DNA of 64,000 nucleotides. Origin: Morinoia aosen. Lineage: Eukaryota > Arthropoda > Malacostraca > Amphipoda > Talitridae. The notes under the pieces were generated by a model. The model had not been told where the DNA came from and did no database searches. It saw nothing but the letters and a program-made list of their open reading frames with translations. Made by a program: the position numbers and the translations under genes. Location: NCBI GenBank assembly GCA_030386875.1, contig CM059567.1:82949130-83013129 (forward strand), written 5' to 3'. Positions 1 through 64,000 of the stretch are shown piece after piece (within the stretch, counting starts at the first letter, position 1; each line of letters opens with the position of its first letter).

Positions 1-1161
1 CGTTAAATATTAATACACGAAAGAGAAAAATAACAAAATGAAGATGAGGAAATACTCCTATAATTATGGAAAAAGCGTTCATTCCGCTTCATTGAACTGA
101 CGGCTGTGGTGCTCATTATTTTAGACAGAAATAAGTAGGATGATTATTAGAATGGCTTAGCAAACGTAAAATGAAATAATTTCTAATTTCTTAAGAAATT
201 TCAGGAAAATTAAAATTTCAGGTAGATGGGAAATTCACACCGAAATGCTGCAGGCCCTATGACAGAGATGCAAAATGACGTGACACATTTACCCTAAATT
301 CTTTTACAATTTTAGAGTTTTTGATTTGCTAGGGAAGCTTGTTTCACAAAAAAAGCTCCAGAAACTGAGAGAGCTTTTTGTCCCACGTTAGATGAACGGT
401 AACTGACTAAGACATCATTCCTCCGATTTGGTTTTTTGTTTGGGATATTAGATGAAAAAAATTTTATCCCCTCTGCATCACTTTGAGGGTAACCCTGTTA
501 ATAATGCTATAAAATGTTTGAGCACACTATTTCCTTTTCTTAAACCGTTCAATGTGATGACCGGAAATCTCAGGCACAAATAAGCTTGGCTACACTTTTT
601 TTTGTCGTGTCAGGAATAAACATACGAAACAATTCAAGTACTGCAGTCATTTTGCAGAAAAAGTATCTCTACATATCTCTCAAGATTGACGAAGGCTTGG
701 TCAACTCTGCTTCGTGTGAAATCAACGATATTTTAGAGCTAACATAATTTCACCCCTTAGATTCATCACTAATGGTGCGAAATCTTTGACCATTCATGTG
801 ATGTCACAATTTTTATGAACACGCCTGGAAATACAAAAGACATCTCTTTCACAACCAGGCACGAGAACATGTAAATGCAAGTTTGTATGATATAACAAAA
901 ATATAACCTTTCGATGTTCGAATAAAATAATCGTATCAGTCACTTGAATGTGCCAATACTTTACAAAACATCGCATCACGCCGATCTCTCTTGCAAACTA
1001 ATCAGAGCGTCAGGTTTTAATATGAAAATAGCCTCTTTTACGACACTTCTAAAAACGAATCTCGAACTGAAGTAATACAATTCACTCATCATGCTAATGC
1101 TTTAAAAACAGAAACATGATAAAGTCTGCCCTACTCCCCTACCGCTGCCCTCACTTCACAG
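1..1161. other. Non-coding stretch upstream of first exon
   Basis: No exon, RNA gene or recognisable transposon could be read here on either strand. It is AT-rich and probably intronic to the receptor gene that follows, because the first legible exon begins with a split codon and therefore has an upstream exon outside the window. Confidence 0.5.
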
Positions 1162-1324
1162 AGGTCACGTGATCACCGTCACGCCATGCAGTGGCGTAGA
1201 GTCTGATCTGATCCTGGTGGGCAGAAATATCTTCAGCTTCGACGACGCAGAGGCTGAGTGTCGCAAGCTGAACGGCAGCCTGCCCTCCCCGGACCACCCT
1301 GATTACGAGCCCTTGAAGGACGAG
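1162..1324 (+). CDS. Receptor exon: C-type lectin domain, first half
   Basis: Acceptor cttcacag ends at 1161 and donor GTGCGA follows 1324. One base completes a split codon, then the frame reads through VTPCSGVESDLILVG and FDDAEAECRKLNGSLPS, the helix-2/cysteine region of a C-type lectin-like domain. It ends in phase 0. The coding stretch is clearly GC-richer than the DNA around it. Confidence 0.85.
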
Positions 1325-4300
1325 GTGCGAGGGTGACGTCAATACAATGTCAGCAAACGTACATGTTTCTGTTTTTTTTTTATTGTACTTGGGTTCTTCT
1401 TCTCCGTTGTTTTATGACGTAGCTAGGAGGTTATTTTATGCTCCAGTATTGTTATAAGGCATTTGAAAATCCAATGTATAAGGTGATATGTATCAGGCTT
1501 GAAATTGGAAATAAAGCATCCGTAGATGCCTTCATTATTATTATTAACAAAAAACGTACATGATAAGCATATCATCTCTACCCTTGTGACCATCTTGGTC
1601 TCGACTAGGAGCAAACGACTGATCCATGCGATTTGAAAATGTTAACATTTAAAAAAAAGTGTTCAAACTGAATACTCTTTACTGGCCACACCTTGCCTCA
1701 AGTCAATTGTTGAATTTTACATACATTTGCATTAAACAAGTTAAAAAAGAACGGGAAAAATGTACCCTATCTTATATTACATTAAAGTGAATAAAAAGAG
1801 GAAGTGAATGAAATGAGGTTTAATATTTTTAAGGTCGAGTCTGTCCTATGGACGATAAAGCTGAGCGACGTAAATGTGCTGATTTTCCTTAAAAAAGTAA
1901 GTTCCCAGGGGGCCAAGTTTCGGGCCAGTGTTATATAGTTATATTTTGCGTTTGTCATCCTATTTACTGCAAGCAATAATCACTTTTCTCTTCTCTTCTC
2001 TTTGCCGTAACCTAGCATTCTCTTTCCCAATTTTCCATATTCTGATTCAGAATCAATAATAATGAACGAGTAATATCAGTAATAATATCGTATAATTCAT
2101 TCATCTCGTTCTTCCCGCTGTCCGTTGGATTTTCTTTTAGAAATTACAAACAATTAGTGCGTTGGTCGTAATGCTGTGGGAAGCCCTCGGACTTTCAACC
2201 ACCAGTAATGTAGAGCAGAGGGCTTACATAAGAAATCATCGCTGTTCACTGCTCCTTGGAAAAATCTTTTCCCGGGCTCGTGGTACTAGTGTTTTCGTTG
2301 GCTTCGTAAATTTGATCACTTGTATCATTCACTGTAATATAATGCGTGCTAACATCTGGGTTTGCTTGCAGCTCTATCGCCGAGAGTCACAAGTAGTGTT
2401 TTGGATCAACGAGCGTTTCGAGAACAACACATGCGTGATGACCACCTACACAGGCACGGTGTACAGGTTCGCGTCGAATACCTGTGATTCAGCAGTATCT
2501 CAGCAGCTCGTATGCGACGTGAGTCTTTGTTCTTCTAACGCGTTCATGTCTGTGTCTGTCATGGAATCCACCCATGGGAGCCATGTTTACATACATGGTC
2601 ATAAATTACTTTAGGCGCGTTTTCTTAAAGACAGTGATCGGATAAGATATCATGCTGTGTTGGCCAGACGAACGAGAATTTTCATTTTGCAACTTGAGTT
2701 GAGCCTTCATCATCGTCTACAAAGATGTGTGTTTCTCACAAAGTCGACAAGCTGTCACAGTGAGAAACAACTTTCAGTTTGAGCGTTTTCAAGTTTCCAA
2801 TTAAATTCGCTTAAGCCTATATAGCAACCAAAAATTGTTGTTGTATTGCACAATGGTCGGTTTCATTGACCTTTTGCAGCCTTAGTTAAAAAATGGAAAG
2901 TTAAGTCATTCGTTTCAAAAAATGAATATTCGTTTTAAAACTTGCCTCGCCGAAATGAAAGTGCAGAGCAACTATGATCATGTTGTCAAAATTTTTCTAC
3001 ATCGTTCAACTCTTGCTTTTATTGAAAAAAATTATGCAACAACATACTCAGCTACATACGAATCCGAAGGAAGAATGGGCAATAGCCAAGACTTTCAGAA
3101 AATGCAATACAGTGTCCCCTCGCTACTGTGCTGTTCAATTATAGAGGATTCATTTCGAAAAGTTTCTAATCTATTTGTATTTATATTGAAAAATTATTGT
3201 GGGTTTTGTGAAAAAAAAACAAGAAAAATCGCTGTATTTGAAGACTCTAAACTTCTCATTATTCAATTTAAACATTATAAATAAATAGTATTTCCTAGTT
3301 TAAGAACAACAAAACCAGTTCGGCGTTGTAATGCAGACTGTGATTGGTGCTTGAAAGGGAGATGATAAATAACAGCTGCCCCCTTTCTGTATCTTCTACC
3401 TACCGATTCATATTGCGAGGGTTCACTGTATATCCGTATTTAGTAAAGGTTGTACGACGCAACGAGTGCTGCAATATGAACACATTATACCATTGAACGG
3501 AATAAATTCAACTAACGTCACATTGTATGTTCTAGATCCCTCAGAAAACCCTTTTCTACGCCCTTGGAAAAAGCCTGAAAAACTTCAGTCCGCTCTACCT
3601 GGACAAATGCGGTGTGTCGGGCTGTTTCCGGAAAATCTACAGAGACCAGATAAAGCTGAGCGACGATGGCAGCTTCTACGAATTTATTACCAGGAACCAG
3701 GAAAATGTCATGAAAGCAAAACCGGGGCACCTCGACATCCCTATTGGAAGATTTAACATCCATCAAGATGGATTTGACAAGGAAGAGGAGGTCGCGATAT
3801 CCATCTGTTTAGAGGTAGCCATCATTATTCCTTAGAGATTGTTCAAAACATTTGCCAACATGGGTATATTGATACATTTGAACGATCATAAACGATGGGA
3901 ATCATTTTCTGATTAACGATTGTTCATTTACCAGAGGTTTAATTTACAGTGCTATGTTACTTACGCGTTCCTATTCTCGATAAATGCATGCCCAAACTAC
4001 ATATATAGCAACACTGATTTAGAATACGTGTACCTATATAACTGAGAAATTCTGTTTTTACTTAACAAGACAACTGCTCACAATGATATTTTTACTATCG
4101 AATAACTCTACTGCTGCCAGTGTACGGGAGGAGTATTGACATAGCAGGTGTTGACAGGATATGGGCACTGCTGACACGAGTGTGTTGACAGAACGAGTTC
4201 ACCTGCTCGGACGGGTCTTGCCTGTCCGTGGCGCAGCACTGTGACGGTGTTGGGCAGTGCTGATGCCAGTGTACCTCGTGTGTTGACAGGACGAGTTCAC

Positions 4301-7300
4301 CTGCTCGGACGGGTCTTGCCTGCCCGTGGCGCAGCACTGCGACGGTGTGGGGCAGTGCTGATGCCAGTGTACCCCGTGTGTTGACAGGACGAGTTCACCT
4401 GCTCGGACGGGTCTTGCCTGCCCGTGGCGCAGCACTGCGACGGTGTGGGGCAGTGCTGATGCCAGTGTACCCCGTGTGTTGACAGGACAAGTTCACCTGC
4501 TCGGACGGGTCTTGCCTGCCCGTGGCGCAGCACTGCGACGGTGTGGGGCAGTGCTGATGCCAGTGTACCCCGTGTGTTGACAGGACGAGTTCACCTGCTC
4601 GGACGGGTCTTGCCTGCCCGTGGCGCAGCACTGCGACGGTGTGGGGCAGTGCTCAGAGGCTGAGGATGAGGACTGCTCCCAGAATGCGCTCCTGCCAGAC
4701 AACTACAACCCCACCAGGGCGCCCCAACTGAAGCTGCCAGTGCAGCTAAGGGTCCGCATTGGGAAAATATCTGACGTTGATATTTCCAACGGACGCCTCA
4801 AAGTTAAAATGGAGGTGAGCATTGTTTGGTGAAATGAATAAAATTTTTGATATTCTTTCAATGTCCTAAGTTACTTTATATTTTCTCAGTATTTCTGTTA
4901 TATTCTCCCTAAATTTAAGTGCAAGATCGTTCATTCAGTTGATAAGTTATTGTTAATCAACGATTTATAGCTTGGTAAATTTTGGAAGTTCAATGATTAA
5001 ATTTACTTCACACTATAAGGCTAAATTCTTAAAGCAGTAAGTTAATGTTATGACTCTTAAACTAATCGTTGATCTTCATACTCTTTGTTTCCTGAACCTA
5101 ACCATTTTCTCTAAAAAAGGTTACATCGAGTTACAAAGTTTTATCCTTGAGTTGAAACTGTTATTTATTATTTGCTTATGTCCATAAAACACGAAAAAAT
5201 ACTTGTATCCATTTCCAATTTGATTCGTGTCTAGGATAAGGATATTTTTTAAATTTACCTATTCTGATAGGCACAAAGTGGCAAATTTGAAGTTACACTT
5301 GGACAAAGTAGACCCGAAACGACACATAATGGAATAATTGCATTTATTTATTCTAGAATTTTAACGGTGAGATAATAGACACCTTGGAAATGAAAAGTTC
5401 TTCTAGATTTACGATCATACTGTATATTACTATCACGAATCAGCCCCCAAATGTAGTCTCCCATCATGTTCACATTATAAGACCCTTGGCAGCGGCATTC
5501 AAAGTCCAATATATCCTGGTGGAAGCGCTCGCCTTGCTCCTCGGAGTACGCTCCCATGTTTTCCTTGAATTTGTGAAGATTGGCGTCAAGGATATGGACT
5601 TTAAGGGACATCCTGCAAACCATCTTGCCGTAGTTTGTGACCAAGTTCTCAACAAGCTCTACATAGTTTTCGGCATTATGATTCTTCAAGAAGCCAAGAA
5701 CTACTGAGACAAAGCTGCCCATGCAGCTCTCTCTGTCCTTGAGAGTTTTTTTGGAATCTTCTCTGTCCTTATACATGACCTTTTTTATTTGTGGACTAAA
5801 AATACACCGGCTTCAAGTATCGCTACAGACAGCTTGGGGAAAAAATCTTGGAGGCACTTGAAAGCTGGGGACTCCTTGTCTAGGGCTCCGACGAATTGTT
5901 TCATGAGGCTCAGTTTTAAGTGGAGTGGAGGAAACAGTATTTTTATGGAATAGAACAATGGCCCCTATTTGACGTTGTTCTTTCCCACACTAAACTTGGT
6001 TCGCTGTGACCAGTCCCGCTTGAGGTAGTGTGTCATGATATCCCTGCTGTTCCAAAGGCAAAGATAAGTAGGGTACTTGGTAAAGCCGCTATGGAGATCC
6101 ATCAGGAAAGCCGCCATTTTGAAATCTCCTATGACCTCCCAACGCTTCTCTTCATATTTCAAGGACACTCTTGTATTCCTCTTTGAGCTGGGCAGAGTGA
6201 GCGAGGGGGAGAGATGGGTGCATATTCCCGTTATGAAGCAGCACTGCTTTGAGGCTTCTGTTTGAGCTGCCGATAAAGAGCCGCCACGTTTTGGGGTTAA
6301 GGGTAATTCAAATTGCGTCAAACAGATCGGTCACATTGTGGTAAAAGCAAAGCTCATCTTGACGAGGGAAAAGATGAAAAATGATGGTGACGCTTTTTCT
6401 GATGTAATATGGCGCACTTTCATCTAGCAAATTTCACTGCTTGAGTCTCGACGTCAAAAGCTCGCCATTTGACCTCGTGAGGTAAAGATCTCTGATCAGG
6501 CCTTGGCTGGGTAGTATGGAGTTCTCTCATCAGTTGCGTCTCTGAACGCCGGATCAGCGTCTTCATGTTCTTCTGAACTACTTTCCTTTTGTAAACACTG
6601 CCGCTCTCTCTTAGGAGGAATGGGTGAAAGGAGCCCAGAGCAGTGTGGCACTGGCACAATGGATAACAGAAGTTCAGGATATATGAGGGCAGGAGCATTT
6701 ATGCCTGCTCGACGTTCGGAAGGGTCTACCATACAGAAAAAGCATTGGCTTGAGTGATTAGTTGATTCCCTCCAAATACGGGGGATTACTAATTTCATAA
6801 CTTTGTTTTCCCCTCTGTACCAACTTGTAAAAAAGCGACATGAAAACATAGGTATAGAAGTACAGATACACTCAAATGGAAGTGAACTAACCTGTTGAGC
6901 AAACGTTCCCTGCATTTATACTCCCAAACACAGTACATTGCAAGAATGTGCTAGAACTTCGTAAAGCGTTTGCAAAGAAAGTTTTGAAGGTTCTGGAGTC
7001 ATCTAAAGTATTTTCTTTAATTTTTTCCCCAAATTTGTAAAGAATCTGTCTGGATTACTGGGAATAATTGAAATTAGCCCATTATAATAGGCTAGTGTCA
7101 AACCATCCCTGGCCAGTTTAGAAAAATCAAAGTTTAAAGAGAATAATCATTATATTCTTGTTTTTCTAGAGAAGGAAATAGAAATTAACATTAACTGACC
7201 AAAGACAGAAAAAAGTTAAAAATTTTGTTACACTATGTATTGTTTAAGTTATTGCCAATCAACGATTTATTGTTCGGTAAATTTTGGCAATTCAGTGATA

Positions 7301-8275
7301 AAATTTGCTTCAAACTCTGAGGTTGAATTTTTATAACGTGTAGCTGAAGGTTAAAGCTAAGACTGCTTAGCTAATCATCGATCTTTTTACTCTTTAAATC
7401 TGAAATTCATTATTATCTCTAAATAAGATTATAACTATTTCAGCTGCACACTTTGTGGACTGACAAGCGGATGCAGTTTGTCCAGCTCGTGGAGGAGCTG
7501 CGGGAGAATAAAATTACGGAGGACATCTGGTATCCTAAATACCGCATACAGCCCCTCATCTTCAACAATGAGATCGACTACCGCAACGGCAACCGCTCCA
7601 TCTCGAACTTCTACGCCAGCCTCACGGCATCTGGACCTCTCACCACCATCCTAACTCAGAGAAGTAGTCTCGCCTTCTCCCTAGTTTTAAGACACTGTCG
7701 TTTGGAAGAACCATAAAACACAACAATTAGATGGTGCTTTGTAGGGATTGATCCTGTTAAAATACTATATATATTGATGTATGAAGGATATTTTCAATTC
7801 ATTGCTACTAGTAATGCAGCCATGTGTGCATGGCTTCTTTAAAAAAGTAAGCTCCCTGTAGAAAGTACGCTTCCCTGTGCCGTCAACAAAAAGAAAACAC
7901 AATTTCATAGAAAATTTATTGTATCAGATGCAGCACATGTTGCACTATTTTACAACAAACTGCTTTCACCACAAAAGAGACATTTGTCACCCAGTGGAAT
8001 CAACATTTGTCTACCTGTGTCACAGAGCTTGTTGTGTGGGATAGGTACCAGTGTATAACAGTCAATTGTCAGTTCCGGCAAGTTTCCGTAATTAACCGAG
8101 CTTGAATATTTTCGCAGAGCGTTTTTTTGACGCACAGATGGTTCACGAGAAGGAGGTTTCTTTCACTTATATCTGCGACTTCGACCTCTGTGTATACCCA
8201 TTTGGTGTGTACCCGTGCCAGTACAACATCAGCATGGAAAACAAACGCACCAATGACCCCTACTTCAACATGTCT
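1162..8275 (+). CDS. Partial mosaic receptor: C-type lectin + LDLa + Cys-loop channel ligand-binding domain
   Basis: Six in-frame exons: 1162-1324, 2372-2518, 3536-3814, 4584-4814, 7444-7663, 8118-8275. The joined protein carries a C-type lectin-like domain (FDDAEAECRKLNGSLPS, then FWIN and a terminal LVCD). An unrecognised segment follows, then one LDLa repeat (CSDGSC, CDGVGQC, EDEDC). Next comes the start of a Cys-loop receptor ligand-binding domain: LPDNYNPTRAP, LHTLWTDKRMQF and a loop CDFDLCVYPFGVYPC with exactly 13 residues between the cysteines. Established knowledge: this fold forms the extracellular part of pentameric neurotransmitter-gated channels. The gene is incomplete. Its start is upstream, and no exon for the rest of the domain or the four membrane helices was found before the convergent gene ending at 13848. 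It is either a channel with distant exons or a truncated or secreted binding protein. The ligand is unknown. Confidence 0.85.
1451..1546 (+). repeat. SINE 3' tail fragment
   Basis: This is the tail of the tRNA-derived SINE seen complete at 60018-60305 and on the minus strand at 62536-62812. All share GTTATAAGGCATTTGAAAA near the start of the tail and AATAAAGCATCCGTAGATGC near its end. The tRNA-like head is missing. It sits in the intron between the two lectin exons. Confidence 0.8.
2372..2518 (+). CDS. Receptor exon: C-type lectin domain, second half
   Basis: Acceptor tgcttgcag ends at 2371 and donor gtgagt starts at 2519. The 49 codons are in phase 0 at both ends. The exon encodes VVFWINERFENNTCV and closes with SQQLVCD, the WIN-type core strand and the last disulfide cysteine of the C-type lectin fold. 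The usual EPN or QPD calcium/sugar motif is not visible, so classical carbohydrate binding is doubtful. Confidence 0.88.
3536..3814 (+). CDS. Receptor exon: unrecognised module
   Basis: The open frame encodes FYALGKSLKNFSPLYLDKCG, CGVSGCFRKIY and GRFNIHQDGFDKEEE. Phase 0 at both ends fits the flanking exons. The acceptor could be at 3535 or 3544, and the donor after 3814 (GTAGCC) or after 3790 (GTCGCG); all options keep the frame. I do not recognise the domain. It lies between the lectin and LDLa modules, where related arthropod proteins carry extra extracellular modules. Confidence 0.65.
4192..4583 (+). repeat. 98-bp tandem repeat made from the LDLa exon 5' end
   Basis: Four head-to-tail copies start at 4192, 4290, 4388 and 4486, followed in register by the true exon at 4584. 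A shorter degenerate copy precedes them at about 4150. Each unit holds the intron end tgttgacag, a splice acceptor and the first part of the LDLa exon, up to CAGTGC. It then reads TGA where the true exon reads TCA. 98 is not a multiple of three. The copies are nearly identical, so the expansion is recent or kept uniform by conversion. Confidence 0.95.
4584..4814 (+). CDS. Receptor exon: LDLa module and start of channel ligand-binding domain
   Basis: Acceptor ttgacag ends at 4583; donor GTGAGC starts at 4815; 77 codons, phase 0 at both ends. Residues 1-31 form a full LDLa repeat with six cysteines and the calcium-binding acidic cluster EAEDEDC. The remainder reads NALLPDNYNPTRAP and then the first beta strand LRVRIGKISDVDIS, typical of Cys-loop receptors. 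The exon therefore physically joins the LDLa module to the channel domain. Confidence 0.92.
5348..6915 (-). pseudogene. Decayed copy of a recurrent arthropod repeat-encoded protein
   Basis: In minus-strand order, fragments read PRIWRESTNHSSQCFFCMVD (about 6750), PSKWRLFI-like and LLHNGN pieces (about 6250), YTKYPCFLCLW-like pieces (about 6080), a LSLMKQFVGALDKESPAF-like piece (about 5900), and finally an open 142-codon stretch with MSLKVHILDANLHKF and GAYSEEQGERFHQDI. I recognise this block order from a high-copy uncharacterised protein in many arthropod genomes, probably transposon-derived. Frameshifts and stops break this copy. It lies wholly inside the receptor intron, antisense to it. The molecular function is unknown. 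Confidence 0.75.
7444..7663 (+). CDS. Receptor exon: Cys-loop ligand-binding domain, middle
   Basis: Acceptor actatttcag ends at 7443 and donor gtagtc follows 7663, leaving a one-base split codon. It encodes LHTLWTDKRMQFVQLVEELR, then DIWYPKYRIQPLIFNNEIDY and LTASGPLTTILTQ. The W-x-D-x-R element and the following W-x-P are standard landmarks of the ligand-binding domain in ligand-gated channels. The donor is weaker than those of the neighbouring exons. Confidence 0.88.
8118..8275 (+). CDS. Receptor exon: signature Cys-loop
   Basis: Acceptor ttttcgcag ends at 8117, donor gtgagt starts at 8276. The frame continues from the previous split codon and reads RFFDAQMVHEKEVSFTYI followed by the loop CDFDLCVYPFGVYPC, then ISMENKRTNDPYFNMS. 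The aspartate usual after YPF is glycine here (YPFG), and a third cysteine lies inside the loop. This is the last exon of the gene that I can read. Confidence 0.9.
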
Positions 8276-9424
8276 GTGAGTTCCCGCGACTTGAGGGATG
8301 TTGAATTTAGGTGTTAATGGGTGGTAGTACACGGATTGTATTTTTAGCTCACTATTTTCTCTAAAAAAAAATAGAGCGATCAACCGCTATCCATCTCTCC
8401 TTTCCTATTCTTAAATTTCGATTCAAAAATCATTAACACAAGTTGCATCTTAGCTCGCTGACTTCCCCTCTTTGCTTTTTTCTGTTCGTCATATAAAAAA
8501 AAAATTTTATCGGTTCGATGAGGCCTTTCCAATATACCAACTTTTCAATACCTTCGTCATGTAGAAGGCAGACGCCTGTCCTGTCAGATAGTTTGTTATA
8601 ACAGTATCTTTATTTTGACGATGTAACATTGAGTGTACAAAATATTACTTTTTCAATTTTGTGTTCTAACTTCACAAGCTTTTTCCCCATAAAATATTTA
8701 TCTATTCAATTAGAGCTTCAAGGCAGCATTTTTCTCATATCTCTGCTTTCCGAGTGGACCAGAATTAATTCTATACTGTTCATCTATACTTTAATATTAT
8801 AACCAATGCTACTGAATTGAACTTGTGCTCAGTAACTCGTGTTAAATAACTCAGCAGTTATTTCAGCGCTGAGGGTTAACCTTTAAGTATTTTAGGAAAT
8901 ATAGAAGAATATAGCACTAACATGTACGCATACGCATGTAGGCAACACATAAGAAGGCTTTAGGAGTCTCCTCACATATATTTAGGCTTAAGTCAGTTCA
9001 ATCAGTACTTCAATTTAGATAATGCAAACGAGAGTATATGAAAAAGGAAAATGGAAATAATATTATATCAGAATAGATGGACTTGGGTTGCATGATAGAA
9101 GTAAGGTCTGACTCAGCCTCTGTCTAGGCAGGGCTATGTACTGTACAGTGTTGTGCAAGGACGTCATCGCCGCTCAGCACTACATGAGTAATTGAAGGCT
9201 GAACTAGGGGCTCCAAAACTGCTATGGGGCTGCAAAACTGCTACAAAACTGTTCGATGTTGCTACATGGTGAAACTTAATTTTAAAACTAACAATTGACA
9301 ATATATAAAAGTCGCTAAAAATACTTACTTGTGGCAGAAAGTACATGAATTGTTTTCAGTCGCATTTTCTCCTGCAGCTGCAGTATAAATTACAAATTGA
9401 TGAGATCCATATATGTGACTGTAA
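8276..9424. other. Non-coding stretch, nothing recognised
   Basis: No exon encoding the missing channel transmembrane segments was found on the plus strand. No known element is evident on either strand. Confidence 0.4.
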
Positions 9425-10830
9425 CCCACGTTTTCTGACGCACACCGTGCGCAACAATATTTATACATGACAGAGGAGAGCATGCCTTTGGGCAGTTTGT
9501 CCTTGGAATAAAAATTGGATCCTGTTTTATAAACATTAACCAATACTATTTTCACACGTTCGCCGCGTTTCCGTGTCTGTTAACGGTTGGTTTGTTAGGA
9601 AATCAGTAGCAGAATAGGGAAATCTATTTTTCAACACTAAATTTTAATTCTCCTTGACGAATATGAAAAATACAATTGCACGATAACATTTACATCGTAT
9701 GATAACAATTATTTTTCAAAAACGTCTCGTAACAAATGAAATGTCGTACATTTATACCGGCGCGTAAATGGGCAATTTACCTGTTGGTACACATGTGGCC
9801 CAATACGCAGGGAGCGTGTTAAAGTTCACATGTAATAAGTATTTAGACAGCAGCAAGTGAAGATATTTTTTGAGCTTCTCAGACTGCTTGCCAAGCAACG
9901 GAAATGGAAAATAAAGTGGTTTCTTACGAACAGTAGGAAATGGTGCGCGGGAATAAAATTTATGATTTAAAAAAATCTTGACACATGAAGTTACCAGTGA
10001 TCATGAAGGAAAACCATCTTAACTAAAAAACAATTTCAAAAACTCGAGTTCGCTTTGAATGATATGAAATCGAGAGCAGACACTTTAGGCCCTTGAGAGT
10101 AATGTTCTGACACTGTTCATTTCAAATATAAATGGGCAGAAACTAAAGAAATTTATTCCTAGACCAGTGAATGTTAGCCTGCGAACAGAACTTTTAGAAC
10201 GGCCATCTTTGAGGCTAATTTTCTATCCAAATATGAGAGAGAATTGCTTGTCTCCGTTTAAACAGTTATCTAAATATCGGGGTTTTGAGAGTTCAGATAT
10301 GCCAAAAATAAATTACACTGCATGGGACTTTTGAACAGTAAGAAAGTATCGTCTATGTATCGTCTGTAAAATACCGGCTTGAAATCTAGAGGACAAGAAT
10401 TAAGCCATCGTTGTTCGTGATAGCACATGGATATATTAGCTAAAGTGCGTTCCAGTGGCAGACCCATACCCAATCCATCAAATCGTTGATAAAATTTGTC
10501 ACCAAATATAAAAATGAATTAAGAACAGAGAGCTGCGGGAGGGTTTTGAACAGAGGCTTTGTGAGGCCAATGACTAAATCAAAACAAGCAAACGAGTAGT
10601 TTAGACAAATGTTAATTGTTTCATGTAATGGGATATTAGTAAATAGGCTCTCGACATCGAAAGAAACCATAAAGAGTTTACTCGCATTTTAAAGAAAGTC
10701 ACTTCGTCAACAAAAGATTTTGAATTGGGCACAGTATGCATGTTACCAGTGAATGGTGATGAAGTAGGGACTAAAAATTTAGTGAGGTTGAACAGACGAT
10801 GCATAGACGATCCATTTTAACTGTTCAAAA
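9425..10830 (-). mobile_element. Penelope-like retroelement, minus-strand copy, degenerate
   Basis: Reading down the minus strand, the reverse-transcriptase palm is clear: SFDVESLFTNIPLHETI near 10650, MGLPLERTLANISMCYHEQ near 10440 and YRRYIDDTFLLF (the catalytic Y-x-D-D) near 10370. Further down comes the start of the GIY-YIG endonuclease, KDKLPKGMLSSV then KYCCARCASE, near 9470. Penelope-like elements are the retroelements that join this type of RT to GIY-YIG. Frameshifts separate the pieces and the copy stops at about 9425. The inverted partner starts at 10905. Confidence 0.88.
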
Positions 10831-10904
10831 CTTCCATGCATTGTAATTTATTTTTGGCCTATTTTAACTCTAAAGTTAAACTATGTTTGCTATGTTAAAC
10901 TTAC

Positions 10905-11920
10905 CTATGTTTGCTATGGAAACGGAGAAACGCAATTCTCTCTCATTTTTGGATGGTAAAATTACCCGCAAAATGGTCGTTTCCAAAGTTCTATTTTTCG
11001 CAAGCTAACGTTCACTGGCCTAGGAATAAGTTTCTTTAGTTTCTGTCCATTTATATATGAAATTAACATTGTCAAAACATAACTCTCAAGGGCCTAAAGT
11101 GTCTGCTCTTGGTTTCATATCATTCATAGCGAACTCGAATTTTTTAAATTGTATTTTAGTTAAAATGATTTTTCTTCAGGACTGGTACCTTGATGTGTCA
11201 AGAATTTTTTAAATCATAAATTCTATCCCCGCGCACCATTACCTACTGCTCATAAGAAATCACTTTATTTTCCATTTCCGTTCTTTGGCAAGCAGTCTCA
11301 GAAGCCGAAAAAGGATCTTTACTTGTTGCTGCCTAAATTTATTTTACATGTGGACTTTAAATAGTATTGGTTAATGTGTATAAAACAGGGTCCAATTTTA
11401 ATTACAAGGACAAACTACCTAAAGGCATGCTCTCCTCCGTCATTTATAAATATTGTTGCGCTCGGTGTGCGTCAGAAAAACGTGGGTTCGACCATTCAAG
11501 CTCTGGATATTTGTGTGGCTGGGCATGCCGGTAGGAGTTAGCGAACCAAACAATTACTCTCTTCCCCTTCCCAATCTGCTCTTCGCTCTCATGCAGAGAG
11601 TTGTGACCTTCCAGCTCGGCTAGACGATTTTACAGTAATTTCTTCTGTATGAGGTGCAATAAACCTTCTGATTCTAGAATCCTTGTTCATTTTAAAAGAT
11701 AAACCTATTTTAAACCTCTGTATCGTCTGTGGTAAATAAATTGTTTAAATTGTTTAAACAACACGCAATCAGCCTTCCCTGTGTAATTAGTGTAGACTCT
11801 TTGTCTCTTTTTTTCATGAAAAAATCCATAGATGAATATATTTTGACTTTGTTATAACTCTATATTTATGCGAATTTTTCAGAAAGTTGAGGATGACCAC
11901 AACAAATTGGTCGAAACGTT
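10905..11920 (+). mobile_element. Penelope-like retroelement, inverted plus-strand 3' copy
   Basis: The sequence repeats 9425-10260 in reverse orientation (for example GGGCCTAAAGTGTCTGCTCT against its complement near 10090). It runs further into the endonuclease C-terminus: KDKLPKGMLSSVIYKYCCAR, then RSHAESCDLPARLDDFTVIS and ILESLFILKDKPILN. The frame is broken. With the minus copy it forms a large imperfect inverted repeat, a layout common for Penelope-like elements. A hammerhead-like motif lies at its 3' end. Confidence 0.85.
11884..11918 (+). ncRNA. Hammerhead-ribozyme-like motif at Penelope 3' end, degenerate
   Basis: GAGGATGACC, a spacer, then GGTCGAAACG: a GACC/GGTC stem closed by CGAAAC. 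This resembles the stem II plus GAAAC core of hammerhead ribozymes reported in Penelope-like elements. The CUGAUGA half of the core is mutated. The same layout recurs at four other Penelope 3' ends in this window. The fold has not been tested. Confidence 0.45.
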
Positions 11921-11929
11921 CTTTTTCAT

Positions 11930-13711
11930 GGTCAAAATGTTTTTAATGAAATATGATTCCTGCAAAAGCGATTTTCTTTTGTCTTTTATTCATCCTTAAA
12001 CTTTGCAAAAAGTCAAACTTTTACTTATATCTTTATCTTCAACGTTGCTATGCTTGCTGTCACTCATGTACCTCACACTAAGTGAAAAGTTTTTAATCCA
12101 TGCGAATTGAGCGGCACTAGATAGACCAATCTGTGTTTGCTGCCACATCCGGATGGGTTGGGCGAGTATGTTACTGCACTGCAGCTCACTCGTGTAAATA
12201 TTCAACTCTGTGAGCCATGTTGCGGTGTCGTGCCGAATGTCTGTCAATATAGAATAAATACGTTACGAATGACAGCTTCTACTAACCCAATATATCTCCA
12301 CGTAAGCGAATTTATTTTTCTACTGAATGTTAAATTTTCTTCAATGGCAACGTTTTCCAGTACCTTACCTTTTCATCGACTTGAAATCCGCATAAAATAT
12401 TTTTTAAGCCGCCTCAATTATTGTTGGTATTTTACACAAATGTAATGTAGGGTCCCATTTGGTTATTTAAAACCCTAGTCTCCAGCAACAATTCATTTTG
12501 CGTTATCGTAAATCCCGTCGGACATTCTACGTCCCATTCTAGGAAAATTATTTGCGGGCCGGAGGTAGGTCGGAGAAAGCTTGTGAGCACTGAACAATGA
12601 ACATCCGTGCGAGTAAGCCTTCATTCGAAGTCAGATCGCGAAAAAAGTTTCCATGTGGTTTATATTGTGTGAACAATGTGAAAATGGCACATCTGTCACC
12701 GGCATAGGAAGTTAAATTTCAAATTAAACAACTTACAAATGAATGTAAGATCTATTCTTCATGGTAGGTTAGGATCGGAAAATTAACCTCATGTAAACGA
12801 ATTTTTTTTCATTTCACGAGCATTTAAAAAACCTCAACAAAGGAACAATCCACATTCTGCCAGCAGCTACAGAATGAGGAATTCTACCGGCTGTAGCGGG
12901 TACATTAGCTTAATTTTGATTCGTTGTGCGAAAGAGTTTATGTATGTACAGAGCGCTCAGTTGTGAACGGTTATCTCTCTCTGTGTGTTGCACAAGAAGA
13001 GATGCAAAGAACTGCTGCTAATAGAAAATTAAAAAATGTCAACCGAATATTTTATTAGCAACGAAAATGTTCATTATCACTATTAATTGCAAATTTGTTG
13101 GCATCCCAAAATAAGCGATATTTAATGAGTGTTGGATTGTCTACGATATGGACTGCATTAAATGATGGAACAATAGGTCACATGTCACACGAGGATAATT
13201 ATAAGAACAAAAAATGGAAAGGAAAAGATACGAAGAGCGCTGTATATGCTCGAATGGAAAAAGATGAAAAATGCTCAAATATTGAGAGCTAATTACTTTC
13301 AGAAATATCCAGACAGTTCGTTCATGGCCCAATGAGAGGTGGGACGGGTGAAAATTAGTATGGAAAATGATCTACGATGAAATTTTTGAAATTATTCTCT
13401 GTAAATAAGTTTACTAAGTAGAGTTAAGGCCGAATTAGAACAGTACGCAGCGCGACAATTCCAGGCACAGCGATTCGGCTGTGGCCGCTTTAAGTTCGGT
13501 GCAGTAAAAGTTTTACGCGCGCTACTGCTGTACAGAGTGTGGTGTCAATGAAAGTAAATATAGAGGCCTCAAGTAATTCACTAGAATCTAACTCCGCTCA
13601 GTGTATTCCCTAACCTTCAAAACAGTGTCTAGCTCCCCGAAAACTAAGAAAACTTCGATGATACCAGACTTGACAAATATGCTTCAGGATAGCTACCGGC
13701 ACGCCATGGCA
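11930..13711. other. Non-coding stretch between the convergent genes
   Basis: Short open frames here lack splice borders, codon bias or recognisable motifs. No channel transmembrane exon was found. A GC-richer patch at about 13440-13560 was not identified. Confidence 0.4.
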
Positions 13712-13717
13712 TTTATT
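13712..13717 (-). promoter_or_regulatory. Polyadenylation signal AATAAA of the secreted lectin gene
   Basis: Minus-strand AATAAA lies 131 bases past the stop codon at 13848-13850, a normal distance for a metazoan 3' UTR. Confidence 0.55.
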
Positions 13718-13847
13718 AATGCTACACCGATACTCAAGTATTACTGACTTATTTTAAAAATGGCTTAGGTGAACGAATTGCGAGGGCCTATGAAGTGTAT
13801 CGCTCTCGAGATGATTCTGGAGAGACGAGAGGCGCCAACTACACCAC

Positions 13848-14086
13848 TCATTGGCATGGAGGAAGGCTCGTGTTCGGGTCGAAACAGAAGACGCACTCCT
13901 CGTCATTCTCGGTGCAGCGCACTGGATAAAATGAGATGACGTCATTGTTGACATGCATCTCTGCGCAGTTGTCGTTTGCCTGAGGCCTCATTTCCCACTT
14001 GACCTGTCCCAGCTCTGACATGTCAGGCAGCCACCGCCACACACCATCATCTCCCCGGCGGATGTTCACGTAGAAGTAGTTTTGAT
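13848..14086 (-). CDS. Lectin terminal exon
   Basis: Acceptor ttaccgccag precedes 14086. The frame encodes [40 protein letters not shown] and [13 protein letters not shown], with stop TGA at 13848-13850. It supplies the WxW strand and the last cysteines of the C-type lectin domain. Confidence 0.92.
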
Positions 14087-17000
14087 CTGGCGGTAAAGTT
14101 CCATGATTTTATATTTAATCATTGGGTGTCACAACAACTGGCCTCATATACTGAGCGAAAATGTAAAGGCTTAAGGGGCTTGCACACGATTATTATAGAT
14201 CACTACAAATAAAATCACCAAGGCTGGTACTCTCTAAGTCAACATTGTTAAAATTATTTATTACAGTCGGATTTTGAAAGGTAAACGTTTCGAGCACCAG
14301 GCTCATCATTAATACAAATTTTCTGAAAATAACACAACCAAGATGAATAGAAGAAAATATACGTGAAATAAACACGGAAGTAAAACATGCTCCTACTAAA
14401 ATCAAGTGCAAAATATATACAAAGGGTGGGCACTATATGTTTCATTAAGAGGTTGTTTAAGTTCAAAAATATATAGGGTCTCTAAAATTCTTGAATCATG
14501 CTGATGGCTGGCTGAAGCCAAAATGATAAAATTACTGCACTGTACACTGGAGCCGCACTTTTCATTACGGAGGCGCACCGAAGAGTGGGCAAGAATCCCT
14601 CCAGTTCGGCCACTCCGTCCAGCATATTCCCCTACTCTGACGCCCAAAGTTCTGCAGGTCGAGCCTACATAAATAGATGCACATCCTTGATATCGAAATT
14701 CATATATATAAGAGAGCGGCGCATGCTGGAAGGTAATTTATCTTTGTAGTTGAAAAATGAACCTATAGTAAATTTGTTCGTAAGTTCTCAGTTCTCATTT
14801 GTTCAGATTTAGGCCCAAAATATGAAAATGATAATATAATCTGTTTCTTGTCCTATCGAAAAAATTGGAAGGTGAGCTTTACTTGAAATTTTAACAAATT
14901 TTGTTAAAGAATTAACTAAACCAGCAGGATAACCATTATTCTTGAAAAAATTACACAAAAAAGAGAATTCATCCTGGAGTAAATTGTTTTTTGAACACAT
15001 AGCAAAGGCTCTAAGTGACAAGGTTTTAATGCTATTAATTTTAAAAATATTTGGTATGAAACTAAAAAAACTAGTGCTGAGTCCCGTAAAAGTAAGTTTT
15101 CGGTAAACAGAAGTTTAAAAATTCCGTCGTGTTTAAAAATTAGGGCATCTAGAAAATAAACCTCACTACCCACCTGTGGTTCAATTCTGAACCTGATATT
15201 GCTATGTTTTGAATTCAAATAATCAAGAAGTGGGCCTTATTGTGCGGCGGCTGGCTTAGCGTATCGTGGCGATCCTCATCTTGGAAACTGCCCGCACGCA
15301 CCGAAACAAACGAATGCGTTAGGCATTGATAACGATTTGAAGCCTGTCGATTCAGATAGAGTGATCTTCAATTTTAGTTGTCGAAATTTCTCCTCGGTGT
15401 AAAACTATTTTAGCTTTCGGGCTAGATTTCTGCCATCCTGTTTTTCATTTAGACTTTTATAGATATTTTTTACCCTCGGGAATAAATGTTTGACCGAATG
15501 AAAATTTTCATTCTCACTGCCACTTCAAAGTCAATTTATTTTTAAATAAAGTCCAATCAATTGCTTATAAGTATTTTCATGGCTTCAAGCCCTACAAAAT
15601 ATTCTCCCCTATTTTTAGAAAATTAGATTTTAAGATTCTCAAGGATTTAGCTGCGAATAAATCTATTATCACCTGTGAGCCTGAAAAAGGACTGGAATTG
15701 TACTTATTGACAAGTGTGTTCATACTGCTGTAATGAAGAGTATTATTTCCGATCCGACTAAGTTCTCTGTCATTGCTGCACCAGTAGAAAAATTCTCACG
15801 TAAAATTTAGGATAAAATTTAAAAATTTTTGCGGCTACTCAGAAATAAGAAACTTATAGCTGATGATCTCTATAAAAGACTTTATATTCCTGAATCAGGA
15901 CCAGGAATTCTCTATCGACTCCCTAAAATTCATGAAGCAAATTTTTTGACTAATTTTCCACTCCGTTCAATATTTGCTACTTAAAATACTGCTAGTTATC
16001 AAATGTCCAAGTTCCTTGTACCGATTTTAGCACCTATTGTAGTAAATGATTATTGAGTGGATAATTCCCATTTTTTTGTCAACAGGCCTAATTTATTCAC
16101 ACATGCAGAAAAATACCACATGGCTTCTTTTGATGTAGAGAATCTTTTCACTAATGTACCCATTACTGAAACCATAGATATATGTTTAAGCCTTTCATTT
16201 ACCAACCAGTCTTAATTGCACTGTGATTGGCCTAACTCGTTCCCTTTTTAAAACCTTCTTAAAGCATTCTGTTTTGAATTAATTCTTTTGTTTCAATGGG
16301 AAATTTACAAACAGATCGGTGGACTGGGTCCTACCACTGGGCTTGCCACTCAGTCCTACCTTCGCAAACATTTTTATGTGCTACCATGAGACCAAATGGC
16401 TGGCTGATCGAGTGCCCCCCTCAATTTCGTCCTATATTTTATAAGAGATATATCGATGATAATTTTATGATTTCGCACTACCCATCCCATTCTCCCCAAT
16501 TTCTTGATTATTTTAATCCAAAACATTGCAATATCAGGTTCAGAGTTTAAACACAGGTAGGTAGTAAGATTTTATTTCTTGATGTACTAATTTCTCAACG
16601 CGACGGAATTTTCTTAACTTCTGTTTACCGATAACGAACTTTTTCGGGACTCAGCACTAGTTTTTTAGTTTCACACCTAATATTTTTAAAATTAATAGCA
16701 TTAAAACCCTGTTACTTAGAACCTTTAATATATGTTAAAAAAAGTACTCCTAGATGAATTTTGTTTTTAGTGTAATTTTTTTCAAGAATAATGGCTATCC
16801 TGCTGGTTTAGATCATTCTTTAATAAAACGTTTTTTAATTTCAAATTTAGCTCACCTTGCAGTCTCTTCGGTAGTACAAGAAGCAGATTATATATACCAT
16901 TTTCATATTTTGGGCCTACATCTGAACAAATGAGAACTGAGCTTGTCAAAATTCGTCACTCGTATTTACTTGATGTGGATTTTATAATAATTCTCACGAA

Positions 17001-20000
17001 CAAATTTACTATAGGTTCATTTTTCAACTACAAAGATAAATTACCTTCTAGTACACGCCGCTGTCTTATATAAGAATTTCGTTGCGCACGATGCGCGTCT
17101 AGTTATGTAGGCTCCACCAGCAGAACTTTGGGCGTCAGAGTAGCGGAACATGCTAGACGGAGTTGCCGAACTGGAGGGATTCTTGCCCATCTCTTCGGTG
17201 TGCCTCCGTAGTGAACAGTGCGGCTCCAGTGTACAGTGCAGTAATTTTAACATTTTGGCTTCAGCCAGCCATCAGCATGATTTAAGAATGTTAGAGTCCC
17301 TTCATATTTTTAAACTTAAGCAACCTCTTAATGAAACTAATACTGCCCACCCTTTGTATATAGTTTCTCCTTGATTTTAGTAATAGCATTTTTTATTTCC
17401 GTATTTATTCCACGTATTTTTTCTTTTATTTATCTTGGTTTTGTTATATTCAGAAAATTTGTAATGATGGTGAGCATGGTGCTCGAAACGTTTTCCTTTT
17501 AAAATCCGACAGTAATAAATAATTTTAGCAATGTTGACTTTGAGAGTAGCAACCTTGGTGTTTTTATTTACTATTCGTCTGCGTAAGAATGCAGTCCATG
17601 ATGTTCTTCAATAGATTATTATATTATTAAATAGAAGAAAAAAATGGTAAAAAGAAGAACAAGAAGAAGAAAAAAATAAGAAGAAGGAAAGTAAGAAGAG
17701 GAAGAAAAAGAAGAAGAAGAGAAAAAAGAAGAAAAAGAAGAAAAAGAAGAGGAAGAAGAAGAAAAAGCAGAGGAAGAAGAAGAAGACAGCGAAATTTCTG
17801 GCGGTGTTAATGCTGGCGATAGCATTATTAACCGTGTTCTCTTCAGAATATGTGCCAACAGACCGGCCGCGGCAGCAGTGCTTGAGCAGCAATTTAATTT
17901 TTAAATGCATTCCAACCCGACCAGTCGAAGCACGTGCGTTGCGCTTCCCGTACCTTGAGTAAATTAGTGGCCTAAACTCAATAATGTGAAAGTGTTCAGC
18001 TTTGTGGAAACAGAGCGGCTGGCTAAACAATGCAGAATTAATCAAAGACCTTCTCAGTTGTAGTCTTCGTATTCCTTGCCAAACACGTTGAAATTCACTC
18101 TCTTGTTGAAACACAAGGAAAAATTGAACAACCTCATGCAGATTCTCGATTTACCGATTCTTAAAACAAAAGAACTGGAATTTATTACAGAGTATGTCAT
18201 TGTTTTGGCTTTTATTGCTACAGCCCTTGATCACTTACAAGAAGAAGAAGCCATCTACATATAATGGCCATTACCTGCCAACTCTGATAACTGTGCAGAA
18301 CAAGCTGGGAATAAAAATCCTTGAAGCACTGCGCTCCCCTTTGACATGCCCTTAATGGGGGAAGGGGTCCAAAAAAGATTTAGAAAGTATCCCCAGCTAG
18401 TTGAGGATGACGAACCTGACGTCCGTGATGCAAACTGGCAACCACCACGCATTTAGTCGCGGTGGGTGGAGCTAAGTAAACGATGAGATCGCAGGAGCAA
18501 AGTATCGTCACTGAAGAATGACTTGATGCTCTCTGCGTCAGCATTTGTGTCGCCGTCAAGAAGTTTAAATCCACCAGAGGGTGCAAGTTCCGAAGGTGAT
18601 GAGAACTTTGAATTTGGAAAAAAATCCTCTATAGACTCGGCAGCAGAAATGCAAGTAATGAGCTTTCTCAACGATAGCGATAAAATCCTTGAAAGTTTGA
18701 AGCGGCATCCTTTTGTATTTAACCTGTTTCTTCGATATAACACAGCTTTGCTATCTTCCGCTCCAGTTGAAAGACTATTTTCTCTCGCCGGGCTCACATT
18801 AATTAACGCCTCATAGGAATAGACTGAGCGATAGATTAGTTGAACAGTTGTTACTAATGCGAGCTAATTCAAATTCCCTCTAAAATACTAATGAATTTTT
18901 TTCGTTTTGATAATGTGTTGCTCGTAACAAATTCACATCTATGAATTGCTAATATGCGGTTTAATTATTGCGTTTCAAATGCTTGTATTTGATTTTTGAA
19001 AACTGTTATCTACTATATCAGTGATTTATAACTGTTTGGCTCTAAAAATGGGAAATGTATTTACTGATGTATTTAAATACCTTTCATGCAATTAGTATTT
19101 AGCATTTAAATACCTATCAGAGATGTATCTAGCATTCAGTATTTAAATACATTTTAACGATATACCTACCTAGTCTTTACTTGCCTTTCAAAGATGTATT
19201 TAGTATTCAGTATTTTAAAATATTTCAACGATGTATTTAGTATTTAAATACATTTCATATATTGACCGCCCATCACTGCAAATGTTAAAGGAGGGAATAA
19301 TAATATAAACTCCTTTTAACGAATTTTTGACGTTCACAATCTATATTAAAAGTATAGATTCATACTCTCTCCAGTAAAAATACCATGCACATTCCATCAG
19401 AGAAGTCGCGGGATAATTTTTCACGCATATTTTTATGTTTGTATTTGCTGAGGTTTTATGAGGGGTTCTTAATTTTAGGAATGAAGCCGGCTCGTGTAAA
19501 TGAAATTGAGCATTTTTTTAGTAAATTCTTTCCTTCGTTACATTCCTGGAACAAATTAGGTTGTGAAGAAGATAAATTTCATTTGAATCAAGGAACGGAG
19601 AAACAAATCAAAAACCATAAAATCGTAGATGAGCAGGCTTTTTGAAGTCACTGCACTCATAGAAAAAAACACTGTATTTCAAAATAAAGCACAGATGTTA
19701 CGCGGTCGTACCAACGCGATCATGCGCCACTTGTTTTGCCACTCCTGGGCCAACATGGAAACGTTAATGTAGACAGCCAAACTTCCTTATCCCCATCCTC
19801 ATAAAACGAACTGCTCTGAACTAATATTGCATATGAAAACTGGATGTTAAAAATGTATTTGGCGACAATTTCTTCTAAACGCTAACAAAAAGAATCTAAG
19901 ATAACATCCATCAATTCTTAATTTCACTATGATGCAATTAGCATTGAATTTGCTTGAAACTGAACGAATTTCATTGTTAATTAATGTCCTCTAATTAATT

Positions 20001-23000
20001 CGTTTATTCGGCCATATGTCAACCCTTTGCTTACCGACGGGAACTCCAGTTCCCAGATGGCTAGTGCTTCCAGTTTAGGGAAATATACAAAATTTCAGGG
20101 TAATTCAACTAGTAGGGAAATAATTTGAAGTAAATGTCAAAATTAGGGCAATTAATAATATTCCTGCAACTATTTTTTTGACACTCCAGATGTTTGACTT
20201 GCGCAATTTGCTATTGATATCCCCTTAATGTAAGATTCATGGTCTATGCAAAACATTTATTACCTTTTTTTAATTAACTTGAGCAAGTTTTTCATACGTC
20301 CATGTATTTACAAATAAAATTAGGCAAAAACTAAATTGATATTTTTTCTCAGATTTTTCGGCTATTTTTTTGGCGTCGAAGCATACATTTCTGAAGCAAT
20401 TTTTTTTTCAATTTAACACTCTGACCACGGAGTGGGACATATGTGTACCACTTGGTAAATTGTTCATACACCCACCAGTGTAAATGTATACCATTTCAAA
20501 TCATTTTGCGACCTCTTTTGAAGAAATTTGATCATACCATGAAAATATTATTGAGCTCTTACATTTTGTACATTTCTTACAAAGGACAGAAACTTATTCA
20601 AGCAAATAAATCTATTTCACCAGTCTGTTTTTTACAACCGAACCAAATCAATTTTACAACACGCGCAACCGTATTCAACGTGTTAAAAAGAAAGTAAGCA
20701 CCTGCTTATGCAGAAAAAAAACATGATAGGGCAATTTTGCTGATATTTCAGGGTAATGACTGATATTACCTTAGAATTTTTTAAAAATTAGAGCGTTGGG
20801 AAGGAAAGGGTTAAGGGATTACAATATTGAAGACATACATTCCCGTAAACTTCATAATCTGGTCTCCGCTGAATACTTCGTTTGTCCCCGACGGAATAAC
20901 GATCCTTAACACCCCATAAAATTTCTAACTTTAGAGCATTAATCTATTCGCCAACATGCCAATGAAGATCCACCAACCGTTCCAACACGCAAAAGTATAC
21001 AGGATACAGGGTATCATAACCTGATGGCACAAACTTTGACAGTGTGTTTTAAAATCGATACGATTAACTTTTTCAGGAAAAAAGGAAAATCAAACTTTCT
21101 CTGTTTTCGACGCCTCGAATCGTGAGGGCGGAAAGTCCATGAAAAATTCTAACTCTCTGTGTGCGGTTAGATCTCCTAACTCTGGCAACATCTGTCTTCT
21201 GAATTGATCGTTTGCTATCAGTGGACACTGAAAAATAATATTATTGCTCCAGTAAAATCGCTGGAAAAATATTGAGAAGGTTGAAATTAATCATATTTAG
21301 TCAAGTTGAGTGCGCAGGATTTATTGCGTTAATCCACGAGCGTTTTATCTTGTACGGGAATCGCTTCTACCAGAAATGCATTGTTGAACAGTGAGAATAT
21401 CTTGTCCCCAAGCAGTAAATCCAGTTGGGTTATAAATTTCATCACCTACGGCTCTGGGGACTGCCCCACCATGGTTAAGTAGACCCCTCCTGAACTTTGA
21501 GATTCGACACCGTGAATCCGATGAATGTTTGAATTTTTACTCGTTTATGAATAATTCCTTCTCATTAGTTTCATGTTGACCGTTACAATATTGACAATTA
21601 GATTTCAATTGCTACCCATATTTTATTTAGATGTTTCCAGTGCGTATCAACAACTAAACTGCATGCAAAGGAGAAAAATTAGGTGACAGTTTGCCACGCA
21701 ACACCTTATTCCTTGACTGCTATCGTAAATCTTTCTTCAGGTAAAACTTTCCTACTACAATGACTTTGCCACGTGCCAATAGCATGAGTAACTGTAAAGG
21801 CATCGCGTACTCACTGGTGCCGAGCAGCGCAGGGTTGCCGATGATGGAGCTATTCTCGTACAGAGAGCGGGAGGCGACAGGAAGGCCCCGCGCCTCACAT
21901 CGAGCCTCGGCCTCACAGAAGCCCACTGTGGTGGAGGCGCACTCCGCCACCAGACAGTAGCCCTCGGAGGCCTGAGAGCAGCAAGTGTCCTGTTGCGGCA
22001 GCTGCACTTCCGTCACCAGGCGTCGGTTCGCATCTGAATCAATTGTAAACTCATTACGATTACTACATTAATTAGCTCGAAACTCCCTAGCCACAACAAA
22101 GACGATCTCAAGGGAGCAAAGAGAAGGGAGAGCATCTAGTAAGAACTTTGGAAAATAGGGAATCAATACCAAAGGTGTGTACTGAAACAGGATACTCAGC
22201 GCATGGAAACGACAAGGTAAGAATTTCGAGTAAGAAAAAAGAGAAGGATGGTTAAGACATCATGAAAGCTGGAAGAAACAAGGTGGGTACGGAATGCAGA
22301 AACCAGGACACTAACGGTGGAGACTAAATAACACAACATGTTGAATAAATCACCACATTCTACATTTATAAACCCCGTAAAATTACGAAAATTAGACTTT
22401 AAATAAACACTAGTATAAAAAGGTTATTAAGAAATCTAAACCCACATATATCTAATAGAAAAAATATATATGCACATGTATAATAAAACGTGAACAAAAG
22501 TTTACAATAACCGACTTTTTTCTCGATATTCTACATTAAAATTAGAGTTTAAGTATACTAGAATGTTCTAATACATTCAAATATTTGGCAACCAAACTTT
22601 CGTCAGCTTTCATCTTGAATAATATATGTGTCTTTGGTGCTGCAGCTCTCGTTCTGAAGGGTCGTAAGCGTTGGTAAGAATATCAGCTAAGGCCTTCGCG
22701 AACGTATGGTGGAACTCCATAAAGAGGGAATAGGATATCGGAAGACATGTGCACAATTCTGTGTTCCTATAGCCTCGGTTAGAACCATCATGCGTAAGTA
22801 GAAATGCCGGAATAAGACTCTCGGCAAGCCTCGAAATGGCCGTTCGAGGAAATTAAACGCCCGTGCTGTTCGAAAATTGATCCGACCTGTATCGCAGAGG
22901 CCTTTAACTACTCGAGAAGAATTGAAGGATGATCTCATTGTATCCCGGATCGAAGCCAGCAAACACACAATCAGCAGGGCATTACGCCGAGATGATCTTC

Positions 23001-26000
23001 GCTCCCGCACCCCTCCTGGGACACCTCTTCCACAGAAACGTTATGTCAAGGTCAGGCTGAATAATGCCAACAGCCATTTAAACGAGCCAGCTGCATTTTG
23101 AAACTCAGTACTGTGGTCAGATAAATCTAAAATCGAATTATTCGGGAGAAACAACATAAACCATGTTTGTAGGCAGCAAAACGAAAAGTGTAAACCAAAG
23201 TGCATCATACCCTCTGTTAATCATGGTGTGAGGATGTTTCAGCTCACAAGGAGTAAGCAAACTTCACATCATTGAAGGAACTATGAATGGCAGGAAATGT
23301 TAAGAAATACTGGAAGAGCAACTCATACCTTCACCTCGTTTATCAAAATGGAAACGTAGATGGACCTTCCAGCATGACAGCGACCCAAAACATATTGCAA
23401 ACGAAAACGAAACCAAGGAATGGTTGAAGATGAAGAAGATGACGTTTTAGAATGGCCAAATCAATCCCCGGACATGAATCCGATCGAAAACCTGTGAAGG
23501 AATTGAAATTGAAGATTGAGAAGAAAAGGTTCCTAAAATATCACTGAACTCGAAGAAATTTGCATTGAAGGATGGAATAAAATTACACCCGAAACTTTTA
23601 AAACGCTGGCAGTGAACTACTCTAAACACTTCGAAGCCATAATTAATTATAACGGCTATGCAACGAAATATCAATGTAACTTTTGTTCAATTCTTTATTA
23701 TACGTTTTCCGACGTATTTTTTTGATTAAATATTTGTGGGCTTTAGATATACGAGGCCTATCTTATAAGTATCCGACCTTTGGGCAGAAAAAGTATTTCG
23801 AATACCTGATGGAGTTGGGACCCTAATCCCCTTCAAAGGAGGCCCCTTGTGCTTGCATGCACTTAGCCCACCGATCCTTCCACTACTGGAAACACCTCTG
23901 GAAGTCTTCTTTTGGAATGGTGTTCAGCTCTGTTGTCGCGTTCCGCATTATCTCTTCTCTACTCTCAAAACGGGATCTTTTCAGTGGCGTCTTCAATTTT
24001 GGAAACAACCAGGATGATAACTGGAGATGATTTATTGTACGGGTACGACCTAAAAACAAAAAGACATTCGTCGCAATGGAAGCATCATGATTCTCCAAAG
24101 CCGAAGAAAGTGCGGCAGGTTCAAAGCAAAATCAAGGTGAAGCTGACTGTTTTCTTTGATGTCCGTGGAATTGTGCATCACGAATGCGCACCGGAAAGAC
24201 AAACAGTAACAAAAGAGTACTATCAAGGTGGTCTCCGGAGACTCCGTGACGCAGTTCGGCGCCAAAGACCAGACATGTGGACGACGAACAGCTGGCACTT
24301 GCATCATGACAACGCCCCTGCACATTCATCCCAATTGAACCACACTTTTTTTGCCAAACATGGAATTACAACCATTCGCCAACCTCCCTACTCTTCAGAC
24401 CTGACTCATTGCGACTTCTGGTTGTTTCCAAAATTGAAGATGCCCCTGAAAGGATCCCGTTTTGAGAGTAGAGAAGAGATAATGCGGAACGCGTCGACGG
24501 AGCTGAACACCATTCCAAAAGAAGACTTCCAGAGATGTTTCCAGCAGTGGAAGGATCGGTGGGCTAAGTGTGTGCCAGCACAAGGGGCCAACTTTGAAGG
24601 GGATTTGGGTCCCAACTCCGTCAGGTATTCGAAATATTTTTTCTGCTCAAACGTCGGATACTTTATAGGCAAGCCTCGAATCATTAGCCTTTTTATACTA
24701 TTTTTTTAAACAGGGTGTTTCAAAAAAAGAGGTACAAAATTGCACACCAAGCAGAAAATGGCCAAATAAACACTTTTTCTTCCATGAAATTTTCCGAAAA
24801 AGAATTTTCGTTACAAACATTTCTATTCTATGAGAGATTAGTATAATGAAATTTAGTTTTAGGAATATTTTGCCAAAACGTTTTAGCAAAAAGGTTTTAA
24901 CAGGTTCTAGATCGTGCGACCAGGTTACTTCTTTTTTGTCTTGTTGGCACAGTTCATATGTACCTTGCTTATAATGTTGCTAATGACAATGCGAGACAGG
25001 CAACTAGGCTGTATCAAGAGCAGTTTCCTAACCGATACATACCTGGCCATAGAAAGTTGAAGAATCCACACCAAAGGCTACGTGACAAATGGGAGTTTCA
25101 AAATTACCAGAAGAGAAACTGGACGCCCAAGGGATGAAAATTTTGAAGAGGTTGTGCTTGATTCTTTTCGTAGCAATCCAAGGACTAGTACGCTTAGAAT
25201 TGCGGCAGCTCTAGAATTAAAGGGCTACTGTAGTGCTTGGAGAATCATGAATGATAATAATTTCCATTTATACCACTTTCAAAGAGTTCAAGCATTGAAT
25301 CCTTGAAATTATGAAGAACGAGTGCAATTTGCAGAGTGGTACCTTTACAAAGAATTGCAAGAACCTAACTTCTCCGAAAGTGTATTGTTTTCTGATGAAG
25401 CAACATTCACTCGCGAGGGAGTGTTCAATTCCCCCAATGAACATGAATGGACATATGAAAATCCTCATATCGTCCATATACATTCGCCCCAGCAACGGTA
25501 CAGTGTAAATGTTTGAGCTGGTATCATCCATAACCAAATTATCGGACCTCATAATATACCATTGCCTCTCAACAGAAATAATTACAGAGTTTCATTAGAA
25601 GAAGTACTTCCCGAGTGACTCGAAGATCTACCATTTGCAATAAGAAGAAGAATGTGGTTCCAACATGATGGTGCTCCTGCACACTACCATTTTATTGTCC
25701 GAAACTATCAGAATGGTCAATTTCCTAATAGGGGGATCGGGCGAAATGGTCGTGTTGCATGGCCTCCAAGATCTCCTGACATGGCTTCACTCGATTTCTT
25801 TTTTGGAGACACATGAAGAGCCTTGTTTATGCTACACCCATTGAATCTGAGGAGGATCTCGAACCAGAATCGCAGTGGCTCCTGGTGAGGTTTCTAAAAT
25901 GCCAGACGGGTTGTTTATTATCCGGTAGCCGTTGAGGCTAAGTTTGGGAAAGTGCATTGATGTAGGTAGAACACATTTTGAACGATTTTTATAAAGTAAA

Positions 26001-29000
26001 TTCAAAATAAATATTGCGAGTAGGTGCGTCATTCAATTTCATCCTTTAAACAATAAACCGCTAACGTATCAAAAATGCGGGTCAAATCACGACAAGGCAA
26101 GGCAAATCACGACGAACAAAATTTTTCAAAATGCGCCATTAATTGCGACGATGTTAATTAAAATGTTTCGATGCGTTTCGTCTACCTGAAACGCTTCTTT
26201 ACGTCGGGGTTTTTTGAGTAAAATTGCACTTGTGAGATGTTTTGTTGTAATTATTACCTCCATAAGTAACGCCGATGTTCGTGCACAGGAGGCAGCCGAT
26301 GGAGTCACCAACTTCGTAGTAGGTGTTTTCGAATTTGCACTTGCCTGAAACAAATGTAAGGAGAGCAGGTAAGGAATTTACAGTTTTAGTTCTTCGAAAA
26401 ATAAATATCAAAGTGAAAATCAACAAGCGGCAGCTTTAAACACATTCATGTTTCATCGTTTTATGTATTTATCGGAGAGTAGTTCACACGATTTCCTTCA
26501 ACGGTTACAATTTGACAATTATCGTCAATATGTTACTGGTGCATTTTATCTTGAGCCGTGAAGAACATCAAAAATGGGACAATCACCACTCCTTTCACAA
26601 GAAAAATTCTTCTAAAATAATAAATTATAATTCACTGTCGCGACAGCACTTTTCTTGTAATTCCTGACACAAAAAAAGAGTAATATAACCAGATTTTATT
26701 ACGCGTCTACTTCATGTATGCTTTTTCCCATGAAGCCTGCATCTTGATGAGTTAAATGGGGTCGAGATACCAAGCAATGTGGTGATCTCGGTCTGCGCCT
26801 TTTTCCGAGGAATGGCCACGAAGCCTCGCTTAATTAGCGACTGTTAGGTTTGCGTTATGTTACTTTGGTTTTATGCATAACCTTTTTTATGATATCTAGT
26901 TGTCACCTATTATCCAAACTGGTCTAACTACAATTCGTTGTGTATTTATTACACGAAAATGCGCCTATGTTTTCACTGAATGTGAATTTCACTTCATTCA
27001 CTAGACTATGCGACTATAGGACACGCCTAAAGAAAACCACTACCATTTATGCATCGGAGACGCTAATGTATTCCGTTTTTTATCTGGAACAGTCATAGTT
27101 TTTCCGATGGACTTTAGCCAGTTTACCTAGGCTTAGCCCCAACTTTAGTTGTTATGAAGGTAACACCAACGAGCAGAAGGTAATTTTGCTTCAAACTACA
27201 TCGAAAAATGAATGCCTAAATCACCTTAGACTCACCGAGAGCAGTTAAACGGACTTTGTTTAAAATGTTTAAAATTTGAATGACTTGTATAAGCGACAAT
27301 AAGACATTCATTGTATTTTCAGCGACTAACTTAATCGATTGTGAGTATTTTTGACCCAGCTCATGAGTTATTGCCTAATGTTTGAGTTTTGTTAAAAAAC
27401 TGCCGCAGAAGCAATGATGAATATTTGAATATTGGTTCTCGCAGTAATAAAGTTCATACACATCAGCAATAGATGAATGAGCTTAGAAAAAGCATTGGGC
27501 AGGCGTACTGGTTGTAGACTCCCTTTGGTCCAGTTTCTGAATATCAATGAGATGATTACACCGAACAGGCTCCTGAGCACTATATGGAATGGATCCACAA
27601 ATTTTGGTCATATCTTTCTACGAGTGTCTCAGAGACTTGTGGCAACGAAGGAATTGAAGTATCATTTTAAATCACACTTTAGAATAGAATTCGACGATGC
27701 AGAAGTCACCTCCCCAAGTAGACAACCTGTCAATTCTGCAACTCATTCTTGTAACCATTTTAGTTGCAACAAAATAATGGTGTCTCATTTTTATTTGACG
27801 CTGGTTAGAAATAAGTACTTTATCTTCATTTTGATGCGCTTTCCGAAAATATGCATCTGGTTCAAAGGCACGATAACACACCACAGTGGCAAACTCAACG
27901 TGCAACTCTGTAGACGCTGAGACTAAAGCCTGAAAGTTTAAGTTCCATTAAACTCGAGATGAAATAATGACGCTCACGTAATTGTCGTTCATATTGAATG
28001 TTAAGTCGGTTGTCGCGCAACGCAAGAAAAGAAAAATATCTCCCTCCTATCAGTAATGACTGTTCTATCAATCTAAAACGAAAATAGTGCTGCATACCTC
28101 GCTACACCTTATATTAAGAATGCACATTGCTAGTCCTTCAACCTGATTAAGAACGACTCACGTCTGCTCTAAATGAGCAATGTTAGGCATCACAAATGAG
28201 GTGCCTAGCATTGCTCATTTATAGCAGACGTGAGTCGTCCTTAATCAGCAATGCAAGGCACCACAAATGAGGTGCAATAAAAGAATGACATGATAGTCCG
28301 CTGTAAAAATGTGGTTAATGCCAGCAAATAAATCAAGCAGGAGTATCGAGCAGCGGGCTTCAAATGCAGCTCTACATGTCAAGTCAAATGAGCGTGAAGG
28401 GTGAAATAAATGTGCTAATGAACAAAATTCAAGGCAAAAGCTCCGACTACATGTAAAATATCATCCATTCTTTCAAATGCCGGTGGGGATGAAATTAATC
28501 ATGCTCGTACATCGGCCCCTTTGACTGAATTTCTTTCTTTTATTCATGAGCCTGGACGGTCGCAGCTCCCAGCATTCATCTCGCCCAAAAAATACCAATT
28601 TCACCGCTTCATTGCATTCGCTCCGGAATACTATGAATATATCTTTTTTCTTTCACAGAAGGCACGTATGCTGAAAAATCAAATTAATTTTTTTCCAGAA
28701 TAATTTAGGTTCCCATCTCTTAGTGCTCGTACCAGTGCACCAGTTCTAACTCGTGATGGCACCAAAAAAGTTAATTTTCTCTAATGATTCCCAATACACA
28801 ATCATAACTATATAGAGGTTTATTATTTTCTTCCACATGCTCTCCTTCTCTTTCTTATGGTCAAAGTGACTTAACTTCTTTTTCCTAACCCATCTCCTTC
28901 TGTCACGAAATTTTCTCACTGCACCTTTGCTCACACCCTCGCCCTGTACTCTCAATCAAATTTCTAAGACAGTCTTCCTTTAGATCTTTTATCATATCAC

Positions 29001-32000
29001 AAAGCAAAATTAATTAATTAGCTTGCCGTTCTCATGGCACGCTTCTGTTTTAGATGCTATTGATTATTCCGCGTAAAGTCTCTAATGATACAAAACTTGA
29101 AAAGGTTCCTATATAATATGTACTGAACTCGAAACTAAGCTTATAGAATGAATACAAAACTTTCAACTGGACATAAGTAATGATGATATTGCGCCATCTT
29201 TTTGTTCTGTCGTGAGACTCCAAACAAGCGTACCTTATAATCTTCGCTAAGTATGTGCAGGCCTGATGAGACGGTTCGGAGTGCAGGTCTGTTTATCTTG
29301 CACATATGAGAATTACAGCCGTCATACGGCGGTCATACACAGCCAATCGGTGGCATATACACGGAGTAAAAAATACACGTCTAGCCCGGCATAGTTGATC
29401 ACAATTATGCTGATTTTTACCATCTAATTTCAGTAGATTGTAGACATATCCCGTTGACCCGTAATCAAGAGCGAGCAAAAATTCGTATCAAATCGTCTCA
29501 ACTCGGTCACAATATGGTAGGCCACTGCACTTCGCGCCAATGAACGTAGCAAGATTCTACAGACTACTTTAATCCATTTCAAAGTAAATCGGAATGAGAA
29601 GTTGTTGCTATGTGTTTTCGGAGCTTCAAAATATCAACACTCTCAAAATACTCCTATCAACAAGCAACATCAATAATTCATTACTTTGCTGCAAAAATGA
29701 TCAGTATGCATTAATTATACATTATCTGGCTTTTTGAGAACATTGTGGCATGGAATTTTTAACTCATTTTGATTCCATCTTAGCTCCACACCATCATGCA
29801 GCTCACGTTCGGTTCATTCGCTGATCGTGTGCGCATAATTCCAACATAATCTTAGGTTTACTGTAGGCTAGCATTTTGGATATCTAAAAGCACGCAGCGT
29901 GTTTTGTCCCCAACTTGCAGCGCTACCTGACGTGATGGATCGCGAGACATCATTTGCCTGTACGCGGCTAGTATCCAGAAAAGAAAGAAACAATAACATG
30001 ACATTTATAATTTCACTTCGGACACTTCAGTAAACGATTTTTTAAATGGTACTCACCATCCATGGTACTGATTGAAGTAAAGACATCTGTTGAATATTTA
30101 TAGCGTAACAATGCATCTTCAATTATCCGTAGCTGTTTGATGTGGCACAGTAATCTTTCAACAATTCCAGCACCTGCCGCTTTGCAACAAAGCCCAACTG
30201 GACATTGTAGAAAAACAAAATAAGTATCTGGTCGCTTGTAATACTGTACCCATCACCCCAACCTCTCACTTAGAGAGAAGTTCAGTATCACTAGTACATG
30301 GTGCATTGTACAGAAAGCAACCTGTAGGTGGCAAGCGACATGAGCACATCCTTACAGCGCTCGTTGTAGGCTCCGTTCAAGAGGCACTGATCCAACACTG
30401 CGGGGTACGCAGCATTGGGCGCCAGTGAGTCCGCCTCCGCCATCGAGCCGTCGGCCAGCATACAGCCTACACACACGTAATGTAAATACATACTCTTTTT
30501 TGGAAAAAAGTCATTAATATACATGAAAAAGAGAAACTCTTTAGAAAATATTCCCTTGAGTCATTTACTTCCTAAGAAATGGGGAGTATAAAGTATAGAG
30601 AGGTCAGCTGCATGCACAACTGGATGGGTCCTCTTGACTATCATGACTATCATCGTGCCTTGACTTATACTTTGTTTCCGTTCACAAAGTAAATGGTCCT
30701 TAGAAATAGGTTTTTAACATCATAAGGGGGCACCTTAGGTTTTTAACATCAGGTGTCCCCGTTACACGGACAAGAGACATTTTCAATGCTCAGAAATAAA
30801 TTTCATTTATCCAAGGCAATTTAGGAAAATTGTCCAGAGAGCACTTGTTCAACAGAGTTAGATGTCTGAGAGCAACTGTCAGAGGGACAATTATTCAGAG
30901 GGCAGTACCCCTGACAGTTGACCTGTTACCATTTACCACACAAGCTGGTCCTAAGGCGAATCTCATGTAAACAGCTCAGAATCAGTTCACTCGTAGGCAT
31001 CTTCATGGATGGTTGGTTGCAGCCCCGCCCAGCGTTTGGCTCCATGCTTGCGTAGACCAAAGAGCAACATTGGGGCTTGAGATAAGTACGAGCCGTACAT
31101 AACAGCTCATTATAATAGAATTGTTCAATCGGACAGGGGAATGGTATACAAAACTTTCACGTGGGAATAAAAATACGCCTTTATGTGTCTACAGTGTTCG
31201 GAACGTTTTGATAAAAGCCCTTTTTAATGTAACTATTGCAAAAGCGGCGTTATTTAGGATTGAAGGGAATTTTTCCACCGCAAGACAAGAAGGGATGGGA
31301 GTTGCCCCGTAGCGTATGGAGGCGAATGACTATGTGGCTGAAAGGGTGAAGCGTGGGAACATTGACTGAAAAAAACTTTTCCAAGTATGGTAAGAAAAAG
31401 TTGCTATAAGAGATAAGGGGTATGAACCCATTACTCACTCATCAATTTACTCTTAAGTTCTATCATTGAATGTAAAATATTAATTTCTTCATGTGATTTC
31501 CAGTACTCATTCATACTGCAGTCTATCAAAATCTATAAATCCTCCATCGTCAAGAAATATCTGTAACAGGAATTCATCAATAGTCTCACCTGAAAGACAG
31601 ATTCCACATCAAAAATGCACTTAAACGAATTATTTAGACTAGCATGGTCCCGTGGATATTCCGCGGACAGTGCCTTCGTTATGCTAGGTGGACCCGTGAA
31701 AAAAATCGGTCAACATTACCTTACCAATTCCACCATAACAAACTCTAACTTAACCTATCCTAACCGAACCGATCCTGATAATATGTCGTACATTCAAAAA
31801 ACCTTGGACCAATGAAAATTTTTTGTCAACATTAGCTAACCTATGTTAACCTAACTTATGCTAACCTGACTTATCCTGACCTAACATATCCTAACTACCC
31901 TAACTGAACCTATCCTAATAATATGTCAAACATAGAAAAGCCATGGACCTGTGCATCAATATTACCTAACCTATCCTATCCAAATCTAACCTATCCTAAC

Positions 32001-35000
32001 CTAACGTAACCATTTAAGCACTGACGGGCTTCTTGTGCCAAGATGGCTAGTGCTTCCAGTTTAGGGTATCTGACACAATTTCAAAGTAATTTAACTTGTG
32101 AGGTTAGATTTGAAGCATAGGAAAATTAGGGGAATTGAAAGATTTTATGAAACTACTTTTTAGACATTACAGAAGCCTGTTCGCGTAAATTACCATTGAT
32201 AACTTCTAAATTCACTCCACAAAGTCCGAACAACATAATCAATAACCTTTCTATTCAACTTGAGCAACTTTTTTCCTTACTTTGGCTTCGTTTTTGATAT
32301 GTTTGGGCAAAAATTTATCAATGATTTTTTCATAAATTCAAAAACTTTATTTTGAATATCGAAAATTTCCCTCGTAAAGCATTTTAGCATTTGAGCTTGA
32401 AGTTTTTTAATTAAAATAACTAAAAAGGCGCTAACTTAACGAAAAATACCCACACTGTCAAATTCATTGATATATCAGGGTACTTAAAACTTTTACCCTG
32501 GAAATTTTTATCTAAATCACTTGAATTGTCGTAGATAACGAGTTAAGCAATGTCATTGCCTAGCTAGGTGGACCTGTGAAAAAATCCACCAACATTACCT
32601 AACAAATTCTAACATAACATATTCTAACCAAACCCATCTTAACCTAACATATCCTTCGATCAGATTCTAACCAAAGCTCTCCTGATAATGTCAGACATAA
32701 ATAAACCACGGACCCGTGAAAAAAATCCATCAACATAACCTAAACTATGCTAACCGGATAAAATGTCAAACGTATCAATGCTTGTAAAGGCGATCTTTTT
32801 ATGTAACACTCAGGAATTCGGTATTCTTGATACCGCAAACTCGGATGAGAGCGTTACCACGAGAAGTTAGTTGAAAATAAAAAATAAAAAATTTAGTCAA
32901 TGAAAAATAAATAAAATTTAGGGAAAAATGTATAATTTAAAAAATAAAAAATAAACAAAAATACTAACTAAACAGAAAAAGAAGAAAAAGTAAATAAAAA
33001 TTACTAAAAATAAATACAAAATTAAAAAAATGAATAAAAAATATAATAAAAATAAATGAAAAAAATTACATAAATATAAATAAAAAATTACCAAATAAAA
33101 GACAATTGAATATATATAAAATGAAAATATTAAAGAATTTATATACATGAAAAATAGAAAAAATAAGACAAAAAGAGAATAAAAAACGAATGTAAAATAC
33201 ATGAAATATAAATAAAAATAGGAGAGCAAAAATCACTGATAAAAATTTCATTATACTGAGAACGTTTCGGGCAAATACCCATCATCAGCTCATTAAAAGA
33301 ATCTGACACATATCACTGAAATAAAAAATGAACGTAAATGTACAAACAGATATAAACACGGATTTAAAAGGTGAAAAAAAAGTATAAATGTGAAAATGCA
33401 GTAAATAACAACGAAAAAACTAAGAACCTATGATGCTAAGAGGATATGAACTCAATTGGTTGTTAAGAGAAGGTTTACATTTAAAAATGAAAAGTGATTC
33501 TAAAATTCTAAGATCTAAAACACTTGAAGCTACACGTACTACTTTAAAATGACTAGAGTGAGGAGGTATATTGCACGTTTCAGTATGATCGCGAACAGCG
33601 GAGTGAGATGGACGGGTCAATGGAACCCCAGTACGGTAACTAACTGTACGGTTGTTATTTACTGCATTTTCACATTTATACTTTTTTTTCACCTTTTAAA
33701 TCCGTGTTTATATCTGTTTGTACATTTACGTTCATTTTTTATTTCAGTGATATGTGTCAGATTCTTTTAATGAGCTGATGATGGGTATTTGCCCGAAACG
33801 TTCTCAGTATAATGAAATTTTTATCTCCTATTTTTATTGAAATTGAAGAGAATTCCAGAAAATGTACCTGACATGAAATATATATACGAAAAAGTAAAAA
33901 AAAACAATATTAAAAAATAAAAAAAAATAAAAAAGAAAAAAGCATAAAAGGAAAAAAATACATTAAAATGTGAGTATAAAAAATAATAAACAAAGAAAAA
34001 AGATCAAAATAATAAATATCTTTACTTAACCTAATATAACCTATCGTACCTATCCTATCCTGATAAAAAGTCAAACGTATAAATGCAGGTAGAAGCGATC
34101 TTTTTTGTAACACTCAGGAATTCGGTATCCATGATACCACACACTCGGATGAGAGCGTTACACGAGAAGTTAGCTTTGAAGCGTAATAATAAATAGATTA
34201 CCGATTGCAAACAAATCACTCAGAAATTCATCAGAGTTGTTCACAGAACACTGCTACAGAAGGACGATAATTTAACCGCCAAATTAGTACAAAGGTTGGC
34301 AATAAGCGTTCTGCGAACGGGCAGAATGGGTCTCATAGGTCCGTTTGGCTTATGAAGCTCATGCAGCCCGTAAAGAAGTCTAACTTTTACGATCGCTGTA
34401 AAAGACCATCAGTCATTATTGTAAAAGAATATTAATTAGTTTCCACTAATCTTTACTTCTCTTAAGTCGGGAATTAATCTCATTTTCCAGTTGTGTTAAT
34501 AATGTTTTTTATCTGTTAATTCTTCACAGAACTTTTCCCGGTTAGTTGAAATTAATTCCACTTCTAAGGTTCAATCACATTTTTTTGTTAGTTCTGAAAC
34601 ACTTCCCCACTCCCTTAATAAATATTGTTTCTTCTCTCTTTCGGCACACAAAAGGAAATTTTAAAATTTTCAAAAATTAATTAAAAAGCTCGTTGACTCA
34701 TAGGTTCTGCATATTTATCTGTTATCTAAAATTCCATTACGATTAGCAATATAAATTCATTTTCATTCATTCACTTATTCATTTTCTTTCAATCATTTCT
34801 ATTACGATTAGTAATATGAATAAAATTATAGTAGATCACGTCTACATTTCTCCAATTATTTCCTAAACAGGGCGCATCACCGATTAGCAACACATGCAGA
34901 CTCCAGAGGCTGAAATTCCTTTGCAATAACCATGGCACAAATTTTGACCATACGCGTAAGGGTCATCCTGCATCTTTTGGGCCAGGCCGAGCCCCCTGGT

Positions 35001-38000
35001 AGAGATTGCAGGCCTGGAAATGTCCCATTTCACCCGAATGTCGCACAGTAACAAAATTCAGATTAGTAACTCTCACCACGCTAAGTACAAAGATGTGGTT
35101 ATTAGCCCACAACTGCCCATCTGTATTGATAACTGGCAAGTGCTGCGAGGAAGGAATGCATCTGGTCTAAGGACCTACCGATTATGCCTTGAAAATATCC
35201 GGTGTTGACTCGTAAAAGATGTGTTCCCTTGAAACAGTAAAGCATACGTACAATCGGTTCTACCATCCTCCACAACATTTCCCATGACGTGATGATGAAT
35301 ACCTAATACATATGAAGAACACCGGCTTCCCAGCTCGCGCCCAAGTCTCAAATGCGGACATAGCTCACCCTTGACGTTGGTTGAACAGTTACCCACCCTC
35401 ATACTGTGAATTCGGGGTCTGGAAGATGAATCTGTACAAATTTAGAAATAGATGGGGGCAATTCTGATCGCTCTAAAAGCTGGTAACACTGCAATTTATC
35501 AGTTATGTTTGCGTATCTATGAAACCACAATTAATATTTCGAGCTCATGACATGAAAAAAATCATATTTCGTCTTCAGGGATCGCTCCATCATTACAAGC
35601 AGGTCTTACAGAAGGTTTTTCAATTTCTTTCCTTGACAAGAGAAATTGGGTGAGTGGAGAGCCAGCTCAGTAAGTGTGAGAGTTTCCCTCTTCTCCTCGT
35701 CTTTGCCGTTTGCAACTACCCCCAGAGAGCGTGCGGTCTGATAGAAATACTACGTGGGCCAAACTGCGATCAATTCAATGGCTTTCTAGTTCACAGTATG
35801 ATGCTTAGCTGCCCGCTTCACGAAGAAGACGCAACGTCGCAATAAATAACAATACGCATTGGAGCAGTGGAAACATTAAGCTATTCGTGACCTTTGACGC
35901 AAAGACCAAAGCCCAGTCTTTATTGCAAAATCTCTTCAGTATCCCAGGCAAACGGTGTACGATGTTTGTGTTTTGTTTAATCTAGCTAAGATTTCAGAAT
36001 CCCACGCGCCAAGAAAAGAAAAGCTTTCAAGCCACGCTTTCCAGCCAGACTCAAAAGAAGCATCAAGGCCAATTCAACCACGTCATTATTTGGCATTGTT
36101 TAAGAGGCTCATCAGCAATACGACCATTCACAAAATGATCAAAAACCTTTCCACACGAGGTATGAAACATCTCTAAACTTATTAAATGAAGTAAGTCCGT
36201 TTGGAGAGGTCCAAATTAACTTTTGAAATGGTTGAAGACCAATGGATCATCGATCAAATTTTTTTTGGACAAGGCGATTTTACTGTTGATAGGGCTTAGA
36301 ACAAACATAACGATCGTTGAATTACTCCATCGAACCCTAAAATTCATCCAACTATCACCACCAATAAACCAGCTAGCATTATGACCCTATGCAAAGTTTC
36401 GAGTGAGGGGTGATGTCTTTGCCGACTTCTTTTCTGAGAGCGAAAAGGTGAATCCCGTTTCCAACTGCTACCTCTTGCAAACAGGAATTATTTCGTGAAT
36501 GAAGGCCGAGGCTTCAAATCAAAAGTTCCTAATTCAACAGGACTAGGCTCTCTCCGACATGGTGAGCAAAACCGTTGGTGTGCGATTCAAGGAGACACAC
36601 TTTTGACCTTCTAACTCATCTGACCTCAACCCGCTGGATTACTATTTTTGATCGCAAATTGAGACCAGAACGTGAACGGAACCCCATGACAGAGTCGCAA
36701 CCCTTAAAAGGATGTAAAAAACGGCCGTGGAGGCGTTGGAAATGGCAGAAGTCCAGCTTCCAAAAATGTGTCGAAACCGTTATCTAGGCTGAAAATGGTC
36801 AAATCGAAAAAAAAACTTTGTTCCGCTGGTTTGCTTAAAAAACTGTCAAAATTTCCAATTATTAAGTTACTTTTCGGATTTATTAGGATTTAAGCATAAA
36901 ATGGAAAATTGTTCGAAGTTATCTGAAGACCCTGTACATATGCCTCCGTATACCTCACTTCTTCATCCATCTTTTAAGAGAGAGGGATTCCATGTCATCG
37001 AGTTACTATTGTACTTCTATGCCTTTGTACGTTTAATCATTTAAAATTTCATTTGTGTCACAGAGCTTATATACATGATTAATTTAGCAGTTAAATATTC
37101 TGGATTGGGAGAGGTTTCCCGTTCACTTTCAAATTCGTCTCAGCAGTTCATAACACATTTGTTCCCATCGACGTACGATGGGATTGACTTGGACGGGTAC
37201 CCTCGGGCCAATGCTTTCATTTTGGGAGGGGCAGCTGTCGAGTTAACTCACAGTGAATTTCTTTTATTGATCGTCACATTGGTGATGGTTCAAGAGGCAA
37301 TGAGGATTTGTAAAGGTTAACCTGAGTATTTTGGGCTCAAGCGCTGTAGTAAAATTCTTCATAAACGTTTCAAGAATGAGAAAACCAACCTCACCATGAC
37401 TACACTTAACAAAAAATTTCTTTTTTAAGGTAGAAAGAGATAATGAAGGTGAAAAGAAAAGAGAGACGAAAATCATGATAATAAGAAAAAAATTAGGATG
37501 AGAATTTGCACGACTACATAATTGCCAGGAAAATGCTGCTTTACTGAAGAACTGGCAAAATTACCAATCATCCTACACGGTTATGAGCCACTCTCCCATA
37601 TCACTCATTAAATTAATTATATAGGATCAACGTGCTCTACCTCATGTATGACTGTGGCGGTGTATACTTAATCGTTCATTGAAATGATTCGTAAGAGAGC
37701 GTGATTCATGTCGCTCAAAAATGACGTGTAACATCTGTTGTTGCAAAGATGAGATCACGACCTCGCAATCAGCACGTCTGGTAACAGCTGTAAAATAATA
37801 GCAACAAAGGAGCAGTAACAAGAAGAGGTACCACTCCCCTAACTTAATGATTCAGTAATAAGAACTGCAAAACTAATTTTCGCCAGTTTTTCGTAATTCC
37901 CCATGTTTCTCGTAATGATGTTATGCTTGAAGGCTAAGGTTACAAAGCTCAGATACCTTAGTTTACCGTAATTTTTGCGAGAAATTCGAAGAAATTCATA

Positions 38001-38456
38001 AAATGTATTTAATTACCCTTCTCATACAGACTATGGGCTAAAGCATTTACGGATGTTTACACATTTTTTTGTGCTACCACCTTTCTCCGTTGATGGTTTA
38101 TTTGGTACCTTAGAACGGGCAAAGCACTCACCGTCAGCTCGATGGCGCACTTTACAAGCTGAGTGCTGCAAGCTCGTGTTCCATGCGAAGCGCTCAGCGG
38201 CTCTGAGACCCCAAAGAAAGCAGTTGCCTCCGCCGCCCACCTTGGGAACAAAGCAGGCGGCAAAGACCCAGTCCAGCGGCGCCGCACGGTTGAGGCAGTG
38301 GGTGTCCGAGCGGGTGACGAAGGCTGCTCTCTCAGCGCCTGTTCTGTCCAACTGTCCAGGATCAGCCGATATCGGCCTCCATTCCTTGAAGCGACCATCG
38401 CACGGCCAGATGAGGAGCAGGCACACGCTCAAGGCGGCCGTAAGTGACATGGCCAT
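13848..38456 (-). CDS. Secreted C-type lectin-domain protein, complete, five exons
   Basis: Minus-strand exons 38456-38132, 30466-30356, 26344-26258, 22033-21815 and 14086-13848 join without frame breaks into about 326 residues. All four introns are phase 1. It opens with a signal peptide ([18 protein letters not shown]). A cysteine-rich N-terminal part follows, including a VWC-like patch [19 protein letters not shown]. It ends with a C-type lectin-like domain: [18 protein letters not shown], then [17 protein letters not shown] and NDNCAEMH to a terminal cysteine pair. WxW and NDNC are conserved, but there is no EPN or QPD triplet, so sugar specificity is not predictable. N-glycosylation sequons are NTS and NSS. 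Introns reach about 8 kb and are full of transposons. Likely an extracellular recognition or immune-type lectin (inference). Confidence 0.88.
14200..15240 (-). mobile_element. Penelope-like retroelement, minus-strand 3' copy
   Basis: Minus-strand frames read [20 protein letters not shown] near 15190, [18 protein letters not shown] near 15010, and the endonuclease tail [18 protein letters not shown] then [17 protein letters not shown] near 14500. These match the degenerate plus-strand element at 15420-17575 in inverted orientation. Frameshifts separate the parts. It carries a 3' hammerhead-like motif at 14285-14310 and lies in the last intron of the lectin gene. Confidence 0.85.
14285..14310 (-). 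ncRNA. Hammerhead-like motif, Penelope 3' end
   Basis: The minus strand reads AATGATGAGCCTGGTGCTCG then AAACG. TGATGA and GAAAC keep the two halves of a hammerhead core around a short GAGC/GCTC stem; the leading C of CUGAUGA is A. Its counterpart in the inverted copy is at 17461-17490. Confidence 0.45.
15420..17575 (+). mobile_element. Penelope-like retroelement, longest copy, degenerate
   Basis: Fragments in order: [19 protein letters not shown] (15640), FRPLNSIFAT-like RT fingers (15960), [20 protein letters not shown] (16120), [12 protein letters not shown] with the catalytic YIDD (16440), NIRFRV (16530), the endonuclease start DKLPSSTRR and [17 protein letters not shown] (17040-17120), and the C-terminus to about 17375. 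Stops and frameshifts occur throughout, so this is a dead copy. The GIY-YIG part and 3' UTR are repeated inverted at 14200-15240. The apparent 5' end abuts the inverted copy near 15240-15420. Confidence 0.88.
17461..17490 (+). ncRNA. Hammerhead-like motif, Penelope 3' end
   Basis: TGATGGTGAGCATGGTGCTC then GAAACG: a GAGC/GCTC stem between TGATG and GAAAC. It is about 90 bases past the endonuclease coding remnant and mirrors 14285-14310. Confidence 0.45.
17634..17790 (+). repeat. GAA/GAAA-rich low-complexity tract
   Basis: About 150 bases of near-pure purine made of GAAGAA and GAAAAA runs. It abuts the hAT remnant and may be an expanded acidic/lysine-rich part of the transposase frame or a simple repeat. 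Confidence 0.9.
17830..18883 (+). pseudogene. hAT-family transposase remnant
   Basis: A long degenerate frame reads [20 protein letters not shown] (18080), [22 protein letters not shown] (18175, split here by quotation limits), and [20 protein letters not shown] (18730), followed after a frameshift by [19 protein letters not shown]-x-TRWNS near the middle and the VERLFS dimerisation motif with R-x-RLSD at the end are diagnostic of hAT transposases of the zinc-finger BED type. Internal stops and frame changes make it non-functional. The N-terminal zinc finger was not found. Confidence 0.85.
19030..19270. repeat. Degenerate short repeats of TATTTAAATAC
   Basis: The motif GTATTTAGTATT / TATTTAAATAC recurs about eight times with drift in 240 bases just after the hAT remnant. 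It may be the subterminal repeat region of that element. Confidence 0.6.
20023..20810. mobile_element. TTAA-flanked non-autonomous element, copy 1
   Basis: The left end CCCTTTGCTTACCGACGGG and the reverse complement of the right end CCCTTTCCTTCCCAACG form an imperfect terminal inverted repeat. The right flank is TTAA and the left flank TCAA, one change from TTAA. CCCTTT-type ends with TTAA duplication are typical of piggyBac-like transposons. No transposase frame is present. A second copy is at 32018-32542; both contain GATGGCTAGTGCTTCCAGTT near the left end. Confidence 0.6.
20830..21814. other. Lectin intron sequence, nothing recognised
   Basis: No exon or element was identified on either strand between the TTAA element and the lectin exon. 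Confidence 0.4.
21815..22033 (-). CDS. Lectin exon 4: C-type lectin domain, first half
   Basis: Acceptor attgattcag precedes 22033 and donor gtgagt follows 21815; 72 codons plus split bases. It encodes [39 protein letters not shown] and [13 protein letters not shown]. This is the A-x-x-C helix region that opens a C-type lectin domain. It is phase 1 on both sides. Confidence 0.92.
22034..22690. other. Lectin intron, AT-rich, nothing recognised
   Basis: No coding or repeat signal could be supported in this interval. Confidence 0.4.
22700..23700 (+). pseudogene. Tc1-like transposase remnant
   Basis: In order: helix-turn-helix remnant [12 protein letters not shown] (22709), an [19 protein letters not shown] basic linker, [12 protein letters not shown] and [16 protein letters not shown] (22880-23010), [17 protein letters not shown] with the first catalytic Asp (23110), [12 protein letters not shown] with the second (23370), and [12 protein letters not shown] carrying the Glu (23460). 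This is the order of a Tc1-type transposase, with stops and frameshifts throughout. It lies immediately upstream of the mariner copy. Confidence 0.88.
23751..24680 (+). mobile_element. Mariner element, rearranged, with inverted 3' end replacing its 5' end
   Basis: An open frame from about 24017 to 24640 encodes the mariner catalytic core: [24 protein letters not shown] and [19 protein letters not shown]. The second and third aspartates are separated by 34 residues (DD34D). The N-terminal DNA-binding half is absent. In its place, 23760-24010 is an inverted copy of the element's own 3' 260 bases (24420-24690). Both outer ends read CGAGGC then TATAA-x-GTATCCGAC inward. The open frame starting at 23912 is misleading: its first 34 or so codons are antisense of the 3' end. 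Confidence 0.88.
24713..26040 (+). mobile_element. Tc1/IS630-type transposon with DUF4817 helix-turn-helix, degenerate
   Basis: The 5' end CAGGGTGTTTCAAAAAAAGA is typical of this group. Coding remnants in order: [20 protein letters not shown] (24980), [19 protein letters not shown] (25120), [12 protein letters not shown] and [17 protein letters not shown] (25330-25430), [11 protein letters not shown] (25655) and [18 protein letters not shown] (25760). Aspartates of the DDE/D triad remain, but stops occur at several sites. The 3' terminal repeat was not found. It directly follows the mariner copy. Confidence 0.85.
26258..26344 (-). CDS. Lectin exon 3: VWC-like cysteine patch
   Basis: Acceptor tttgtttcag precedes 26344 and donor gtaata follows 26258; 87 bases, phase 1 on both sides. 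It encodes [20 protein letters not shown] then TNIGVTYG. The C-x-C...G-D...C-x-x-C spacing resembles von Willebrand C or chordin-type modules, but the exon is too short to hold a whole one. Confidence 0.8.
26345..28142. other. Lectin intron, nothing recognised
   Basis: A 147-codon plus-strand open frame at 27477-27920 has no recognisable motif, splice context or biased codon use and is not called. Nothing else was identified. Confidence 0.4.
28143..28248. repeat. Near-perfect 47-bp-stem hairpin
   Basis: Arms 28143-28189 and 28202-28248 are reverse complements with three differences, around a 12-base loop TCACAAATGAGG. The loop-proximal segment CACAAATGAGGTGC is repeated once more just downstream (28262-28275). 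It could be a tiny inverted-repeat transposon or a small-RNA precursor. It lies in the second intron of the lectin gene. Confidence 0.9.
28280..30355. other. Lectin intron, nothing recognised
   Basis: No exon, RNA gene or identifiable element was found on either strand. Confidence 0.4.
30356..30466 (-). CDS. Lectin exon 2
   Basis: Acceptor tgtgtgtag precedes 30466. The donor GTAAGG after 30356 gives phase 1, matching the next exon. It encodes [20 protein letters not shown] then [17 protein letters not shown] later donor at 30321 (GTTGCT) would give phase 2 and break the frame, so GTAAGG is preferred. Confidence 0.82.
30467..31730. other. Lectin intron, nothing recognised
   Basis: Short open frames only, without motif or splice support. 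Confidence 0.4.
31735..32010. repeat. CCTAA-type interspersed tract
   Basis: Irregular runs of CCTAAC, CCTATCC and CTTATCCTAAC, similar to but not identical with the arthropod telomere unit TTAGG. Further short tracts lie at 32580-32700, 34025-34060, 58085-58130 and 58405-58460. Confidence 0.8.
32018..32542. mobile_element. TTAA-flanked non-autonomous element, copy 2
   Basis: Same orientation as 20023-20810; shares GATGGCTAGTGCTTCCAGTT and a similar order of AT-rich blocks. TTAA flanks both ends (32014-32017 and 32543-32546). The terminal repeats are more decayed than in copy 1, and it is about 260 bases shorter. Confidence 0.6.
32757..32872 (+). repeat. Direct repeat, left copy, flanking Penelope insertion
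   Basis: Shares TCAAACGTAT, TAACACTCAGGAATTCGGTA and TCGGATGAGAGCGTTAC with 34061-34177. Both copies are preceded by CCTAA-type tracts. Between them lie AT-rich DNA and the Penelope tail. Confidence 0.85.
32876..33237. repeat. AAAAT-rich low-complexity DNA
   Basis: Almost entirely A and T on the plus strand, in AAAATAAA-type units; it flanks the Penelope-like insert. A similar tract follows at 33885-34020. Long open frames here are composition artefacts. Confidence 0.9.
33264..33288 (-). ncRNA. Hammerhead-like motif, Penelope arm 1
   Basis: The minus strand reads CTGATGATGGGTATTTGCCC then GAAAC: the complete CUGAUGA and GAAAC core elements around a GGG/CCC stem. Exact mirror of 33775-33799. 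Confidence 0.6.
33775..33799 (+). ncRNA. Hammerhead-like motif, Penelope arm 2
   Basis: CTGATGATGGGTATTTGCCC then GAAAC, with GTA following 10 bases later as a possible cleavage triplet. Stem I pairing is not obvious, so this may be a minimal or dimer-dependent form. Hammerhead motifs in Penelope-like elements are established knowledge; activity here is inference. Confidence 0.6.
34061..34177 (+). repeat. Direct repeat, right copy
   Basis: Second copy of 32757-32872, with slightly different spacing (TACACGAG versus TACCACGAG). It marks a tandem duplication into which, or beside which, the AT-rich DNA and Penelope tail were placed. Confidence 0.85.
34180..35850. other. Lectin intron, nothing recognised
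   Basis: No motif, exon or clear repeat was identified. Confidence 0.4.
35850..36800 (+). pseudogene. Decayed DDE (mariner/pogo-like) transposase
   Basis: A broken frame begins with a helix-turn-helix-like part ([20 protein letters not shown], then [14 protein letters not shown] at about 36110). It passes a first-Asp region ([16 protein letters not shown], 36235), has KFLIQQD at about 36530, and ends with [14 protein letters not shown] (36610). The last motif is the usual S-P-D-L-N-P-L-D-Y of this transposase group. Stops and frameshifts are frequent. Confidence 0.7.
37020..37316 (+). pseudogene. Possible GH18 chitinase-like exon fragment
   Basis: An open frame reads [20 protein letters not shown], then [14 protein letters not shown] and [18 protein letters not shown]. 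The layout matches the GH18 segment in which F-x-x-S-x-x-x-F-L precedes DGxDxDWEYP and a GG...F-x-x-LL-x-EL block. Here WE of the catalytic DWEYP is replaced by G, removing the catalytic glutamate. The frame ends AAAG|gttaac, a possible donor. It is alone, antisense within a lectin intron, so it is a relic or a chance match. Confidence 0.35.
37320..38131. other. Lectin first intron, nothing recognised
   Basis: No coding or repeat signal was supported in this interval. Confidence 0.4.
38132..38456 (-). CDS. Lectin exon 1: signal peptide and Cys-rich N-terminus
   Basis: ATG at 38454-38456 opens a 108-codon exon ending at donor gtgagt (after 38132), phase 1. [18 protein letters not shown] is a clear signal peptide; the second Met two codons on could also start it. 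The mature part has cysteines in [29 protein letters not shown] and SACKVRH, a spacing that recalls PAN/apple-like folds but is not diagnostic. NTS is a sequon. The exon is strongly GC-rich. Confidence 0.87.
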
Positions 38457-38825
38457 CGAATTGCACGAGGTTTTTAAAATGCAATAGGAGCTAGTAGTGA
38501 ACAATTGTACGTACTGCATTCGAAAAAATAAAGATTACAAGCTTGTACATGAAAAATTTGAAATGATAAAATCATTCATCAAACTTGTATGAAACAAGTT
38601 GACGTGGATTGTCAGTCATCGAACTCGATCGTAAATGGTTTTGGGAAAGTAAGAGGCATTAACCGTTCAAAATGCGTGGGAAAAACTATTTCACCAAGCA
38701 TATAAATCACATCATCATCAACAAATCACACTATCAATTGTAAAATACATGAAAAAAAAATGGTTGCAATATTTTTCTATGGTATATGGTATATACCAAG
38801 CCGTTTTTCTCTTTTTAGTAGAGAG

Positions 38826-39085
38826 TAGCTGAGTATCATTGACATGATACTTTACAGGGGATGTACATGATAGGGATTCCCCAGGCCCCTAGTCACGCCC
38901 GAGCTTTAAGGCCTTATTTTCCTCTCGCTTAGTGCCCAGGTAACATTCCTTGAGGACAGTGACCACACAACAGGCAACGACCCTAATTTGCCGCGTCAGC
39001 GTTTTTCACGCCAATTGCTGCGCACAGGGCTCGAACCCGTGCAGGAAGCACAGAACGCAAGCGCTCTGTACACTCGGCCACTGCA
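38826..39085 (-). repeat. tRNA-derived SINE, Leu/Ser-like head
   Basis: The minus strand begins with an A-box-like AGTGGCCGAGTGTAC (39082-39068). It then has a B-box GGGTTCGAGCCC (39039-39028) at tRNA-like spacing with a long variable region, as in Leu or Ser tRNA. A non-tRNA body follows to about 38830. It differs from the other SINE family in this window. The acceptor stem does not pair well enough for a functional tRNA. Confidence 0.6.
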
Positions 39086-39599
39086 AAGATTATATTTTTC
39101 TAATATTAAGAAAAATTTTAAGCAAAGCCAATGAAGAGAAGCTGACTAGAAGTGTGCAAAAGCTGTGCCATGATGCGGTCCCTAACGATAGGCCTTTCTT
39201 GTGTGCCTTTGTCCCTCAGATGACCTCAGCAAACATCCCCCTTCCGTCCTCTCCGCACACCCTCTCGTCTGACCGCTCAGAGCATGGAAAACCGTGAACT
39301 AACTCGCTCAAAACGTTCAAAGAAATTATTTTTATTCCTCACCCTTAAAATATTGATAATGAAACCCTCCCCCCCAACCACTCTGTGATGTTCTTTGATC
39401 TTCCCCTTTACGAGCCGAGTAAATCTGTTCCATTCCTAATCAATTGGTTACTTTGATGCTCAAAACTCATGAGTTTTGAAAGTGAGTTCAAGAATGAGCA
39501 AGAAAAATTAAAGTCAGCCACTTACTTTCCTACAGACTTCGAGATTTTGAAGTAAACTATTCAAAAAATGACCAATGCGTGAGAAGTTGCAAAACATTT

Positions 39600-39740
39600 G
39601 CATTCATCTGGACAAGAAAAGAAAAAAAGAAAAAAAACACTTTATTTCCTATATAGATGATACAAAAGACTCATCTTCGGTTTTTAAAATATCTCAAAGT
39701 AAGAGTTCTTATATGCTACACGCACACGAGTATCTTAATA
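39600..39740 (+). repeat. Dispersed repeat, copy A
   Basis: Matches 63575-63700: an A/G-rich lead, TTTATTTCC or TTTATTTTC, AGATGATACAAAAGACTCAT, then GGTTTTTAAAATATCT. Probably the 3' tail of a retroelement. Function unknown. Confidence 0.6.
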
Positions 39741-39744
39741 CCAT

Positions 39745-42700
39745 GTCACTAGTCAAAATAAATGATTGAGGGCAATGTATTCCTAACGTTGCTTAATCTA
39801 GATTTGATTATATATGTAACTGCAATAATAAAAGAGAACACAGATTCAGTAACGATGCATTGTTGAAAACACTAGTTTTAGTGGGCACTTACATTAAAAT
39901 ACGAGCACAAGGACTTGTGATGTAACGAATTTGTTGAAAGTAAAACGGGTGCATTATATAATCCAGCATCTAACGCAGCGAGGTTGACATTCATAACGAT
40001 ATTTTCTCTCCCACGGAAAACTAATATTCATATCACGGGACTCGAAAATAATGTCTTTTAACACCCCACGAATTTATGATATTTCCATGCTAATTATAGT
40101 GGCATAAAACAGTCTACCTGAGTCAGAAACATAAAAACGAATGTTCTACAACGGCTATCAAGACATGTGCAACATAGTTGGAGTAATACGTGAAATAAAA
40201 ACCTAGATAGGGTTGTCATACTACACTCAAGAGCGTGAGGAACGATACGATGATTTGGACCACAAAAGCCTGACAAGGACATTTTAGCCCGAATCTATGA
40301 ATTTCTTCATTTTGTTTACAGGATTATTATTTGGCTCTTAAAGGTGTTTGGATTGTGAAAAGTACGTAAATTACGAAAGTGGCTGGTTGCCAGAATATTA
40401 GCTTGACGGAAGATCTGGCCTCTTTGAAATAAAAGTGCTCAGTACTAAGTTTTTAAAACGAAATGTATGTTTCAGTAAAACTCCTTACAATTCAAAGTGG
40501 CTGCTATTGTTTTTTGTTGAGATTGTCTTGAGAACGATATATCACCCTGGAGGCCTAATTTATCTTCTTCTAATGAATCTCCCTTCTTTCCTTGCTGTCC
40601 CTGCCTGAGCCCCTTTCTGCCACTGTTTCCATCATTTTTCTTTATTACCTCTTAAAGGGGCACAGTAACACACCGATTGTGGAATCTGACGTGAGTGGAG
40701 CTCACTATTTCATTAATCTGAATTTGATGTTCTGACATTCTTCGTATTGTTACGACTCCTCCGCGTCATGTTGTTTAGTAAGTTTTGTGATTTCCTTGTG
40801 ATCGCTGTATCACCTTTGACCCTAAACTTACCGCCGCTGGCGTACCTGCAGCCGCGGACCCAAGAGGGCTCTCAGCGTCGCACATCTATGATGCTCCCAG
40901 GGAGGTTTTGTTCGGACTTAGTCGCGACTTCGGGAATTGCTAAGGCTACTATGGGTTGTGCTTTGATCGTTGGACGCTTGGTTATATTCGAATAGAATTT
41001 ATATTGTTATATCCTCTTTCAGGAGCTTGATTATTCAAAAATTATTTTACTATTCCATGATGCTGATACGTCTATTCCAGGGATGCAGTTTCCCACTCCA
41101 TAAGATCTCGAACAGGTTCACTTGCTGCAGCTGTTGCTGCTTGGACTAAACTTCGCGGAGCTGGCCTTTAAGAACCCGCCTGTCGACGTTTCGCGCTAAA
41201 CATGAAACGAATACTGTGAGTTCCACGATGATTTGCTAATTTGCTATAAGCGATGTACGAATGAAAAACGGAGACATCAATGTCGTTCTTAAAACGTATA
41301 ATCAAAAAATCCTGATAACATGTACTCGTGATAGGATTGACCTGAAGGAAAATCAGGATTTGTGCGCGTGTTTCACGTTCTTTTGAGATCTAATATTTTT
41401 GTATCTGCGCTCAACTTCTAGTCCTTAGGGTCCAATAAACAGCTCAAATGCACTCATTTATTGAACTATTGAACACTTAGCTTTACCTTAAGGTGTAAAT
41501 ATTGGAAAGAATGGCGGAAGTGGTTATAAGGCTCATCAAAGTTACGTCGTTAGCGGGAGAAATAGAGAGAGCGAGGGGGGAAAAACTTAGGCAATATCCA
41601 CTCGCAACCTCGAACAAAACAGAGGGAACATTAGTAACACGAGGGGGACTAATACAAAAAAACACAAGACATAGGACTGCAGGTAACCTAAAGATAATAA
41701 CGAAGGTACTACACATCTGCACAACACATCGGTTCCAAACCTATGAACAGCTTACACGCACCTCCGGGGGGCGTTCCGATGTAGCGCAGCGGGATCAGAC
41801 CGGAATGGATTTCTACGCACTAGGATTAAAGTTCAATTGTATTTTTTATTAATCTAGATAGTCGAATTTGAAGATTACTGCCCATTATACCTTGATACCA
41901 TGCTAAATGGTACTTTCTTCCATCTTCTCTTGTGAACGTTTTTGTTATGGTAATGGAGGCCTAAACTAATTTATCTAATTCGATTTAATCCTTATAAAAG
42001 AGTTGTCTCTGACTGGGTATCAGTTAAATCGCGTTGTGACGCCACCTAGGGCAGTGCAAATAGTATATCCAACAGAGGAAAACAGCTGCTACTCTATAAT
42101 TACAAATCGCACATCTAATTTTACCATAAACCAGATCATCTCCTTCGCCAGCAATTTTTCCTGTTATTATACTGTCAGCTATCAACTCCGTCATAGTTAC
42201 ATCGTCATCAATAAACTCCAGATCACTGTTCAGAGCAAGCTCCAGAGCACTGTACCTGCACTAACGAATGGCAATAAGTACTGCTGCTAGTTTCAAAACG
42301 AGACGATTCGAGATTTTTTATGATAGCTTTTTGCTTCATTCACAGCGGGCGCTTCAATGACTATAGGGGCATATCAATGATACCAGTAGAAGACATTAGA
42401 AATACATCATTTCAGACCACTGTTAGCTTTAAGTCGAAAAAATGATACTTCTGAGATATTGATACCGGGAATAATTTTAAAGTCTAGAAATTTTCATTTA
42501 CGCAAGAAGTAGATAGATTACGCTAAACTTCGTATACGAGAGGCATTGAGCTCTCGATTGTTCTACTTTCTGATCTCCACGAGAGAATACAGAAGCGTCC
42601 CTCAAATCCGGCCTTTTATGGTGACAGTCTCCCACTGAAGCTTGAAGCATTTATCATTTTGCTGCACGCTCGCTAAATTATTTTACAACACATAGTATCA

Positions 42701-43430
42701 TTCAGATAAATGGTATTAATAACCCATCTCTCCGTGACGAAGAATTCCAGTCGAGAATTAATGTTCTATGCTAGGAGACACACGGGGCGCTCATTTATTG
42801 GATACGAAAGATCGTATTATGTACATTAGCTCACTGATGTGCGAGAATTGTTCTTAATAATTTTCAAACATTTATGTCAGAGCAGTAGCAATTGGCATTA
42901 GATTTAAGCCTTTTTATCTCTCCCACTATCACATCATTTTAGAGAAAAAAAGAGCGTATTTCAATAAGAAAAAATGTTTCGCTATGTTCAGCGAGCATGA
43001 ATTTTTAACGAAGCATCTTTAATATACTGCAACCAATAAGTTTGACTTGTGATAGATATCAATTATTTGAAATGAAATAAAAGCGTGTGAATATAAATTT
43101 CGGTTTTGTTTCACATAAAGTGAGAACACTCAACTCTCACACGTAGAAAATGAGATAACCTGATGGCGGGGCTGGAACGAAAACCCAATGAATACGACAT
43201 GAGCTATTCATGCATTTAAATTCAAGTTTGGCAACTCACCTTCTGAATAACTCGCGACCTCAAGTTCAGTGTTTGAATATTTCATCACCTGACATTTCTG
43301 TTCTAGCCTTAATGAACGTCATGTAAATGCATGTACGAAATCAGAACTCATTTTGTGATAACCGATAAAAATCCATCAACCCACACTCCACCAGTACACA
43401 GTTTCGGCATGTGAGCCGGGTACCAACAGA
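39745..43430. other. Intergenic, nothing recognised
   Basis: No gene, RNA or known element was found. A 116-codon open frame at 41502-41852 lacks motifs and is not called. A GC-rich patch near 40830-41000 was not identified. Confidence 0.35.
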
Positions 43431-43439
43431 GGTCACCGA

Positions 43440-43805
43440 AATAATGTGGTTTTTTTAGATGGATTTTTTCGATGCGTGAACATTCCTCAAATTACTCAAG
43501 ATATATCAAGTAAATAAAATGGTTCATTTGAATTTTCTTTTTCTTATTCTATTAATTTTAGCACGAAAATTTTAAAAATTGTGTTCGAAACTATTCGCGC
43601 GCAAAGACGAAAAAAATTGCCCTTAATCTCAGTATAACTGTGCTTAAATTGTTCATGATATCAAAAACTTTTTATACAAGATTAAAGGAAATAATTTTTC
43701 TATTAAAATGAGACCAAATAGAAACCTCTCTGTTTAATAGTTACTGAATAAAGGCGAATAAAAACAAGACATTTTTGTGGAGCACCCTGTATATTTCAAT
43801 ACGTT
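43440..43805. mobile_element. Possible relic of IS630/Tc1-type element end
   Basis: The segment ends in GGAGCACCCTGTATATTTC, the outward CACCCTGTATA end common to many IS630/Tc1-type insertions. The matching left end and coding sequence were not found. Confidence 0.3.
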
Positions 43806-44169
43806 AGGCATACTGCAAATGTTTAGACCAGACTATTAACGTGATACACTCTTATATTCGCTCTTATTATTCATTCTTCCTTTAATTATAATCTCTGAGT
43901 GTTTATTTTTCGAGCAGGGACATAATTGTCTTCGTTAATGTTACATTATGGGGGAAGACCCAGGGATTTTTGGGCCCAATTGGCCATTTTTGTTTCTTTC
44001 TTGAAAAAGGATCCTTAGGTGGTGGGCTATTGTGCCCTAGAATTTTATGGGGCTACGGGCACTAGATCCCCTTCCCCCCAAGGGTGTGTAAGGGGACCCC
44101 AAATCATGAAATTTTGACCCCATTGAAAAAGAAAACTAAATAGAAAATGAAAAATCTGGTTTTATTTTA

Positions 44170-44990
44170 ATTTTTAGCAATGTTTCAAGGATTTTAAAAC
44201 TGTCTTTGGTTTTGTTGTAGCATGAAAACTCATTGACTTGTATTCATTTGAAATATCACATATGATGACAAAAAAATTTTCCCCATTTTCTTAAAAACTG
44301 AGGCCGAAATCGAAAAAATCAATAGAAAAAATGTGTTTCTTTTTAAAAATTACATATTACTGTTTATTTTACAAGAATTATTCCACAAATCAAAAATTTA
44401 CCCTTCCTCATGAAATGAAAAATAATTTTTTATACACAATATACATGTAATTTACAATTCACTGTGTAAATATGAAATTATGCATGCATATTATTTGGAG
44501 ACGATAATACATAAAAATATACATTCCAGATGATAATGCAACATTCCAGGTAAAATTTATGTTTTTTGCCTCCTACGAAAAAGCTCATTTTCAACATAAA
44601 AAAGAATAGAATTCAGTGTGTTTTCATGCTATGAAAAAACAAAGACAGTTTTGAAATTGTTGGAACATTCCTAATAAGCTTAAATCCTTCGATTTCCCAA
44701 TTTGTACATTTAATTTTTTTCATCAGAGTTGAAAAAAATCCGTATATTTTAGTTAGTGATCAAAAATTGCACTTCAAAAGAAAACGAAACGGAAAATTGA
44801 AAATTCAAGGATTTTAGTTTATTTGCAACGTTTTAAGGATTCTAAAACTGCCTTTGAATTTGATCTAGCATAAATACTCATTGACTTCCACTTTATTTTA
44901 TATATCACTAAAAATGAACAGAAAAAATAATATTTCAATATCTTCGAAAACTAAGGCTATAATCGAATAAGTTACATGAGTACAATTCGT
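44170..44990. repeat. Unclassified repeat with inverted and direct copies
   Basis: The block at 44175-44330 (AAAACTGTCTTTGGTTTTG, GCATGAAAACTCATTGACTT) recurs inverted at about 44575-44670. It also recurs in diverged direct form at about 44805-44970 (AAAACTGCCTTTGAATTTG, CATTGACTTCCA). No coding sequence is present. It may be a decayed foldback element. Confidence 0.6.
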
Positions 44991-44999
44991 TTTTTATTA

Positions 45000-47050
45000 C
45001 ATATACTGGCCAAATTTCAGAACACTCGGATCCAAAAAATAAAAGAAATGGATCGTCCCCAATAACCCTTTAACATCAGAATTTTGTAATCACATTGCCG
45101 TTATTACAACCAGCATGCATCATAAACTAGTTCTTGCTTCATCAGGTTAAATTGTCATCGATGTAAGGACTGCCGCTCAGCGGAGTATTTCCAAAGCTAC
45201 TCTAGGGAGCAAATTTGACAGTAAACACACATATTCAAGCTACTTTCGAAAGAGAATCGTACACATAGTCCTTTGGGGGCGTTGAAGGGTTAACCAGGCC
45301 AGCACCCCTCAGAGACGTGAGACATCTGTGTGATATTATTCAATTTATATTATTAAGTATGGATCAAAATTCGTGAATAATGTACGGTACCTTCAACCAC
45401 GATATCATATTATTTCCAGATACTGTAGTTCCGATTACAGTAATTATTGTATTAAATAATCCGAATTTTCTTCATCATTTGATTTCCTAAGATTTTTTTC
45501 AGTGATGAACAGAATGAAGCGCCGAATAAGTTGATATTTTTTTGCAGCATTCAAGAACAAGGCAACGAGAACTTTTGACTTTTCTCGACGTATCAGGCTT
45601 GAAAAAATGACTATTCTCTATCGTAGACATTATTTGGATGAAAGTTTCCAGTGAACATAAATGTTAACGGACAGTAACGGTAATCTGACGGCTTCAATCT
45701 GAGTCCGAGATGAAATTTCACCTCTGCCTATGCAGAAACGAAGCATCTTATTCAAACATTCGTTATAAAAACTTCAAAGAGAAATTCGTTCACATTTTTT
45801 TACTCATCTGCCTTCTAAGATAACTCAAAAAAGATAGTCACAATTAACACAATTATTGATAACTGGCATCTTCGTAGGGTGCTAGCGGAGAGTTGAGATT
45901 GATTTTGGGTTCGGTTAAAAGCGTGTTTCGCAGTGTAATAATAACCAACACAAGAAGCTGTATTTTACCATCAAGTCAGAACTGTAAACGTGATCAAATG
46001 AATGGTGTATGCCAAAATGCACCAAATAATTTAAATTAAAAAGACAACCTGAAAATTAGTAATGCCAAATTGATTGATATTAAAGTGAAACAAAAAATAT
46101 ATAGGAAGACTTTTCATGATCAACGTGAAGACTATCCAATAGGAAAATGTCGAAGACGCAGGCGTGACGAAGGTATGATGGTGATGGAGGATAGAAGAGT
46201 AGGCAATGACGCAGATGTAGATCGATGAAAGAATGCTGGATAATTACGTCGTGATGACGAGCTTCACATATTTACTTGATACCTCGAATTTTTTGCATCG
46301 TATAAAGAGCGGCAGAAGTCGTGCGGTAGTGAAAAATGCACTCACCAACGTAAAGAGAAAATGTAGTTCAGGAGCAATTGCAAGCGTACTTACAATCTTA
46401 CTAATTTATAAATTGCAATACATCTGGATTATTTATATGAAAATTAATGGCACTTGAGTGTGCCCATGAGAAGGTGTTCATCACAAGGCCTGTAATAATA
46501 CTATTGGATTTTTTCCTGAGCTGAGACTAATGGTGGTGATTAAATATAATCACAATGGTTCATTATACTCTATTTTTTACCTAAATTGCAGCAATATTGT
46601 TTTTATCGTATTGTTCTGTTGTTCTACTCTGTCGGAAATTTTTTTCTTGATCAACTGAAGAAATATAGATCGGTGTAAAATTTCAAGAAATAACCAAGTA
46701 GCTTTTACTTTGCAAGCAGATATAATGAAACCTCAGAAAACACGGAAAAATGGAATATGGAGTAGGGTTAGATTACCGTTTATTTCTCCCACGGTATGCA
46801 GGACTGGCACCCCAAGGAGGACGCGGTTAGGTTTCTAAGTTGAAGATTCCCTTCGCAACTTCTTCCTTTCCTGCCCTCCTTCCTCCTTTGCTTTTCGGGC
46901 CAAATTTGCTCTTTTTCATTTAGTTTTCTCTTCATTCCTAGCTAGGTGTACCTACGCACAGGGTAACAAGCTTGCCAACACAACATGTGTATAGGTTCTT
47001 CATTTTTTAAATGGCCCTCTTCTTCGTTTTCTTCGGAGCGCCTCTTTTGA
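45000..47050. other. Intergenic, nothing recognised
   Basis: Only short unsupported open frames and pyrimidine-rich patches (about 46860-46900) are present. Confidence 0.35.
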
Positions 47051-47056
47051 GCTAGG

Positions 47057-47084
47057 GAATCTGAGACTAACAAGTCTCAGATTC
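47057..47084. repeat. 12-bp perfect stem-loop
   Basis: GAATCTGAGACT and AGTCTCAGATTC flank a four-base loop AACA. AATAAA follows within 10 bases on the plus strand. The significance is unknown. Confidence 0.7.
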
Positions 47085-47354
47085 ATTTTCAATAAAAAGT
47101 TCAGAATAAAAACTATAGCGCTTTAACATCTTCGAAAACTGTTTGTGATCAAAATAATGAACGATGCTTCGGCTCTAGGTCCATCGTAAGCTATAAGATC
47201 TGTATAGGTAACTCTTAGATAAAAGGTAAATGGCGGCTAAATAACTTGTTCGAGTATAGTTTTAAAATTAGAAAACGATAATTTATATTTTACCAATTGA
47301 AAAACTTCTACACACAGAAGACTAAGCACAGGTAAATGAAAAATTATAAAGCGC

Positions 47355-48650
47355 TAAGGTGGCCAGTATTTTTCGATATTCCTTGACGGGACCCCTAAAA
47401 AGGTGAGGTTGATAGAAAAAGTGATACTGGTAAAATTTCAGACCATTTGAACATCGTTAACCCGTGCCCCAACGGCCTCAAAGTTCTGAAAAATGCCATT
47501 TTTGCAAAAAATCGCGATTTTTTGCTCTAGCGCAAACTGTGTAAACTACCAAGTTATAAATACTACATTTATAGATAGCAAATTTCATTATCTTTAATTT
47601 ATGTTCCCATACAAATCCTTATACAGCGAACGGTTTTCGCGTAATTTTAATTACCGCGCGTCAGGTCGAGCTTAGTACCCCTAATACGCGACCTTATTAC
47701 AATATACGAATATTTGATTTTAACTCCTGGAATTTTTAACAAGAGTAACTCAATTGTTATTTTTTAGGTATTATGCGTTAATTAGAGTAAAAAGTTTTTT
47801 TTTCTTGTGAATCAGACATTTTTAACAGAAAATTAGAGTACCTACCAATCCTACCAGTTTAGGAATATAGGTAATAATAAAAACAATTGATGTTAAGTAG
47901 GACAATATCGGTATTGTTTTATTTCTCATAACTACACTAAGATAATATTATTACAGAAAAATGTGAATATTTGGAATCACGTGGACGCTAAATGTTTACT
48001 TAGGGTCAATTTTTTCACATACTGTCGAAAATACTGGTTTATGGTAAGATAGTTTGAGAAAAAATAACCCTGGCTTAAACCTGCACAAAGGGACCAAGGT
48101 ATGTGTTCTTATTTAGTTCTATTATGTAGGTACCTAATATTGCAATATCTAGGTTATAAGAGAGTATTTTTAGAATATTTTATTACATAAGAAAAGGTAA
48201 AGGTCATATTAATATCAAATCTACCATATTTTGCCGAGCCTTTTCAATCTCAGATGAAATATTCATGAGTTTTTAATATTTTTAGCAAGGTCTCGTATTA
48301 GGGGTACTAAGCTCGACTTGACGCGCGGTAGTTAAAATTACGCGGAAACTGCTCGCTTTATAAGGATTTGTATGAGAACATAAATTGAAGATAATAAAAT
48401 TTTCTATCTTTAAATGTACTATTTATTACTTTACAGTTTACACAGTTTGCACTAGAGCGGAAAAATCGCGATTTTTTGCAAAAAATGTCATTTTTCAGAA
48501 CTTTGAGGCCGTTGGGGCACGGGTTAACGATGTTTAAATGGTCTGAAACTTTACCAGTATCATTTTTTCTCTCAACCTCACATTTTTAGGGGGTCCCGTC
48601 AAGAAAATTCTTTGAAAAAAAAGTCTACCCTATGCGTACTGGCCCCCCTA
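47355..48650. mobile_element. Foldback DNA transposon with 9-bp target duplication
   Basis: Arms of about 330 bases at both ends are reverse complements (for example AACCCGTGCCCCAACGGCCT on the left against its complement near 48510). The tips read TAAGGTGGCCAGTA and, complemented, TAGGGGGGCCAGTA. The 9-mer ATAAAGCGC lies directly outside both tips (47346-47354 and 48651-48659), an exact target-site duplication. The roughly 580-base interior has no transposase frame. Long terminal repeats with a 9-base duplication fit a Mutator/MULE-type or foldback non-autonomous element (inference). Confidence 0.88.
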
Positions 48651-48659
48651 ATAAAGCGC

Positions 48660-49370
48660 ATTGGGACTATATTGAAATGTAGCGGACATAGCAATAAAGT
48701 TCAACGTAGCGGACAGGGACTCTACATACTGTGCGATTAAGATTTGGCGTGATCCCATGTGAAAAAGTAAACGAAAACTTTTCAAATGGCTAACGTTTGA
48801 AACTTTTCCAAAAACAGAATATCTAAATCAGAAATATTTACAGTACAGTGAAACTGTATAAGATAGGAAGGACTGTGAAGGACTAAGTCGAGCGTCGGTT
48901 TTAATTAAAACTGACGAGTTTCGCATGTCTGACACGTAATGTAGAGCTCGTACAGGCGTGGCCAATGATTTTGACAAAAGTTTTTTATATCAGTGTATAC
49001 TTATCCCTAATCGTTAACAGTCCTATTATGTTGCAAAATTACTTAGAAGCGCCGTTTTAAAAAAAAATTATGTAAATTTTCTTATAAATTAACCAATTTT
49101 GTTTTCCAAAAGATACGGACCACGTATTTTTGCTGGTTTAAAAGATGATGCGGGCTCTGGAACTAATAAAAAAAATCGTTTGCAAGATGGGTGGCATGTC
49201 AACCTCCAAAAACTTTGTTAGATTATTGTTTTATAGATTTAAAAATTTTTACCAGATTCTAAATCATGGTAATTTCGGAAAAAATTAGGAAAACCATCAT
49301 TCTTCATCATCAGAGAGATCTATCAAAAAAGAAAATCGTTGCCAAGCAACTTACATCATCGTCAGCTGCC
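48660..49370. other. Intergenic, nothing recognised
   Basis: AT-rich, without supported features. Confidence 0.35.
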
Positions 49371-49379
49371 TACAGATTG

Positions 49380-49720
49380 ATAAAAGAATTCAATTAGACA
49401 AAATCCATAGTGGCGAAAATAGCCCCTGGCAGGAAAAAATCGTCGTCGGTTCGTCAAGATAGAGCTTTGGTGCGCTACTCGTTACGGGAAAGGACTGCCA
49501 GCAATTAAAGCGCTTGAATAGGAGAGGAAGGGCGTCCATGCTTCAGCGCGAACTGTTGGACGTCGACTCTTCGACAACGGCCTAGCTTCACGGAGAGCTG
49601 GAAAGAAACCTCTTGACGACGATGAACATCCAAGACGGGCTCAATTTTTGCAGGAAGTACAAGCATTCCGCTGCTGAGCAATGGGGCAAAGCGATTATCT
49701 CGCATGATTCTCCGTTTTCA
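49380..49720 (+). pseudogene. Tc1-like transposase N-terminal fragment
   Basis: Broken frames read PGRKKSSSVRQDRALVRYSL (49420), a GRRLFDNGLASRRAGKKPL-like block (49555) and RRAQFLQEVQAF then EQWGK (49630-49690). This is the order of the basic linker and the A-R-x-x-A-K-KPLL segment that precedes the first catalytic Asp in Tc1 transposases. The catalytic core is missing. Confidence 0.6.
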
Positions 49721-49759
49721 TTTTTGCCACCCTTTCGAAAAGCCTCGGGCTAATTAAAT

Positions 49760-50690
49760 CCTTATCTGCTTTTGGTGTTCCCCTTATCACAATTATAACT
49801 AGTTCGATTAGATACCAGTAAAACGTGGTAAAGTGAGAAGTGAAATTTTCCCATTACATTTTGTTCTACGAGAATAACTTCCATTGGATAACTCAGTATA
49901 AGAGCCTGAATTGATCATAATTTTATGCATCGAAAGTTTTGGTTGGTATACTTTTTTCTACCCTCGAGGCTAACAAATCCTCGCACTTCCTGACCCGCAA
50001 GGAGCGCCAGCCTGCTCTCAGGTCCCACCGCCTGCAAGCAAGAACTTCTTAGCCAAGCACTGTGCTACGATTTTCTAGCGCAGAGACATCTCCTGTGACA
50101 CTACTGAAGAACTGATCTCAGTTTAATTAAATACCAATGTTAGGCAGTCCTGAAAATCTCACCCGGCGAAAAAGCATCGGTAATCCAATGTTAGGCGAGC
50201 CTCCCACACCACCAGCCCTTAAAAGTATCTCCAAAAAAACTAACATTCGTGCAAAATTTTATTGAAAACGGAACACGGTCACGCCTGAATAACAGATGAT
50301 TCAACTTAGGCTTACTAAACTCATCGCTGCAATTCCAGCAAAGAGCAGCAGTTGATGCTGCAGTCATCACGAAAAGTACAGCCAGAAAGCGAATCCATAA
50401 TTTAAAAAAATGGAATTAGAAAATCGTATAAATCTTGAGTAATACAGTATTCCAATTTGAGACCTGATGCATGCATGTAACACTTCAAACTGTGAGAATT
50501 AATAATTGACAAATGAAACTTGAATTAAAAATAAAACGCAACTTAAAAACCTCGGTACCGATATATCGGTGGTTCAAACTAAAACAAGTTCCGAAGTCAT
50601 CTTTAAATTTGATTAGCAGTTACTATGATACTGATTATCAACTAGTTAAAACTTACACGATTATATACTAAGAAATAGATAATGCCGTTG
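49760..50690. other. Intergenic, downstream of cathepsin L
   Basis: No feature was supported in this interval. Confidence 0.35.
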
Positions 50691-50694
50691 AGTA

Positions 50695-50700
50695 TTTAAT
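50695..50700 (-). promoter_or_regulatory. Polyadenylation signal ATTAAA of cathepsin L
   Basis: The minus-strand ATTAAA variant lies about 120 bases beyond the stop codon at 50819-50821. It is the nearest hexamer match. Confidence 0.45.
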
Positions 50701-50818
50701 ATTGTCGCTGCGGACGACAGTACAGCAGGCGAATAAGAGCACAACACAGTGGTTTTTGAGCACAGAGATCACAAGCTGAAGTGCAGGTCCGAGAACAGTA
50801 AGTTGCGCAGCGCTACGA

Positions 50819-57095
<6,277 letters not shown>

Positions 57096-58139
57096 CTGCT
57101 CGCAGGAAAATTATCAGCAATATAATAAAAGGGAATTCACAACAGCAATTAGTACCAAGACAAGAAACACTAGCAGACTGCACTATTAATTTATGCTGGC
57201 ATACACACAATTTCAAGCACATTCATGACAACATGAGCGATATTACCACGTTCACACAATTTCCAGCAGAAAACAAAAATTCCAGAAAATTTCTAATCTA
57301 ATCAGTTTCCTATTGAAGTCAAAAACTCCAGCCAAGACTGAAGTCAAAAAATCCAACCAAATTATAATTATAGATGACTAAGGCAATATTAAAAACCAAG
57401 TTCATTATTAAATATCACCGTAAACCTAATTCAACACTTTTATTTGGCATTATGGAAATTAAATCTTTAGACTTCAAACTCTCTCCTACAAAAATGCTAG
57501 CCTACAATTATATTGGTGCTGTTTATTCCTCATTGATCTCAAAGATCAACAAAAATAAATCTTACAGCAAATAATTGCAGATTTCCTAATATGCACTTAT
57601 GGGAAAAAACAGAAATTTCAACGTGAATAGTATTGAAACTTCAAGTTTAACATCTATAGCACATTTGAAGAAAGTTCAACAGCTATCATTTAACCTTAAC
57701 AACTTCCCTAGTTTATGCAAAATCAGCAAGCAACCAATAAATAAAAAACATATTTTATTCAATGCAATGCAGCACATATATTCATCTTTCTAGACCTAGT
57801 GCTTTAATCATGAAAGAACTGATACAACTTCAACTTGGATTCATTCCCTAGCGTTACCTCAAAAAAATTTATTGAATATTTACTTCAGTGCATTCAACAA
57901 TTTTTAAATTTTTTATGTTCCTATAAATCAGTAATAAGACACACTTTGAGATGTTTTACTTGAACAATACTTTACTTGCAAATGCTTACTTTGTTGAAAT
58001 ATTCAACTTTTAAATTATAGGAAGATTAAACATTAGAGCAAAGAAATGGACCCGTAAATATGCTGTAATAGTGTGTTGAAGTAACGATAGGTTAGGTAAC
58101 ATTAGTTTAGGTGAAGTTAGGTTAGTTAAATAAACTAAC

Positions 58140-58727
58140 GGTCAATATTGAATTTATTGTTGTCAACGATTTCAATAATTTTGTTGCCACATATAGCCAT
58201 AATGGCACAATTGAAGACGTTTTACCCGAATGACATTGTGCTTGCAAATGCTTTGTTTTCAAGATATTTACTTTGATGTTATAGGAATGTCGTTTATAAA
58301 ATTGAACAAACTGGTATATTAACTTTGAAGTTATAAGGATGTCATTTATAAAATTGAACAAACTGACACTTGAATAAGCAGAAATACGGTTTTGATGTAA
58401 CGATAGGTAAGGTTAGGTAAAGTTAGGTTAGTTAAATAAACTAACCTAAACTAAAATAACTTAGCTTAACATCATACCGAGGCCAATATCCCACTCCAAA
58501 AAACTTCACGTGTTCCGCGTCCACGAATTGCCGGAAGATCCATAGCAAAACTGCCGTTAATGCTATTCTTACATGAACGTTATTAATGCTATATCTGGAA
58601 AGCTAAGCATTTGCGAGCAAAATGTCATTATGTAAAACGTCTCAGAATGTCTCTAATTACCTAAATTTTGGAATGAAATTATAAAAGTTGTCGACAACAT
58701 TAAATTCAATATTGACCAAACTAACCC
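58140..58727. mobile_element. Foldback repeat A, leader intron of cathepsin L
   Basis: Arms of about 150 bases: GGTCAATATTGAATTTATTG at the left tip and its complement CATTAAATTCAATATTGACC at the right. Both contain GACGTTTTAC and TGCTTGCAAATGCT-like blocks. Both outer edges carry TTAGGTTAGTT or ACTAACC tracts. The interior includes a second CCTAA tract and a short tandem repeat (58290-58365). No coding sequence is present. Confidence 0.75.
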
Positions 58728-58883
58728 AAGTCAACTTACAAACTTGCTCATACCAAGACTGTTTTTGCACCAAAAACCTGTGCGTGTTTCAACAATGCAG
58801 CTGACCATATAATGGTATTCTTAAATTAAACGTTATTGTTATATCTTGAGAAGTAAACATTTGAGATTAAAATATCATTTGTG

Positions 58884-59563
58884 GGTCAATATTGAATTTA
58901 ATGTTGTCAACGAATTTCATAATTTCGTAGGTATAGATGGGTAATATAGTTGATTATAAGACGTTTTACAAGAATGACATTCTGCCCGGCGATGCGTTAT
59001 TTTCGAATTATTCAACTTTGAAGCTGGCTTGTGCGCGCCATCGAAGCACGCGGGGCTAGCGTTATTCAATTAATAACGGAAGCTAACCTCTATTACAAAC
59101 GTAAAGAGGTTGGGTCGTGAGGGGTAGGCACAGTTCTTTTAGTGAAAATTATAAATAAAGGTTTCAAGTGACGTTTGTTTACATCAACGCCAAGGTGGCT
59201 GCCGCCATGGCGCCAACCGGCTGAAGATGGCGGCAGCCATCTTCGAGTCGATGTAAACAAACATCACTAGAAAGCTTTATTTATAATTTTTACTAAAAGA
59301 ACTGTTGCTACCCCTCACGACCCAACCTCTTTACGTTTGCAATAGGGGTTAGCTTCCATTTTCATTGCTAAAACAACGACTGTTTTTGCGTTTAAAGGGC
59401 CATTCAAGAGCGCCGTTCGTATAACTTCAAACTTAAATAACTCGAAAACTAAGCATTTCCGGGCACATTGTCATTCGTGTAAAACGTCTTAAAATCGACT
59501 ATATTACCCATCTATACCTACAAAATTATGAAATTCGTTGACAACATTAAATTCAAAATTGAC
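58884..59563. mobile_element. Foldback repeat B: 680-bp near-palindrome
   Basis: Arms 58884-59210 and about 59220-59563 are reverse complements with modest divergence. They share GGTTGGGTCGTGAGGGGTAG and its complement, TTTACATCAACG or its counterpart, and GATGGCGGCAGCC at the centre. The outer tips read GGTCAATATTGAATTTAATG, the same as repeat A, so both belong to one family. There is almost no loop. Transcribed as intron RNA it would form a very long hairpin. Confidence 0.85.
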
Positions 59564-60017
59564 CTTTGTGTAAAATGTCTTAAACTGTATACTATCACCA
59601 ATTTCTGGGAACAAAATTTTAAAAAACACACACTATAGTAAATGTTGACTCTAAAACATTTTCAATTATTGATTACCAAAACTACCTCACATTTATAACT
59701 TAAAATCACATCTTCAACACGCAGCAAATGCTACTTAGCAGTATACCAAAATTAGCTGCCTAAGCTGTTTTAAAGTTTAGAATAACATCAAAATTGAACT
59801 TAATCCCAGTAAAAAATGCATTATAGTAGGACAAATTAGCATTTATGAAGACAAAGCTCTTATGGGATGTAATATAGAAATTCAATCAAATAGCCAAGTG
59901 ACCTGAACAAATCACTTTCTACTAGTTAACTAAGTGTTGACAGCAACCGCTTCATCGCACAATAACATTAACTGACGAGGCACATTAACACCGAGTTATT
60001 AACACAAGGCACAGAGT

Positions 60018-60305
60018 GCTCGTGATAGCCATGTGCTAGAGGTTCTGCCGCCGTGCGGCCGGGACCCGGGTTCGAAACTCAGCGCTGGCAGTGGCGATTT
60101 TCTCTGTTGGGTATAGGAGAAAAATTCCAAGCACAATACCCCACTCTACCCAGGTGTCTGAAATGGGTACCGGTCTTGACAGGGGGAAAGCGTCATGGCG
60201 TCCTGGCGTTAGTTATAAGGCATTTGAAAATCCAATGTACAAGGTGATATGTATCAGGCTTGATTGGAAATAAAGCATCCGTAGATGCCTTCATTATTAT
60301 TTATT
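60018..60305 (+). repeat. tRNA-derived SINE, full length
   Basis: A tRNA-like head with B box GGGTTCGAAACTC (60069-60081) is followed by a conserved body (GCACAATACCCCACTC, GAAATGGGTACCGG) and the tail with AATAAAGCATCCGTAGATGC. The same family occurs at 62536-62812 (minus) and as a tail at 1451-1546. It lies in the proposed cathepsin leader intron. Confidence 0.88.
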
Positions 60306-60607
60306 TCTAGCACCAGCTGACCACAAATATCCAGGTACCTAGCATCATAGTGGGATGTCGAGTAATACGGTTTTGCAAGCACAATAATAAACGGTACATT
60401 TCGAAGATGCAAGATTTTTAAGTCAATTTAAAAATCTATTATCATCAAGCATGAAGTATGTACCTATATTTATACATGTTCACCAGCGTTTGACGGTGAG
60501 CACGGACTTTCACTACTCACGCTTTAAAAAAAAAAGACATTTGTTCAAACACGCTTAGTTTCAAAATCTGAAAACTGGCGAACAAAAACAACTGAATGGT
60601 TACTCAC

Positions 60608-60705
60608 ATTGTTAATCTCAAAATGAAAAACTTATTCGGCAAAATCTACCGCTCTGAAAGAGTACTAGCAACACGTTTTATCCTGAAGCCCACAGGTTAC
60701 GGTCT
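60608..60705 (-). other. CTSL: Proposed non-coding first exon of cathepsin L
   Basis: On the minus strand a strong donor GTGAGTAACC follows AACAAT (ending at 60608). An initiator-like TTAGACC lies at about 60705, roughly 30 bases past a TATA box. This would supply the leader exon implied by the splice acceptor at the cathepsin ATG, giving a 3.5-kb leader intron. It is inferred from signals only. Confidence 0.45.
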
Positions 60706-60730
60706 AAACGATTGCCTGAACTCGAAGGCG

Positions 60731-60740
60731 CTATATATAC
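60731..60740 (-). promoter_or_regulatory. TATA box, candidate cathepsin L promoter
   Basis: Minus-strand GTATATATAG sits in a locally GC-rich patch (CGACGCGCCGCAAGCTCGG upstream), unlike the surrounding AT-rich DNA. Confidence 0.5.
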
Positions 60741-60759
60741 CCGAGCTTGCGGCGCGTCG

Positions 60760-62530
60760 TCAGGGTTTCGGCGAAGCGAAGAAATGCGCTGCAAGTTTAT
60801 TCCAGGTTCTTACTAGAGAAAGTCACCCTAAAGTTAAACTTTTACCCTATCTGTTTTGCTTTATATATTCTAAGTCTTCAACTCTTTCTCAAGTTTGTCA
60901 CGATTTGTAAGTTCAATAAGATAAAAGCTTAATTTCGAGATGTGCGGAATTTTCTCAGTAATGGGTAGTTGGTGGGTATGAATAATCCTTCCACGCAGTA
61001 AGTTTTTAATTTAGTTTCATGCTCGGGTCATTTTATAGTCATTCTGCGGTACCGCAAGTTAAATGCATACCAAAAAATTAAAATTTATTATCTAACACTT
61101 TTGAAGACCTATCTCGTAAAATATCTATGCGTAGTGCTGAAATATTTTATAAAATCCATTAACAACAATACAATCTGCTTCTGTAGAGTTTGTGGCCTGC
61201 CGGTAAGTTAAAATGCCCTAAACGAGCGAAAATACCTTAAAGCACACGGATGAAGACAAAGAATCTCATCGAGACTTCTTCGTTAAAATGTCGTACAAGC
61301 GACGTAAAACGCATAGCAGCCAAGGCAAAAGCTCATGAACGATGTAAAACGAGATCTATATGAACGCAACTGATCCTTACGCTTATGACAGCAATGCAGC
61401 ACAAAATCTTCTAAGCCGTGTTTGAAAACCAATGAATTTAATCATAAGAACTCAATTTATTATATTATTCTTGAGTTAAAGTTTGCGTATTGCCCCTCAA
61501 AGGTTGTTTGCACTTGTTCGAACGTGGGATATTTAAGTTACTGCAGGCTGCAGCTGTATATTTTGCTTGGTGCGCGTTCATCTTCACGTAACACGACTAG
61601 TAGTCCATAAAAATACAACTCGTCACCCACTAGGGTAATTCATCAAATATCGAACTGAACTGATTATCGAACAACTTTGGAAATATGCGCGTAATAAATT
61701 TAGTAAGCATCCAAACTTGCTCAGTGCCAGTGATCTTACATCTAAAACTCCTATTTTAGTGATAAGAACTCATTTCTGTGAGCTGCAAACTGCTACCAGC
61801 GGTTACGAACACATTTTCTGTACGACCCTTACAAATTGGTCGAATTTTTTCACTCGAAAAATCTTACGCACCTCGGGAAAATTGCGACGGTTTAATTGTT
61901 GTTGGGTCACCGTCGACCTCCCGTCATAACTAGAGAGTAGTGTTGTCATATGATGTTCTGTTACTGTATTTTTTTCTTTTCAGCCAAAAACTTGATAATT
62001 ATTCCATGTTCGACATTCAGTTCCTTTTTCATGTCAGTATTAAATACTGAACAAAGGTGTTCGAATCAAAATTCCTTAGAAATCATGAATTTATGCCTCG
62101 AACAAGGCTTTTCGATTCTTAATTCTTTTAAATAACTGAATCGATCTATTGAACGCCTGTTTTATTTCATTAAAATATTGTATTAACGCTTGGTAATAAC
62201 ATTGAATAGTTGAAGATGGGAATTCTGGTGAGGGGCTACCAATCAGCTGCTGGTGTTCCAAGGCCCTCAAGATCATCAATGATTCGTCTGGCTACATGTA
62301 CTGATGATCAATCCTTTGCCAAGAAAATTGATGCAAGCATCAATAATAATTCATTGACGAGTGCTTAACACTCTACTCCATAAAAGGTCACACAGGTTGA
62401 TGATCACAATGATGGTTCGACAAACACTGCAAATGAAACATCGACATCATATTCAAATTTTGATAACTCTCCATTCAAATGCATCTTGAAAATAAGTAAT
62501 GAGACAGTTATTTAAAACAAACAAACAAAA
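60760..62530. other. Upstream intergenic DNA with TTCGA-rich repeats
   Basis: No gene was found. GGGTAATTCATCAAATATCG at 61633 recurs inverted at about 63452, and GTTCGAATCAAAATTC occurs at 62069 and 63199. A decayed dispersed element therefore probably spans the area. Confidence 0.45.
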
Positions 62531-62535
62531 CAAAC

Positions 62536-62812
62536 ATCGGCATCTTTGGGATGCTTTATTTCCAATCAAGCCTGATACAAATGATCTTAAGCATTGGTTT
62601 TTCAAATGTCTTATAACTAACACTATATATAGGACACCATGACGGTACCCCCGTAAAGCCGGTACCCATTTCCGACACATGGGTCGAGTGGGGTATTGTG
62701 CTTGAGCTTTCCCTTATACCCAACGGGGAAAATCGCAGCGCCAGCGCCGGGATACGAACCCGCGACTCCAACATACAAGTCCGATCCCTTAACCGCTGTG
62801 CCACCGCGAGCA
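62536..62812 (-). repeat. tRNA-derived SINE, full length
   Basis: Minus strand: A-box-like GTGGCACAGCGGTTAAGG and B box GGGTTCGTATCCC at tRNA spacing, then the same body and tail as 60018-60305. The tail here is diverged (AAAGCATCCCAAAGATGCC). Confidence 0.88.
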
Positions 62813-62951
62813 TTTCCAAGAAAATCCAGTGCACCAAAGAAAAAAAAGAATGAAAGAAAAACATTTATTTTCCAAGTAGCCACATGAGATACATGTCAAC
62901 ATATTGGGTTTTAAAAAGTTTCTTAATATAGGACGTCCTAAAACAAAAGTT

Positions 62952-63196
62952 CCATACGAGGAGTACTAATTGACAAACCATCAGAGGTGTACAAATAGAA
63001 AAGCCATATGAGGCGTAATAATTGACAAACTATACGAGGTGTACTAATAGACAAACTATCAGAGGTGTACAAATAGATAGACCATACGAGGCATATTAAT
63101 GGACAAAATATACGAGGCGTAATAATAGAAAAACCATACGTGGCGTGCTAATAGTCTAACAAATGTTCCATACGAATAGAACTAATTGACAAACCA
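62952..63196. repeat. 26-bp minisatellite
   Basis: About nine head-to-tail units of the type CCATACGAGGNGTACTAATNGACAAA, with substitutions and one longer unit near 63130-63165. There are no unique spacers, so this is not a CRISPR array. Confidence 0.9.
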
Positions 63197-63574
63197 TCCT
63201 GTTCGAATCAAAATTCTTGTTCGATTCATGTTCGATATTGATGAAATTATGTTATTAAAGAATTCGATTTTTAGAACAATAAATAAATTCCAACAATCTA
63301 CGTTGTCTTTAAAGCGACATCACAGAACAAGAAAGCAACTGTTCAAGAATAATCTTGAGGCCCGCAACAGTTATTCAGAGCAAAAGTTACCGATTTATGA
63401 AGGTTGTTTCTAGACACACGTGGTTTCTGTTCGATATTTGATGAATTACCCTATGTTTCTTTACTCTGTTTGGATAATTTTTGCTTTGCGACTTATAGAA
63501 CATAGTGTTAATTGTAATCTAACTTATATAATGGTATTCTTCAGCGTAATAATACTCTTAATTGGATGTTTGTG

Positions 63575-63700
63575 TCGTATGCCTGCTACAAAAAAAAGAA
63601 TGAAAGAAAGAAAAACAGTTTATTTTCAAAAAAGATGACACAAAAAACATCATTGGTTTTTCAAATATCTGGACGTAAAGATTCAGGTAATGATGAGATG
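63575..63700 (+). repeat. Dispersed repeat, copy B
   Basis: Matches 39600-39740: an A/G-rich lead, TTTATTTTC, GATGACACAAAAAACATCAT, then GGTTTTTCAAATATCT. Likely a retroelement 3' tail. Confidence 0.6.
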
Positions 63701-63770
63701 CAACTAATCGATTTTCGATTTTTGGTTGCCTGTATCATGGTAATTACATCGAAATAAACAACTTTATGCT

Positions 63771-63981
63771 TTTTTGGGAAAAATGAGTATTTAACGAGTT
63801 ATAGCGGTAAATCACTTACTGCAACTCTAGTGTTTGAAGCGGGAAGAAATTGTCCTTACGGGAACACTACACCGGACTCCCACTTCCCATGCGCTCGAAC
63901 AATCGAGCGCATTACAGTCATCAAAGACGAAATTAACATGCCGCTGTGACTCGTTAAATACTCATTTGCCCCCAAAAAATG
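63771..63981. mobile_element. Short inverted-repeat element (MITE-like)
   Basis: AATGAGTATTTAACGAGT at the left (63782) has its complement ACTCGTTAAATACTCATT at the right (about 63948). The inverted similarity extends to AGCGG inside and TTTTTTGGG outside. An 8-bp perfect stem GCGCTCGA / TCGAGCGC lies inside at 63891-63910. No coding capacity. Confidence 0.7.
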
Positions 63982-64000
63982 CATGGAAGAAAAGTTGCTT

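What the first reader, a model, noticed from the sequence alone, without database searches (positions are those of the whole stretch)
1162..8275. Cys-loop receptor ligand-binding domain fused to C-type lectin and LDLa modules
The exon structure joins a lectin fold, an unknown module, an LDLa repeat and a channel ligand-binding domain in one reading frame. One exon (4584-4814) carries both LDLa and channel sequence, so the fusion is not an annotation artefact. The Cys-loop has an extra cysteine and YPFG instead of the usual YPFD. Ligand and partners are unknown.
Basis: partly seen in the sequence, partly recalled or inferred. Interest (0 to 1): 0.75.

Follow-up and report, generated by a model that had tools for sequence, protein, structure and literature searches.

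The report
Truncated copy of lectin-fused channel receptor
The fusion of lectin-like, LDL-receptor-like and nerve-type channel domains is real and belongs to a large crustacean receptor family of a kind already reported, but the copy in this window has lost its pore and part of its binding domain and is probably a broken duplicate.

Summary
The six exons are real: open frames, matching phases, AG/GT borders. Joined, they pass Pfam's cut-off for Neur_chan_LBD and give sub-threshold LDLa and lectin matches; a family profile confirms the lectin fold. The fusion is no artefact: two paralogues carry the modules in one uninterrupted frame. The genome (hemocyanin points to a malacostracan crustacean) has about 80 LDLa-LBD places by hand count; 71 of 81 have a pore exon within 30 kb downstream.

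Similarity to pore-bearing paralogues stops at 9421-9423, where a palindromic RT-like element starts.

Best reading: a disabled, 3'-truncated member of the crustacean pattern-recognition/Cys-loop chimeric receptors (recalled from the 2021 lobster genome paper, not readable here). Interesting family; ordinary copy.

The parts
1162..1324 (+). Exon E1: N-terminal half of a compact C-type lectin-like domain
   Evidence: Open frame, acceptor AG before 1162, donor GTGCGA after 1324; CTLD by Pfam 16.7 bits with E2, below cut-off, and by family profile against PDB, best 1.2e-10
2372..2518 (+). Exon E2: C-terminal half of the C-type lectin-like domain; with E1 it has the four cysteines invariant in the 8 aligned segments
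   Evidence: Open frame, phase 0, TGCAG / GTGAGT; invariant C33, C75, C92, C102 of alignment A2
3536..3814 (+). Exon E3: module X (no Pfam or PDB match), ending with the first cysteine of the LDLa domain
   Evidence: Open frame, 93 codons; no Pfam match; family profile A1 finds no PDB sequence below E=0.45 and no coherent Pfam family
4180..4653 (+). 98-bp tandem array, 4.8 copies: each copy holds an exon-4 acceptor plus the first ~75 nt of exon 4; the upstream copies run into TGA
   Evidence: TRF score 906, 98% matches; sequence; in the list such partial matches occur only here and in the 80.13 Mb copy
4584..4814 (+). Exon E4: LDLa cysteines 2-6 followed by the start of the Cys-loop ligand-binding domain
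   Evidence: LDLa 20.6 bits on this exon alone (below cut-off 24.1); LBD match begins at joined residue 235, inside this exon
7444..7663 (+). Exon E5: ligand-binding domain, middle part
   Evidence: Open frame; within the LBD match of the joined protein; paralogues
8118..8275 (+). Exon E6: ligand-binding domain with the Cys-loop (C-x13-C, YPFG, one extra cysteine); last family exon found in this copy
   Evidence: Open frame, donor GTGAGT; the four paralogues read lack the extra cysteine
9423..11488 (.). Palindromic mobile-element-like insertion (two head-to-head pieces, RT-like) at the point where similarity to the pore-bearing paralogues ends
   Evidence: Inverted arms 9423-9551 / 11359-11488 (one search gives 9431-9551 / 11359-11479); RVT_1 24.3 bits, below cut-off 29.6; similarity to C12a/C12b ends at 9421/9423

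Best explanation
The window holds the middle part of one member of a large crustacean receptor family. Fuller members read: pentraxin/laminin-G-like module, compact C-type lectin-like domain, module X, LDLa, Cys-loop ligand-binding domain, then transmembrane helices M1 to M3 (M4 seen by eye in one member). Intact members most likely assemble as pentameric ligand-gated channels whose lectin-like head binds a surface or soluble ligand and whose Cys-loop domain gates a pore (inferred; nothing here tests gating, ligand or selectivity). In the window copy the last LBD exon and the pore exons are missing beyond a mobile-element junction, and the exon linking the pentraxin-like module to the lectin module is interrupted. 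The likeliest account is a disabled duplicate that was under coding constraint for most of its history, was broken, and was then copied once more on the same chromosome (or is held twice by the assembly).
For: Shown: open six-exon chain and LBD above cut-off. Fusion in single frames: L046 has Pentaxin 35.1, LDLa 35.4 and LBD 32.2 bits, all above cut-off, in one frame. Pore exons in paralogues: M1 at C12:56536301, 56584231, 56612329; M2-M3 at C12:56538607, 56585316, 56613872 and at five C14 places; L045's 258-codon exon hits Neur_chan_memb at 39 bits and GlyR/GABA-A/GluCl in PDB, best 1.5e-14. That genome-wide search with a C12b pore probe, which finds its three C12 and five C14 relatives, lists nothing near C12:80.14 or 82.96 Mb. 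Locally, a C14a M1 probe scores 70.5, 66.6 and 102 bits in C12a, C12b and C14b but at best 21.6 in the window plus 40 kb upstream and 20 kb downstream. 71 of 81 LDLa-LBD places have a pore exon within 30 kb downstream; the window copy and its duplicate have none within 75 kb. Similarity to C12a and C12b ends at 9421-9423 and their downstream sequence is not found again; their exon 7 lies beyond that point. The linking exon has insertions of 2 and 1 bp relative to both and a stop in the family's frame; the duplicate has no gap against the window there. Past constraint: Ka/Ks 0.32 against C12a over 396 codons and 0.29 against C12c over 243; window-branch Ka 0.032, Ks 0.167.
Against: All six exons are still intact and the window-branch Ka/Ks is low (about 0.19), which a gene still in use would show; a recent loss gives the same picture (neutral P(no stop) 0.61 at 1% divergence). 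Against C12b, itself broken, Ka/Ks is 0.67 over 179 codons. The broader pore searches are also silent at this locus, but they miss the C12:56 Mb and C14:71 Mb pore exons too, so they carry no weight; likewise the L045 pore probe used locally. For the duplicate, absence of a pore rests alone, since it was fetched only to C12:80142000. No transcript data; no search was made for an alternative first exon or a new last exon. Pfam does not recognise the C12 pore exons by themselves; their identity rests on homology through C17 loci and L045.
Confidence: 0.72

Rival explanations
1. The locus is a working truncated gene that makes a soluble ectodomain (lectin-like, X, LDLa, partial LBD) from an alternative first exon and a new last exon, acting as a secreted recognition protein or decoy for the intact receptors.
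For: Six intact exons with intact splice borders; low window-branch Ka/Ks.
Against: The LBD lacks its last exon, which holds the stretch after the Cys-loop up to M1, so an AChBP-like binding pocket is unlikely; no alternative start or end exon is known (none was searched for); the identity of the two copies over 10.5 kb covers introns as well as exons, so it is no evidence of selection on the exons.
Confidence: 0.13
2. The locus is an intact receptor gene and the missing exons, the stop and the double copy are assembly errors (haplotype duplication or misjoin at the palindromic element).
For: A near-identical second copy 2.8 Mb away (99.1% over 18.1 kb), with an abrupt change from 1.6% to 0.03% divergence, could be an uncollapsed haplotype; palindromes can cause misjoins (recalled).
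Against: Both copies carry the same insertions and the same junction; in the 29 contigs held, the strongest matches of the subfamily pore probe lie in the C12:56 Mb and C14:71 Mb clusters and none lies at this locus.
Confidence: 0.11
3. Lectin exons and channel exons belong to two separate neighbouring genes.
For: No transcripts were available to exclude it at this locus directly.
Against: Single-frame paralogues hold the modules in one exon; the LDLa domain is split across E3/E4 and E4 also holds LBD sequence; exon order is the same in C12a, C14a and C14b.
Confidence: 0.02

Closest known systems
Crustacean chimeric receptors coupling pattern recognition and neurotransmitter binding (American lobster genome, Polinski et al. 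2021, Sci Adv eabe8290; recalled, paper not held)
   Same: Recognition-type extracellular modules fused to a neurotransmitter-binding domain; large LGIC expansion (recalled). Held papers report LGIC expansion and, as separate items, pentaxin and C-type lectin expansions in Homarus (PMC13286009, passages read) and 374 ligand-gated ion channels in Cancer borealis (PMC11708212, passages read).
   Different: The module order in that paper could not be checked here. This copy lacks the pore and part of the LBD.
Glycine/GABA-A/GluCl branch of Cys-loop receptors
   Same: The pore exon of paralogue L045 matches GlyR alpha-2 (1.5e-14), then GABA-A and GluCl; the LBD passes Pfam's cut-off.
   Different: No P-A-R before M2; an acidic residue precedes the M2 arginine in L045 and, across the C12b exon junction as I read it by eye, Asp. 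Added N-terminal modules. YPFG instead of YPFD.
Cephalopod chemotactile receptor CRB1 (PDB 8eiz)
   Same: Best PDB sequence for the window's LBD part, whole-sequence E=0.0076.
   Different: Weak match (best single stretch i-Evalue 0.64); CRB1 is not known to me to carry lectin or LDLa modules (recalled).
Acetylcholine-binding protein (soluble pore-less LBD; recalled)
   Same: A Cys-loop LBD without a pore, if the truncated copy is made.
   Different: Here the LBD is incomplete: the last exon was not found.

Membership tests
Cys-loop receptor (pentameric ligand-gated ion channel) | Ligand-binding domain (PF02931) | tested here: met
   31.2 bits, cut-off 26, on the joined exons; profile positions 10-144 of 216 only, the rest of the domain is in an exon not found here
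Cys-loop receptor (pentameric ligand-gated ion channel) | Cys-loop, two cysteines 13 residues apart | tested here: met
   Exon E6 sequence
Cys-loop receptor (pentameric ligand-gated ion channel) | Four transmembrane helices M1-M4 | tested here: not met
   No pore exon found for 75 kb downstream of the window copy; M1 to M3 met in paralogues; M4 not tested beyond reading L045 by eye
Cys-loop receptor (pentameric ligand-gated ion channel) | Pentameric ligand-gated conductance | not testable with these tools
   Needs expression and recording
C-type lectin-like domain | Fold-defining cysteines and profile match | tested here: met
   Four invariant cysteines in 8 of 8 aligned segments; PDB profile hits, best 1.2e-10; Lectin_C matched by 7 of 8 segments at E<=1, in this copy below cut-off
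C-type lectin-like domain | Calcium/sugar motifs (EPN or QPD, and WND; recalled) | tested here: not met
   Not present in the E1-E2 protein, read by eye; the long-loop stretch is short
LDLa | Six cysteines and the acidic C-terminal cluster | tested here: met
   Six cysteines across E3/E4, acidic cluster partly kept, read by eye; Pfam 19.5-20.6 bits, under the 24.1 cut-off; above cut-off in L046 and L050
Crustacean chimeric pattern-recognition/Cys-loop receptors | Recognition modules and Cys-loop LBD in one protein | tested here: met
   Single-frame paralogues; exon chain in the window
Crustacean chimeric pattern-recognition/Cys-loop receptors | Complete receptor with a pore | tested here: not met
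   Window copy is truncated and its linking exon interrupted
Crustacean chimeric pattern-recognition/Cys-loop receptors | Expression as one transcript | not testable with these tools
   No transcript data on hand

The most novel reading that the evidence does not exclude
The pore-less copies are not dead: they make a secreted lectin-X-LDLa-partial-LBD protein that competes with, or presents ligand to, the full-length chimeric channels, so that this crustacean runs a receptor-decoy pair within one family.
Probability: 0.07. Interest if true: 0.6.

Novelty: new member of a known kind. Interest (0 to 1): 0.33.

Why it matters
The fusion links the head of an immune-type recognition protein to a fast channel, and this genome holds about 80 LDLa-LBD places (hand count). 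That makes a testable case for direct ion-channel sensing of surface glycans or microbes in crustaceans. This particular copy matters mainly as a warning: exons that look perfect can belong to a locus that cannot make the channel.

Tried and rejected
Purifying selection since the duplication: E1-E6 have 0 differences in 1197 bases between the two copies, against 149 in 18315 elsewhere, which looked like strong constraint. The position profile in the same call shows that introns are just as identical from window 0 to 10546 (3 differences), so the inference was dropped.

Pore searches with general probes (PF02932; L045 pore exon) were first taken as evidence of absence; they also miss the C12:56 Mb and C14:71 Mb pore exons (one search shows only a weak M1 match in C14a and C14b), so only the subfamily probes count.

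Identity of module X: no Pfam match, PDB profile best E=0.45, and a single-sequence AlphaFold2 model of E3 with mean pLDDT 46, judged too poor to search.

Literature: nine searches; no listed title or start of abstract described this architecture. The lobster genome paper is not held. In PMC13372173, PMC9391574 and PMC11294593 only the passages returned were seen; they do not mention it. This covers this library only.

Separate-genes hypothesis: rejected by the single-frame paralogues. Chelicerate origin: the hemocyanin exon scores 723 bits to PDB 1hc1 (spiny lobster, recalled) against 303-326 for 1lla and 3ixv (chelicerates, recalled).

Full report
WHAT WAS CLAIMED. A Cys-loop ligand-binding domain fused to C-type lectin and LDLa modules in six exons, window 1162-8275 (+).

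THE EXONS. The six exons were read in all three + frames. With corrected borders they are E1 1162-1324, E2 2372-2518, E3 3536-3814, E4 4584-4814, E5 7444-7663 and E6 8118-8275; each has an AG before and a GT after, phases agree, and the chain has 399 codons without a stop. Pfam on the chain gives Neur_chan_LBD at 31.2 bits (cut-off 26), LDLa at 19.5 (cut-off 24.1) and, for E1+E2, Lectin_C at 16.7 (cut-off 22.6); E3 alone and E5+E6 alone give nothing. The LDLa match runs from the end of E3 into E4, and the LBD match begins inside E4, so E3, E4 and the channel part are tied together. A profile of eight family lectin-like segments finds 52 PDB sequences at E<=1, mostly C-type lectins, best 1.2e-10. 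E3 is a module that neither Pfam nor PDB recognises.

THE GENOME. The window lies at C12:82949130-83013129 of a held 1.99-Gb genome in 29 contigs. Its hemocyanin scores 723 bits against PDB 1hc1 and 712-719 against 6l8s, but 303-326 against 1lla and 3ixv; from recalled organism names this says malacostracan crustacean, not chelicerate. The E3-E6 protein finds 128 places in this genome at E<=0.1 (132 of 222 candidates scored, so a lower bound). By my hand tally, 81 of these 128 rows cover LDLa and the start of the LBD in one match (query start <=92, end >=150), the window and its duplicate included; many lie in open frames of 400-590 codons.

THE FUSION IS REAL. Of seven further loci fetched, L046 and L050 show the modules in one uninterrupted frame: L046 has Pentaxin 35.1, LDLa 35.4 and LBD 32.2 bits, all above cut-off; L050 has LDLa 26.4 (above cut-off), with LBD 22.7, Laminin_G_3 23.3 and Pentaxin 13.6 (all below). 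The lectin-like part between them rests on alignment. L045's second exon holds the Cys-loop and a pore: Neur_chan_memb 39 bits, PDB best GlyR alpha-2 at 1.5e-14. All six exons occur in the same order in C12a (C12:56515001-56545000), C14a and C14b; in C12c only E3-E5 lay in the DNA held, and C12b lacks part of E2 and E3-E4.

THE UPSTREAM PART. Three stretches upstream of the window match the C14 and C12 paralogues, at about window -3660 to -3486, -3312 to -3178 and -2975 to -2785. The first two together give Laminin_G_3 at 22.0 bits (below the 27.6 cut-off), in line with the pentraxin/LamG module of the single-frame members. The third links that module to E1. In C12a and C12b it is open; here it carries insertions of 2 and 1 bp relative to them, and the family's frame meets a stop. 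The duplicate shows no gap against the window there, so it shares the lesion. Exons before these three were not identified.

THE MISSING PORE. In the stretches fetched, C12b (from C12:56560001) has M1 at 24231-24356 and M2-M3 at 25322-25486; C12a (from C12:56515001) has M1 at 21301-21426; C14a and C14b have M1. An exon between E6 and M1, with the rest of the LBD, is conserved in C12a, C12b and C14a. A genome-wide search with the C12b pore probe lists 100 places (all 108 candidates scored), with three C12:56 Mb genes and five C14 genes at the top, and none near C12:80.14 or 82.96 Mb. A C14a M1 probe scores 66.6-102 bits in C12a, C12b and C14b and at best 21.6 in the window with 40 kb upstream and 20 kb downstream. 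The more general pore searches are silent here too, but they also miss, or barely see, the C12:56 Mb and C14:71 Mb pore exons and so prove nothing. Of 81 LDLa-LBD places, 65, 71 and 74 have a pore exon on the same strand within 15, 30 and 75 kb; the window copy and its duplicate are among the seven without one at 75 kb (coordinates typed, pore matches up to E=1). For the duplicate, whose DNA was fetched only to C12:80142000, absence rests.

THE JUNCTION. Collinear DNA similarity of the window to C12a ends at 9421 and to C12b at 9423, the start of a palindrome with arms 9423-9551 and 11359-11488 that encodes RT-like pieces (24.3 bits, below the 29.6 cut-off). The paralogues' sequence beyond that point is not found again from window 9000 to 20 kb past its end, apart from one inverted 103-bp match; other short matches are out of order. 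The duplicate is identical across the junction.

THE SECOND COPY. C12:80.13 Mb matches the window region at 99.1% over 18.1 kb. Divergence is 1.6% left of window 0 (130 in 7942) and 0.03% right of it (3 in 10547) (my sums). So the identical exons say nothing on selection after copying. This may be a segmental duplication with conversion, or a haplotype held twice.

SELECTION. Ka/Ks of the window exons is 0.32 against C12a (Ka 0.136, Ks 0.425, 396 codons), 0.29 against C12c (243 codons) and 0.67 against C12b (179 codons; C12b is itself broken). On E3-E5 the window branch has Ka 0.032 and Ks 0.167. Intron divergence is 0.188 to C12a and 0.144 to C12b. In a neutral simulation, 1194 bases stay free of stops with P=0.61 at 1% divergence and 0.045 at 7%. 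So the exons were constrained for most of their history; a recent loss fits, and continued use is not excluded.

YPFG is shared by C12a, C12b, C14a and C14b, and L045 has FPFG; among those read, the extra cysteine is in the window copy and its duplicate only. The 98-bp array (4180-4653) repeats the exon-4 acceptor; the upstream copies run into TGA, so only the last leads on.

MECHANISM. Intact members: a pentraxin/lectin-like head on a Cys-loop channel. That the head recruits a ligand and the LBD gates the pore is inferred from the domains. The compact lectin domain lacks the recalled calcium/sugar motifs, so classical sugar binding is unlikely. An acidic residue before the M2 arginine in L045 hints at cation selectivity (inference from recalled GlyR mutants). 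The window copy itself cannot make a channel as it stands.

NOVELTY. The kind is known: the 2021 American lobster genome paper (abstract recalled, not held) announced chimeric receptors coupling pattern recognition and neurotransmitter binding in decapods and other crustaceans. PMC13286009 (passages) reports LGIC, pentaxin and C-type lectin expansions in Homarus as separate items. I file this as a broken new member of that kind.

Noticed in passing
window 4180-4653: 98-bp tandem array of exon-4 acceptor plus partial exon 4 (4.8 copies),'s list found only in this copy and its duplicate; the unit is not a multiple of three and the upstream units run into TGA.
   Followed up: partly
window -8000 to 10546 against C12:80.12-80.14 Mb: Two copies whose divergence changes abruptly near window position 0, from 1.6% to 0.03%: conversion, very recent duplication, or an assembly haplotype switch.
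   Followed up: partly
window 9423-11488: Palindrome of two head-to-head pieces with RT-like frames on the minus strand (Penelope-like by eye, recalled; Pfam RVT_1 below cut-off).
   Followed up: partly
C12:56560001-56590000 (L040-L042): Paralogue C12b keeps pore exons, but the 3' half of E2 and all of E3 and E4 were not found in its 30 kb: a different lesion in the same cluster.
   Followed up: partly
window 13848-14108, minus strand: Open frame with a C-type-lectin-like pattern by eye; no Pfam match at E<=0.5.
   Followed up: no
window 5348-6915: Intron E4-E5 holds long minus-strand frames; part of the stretch (about 6164-6920) is also in paralogue C12b; the 5348-5812 frame has no Pfam match better than E=0.078, below cut-off.
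   Followed up: no
G000:C23:9.01-9.06 Mb and C13:64.80-64.90 Mb: Two hemocyanin clusters, 5 and 10 matches in open frames of 256-586 codons.
   Followed up: no
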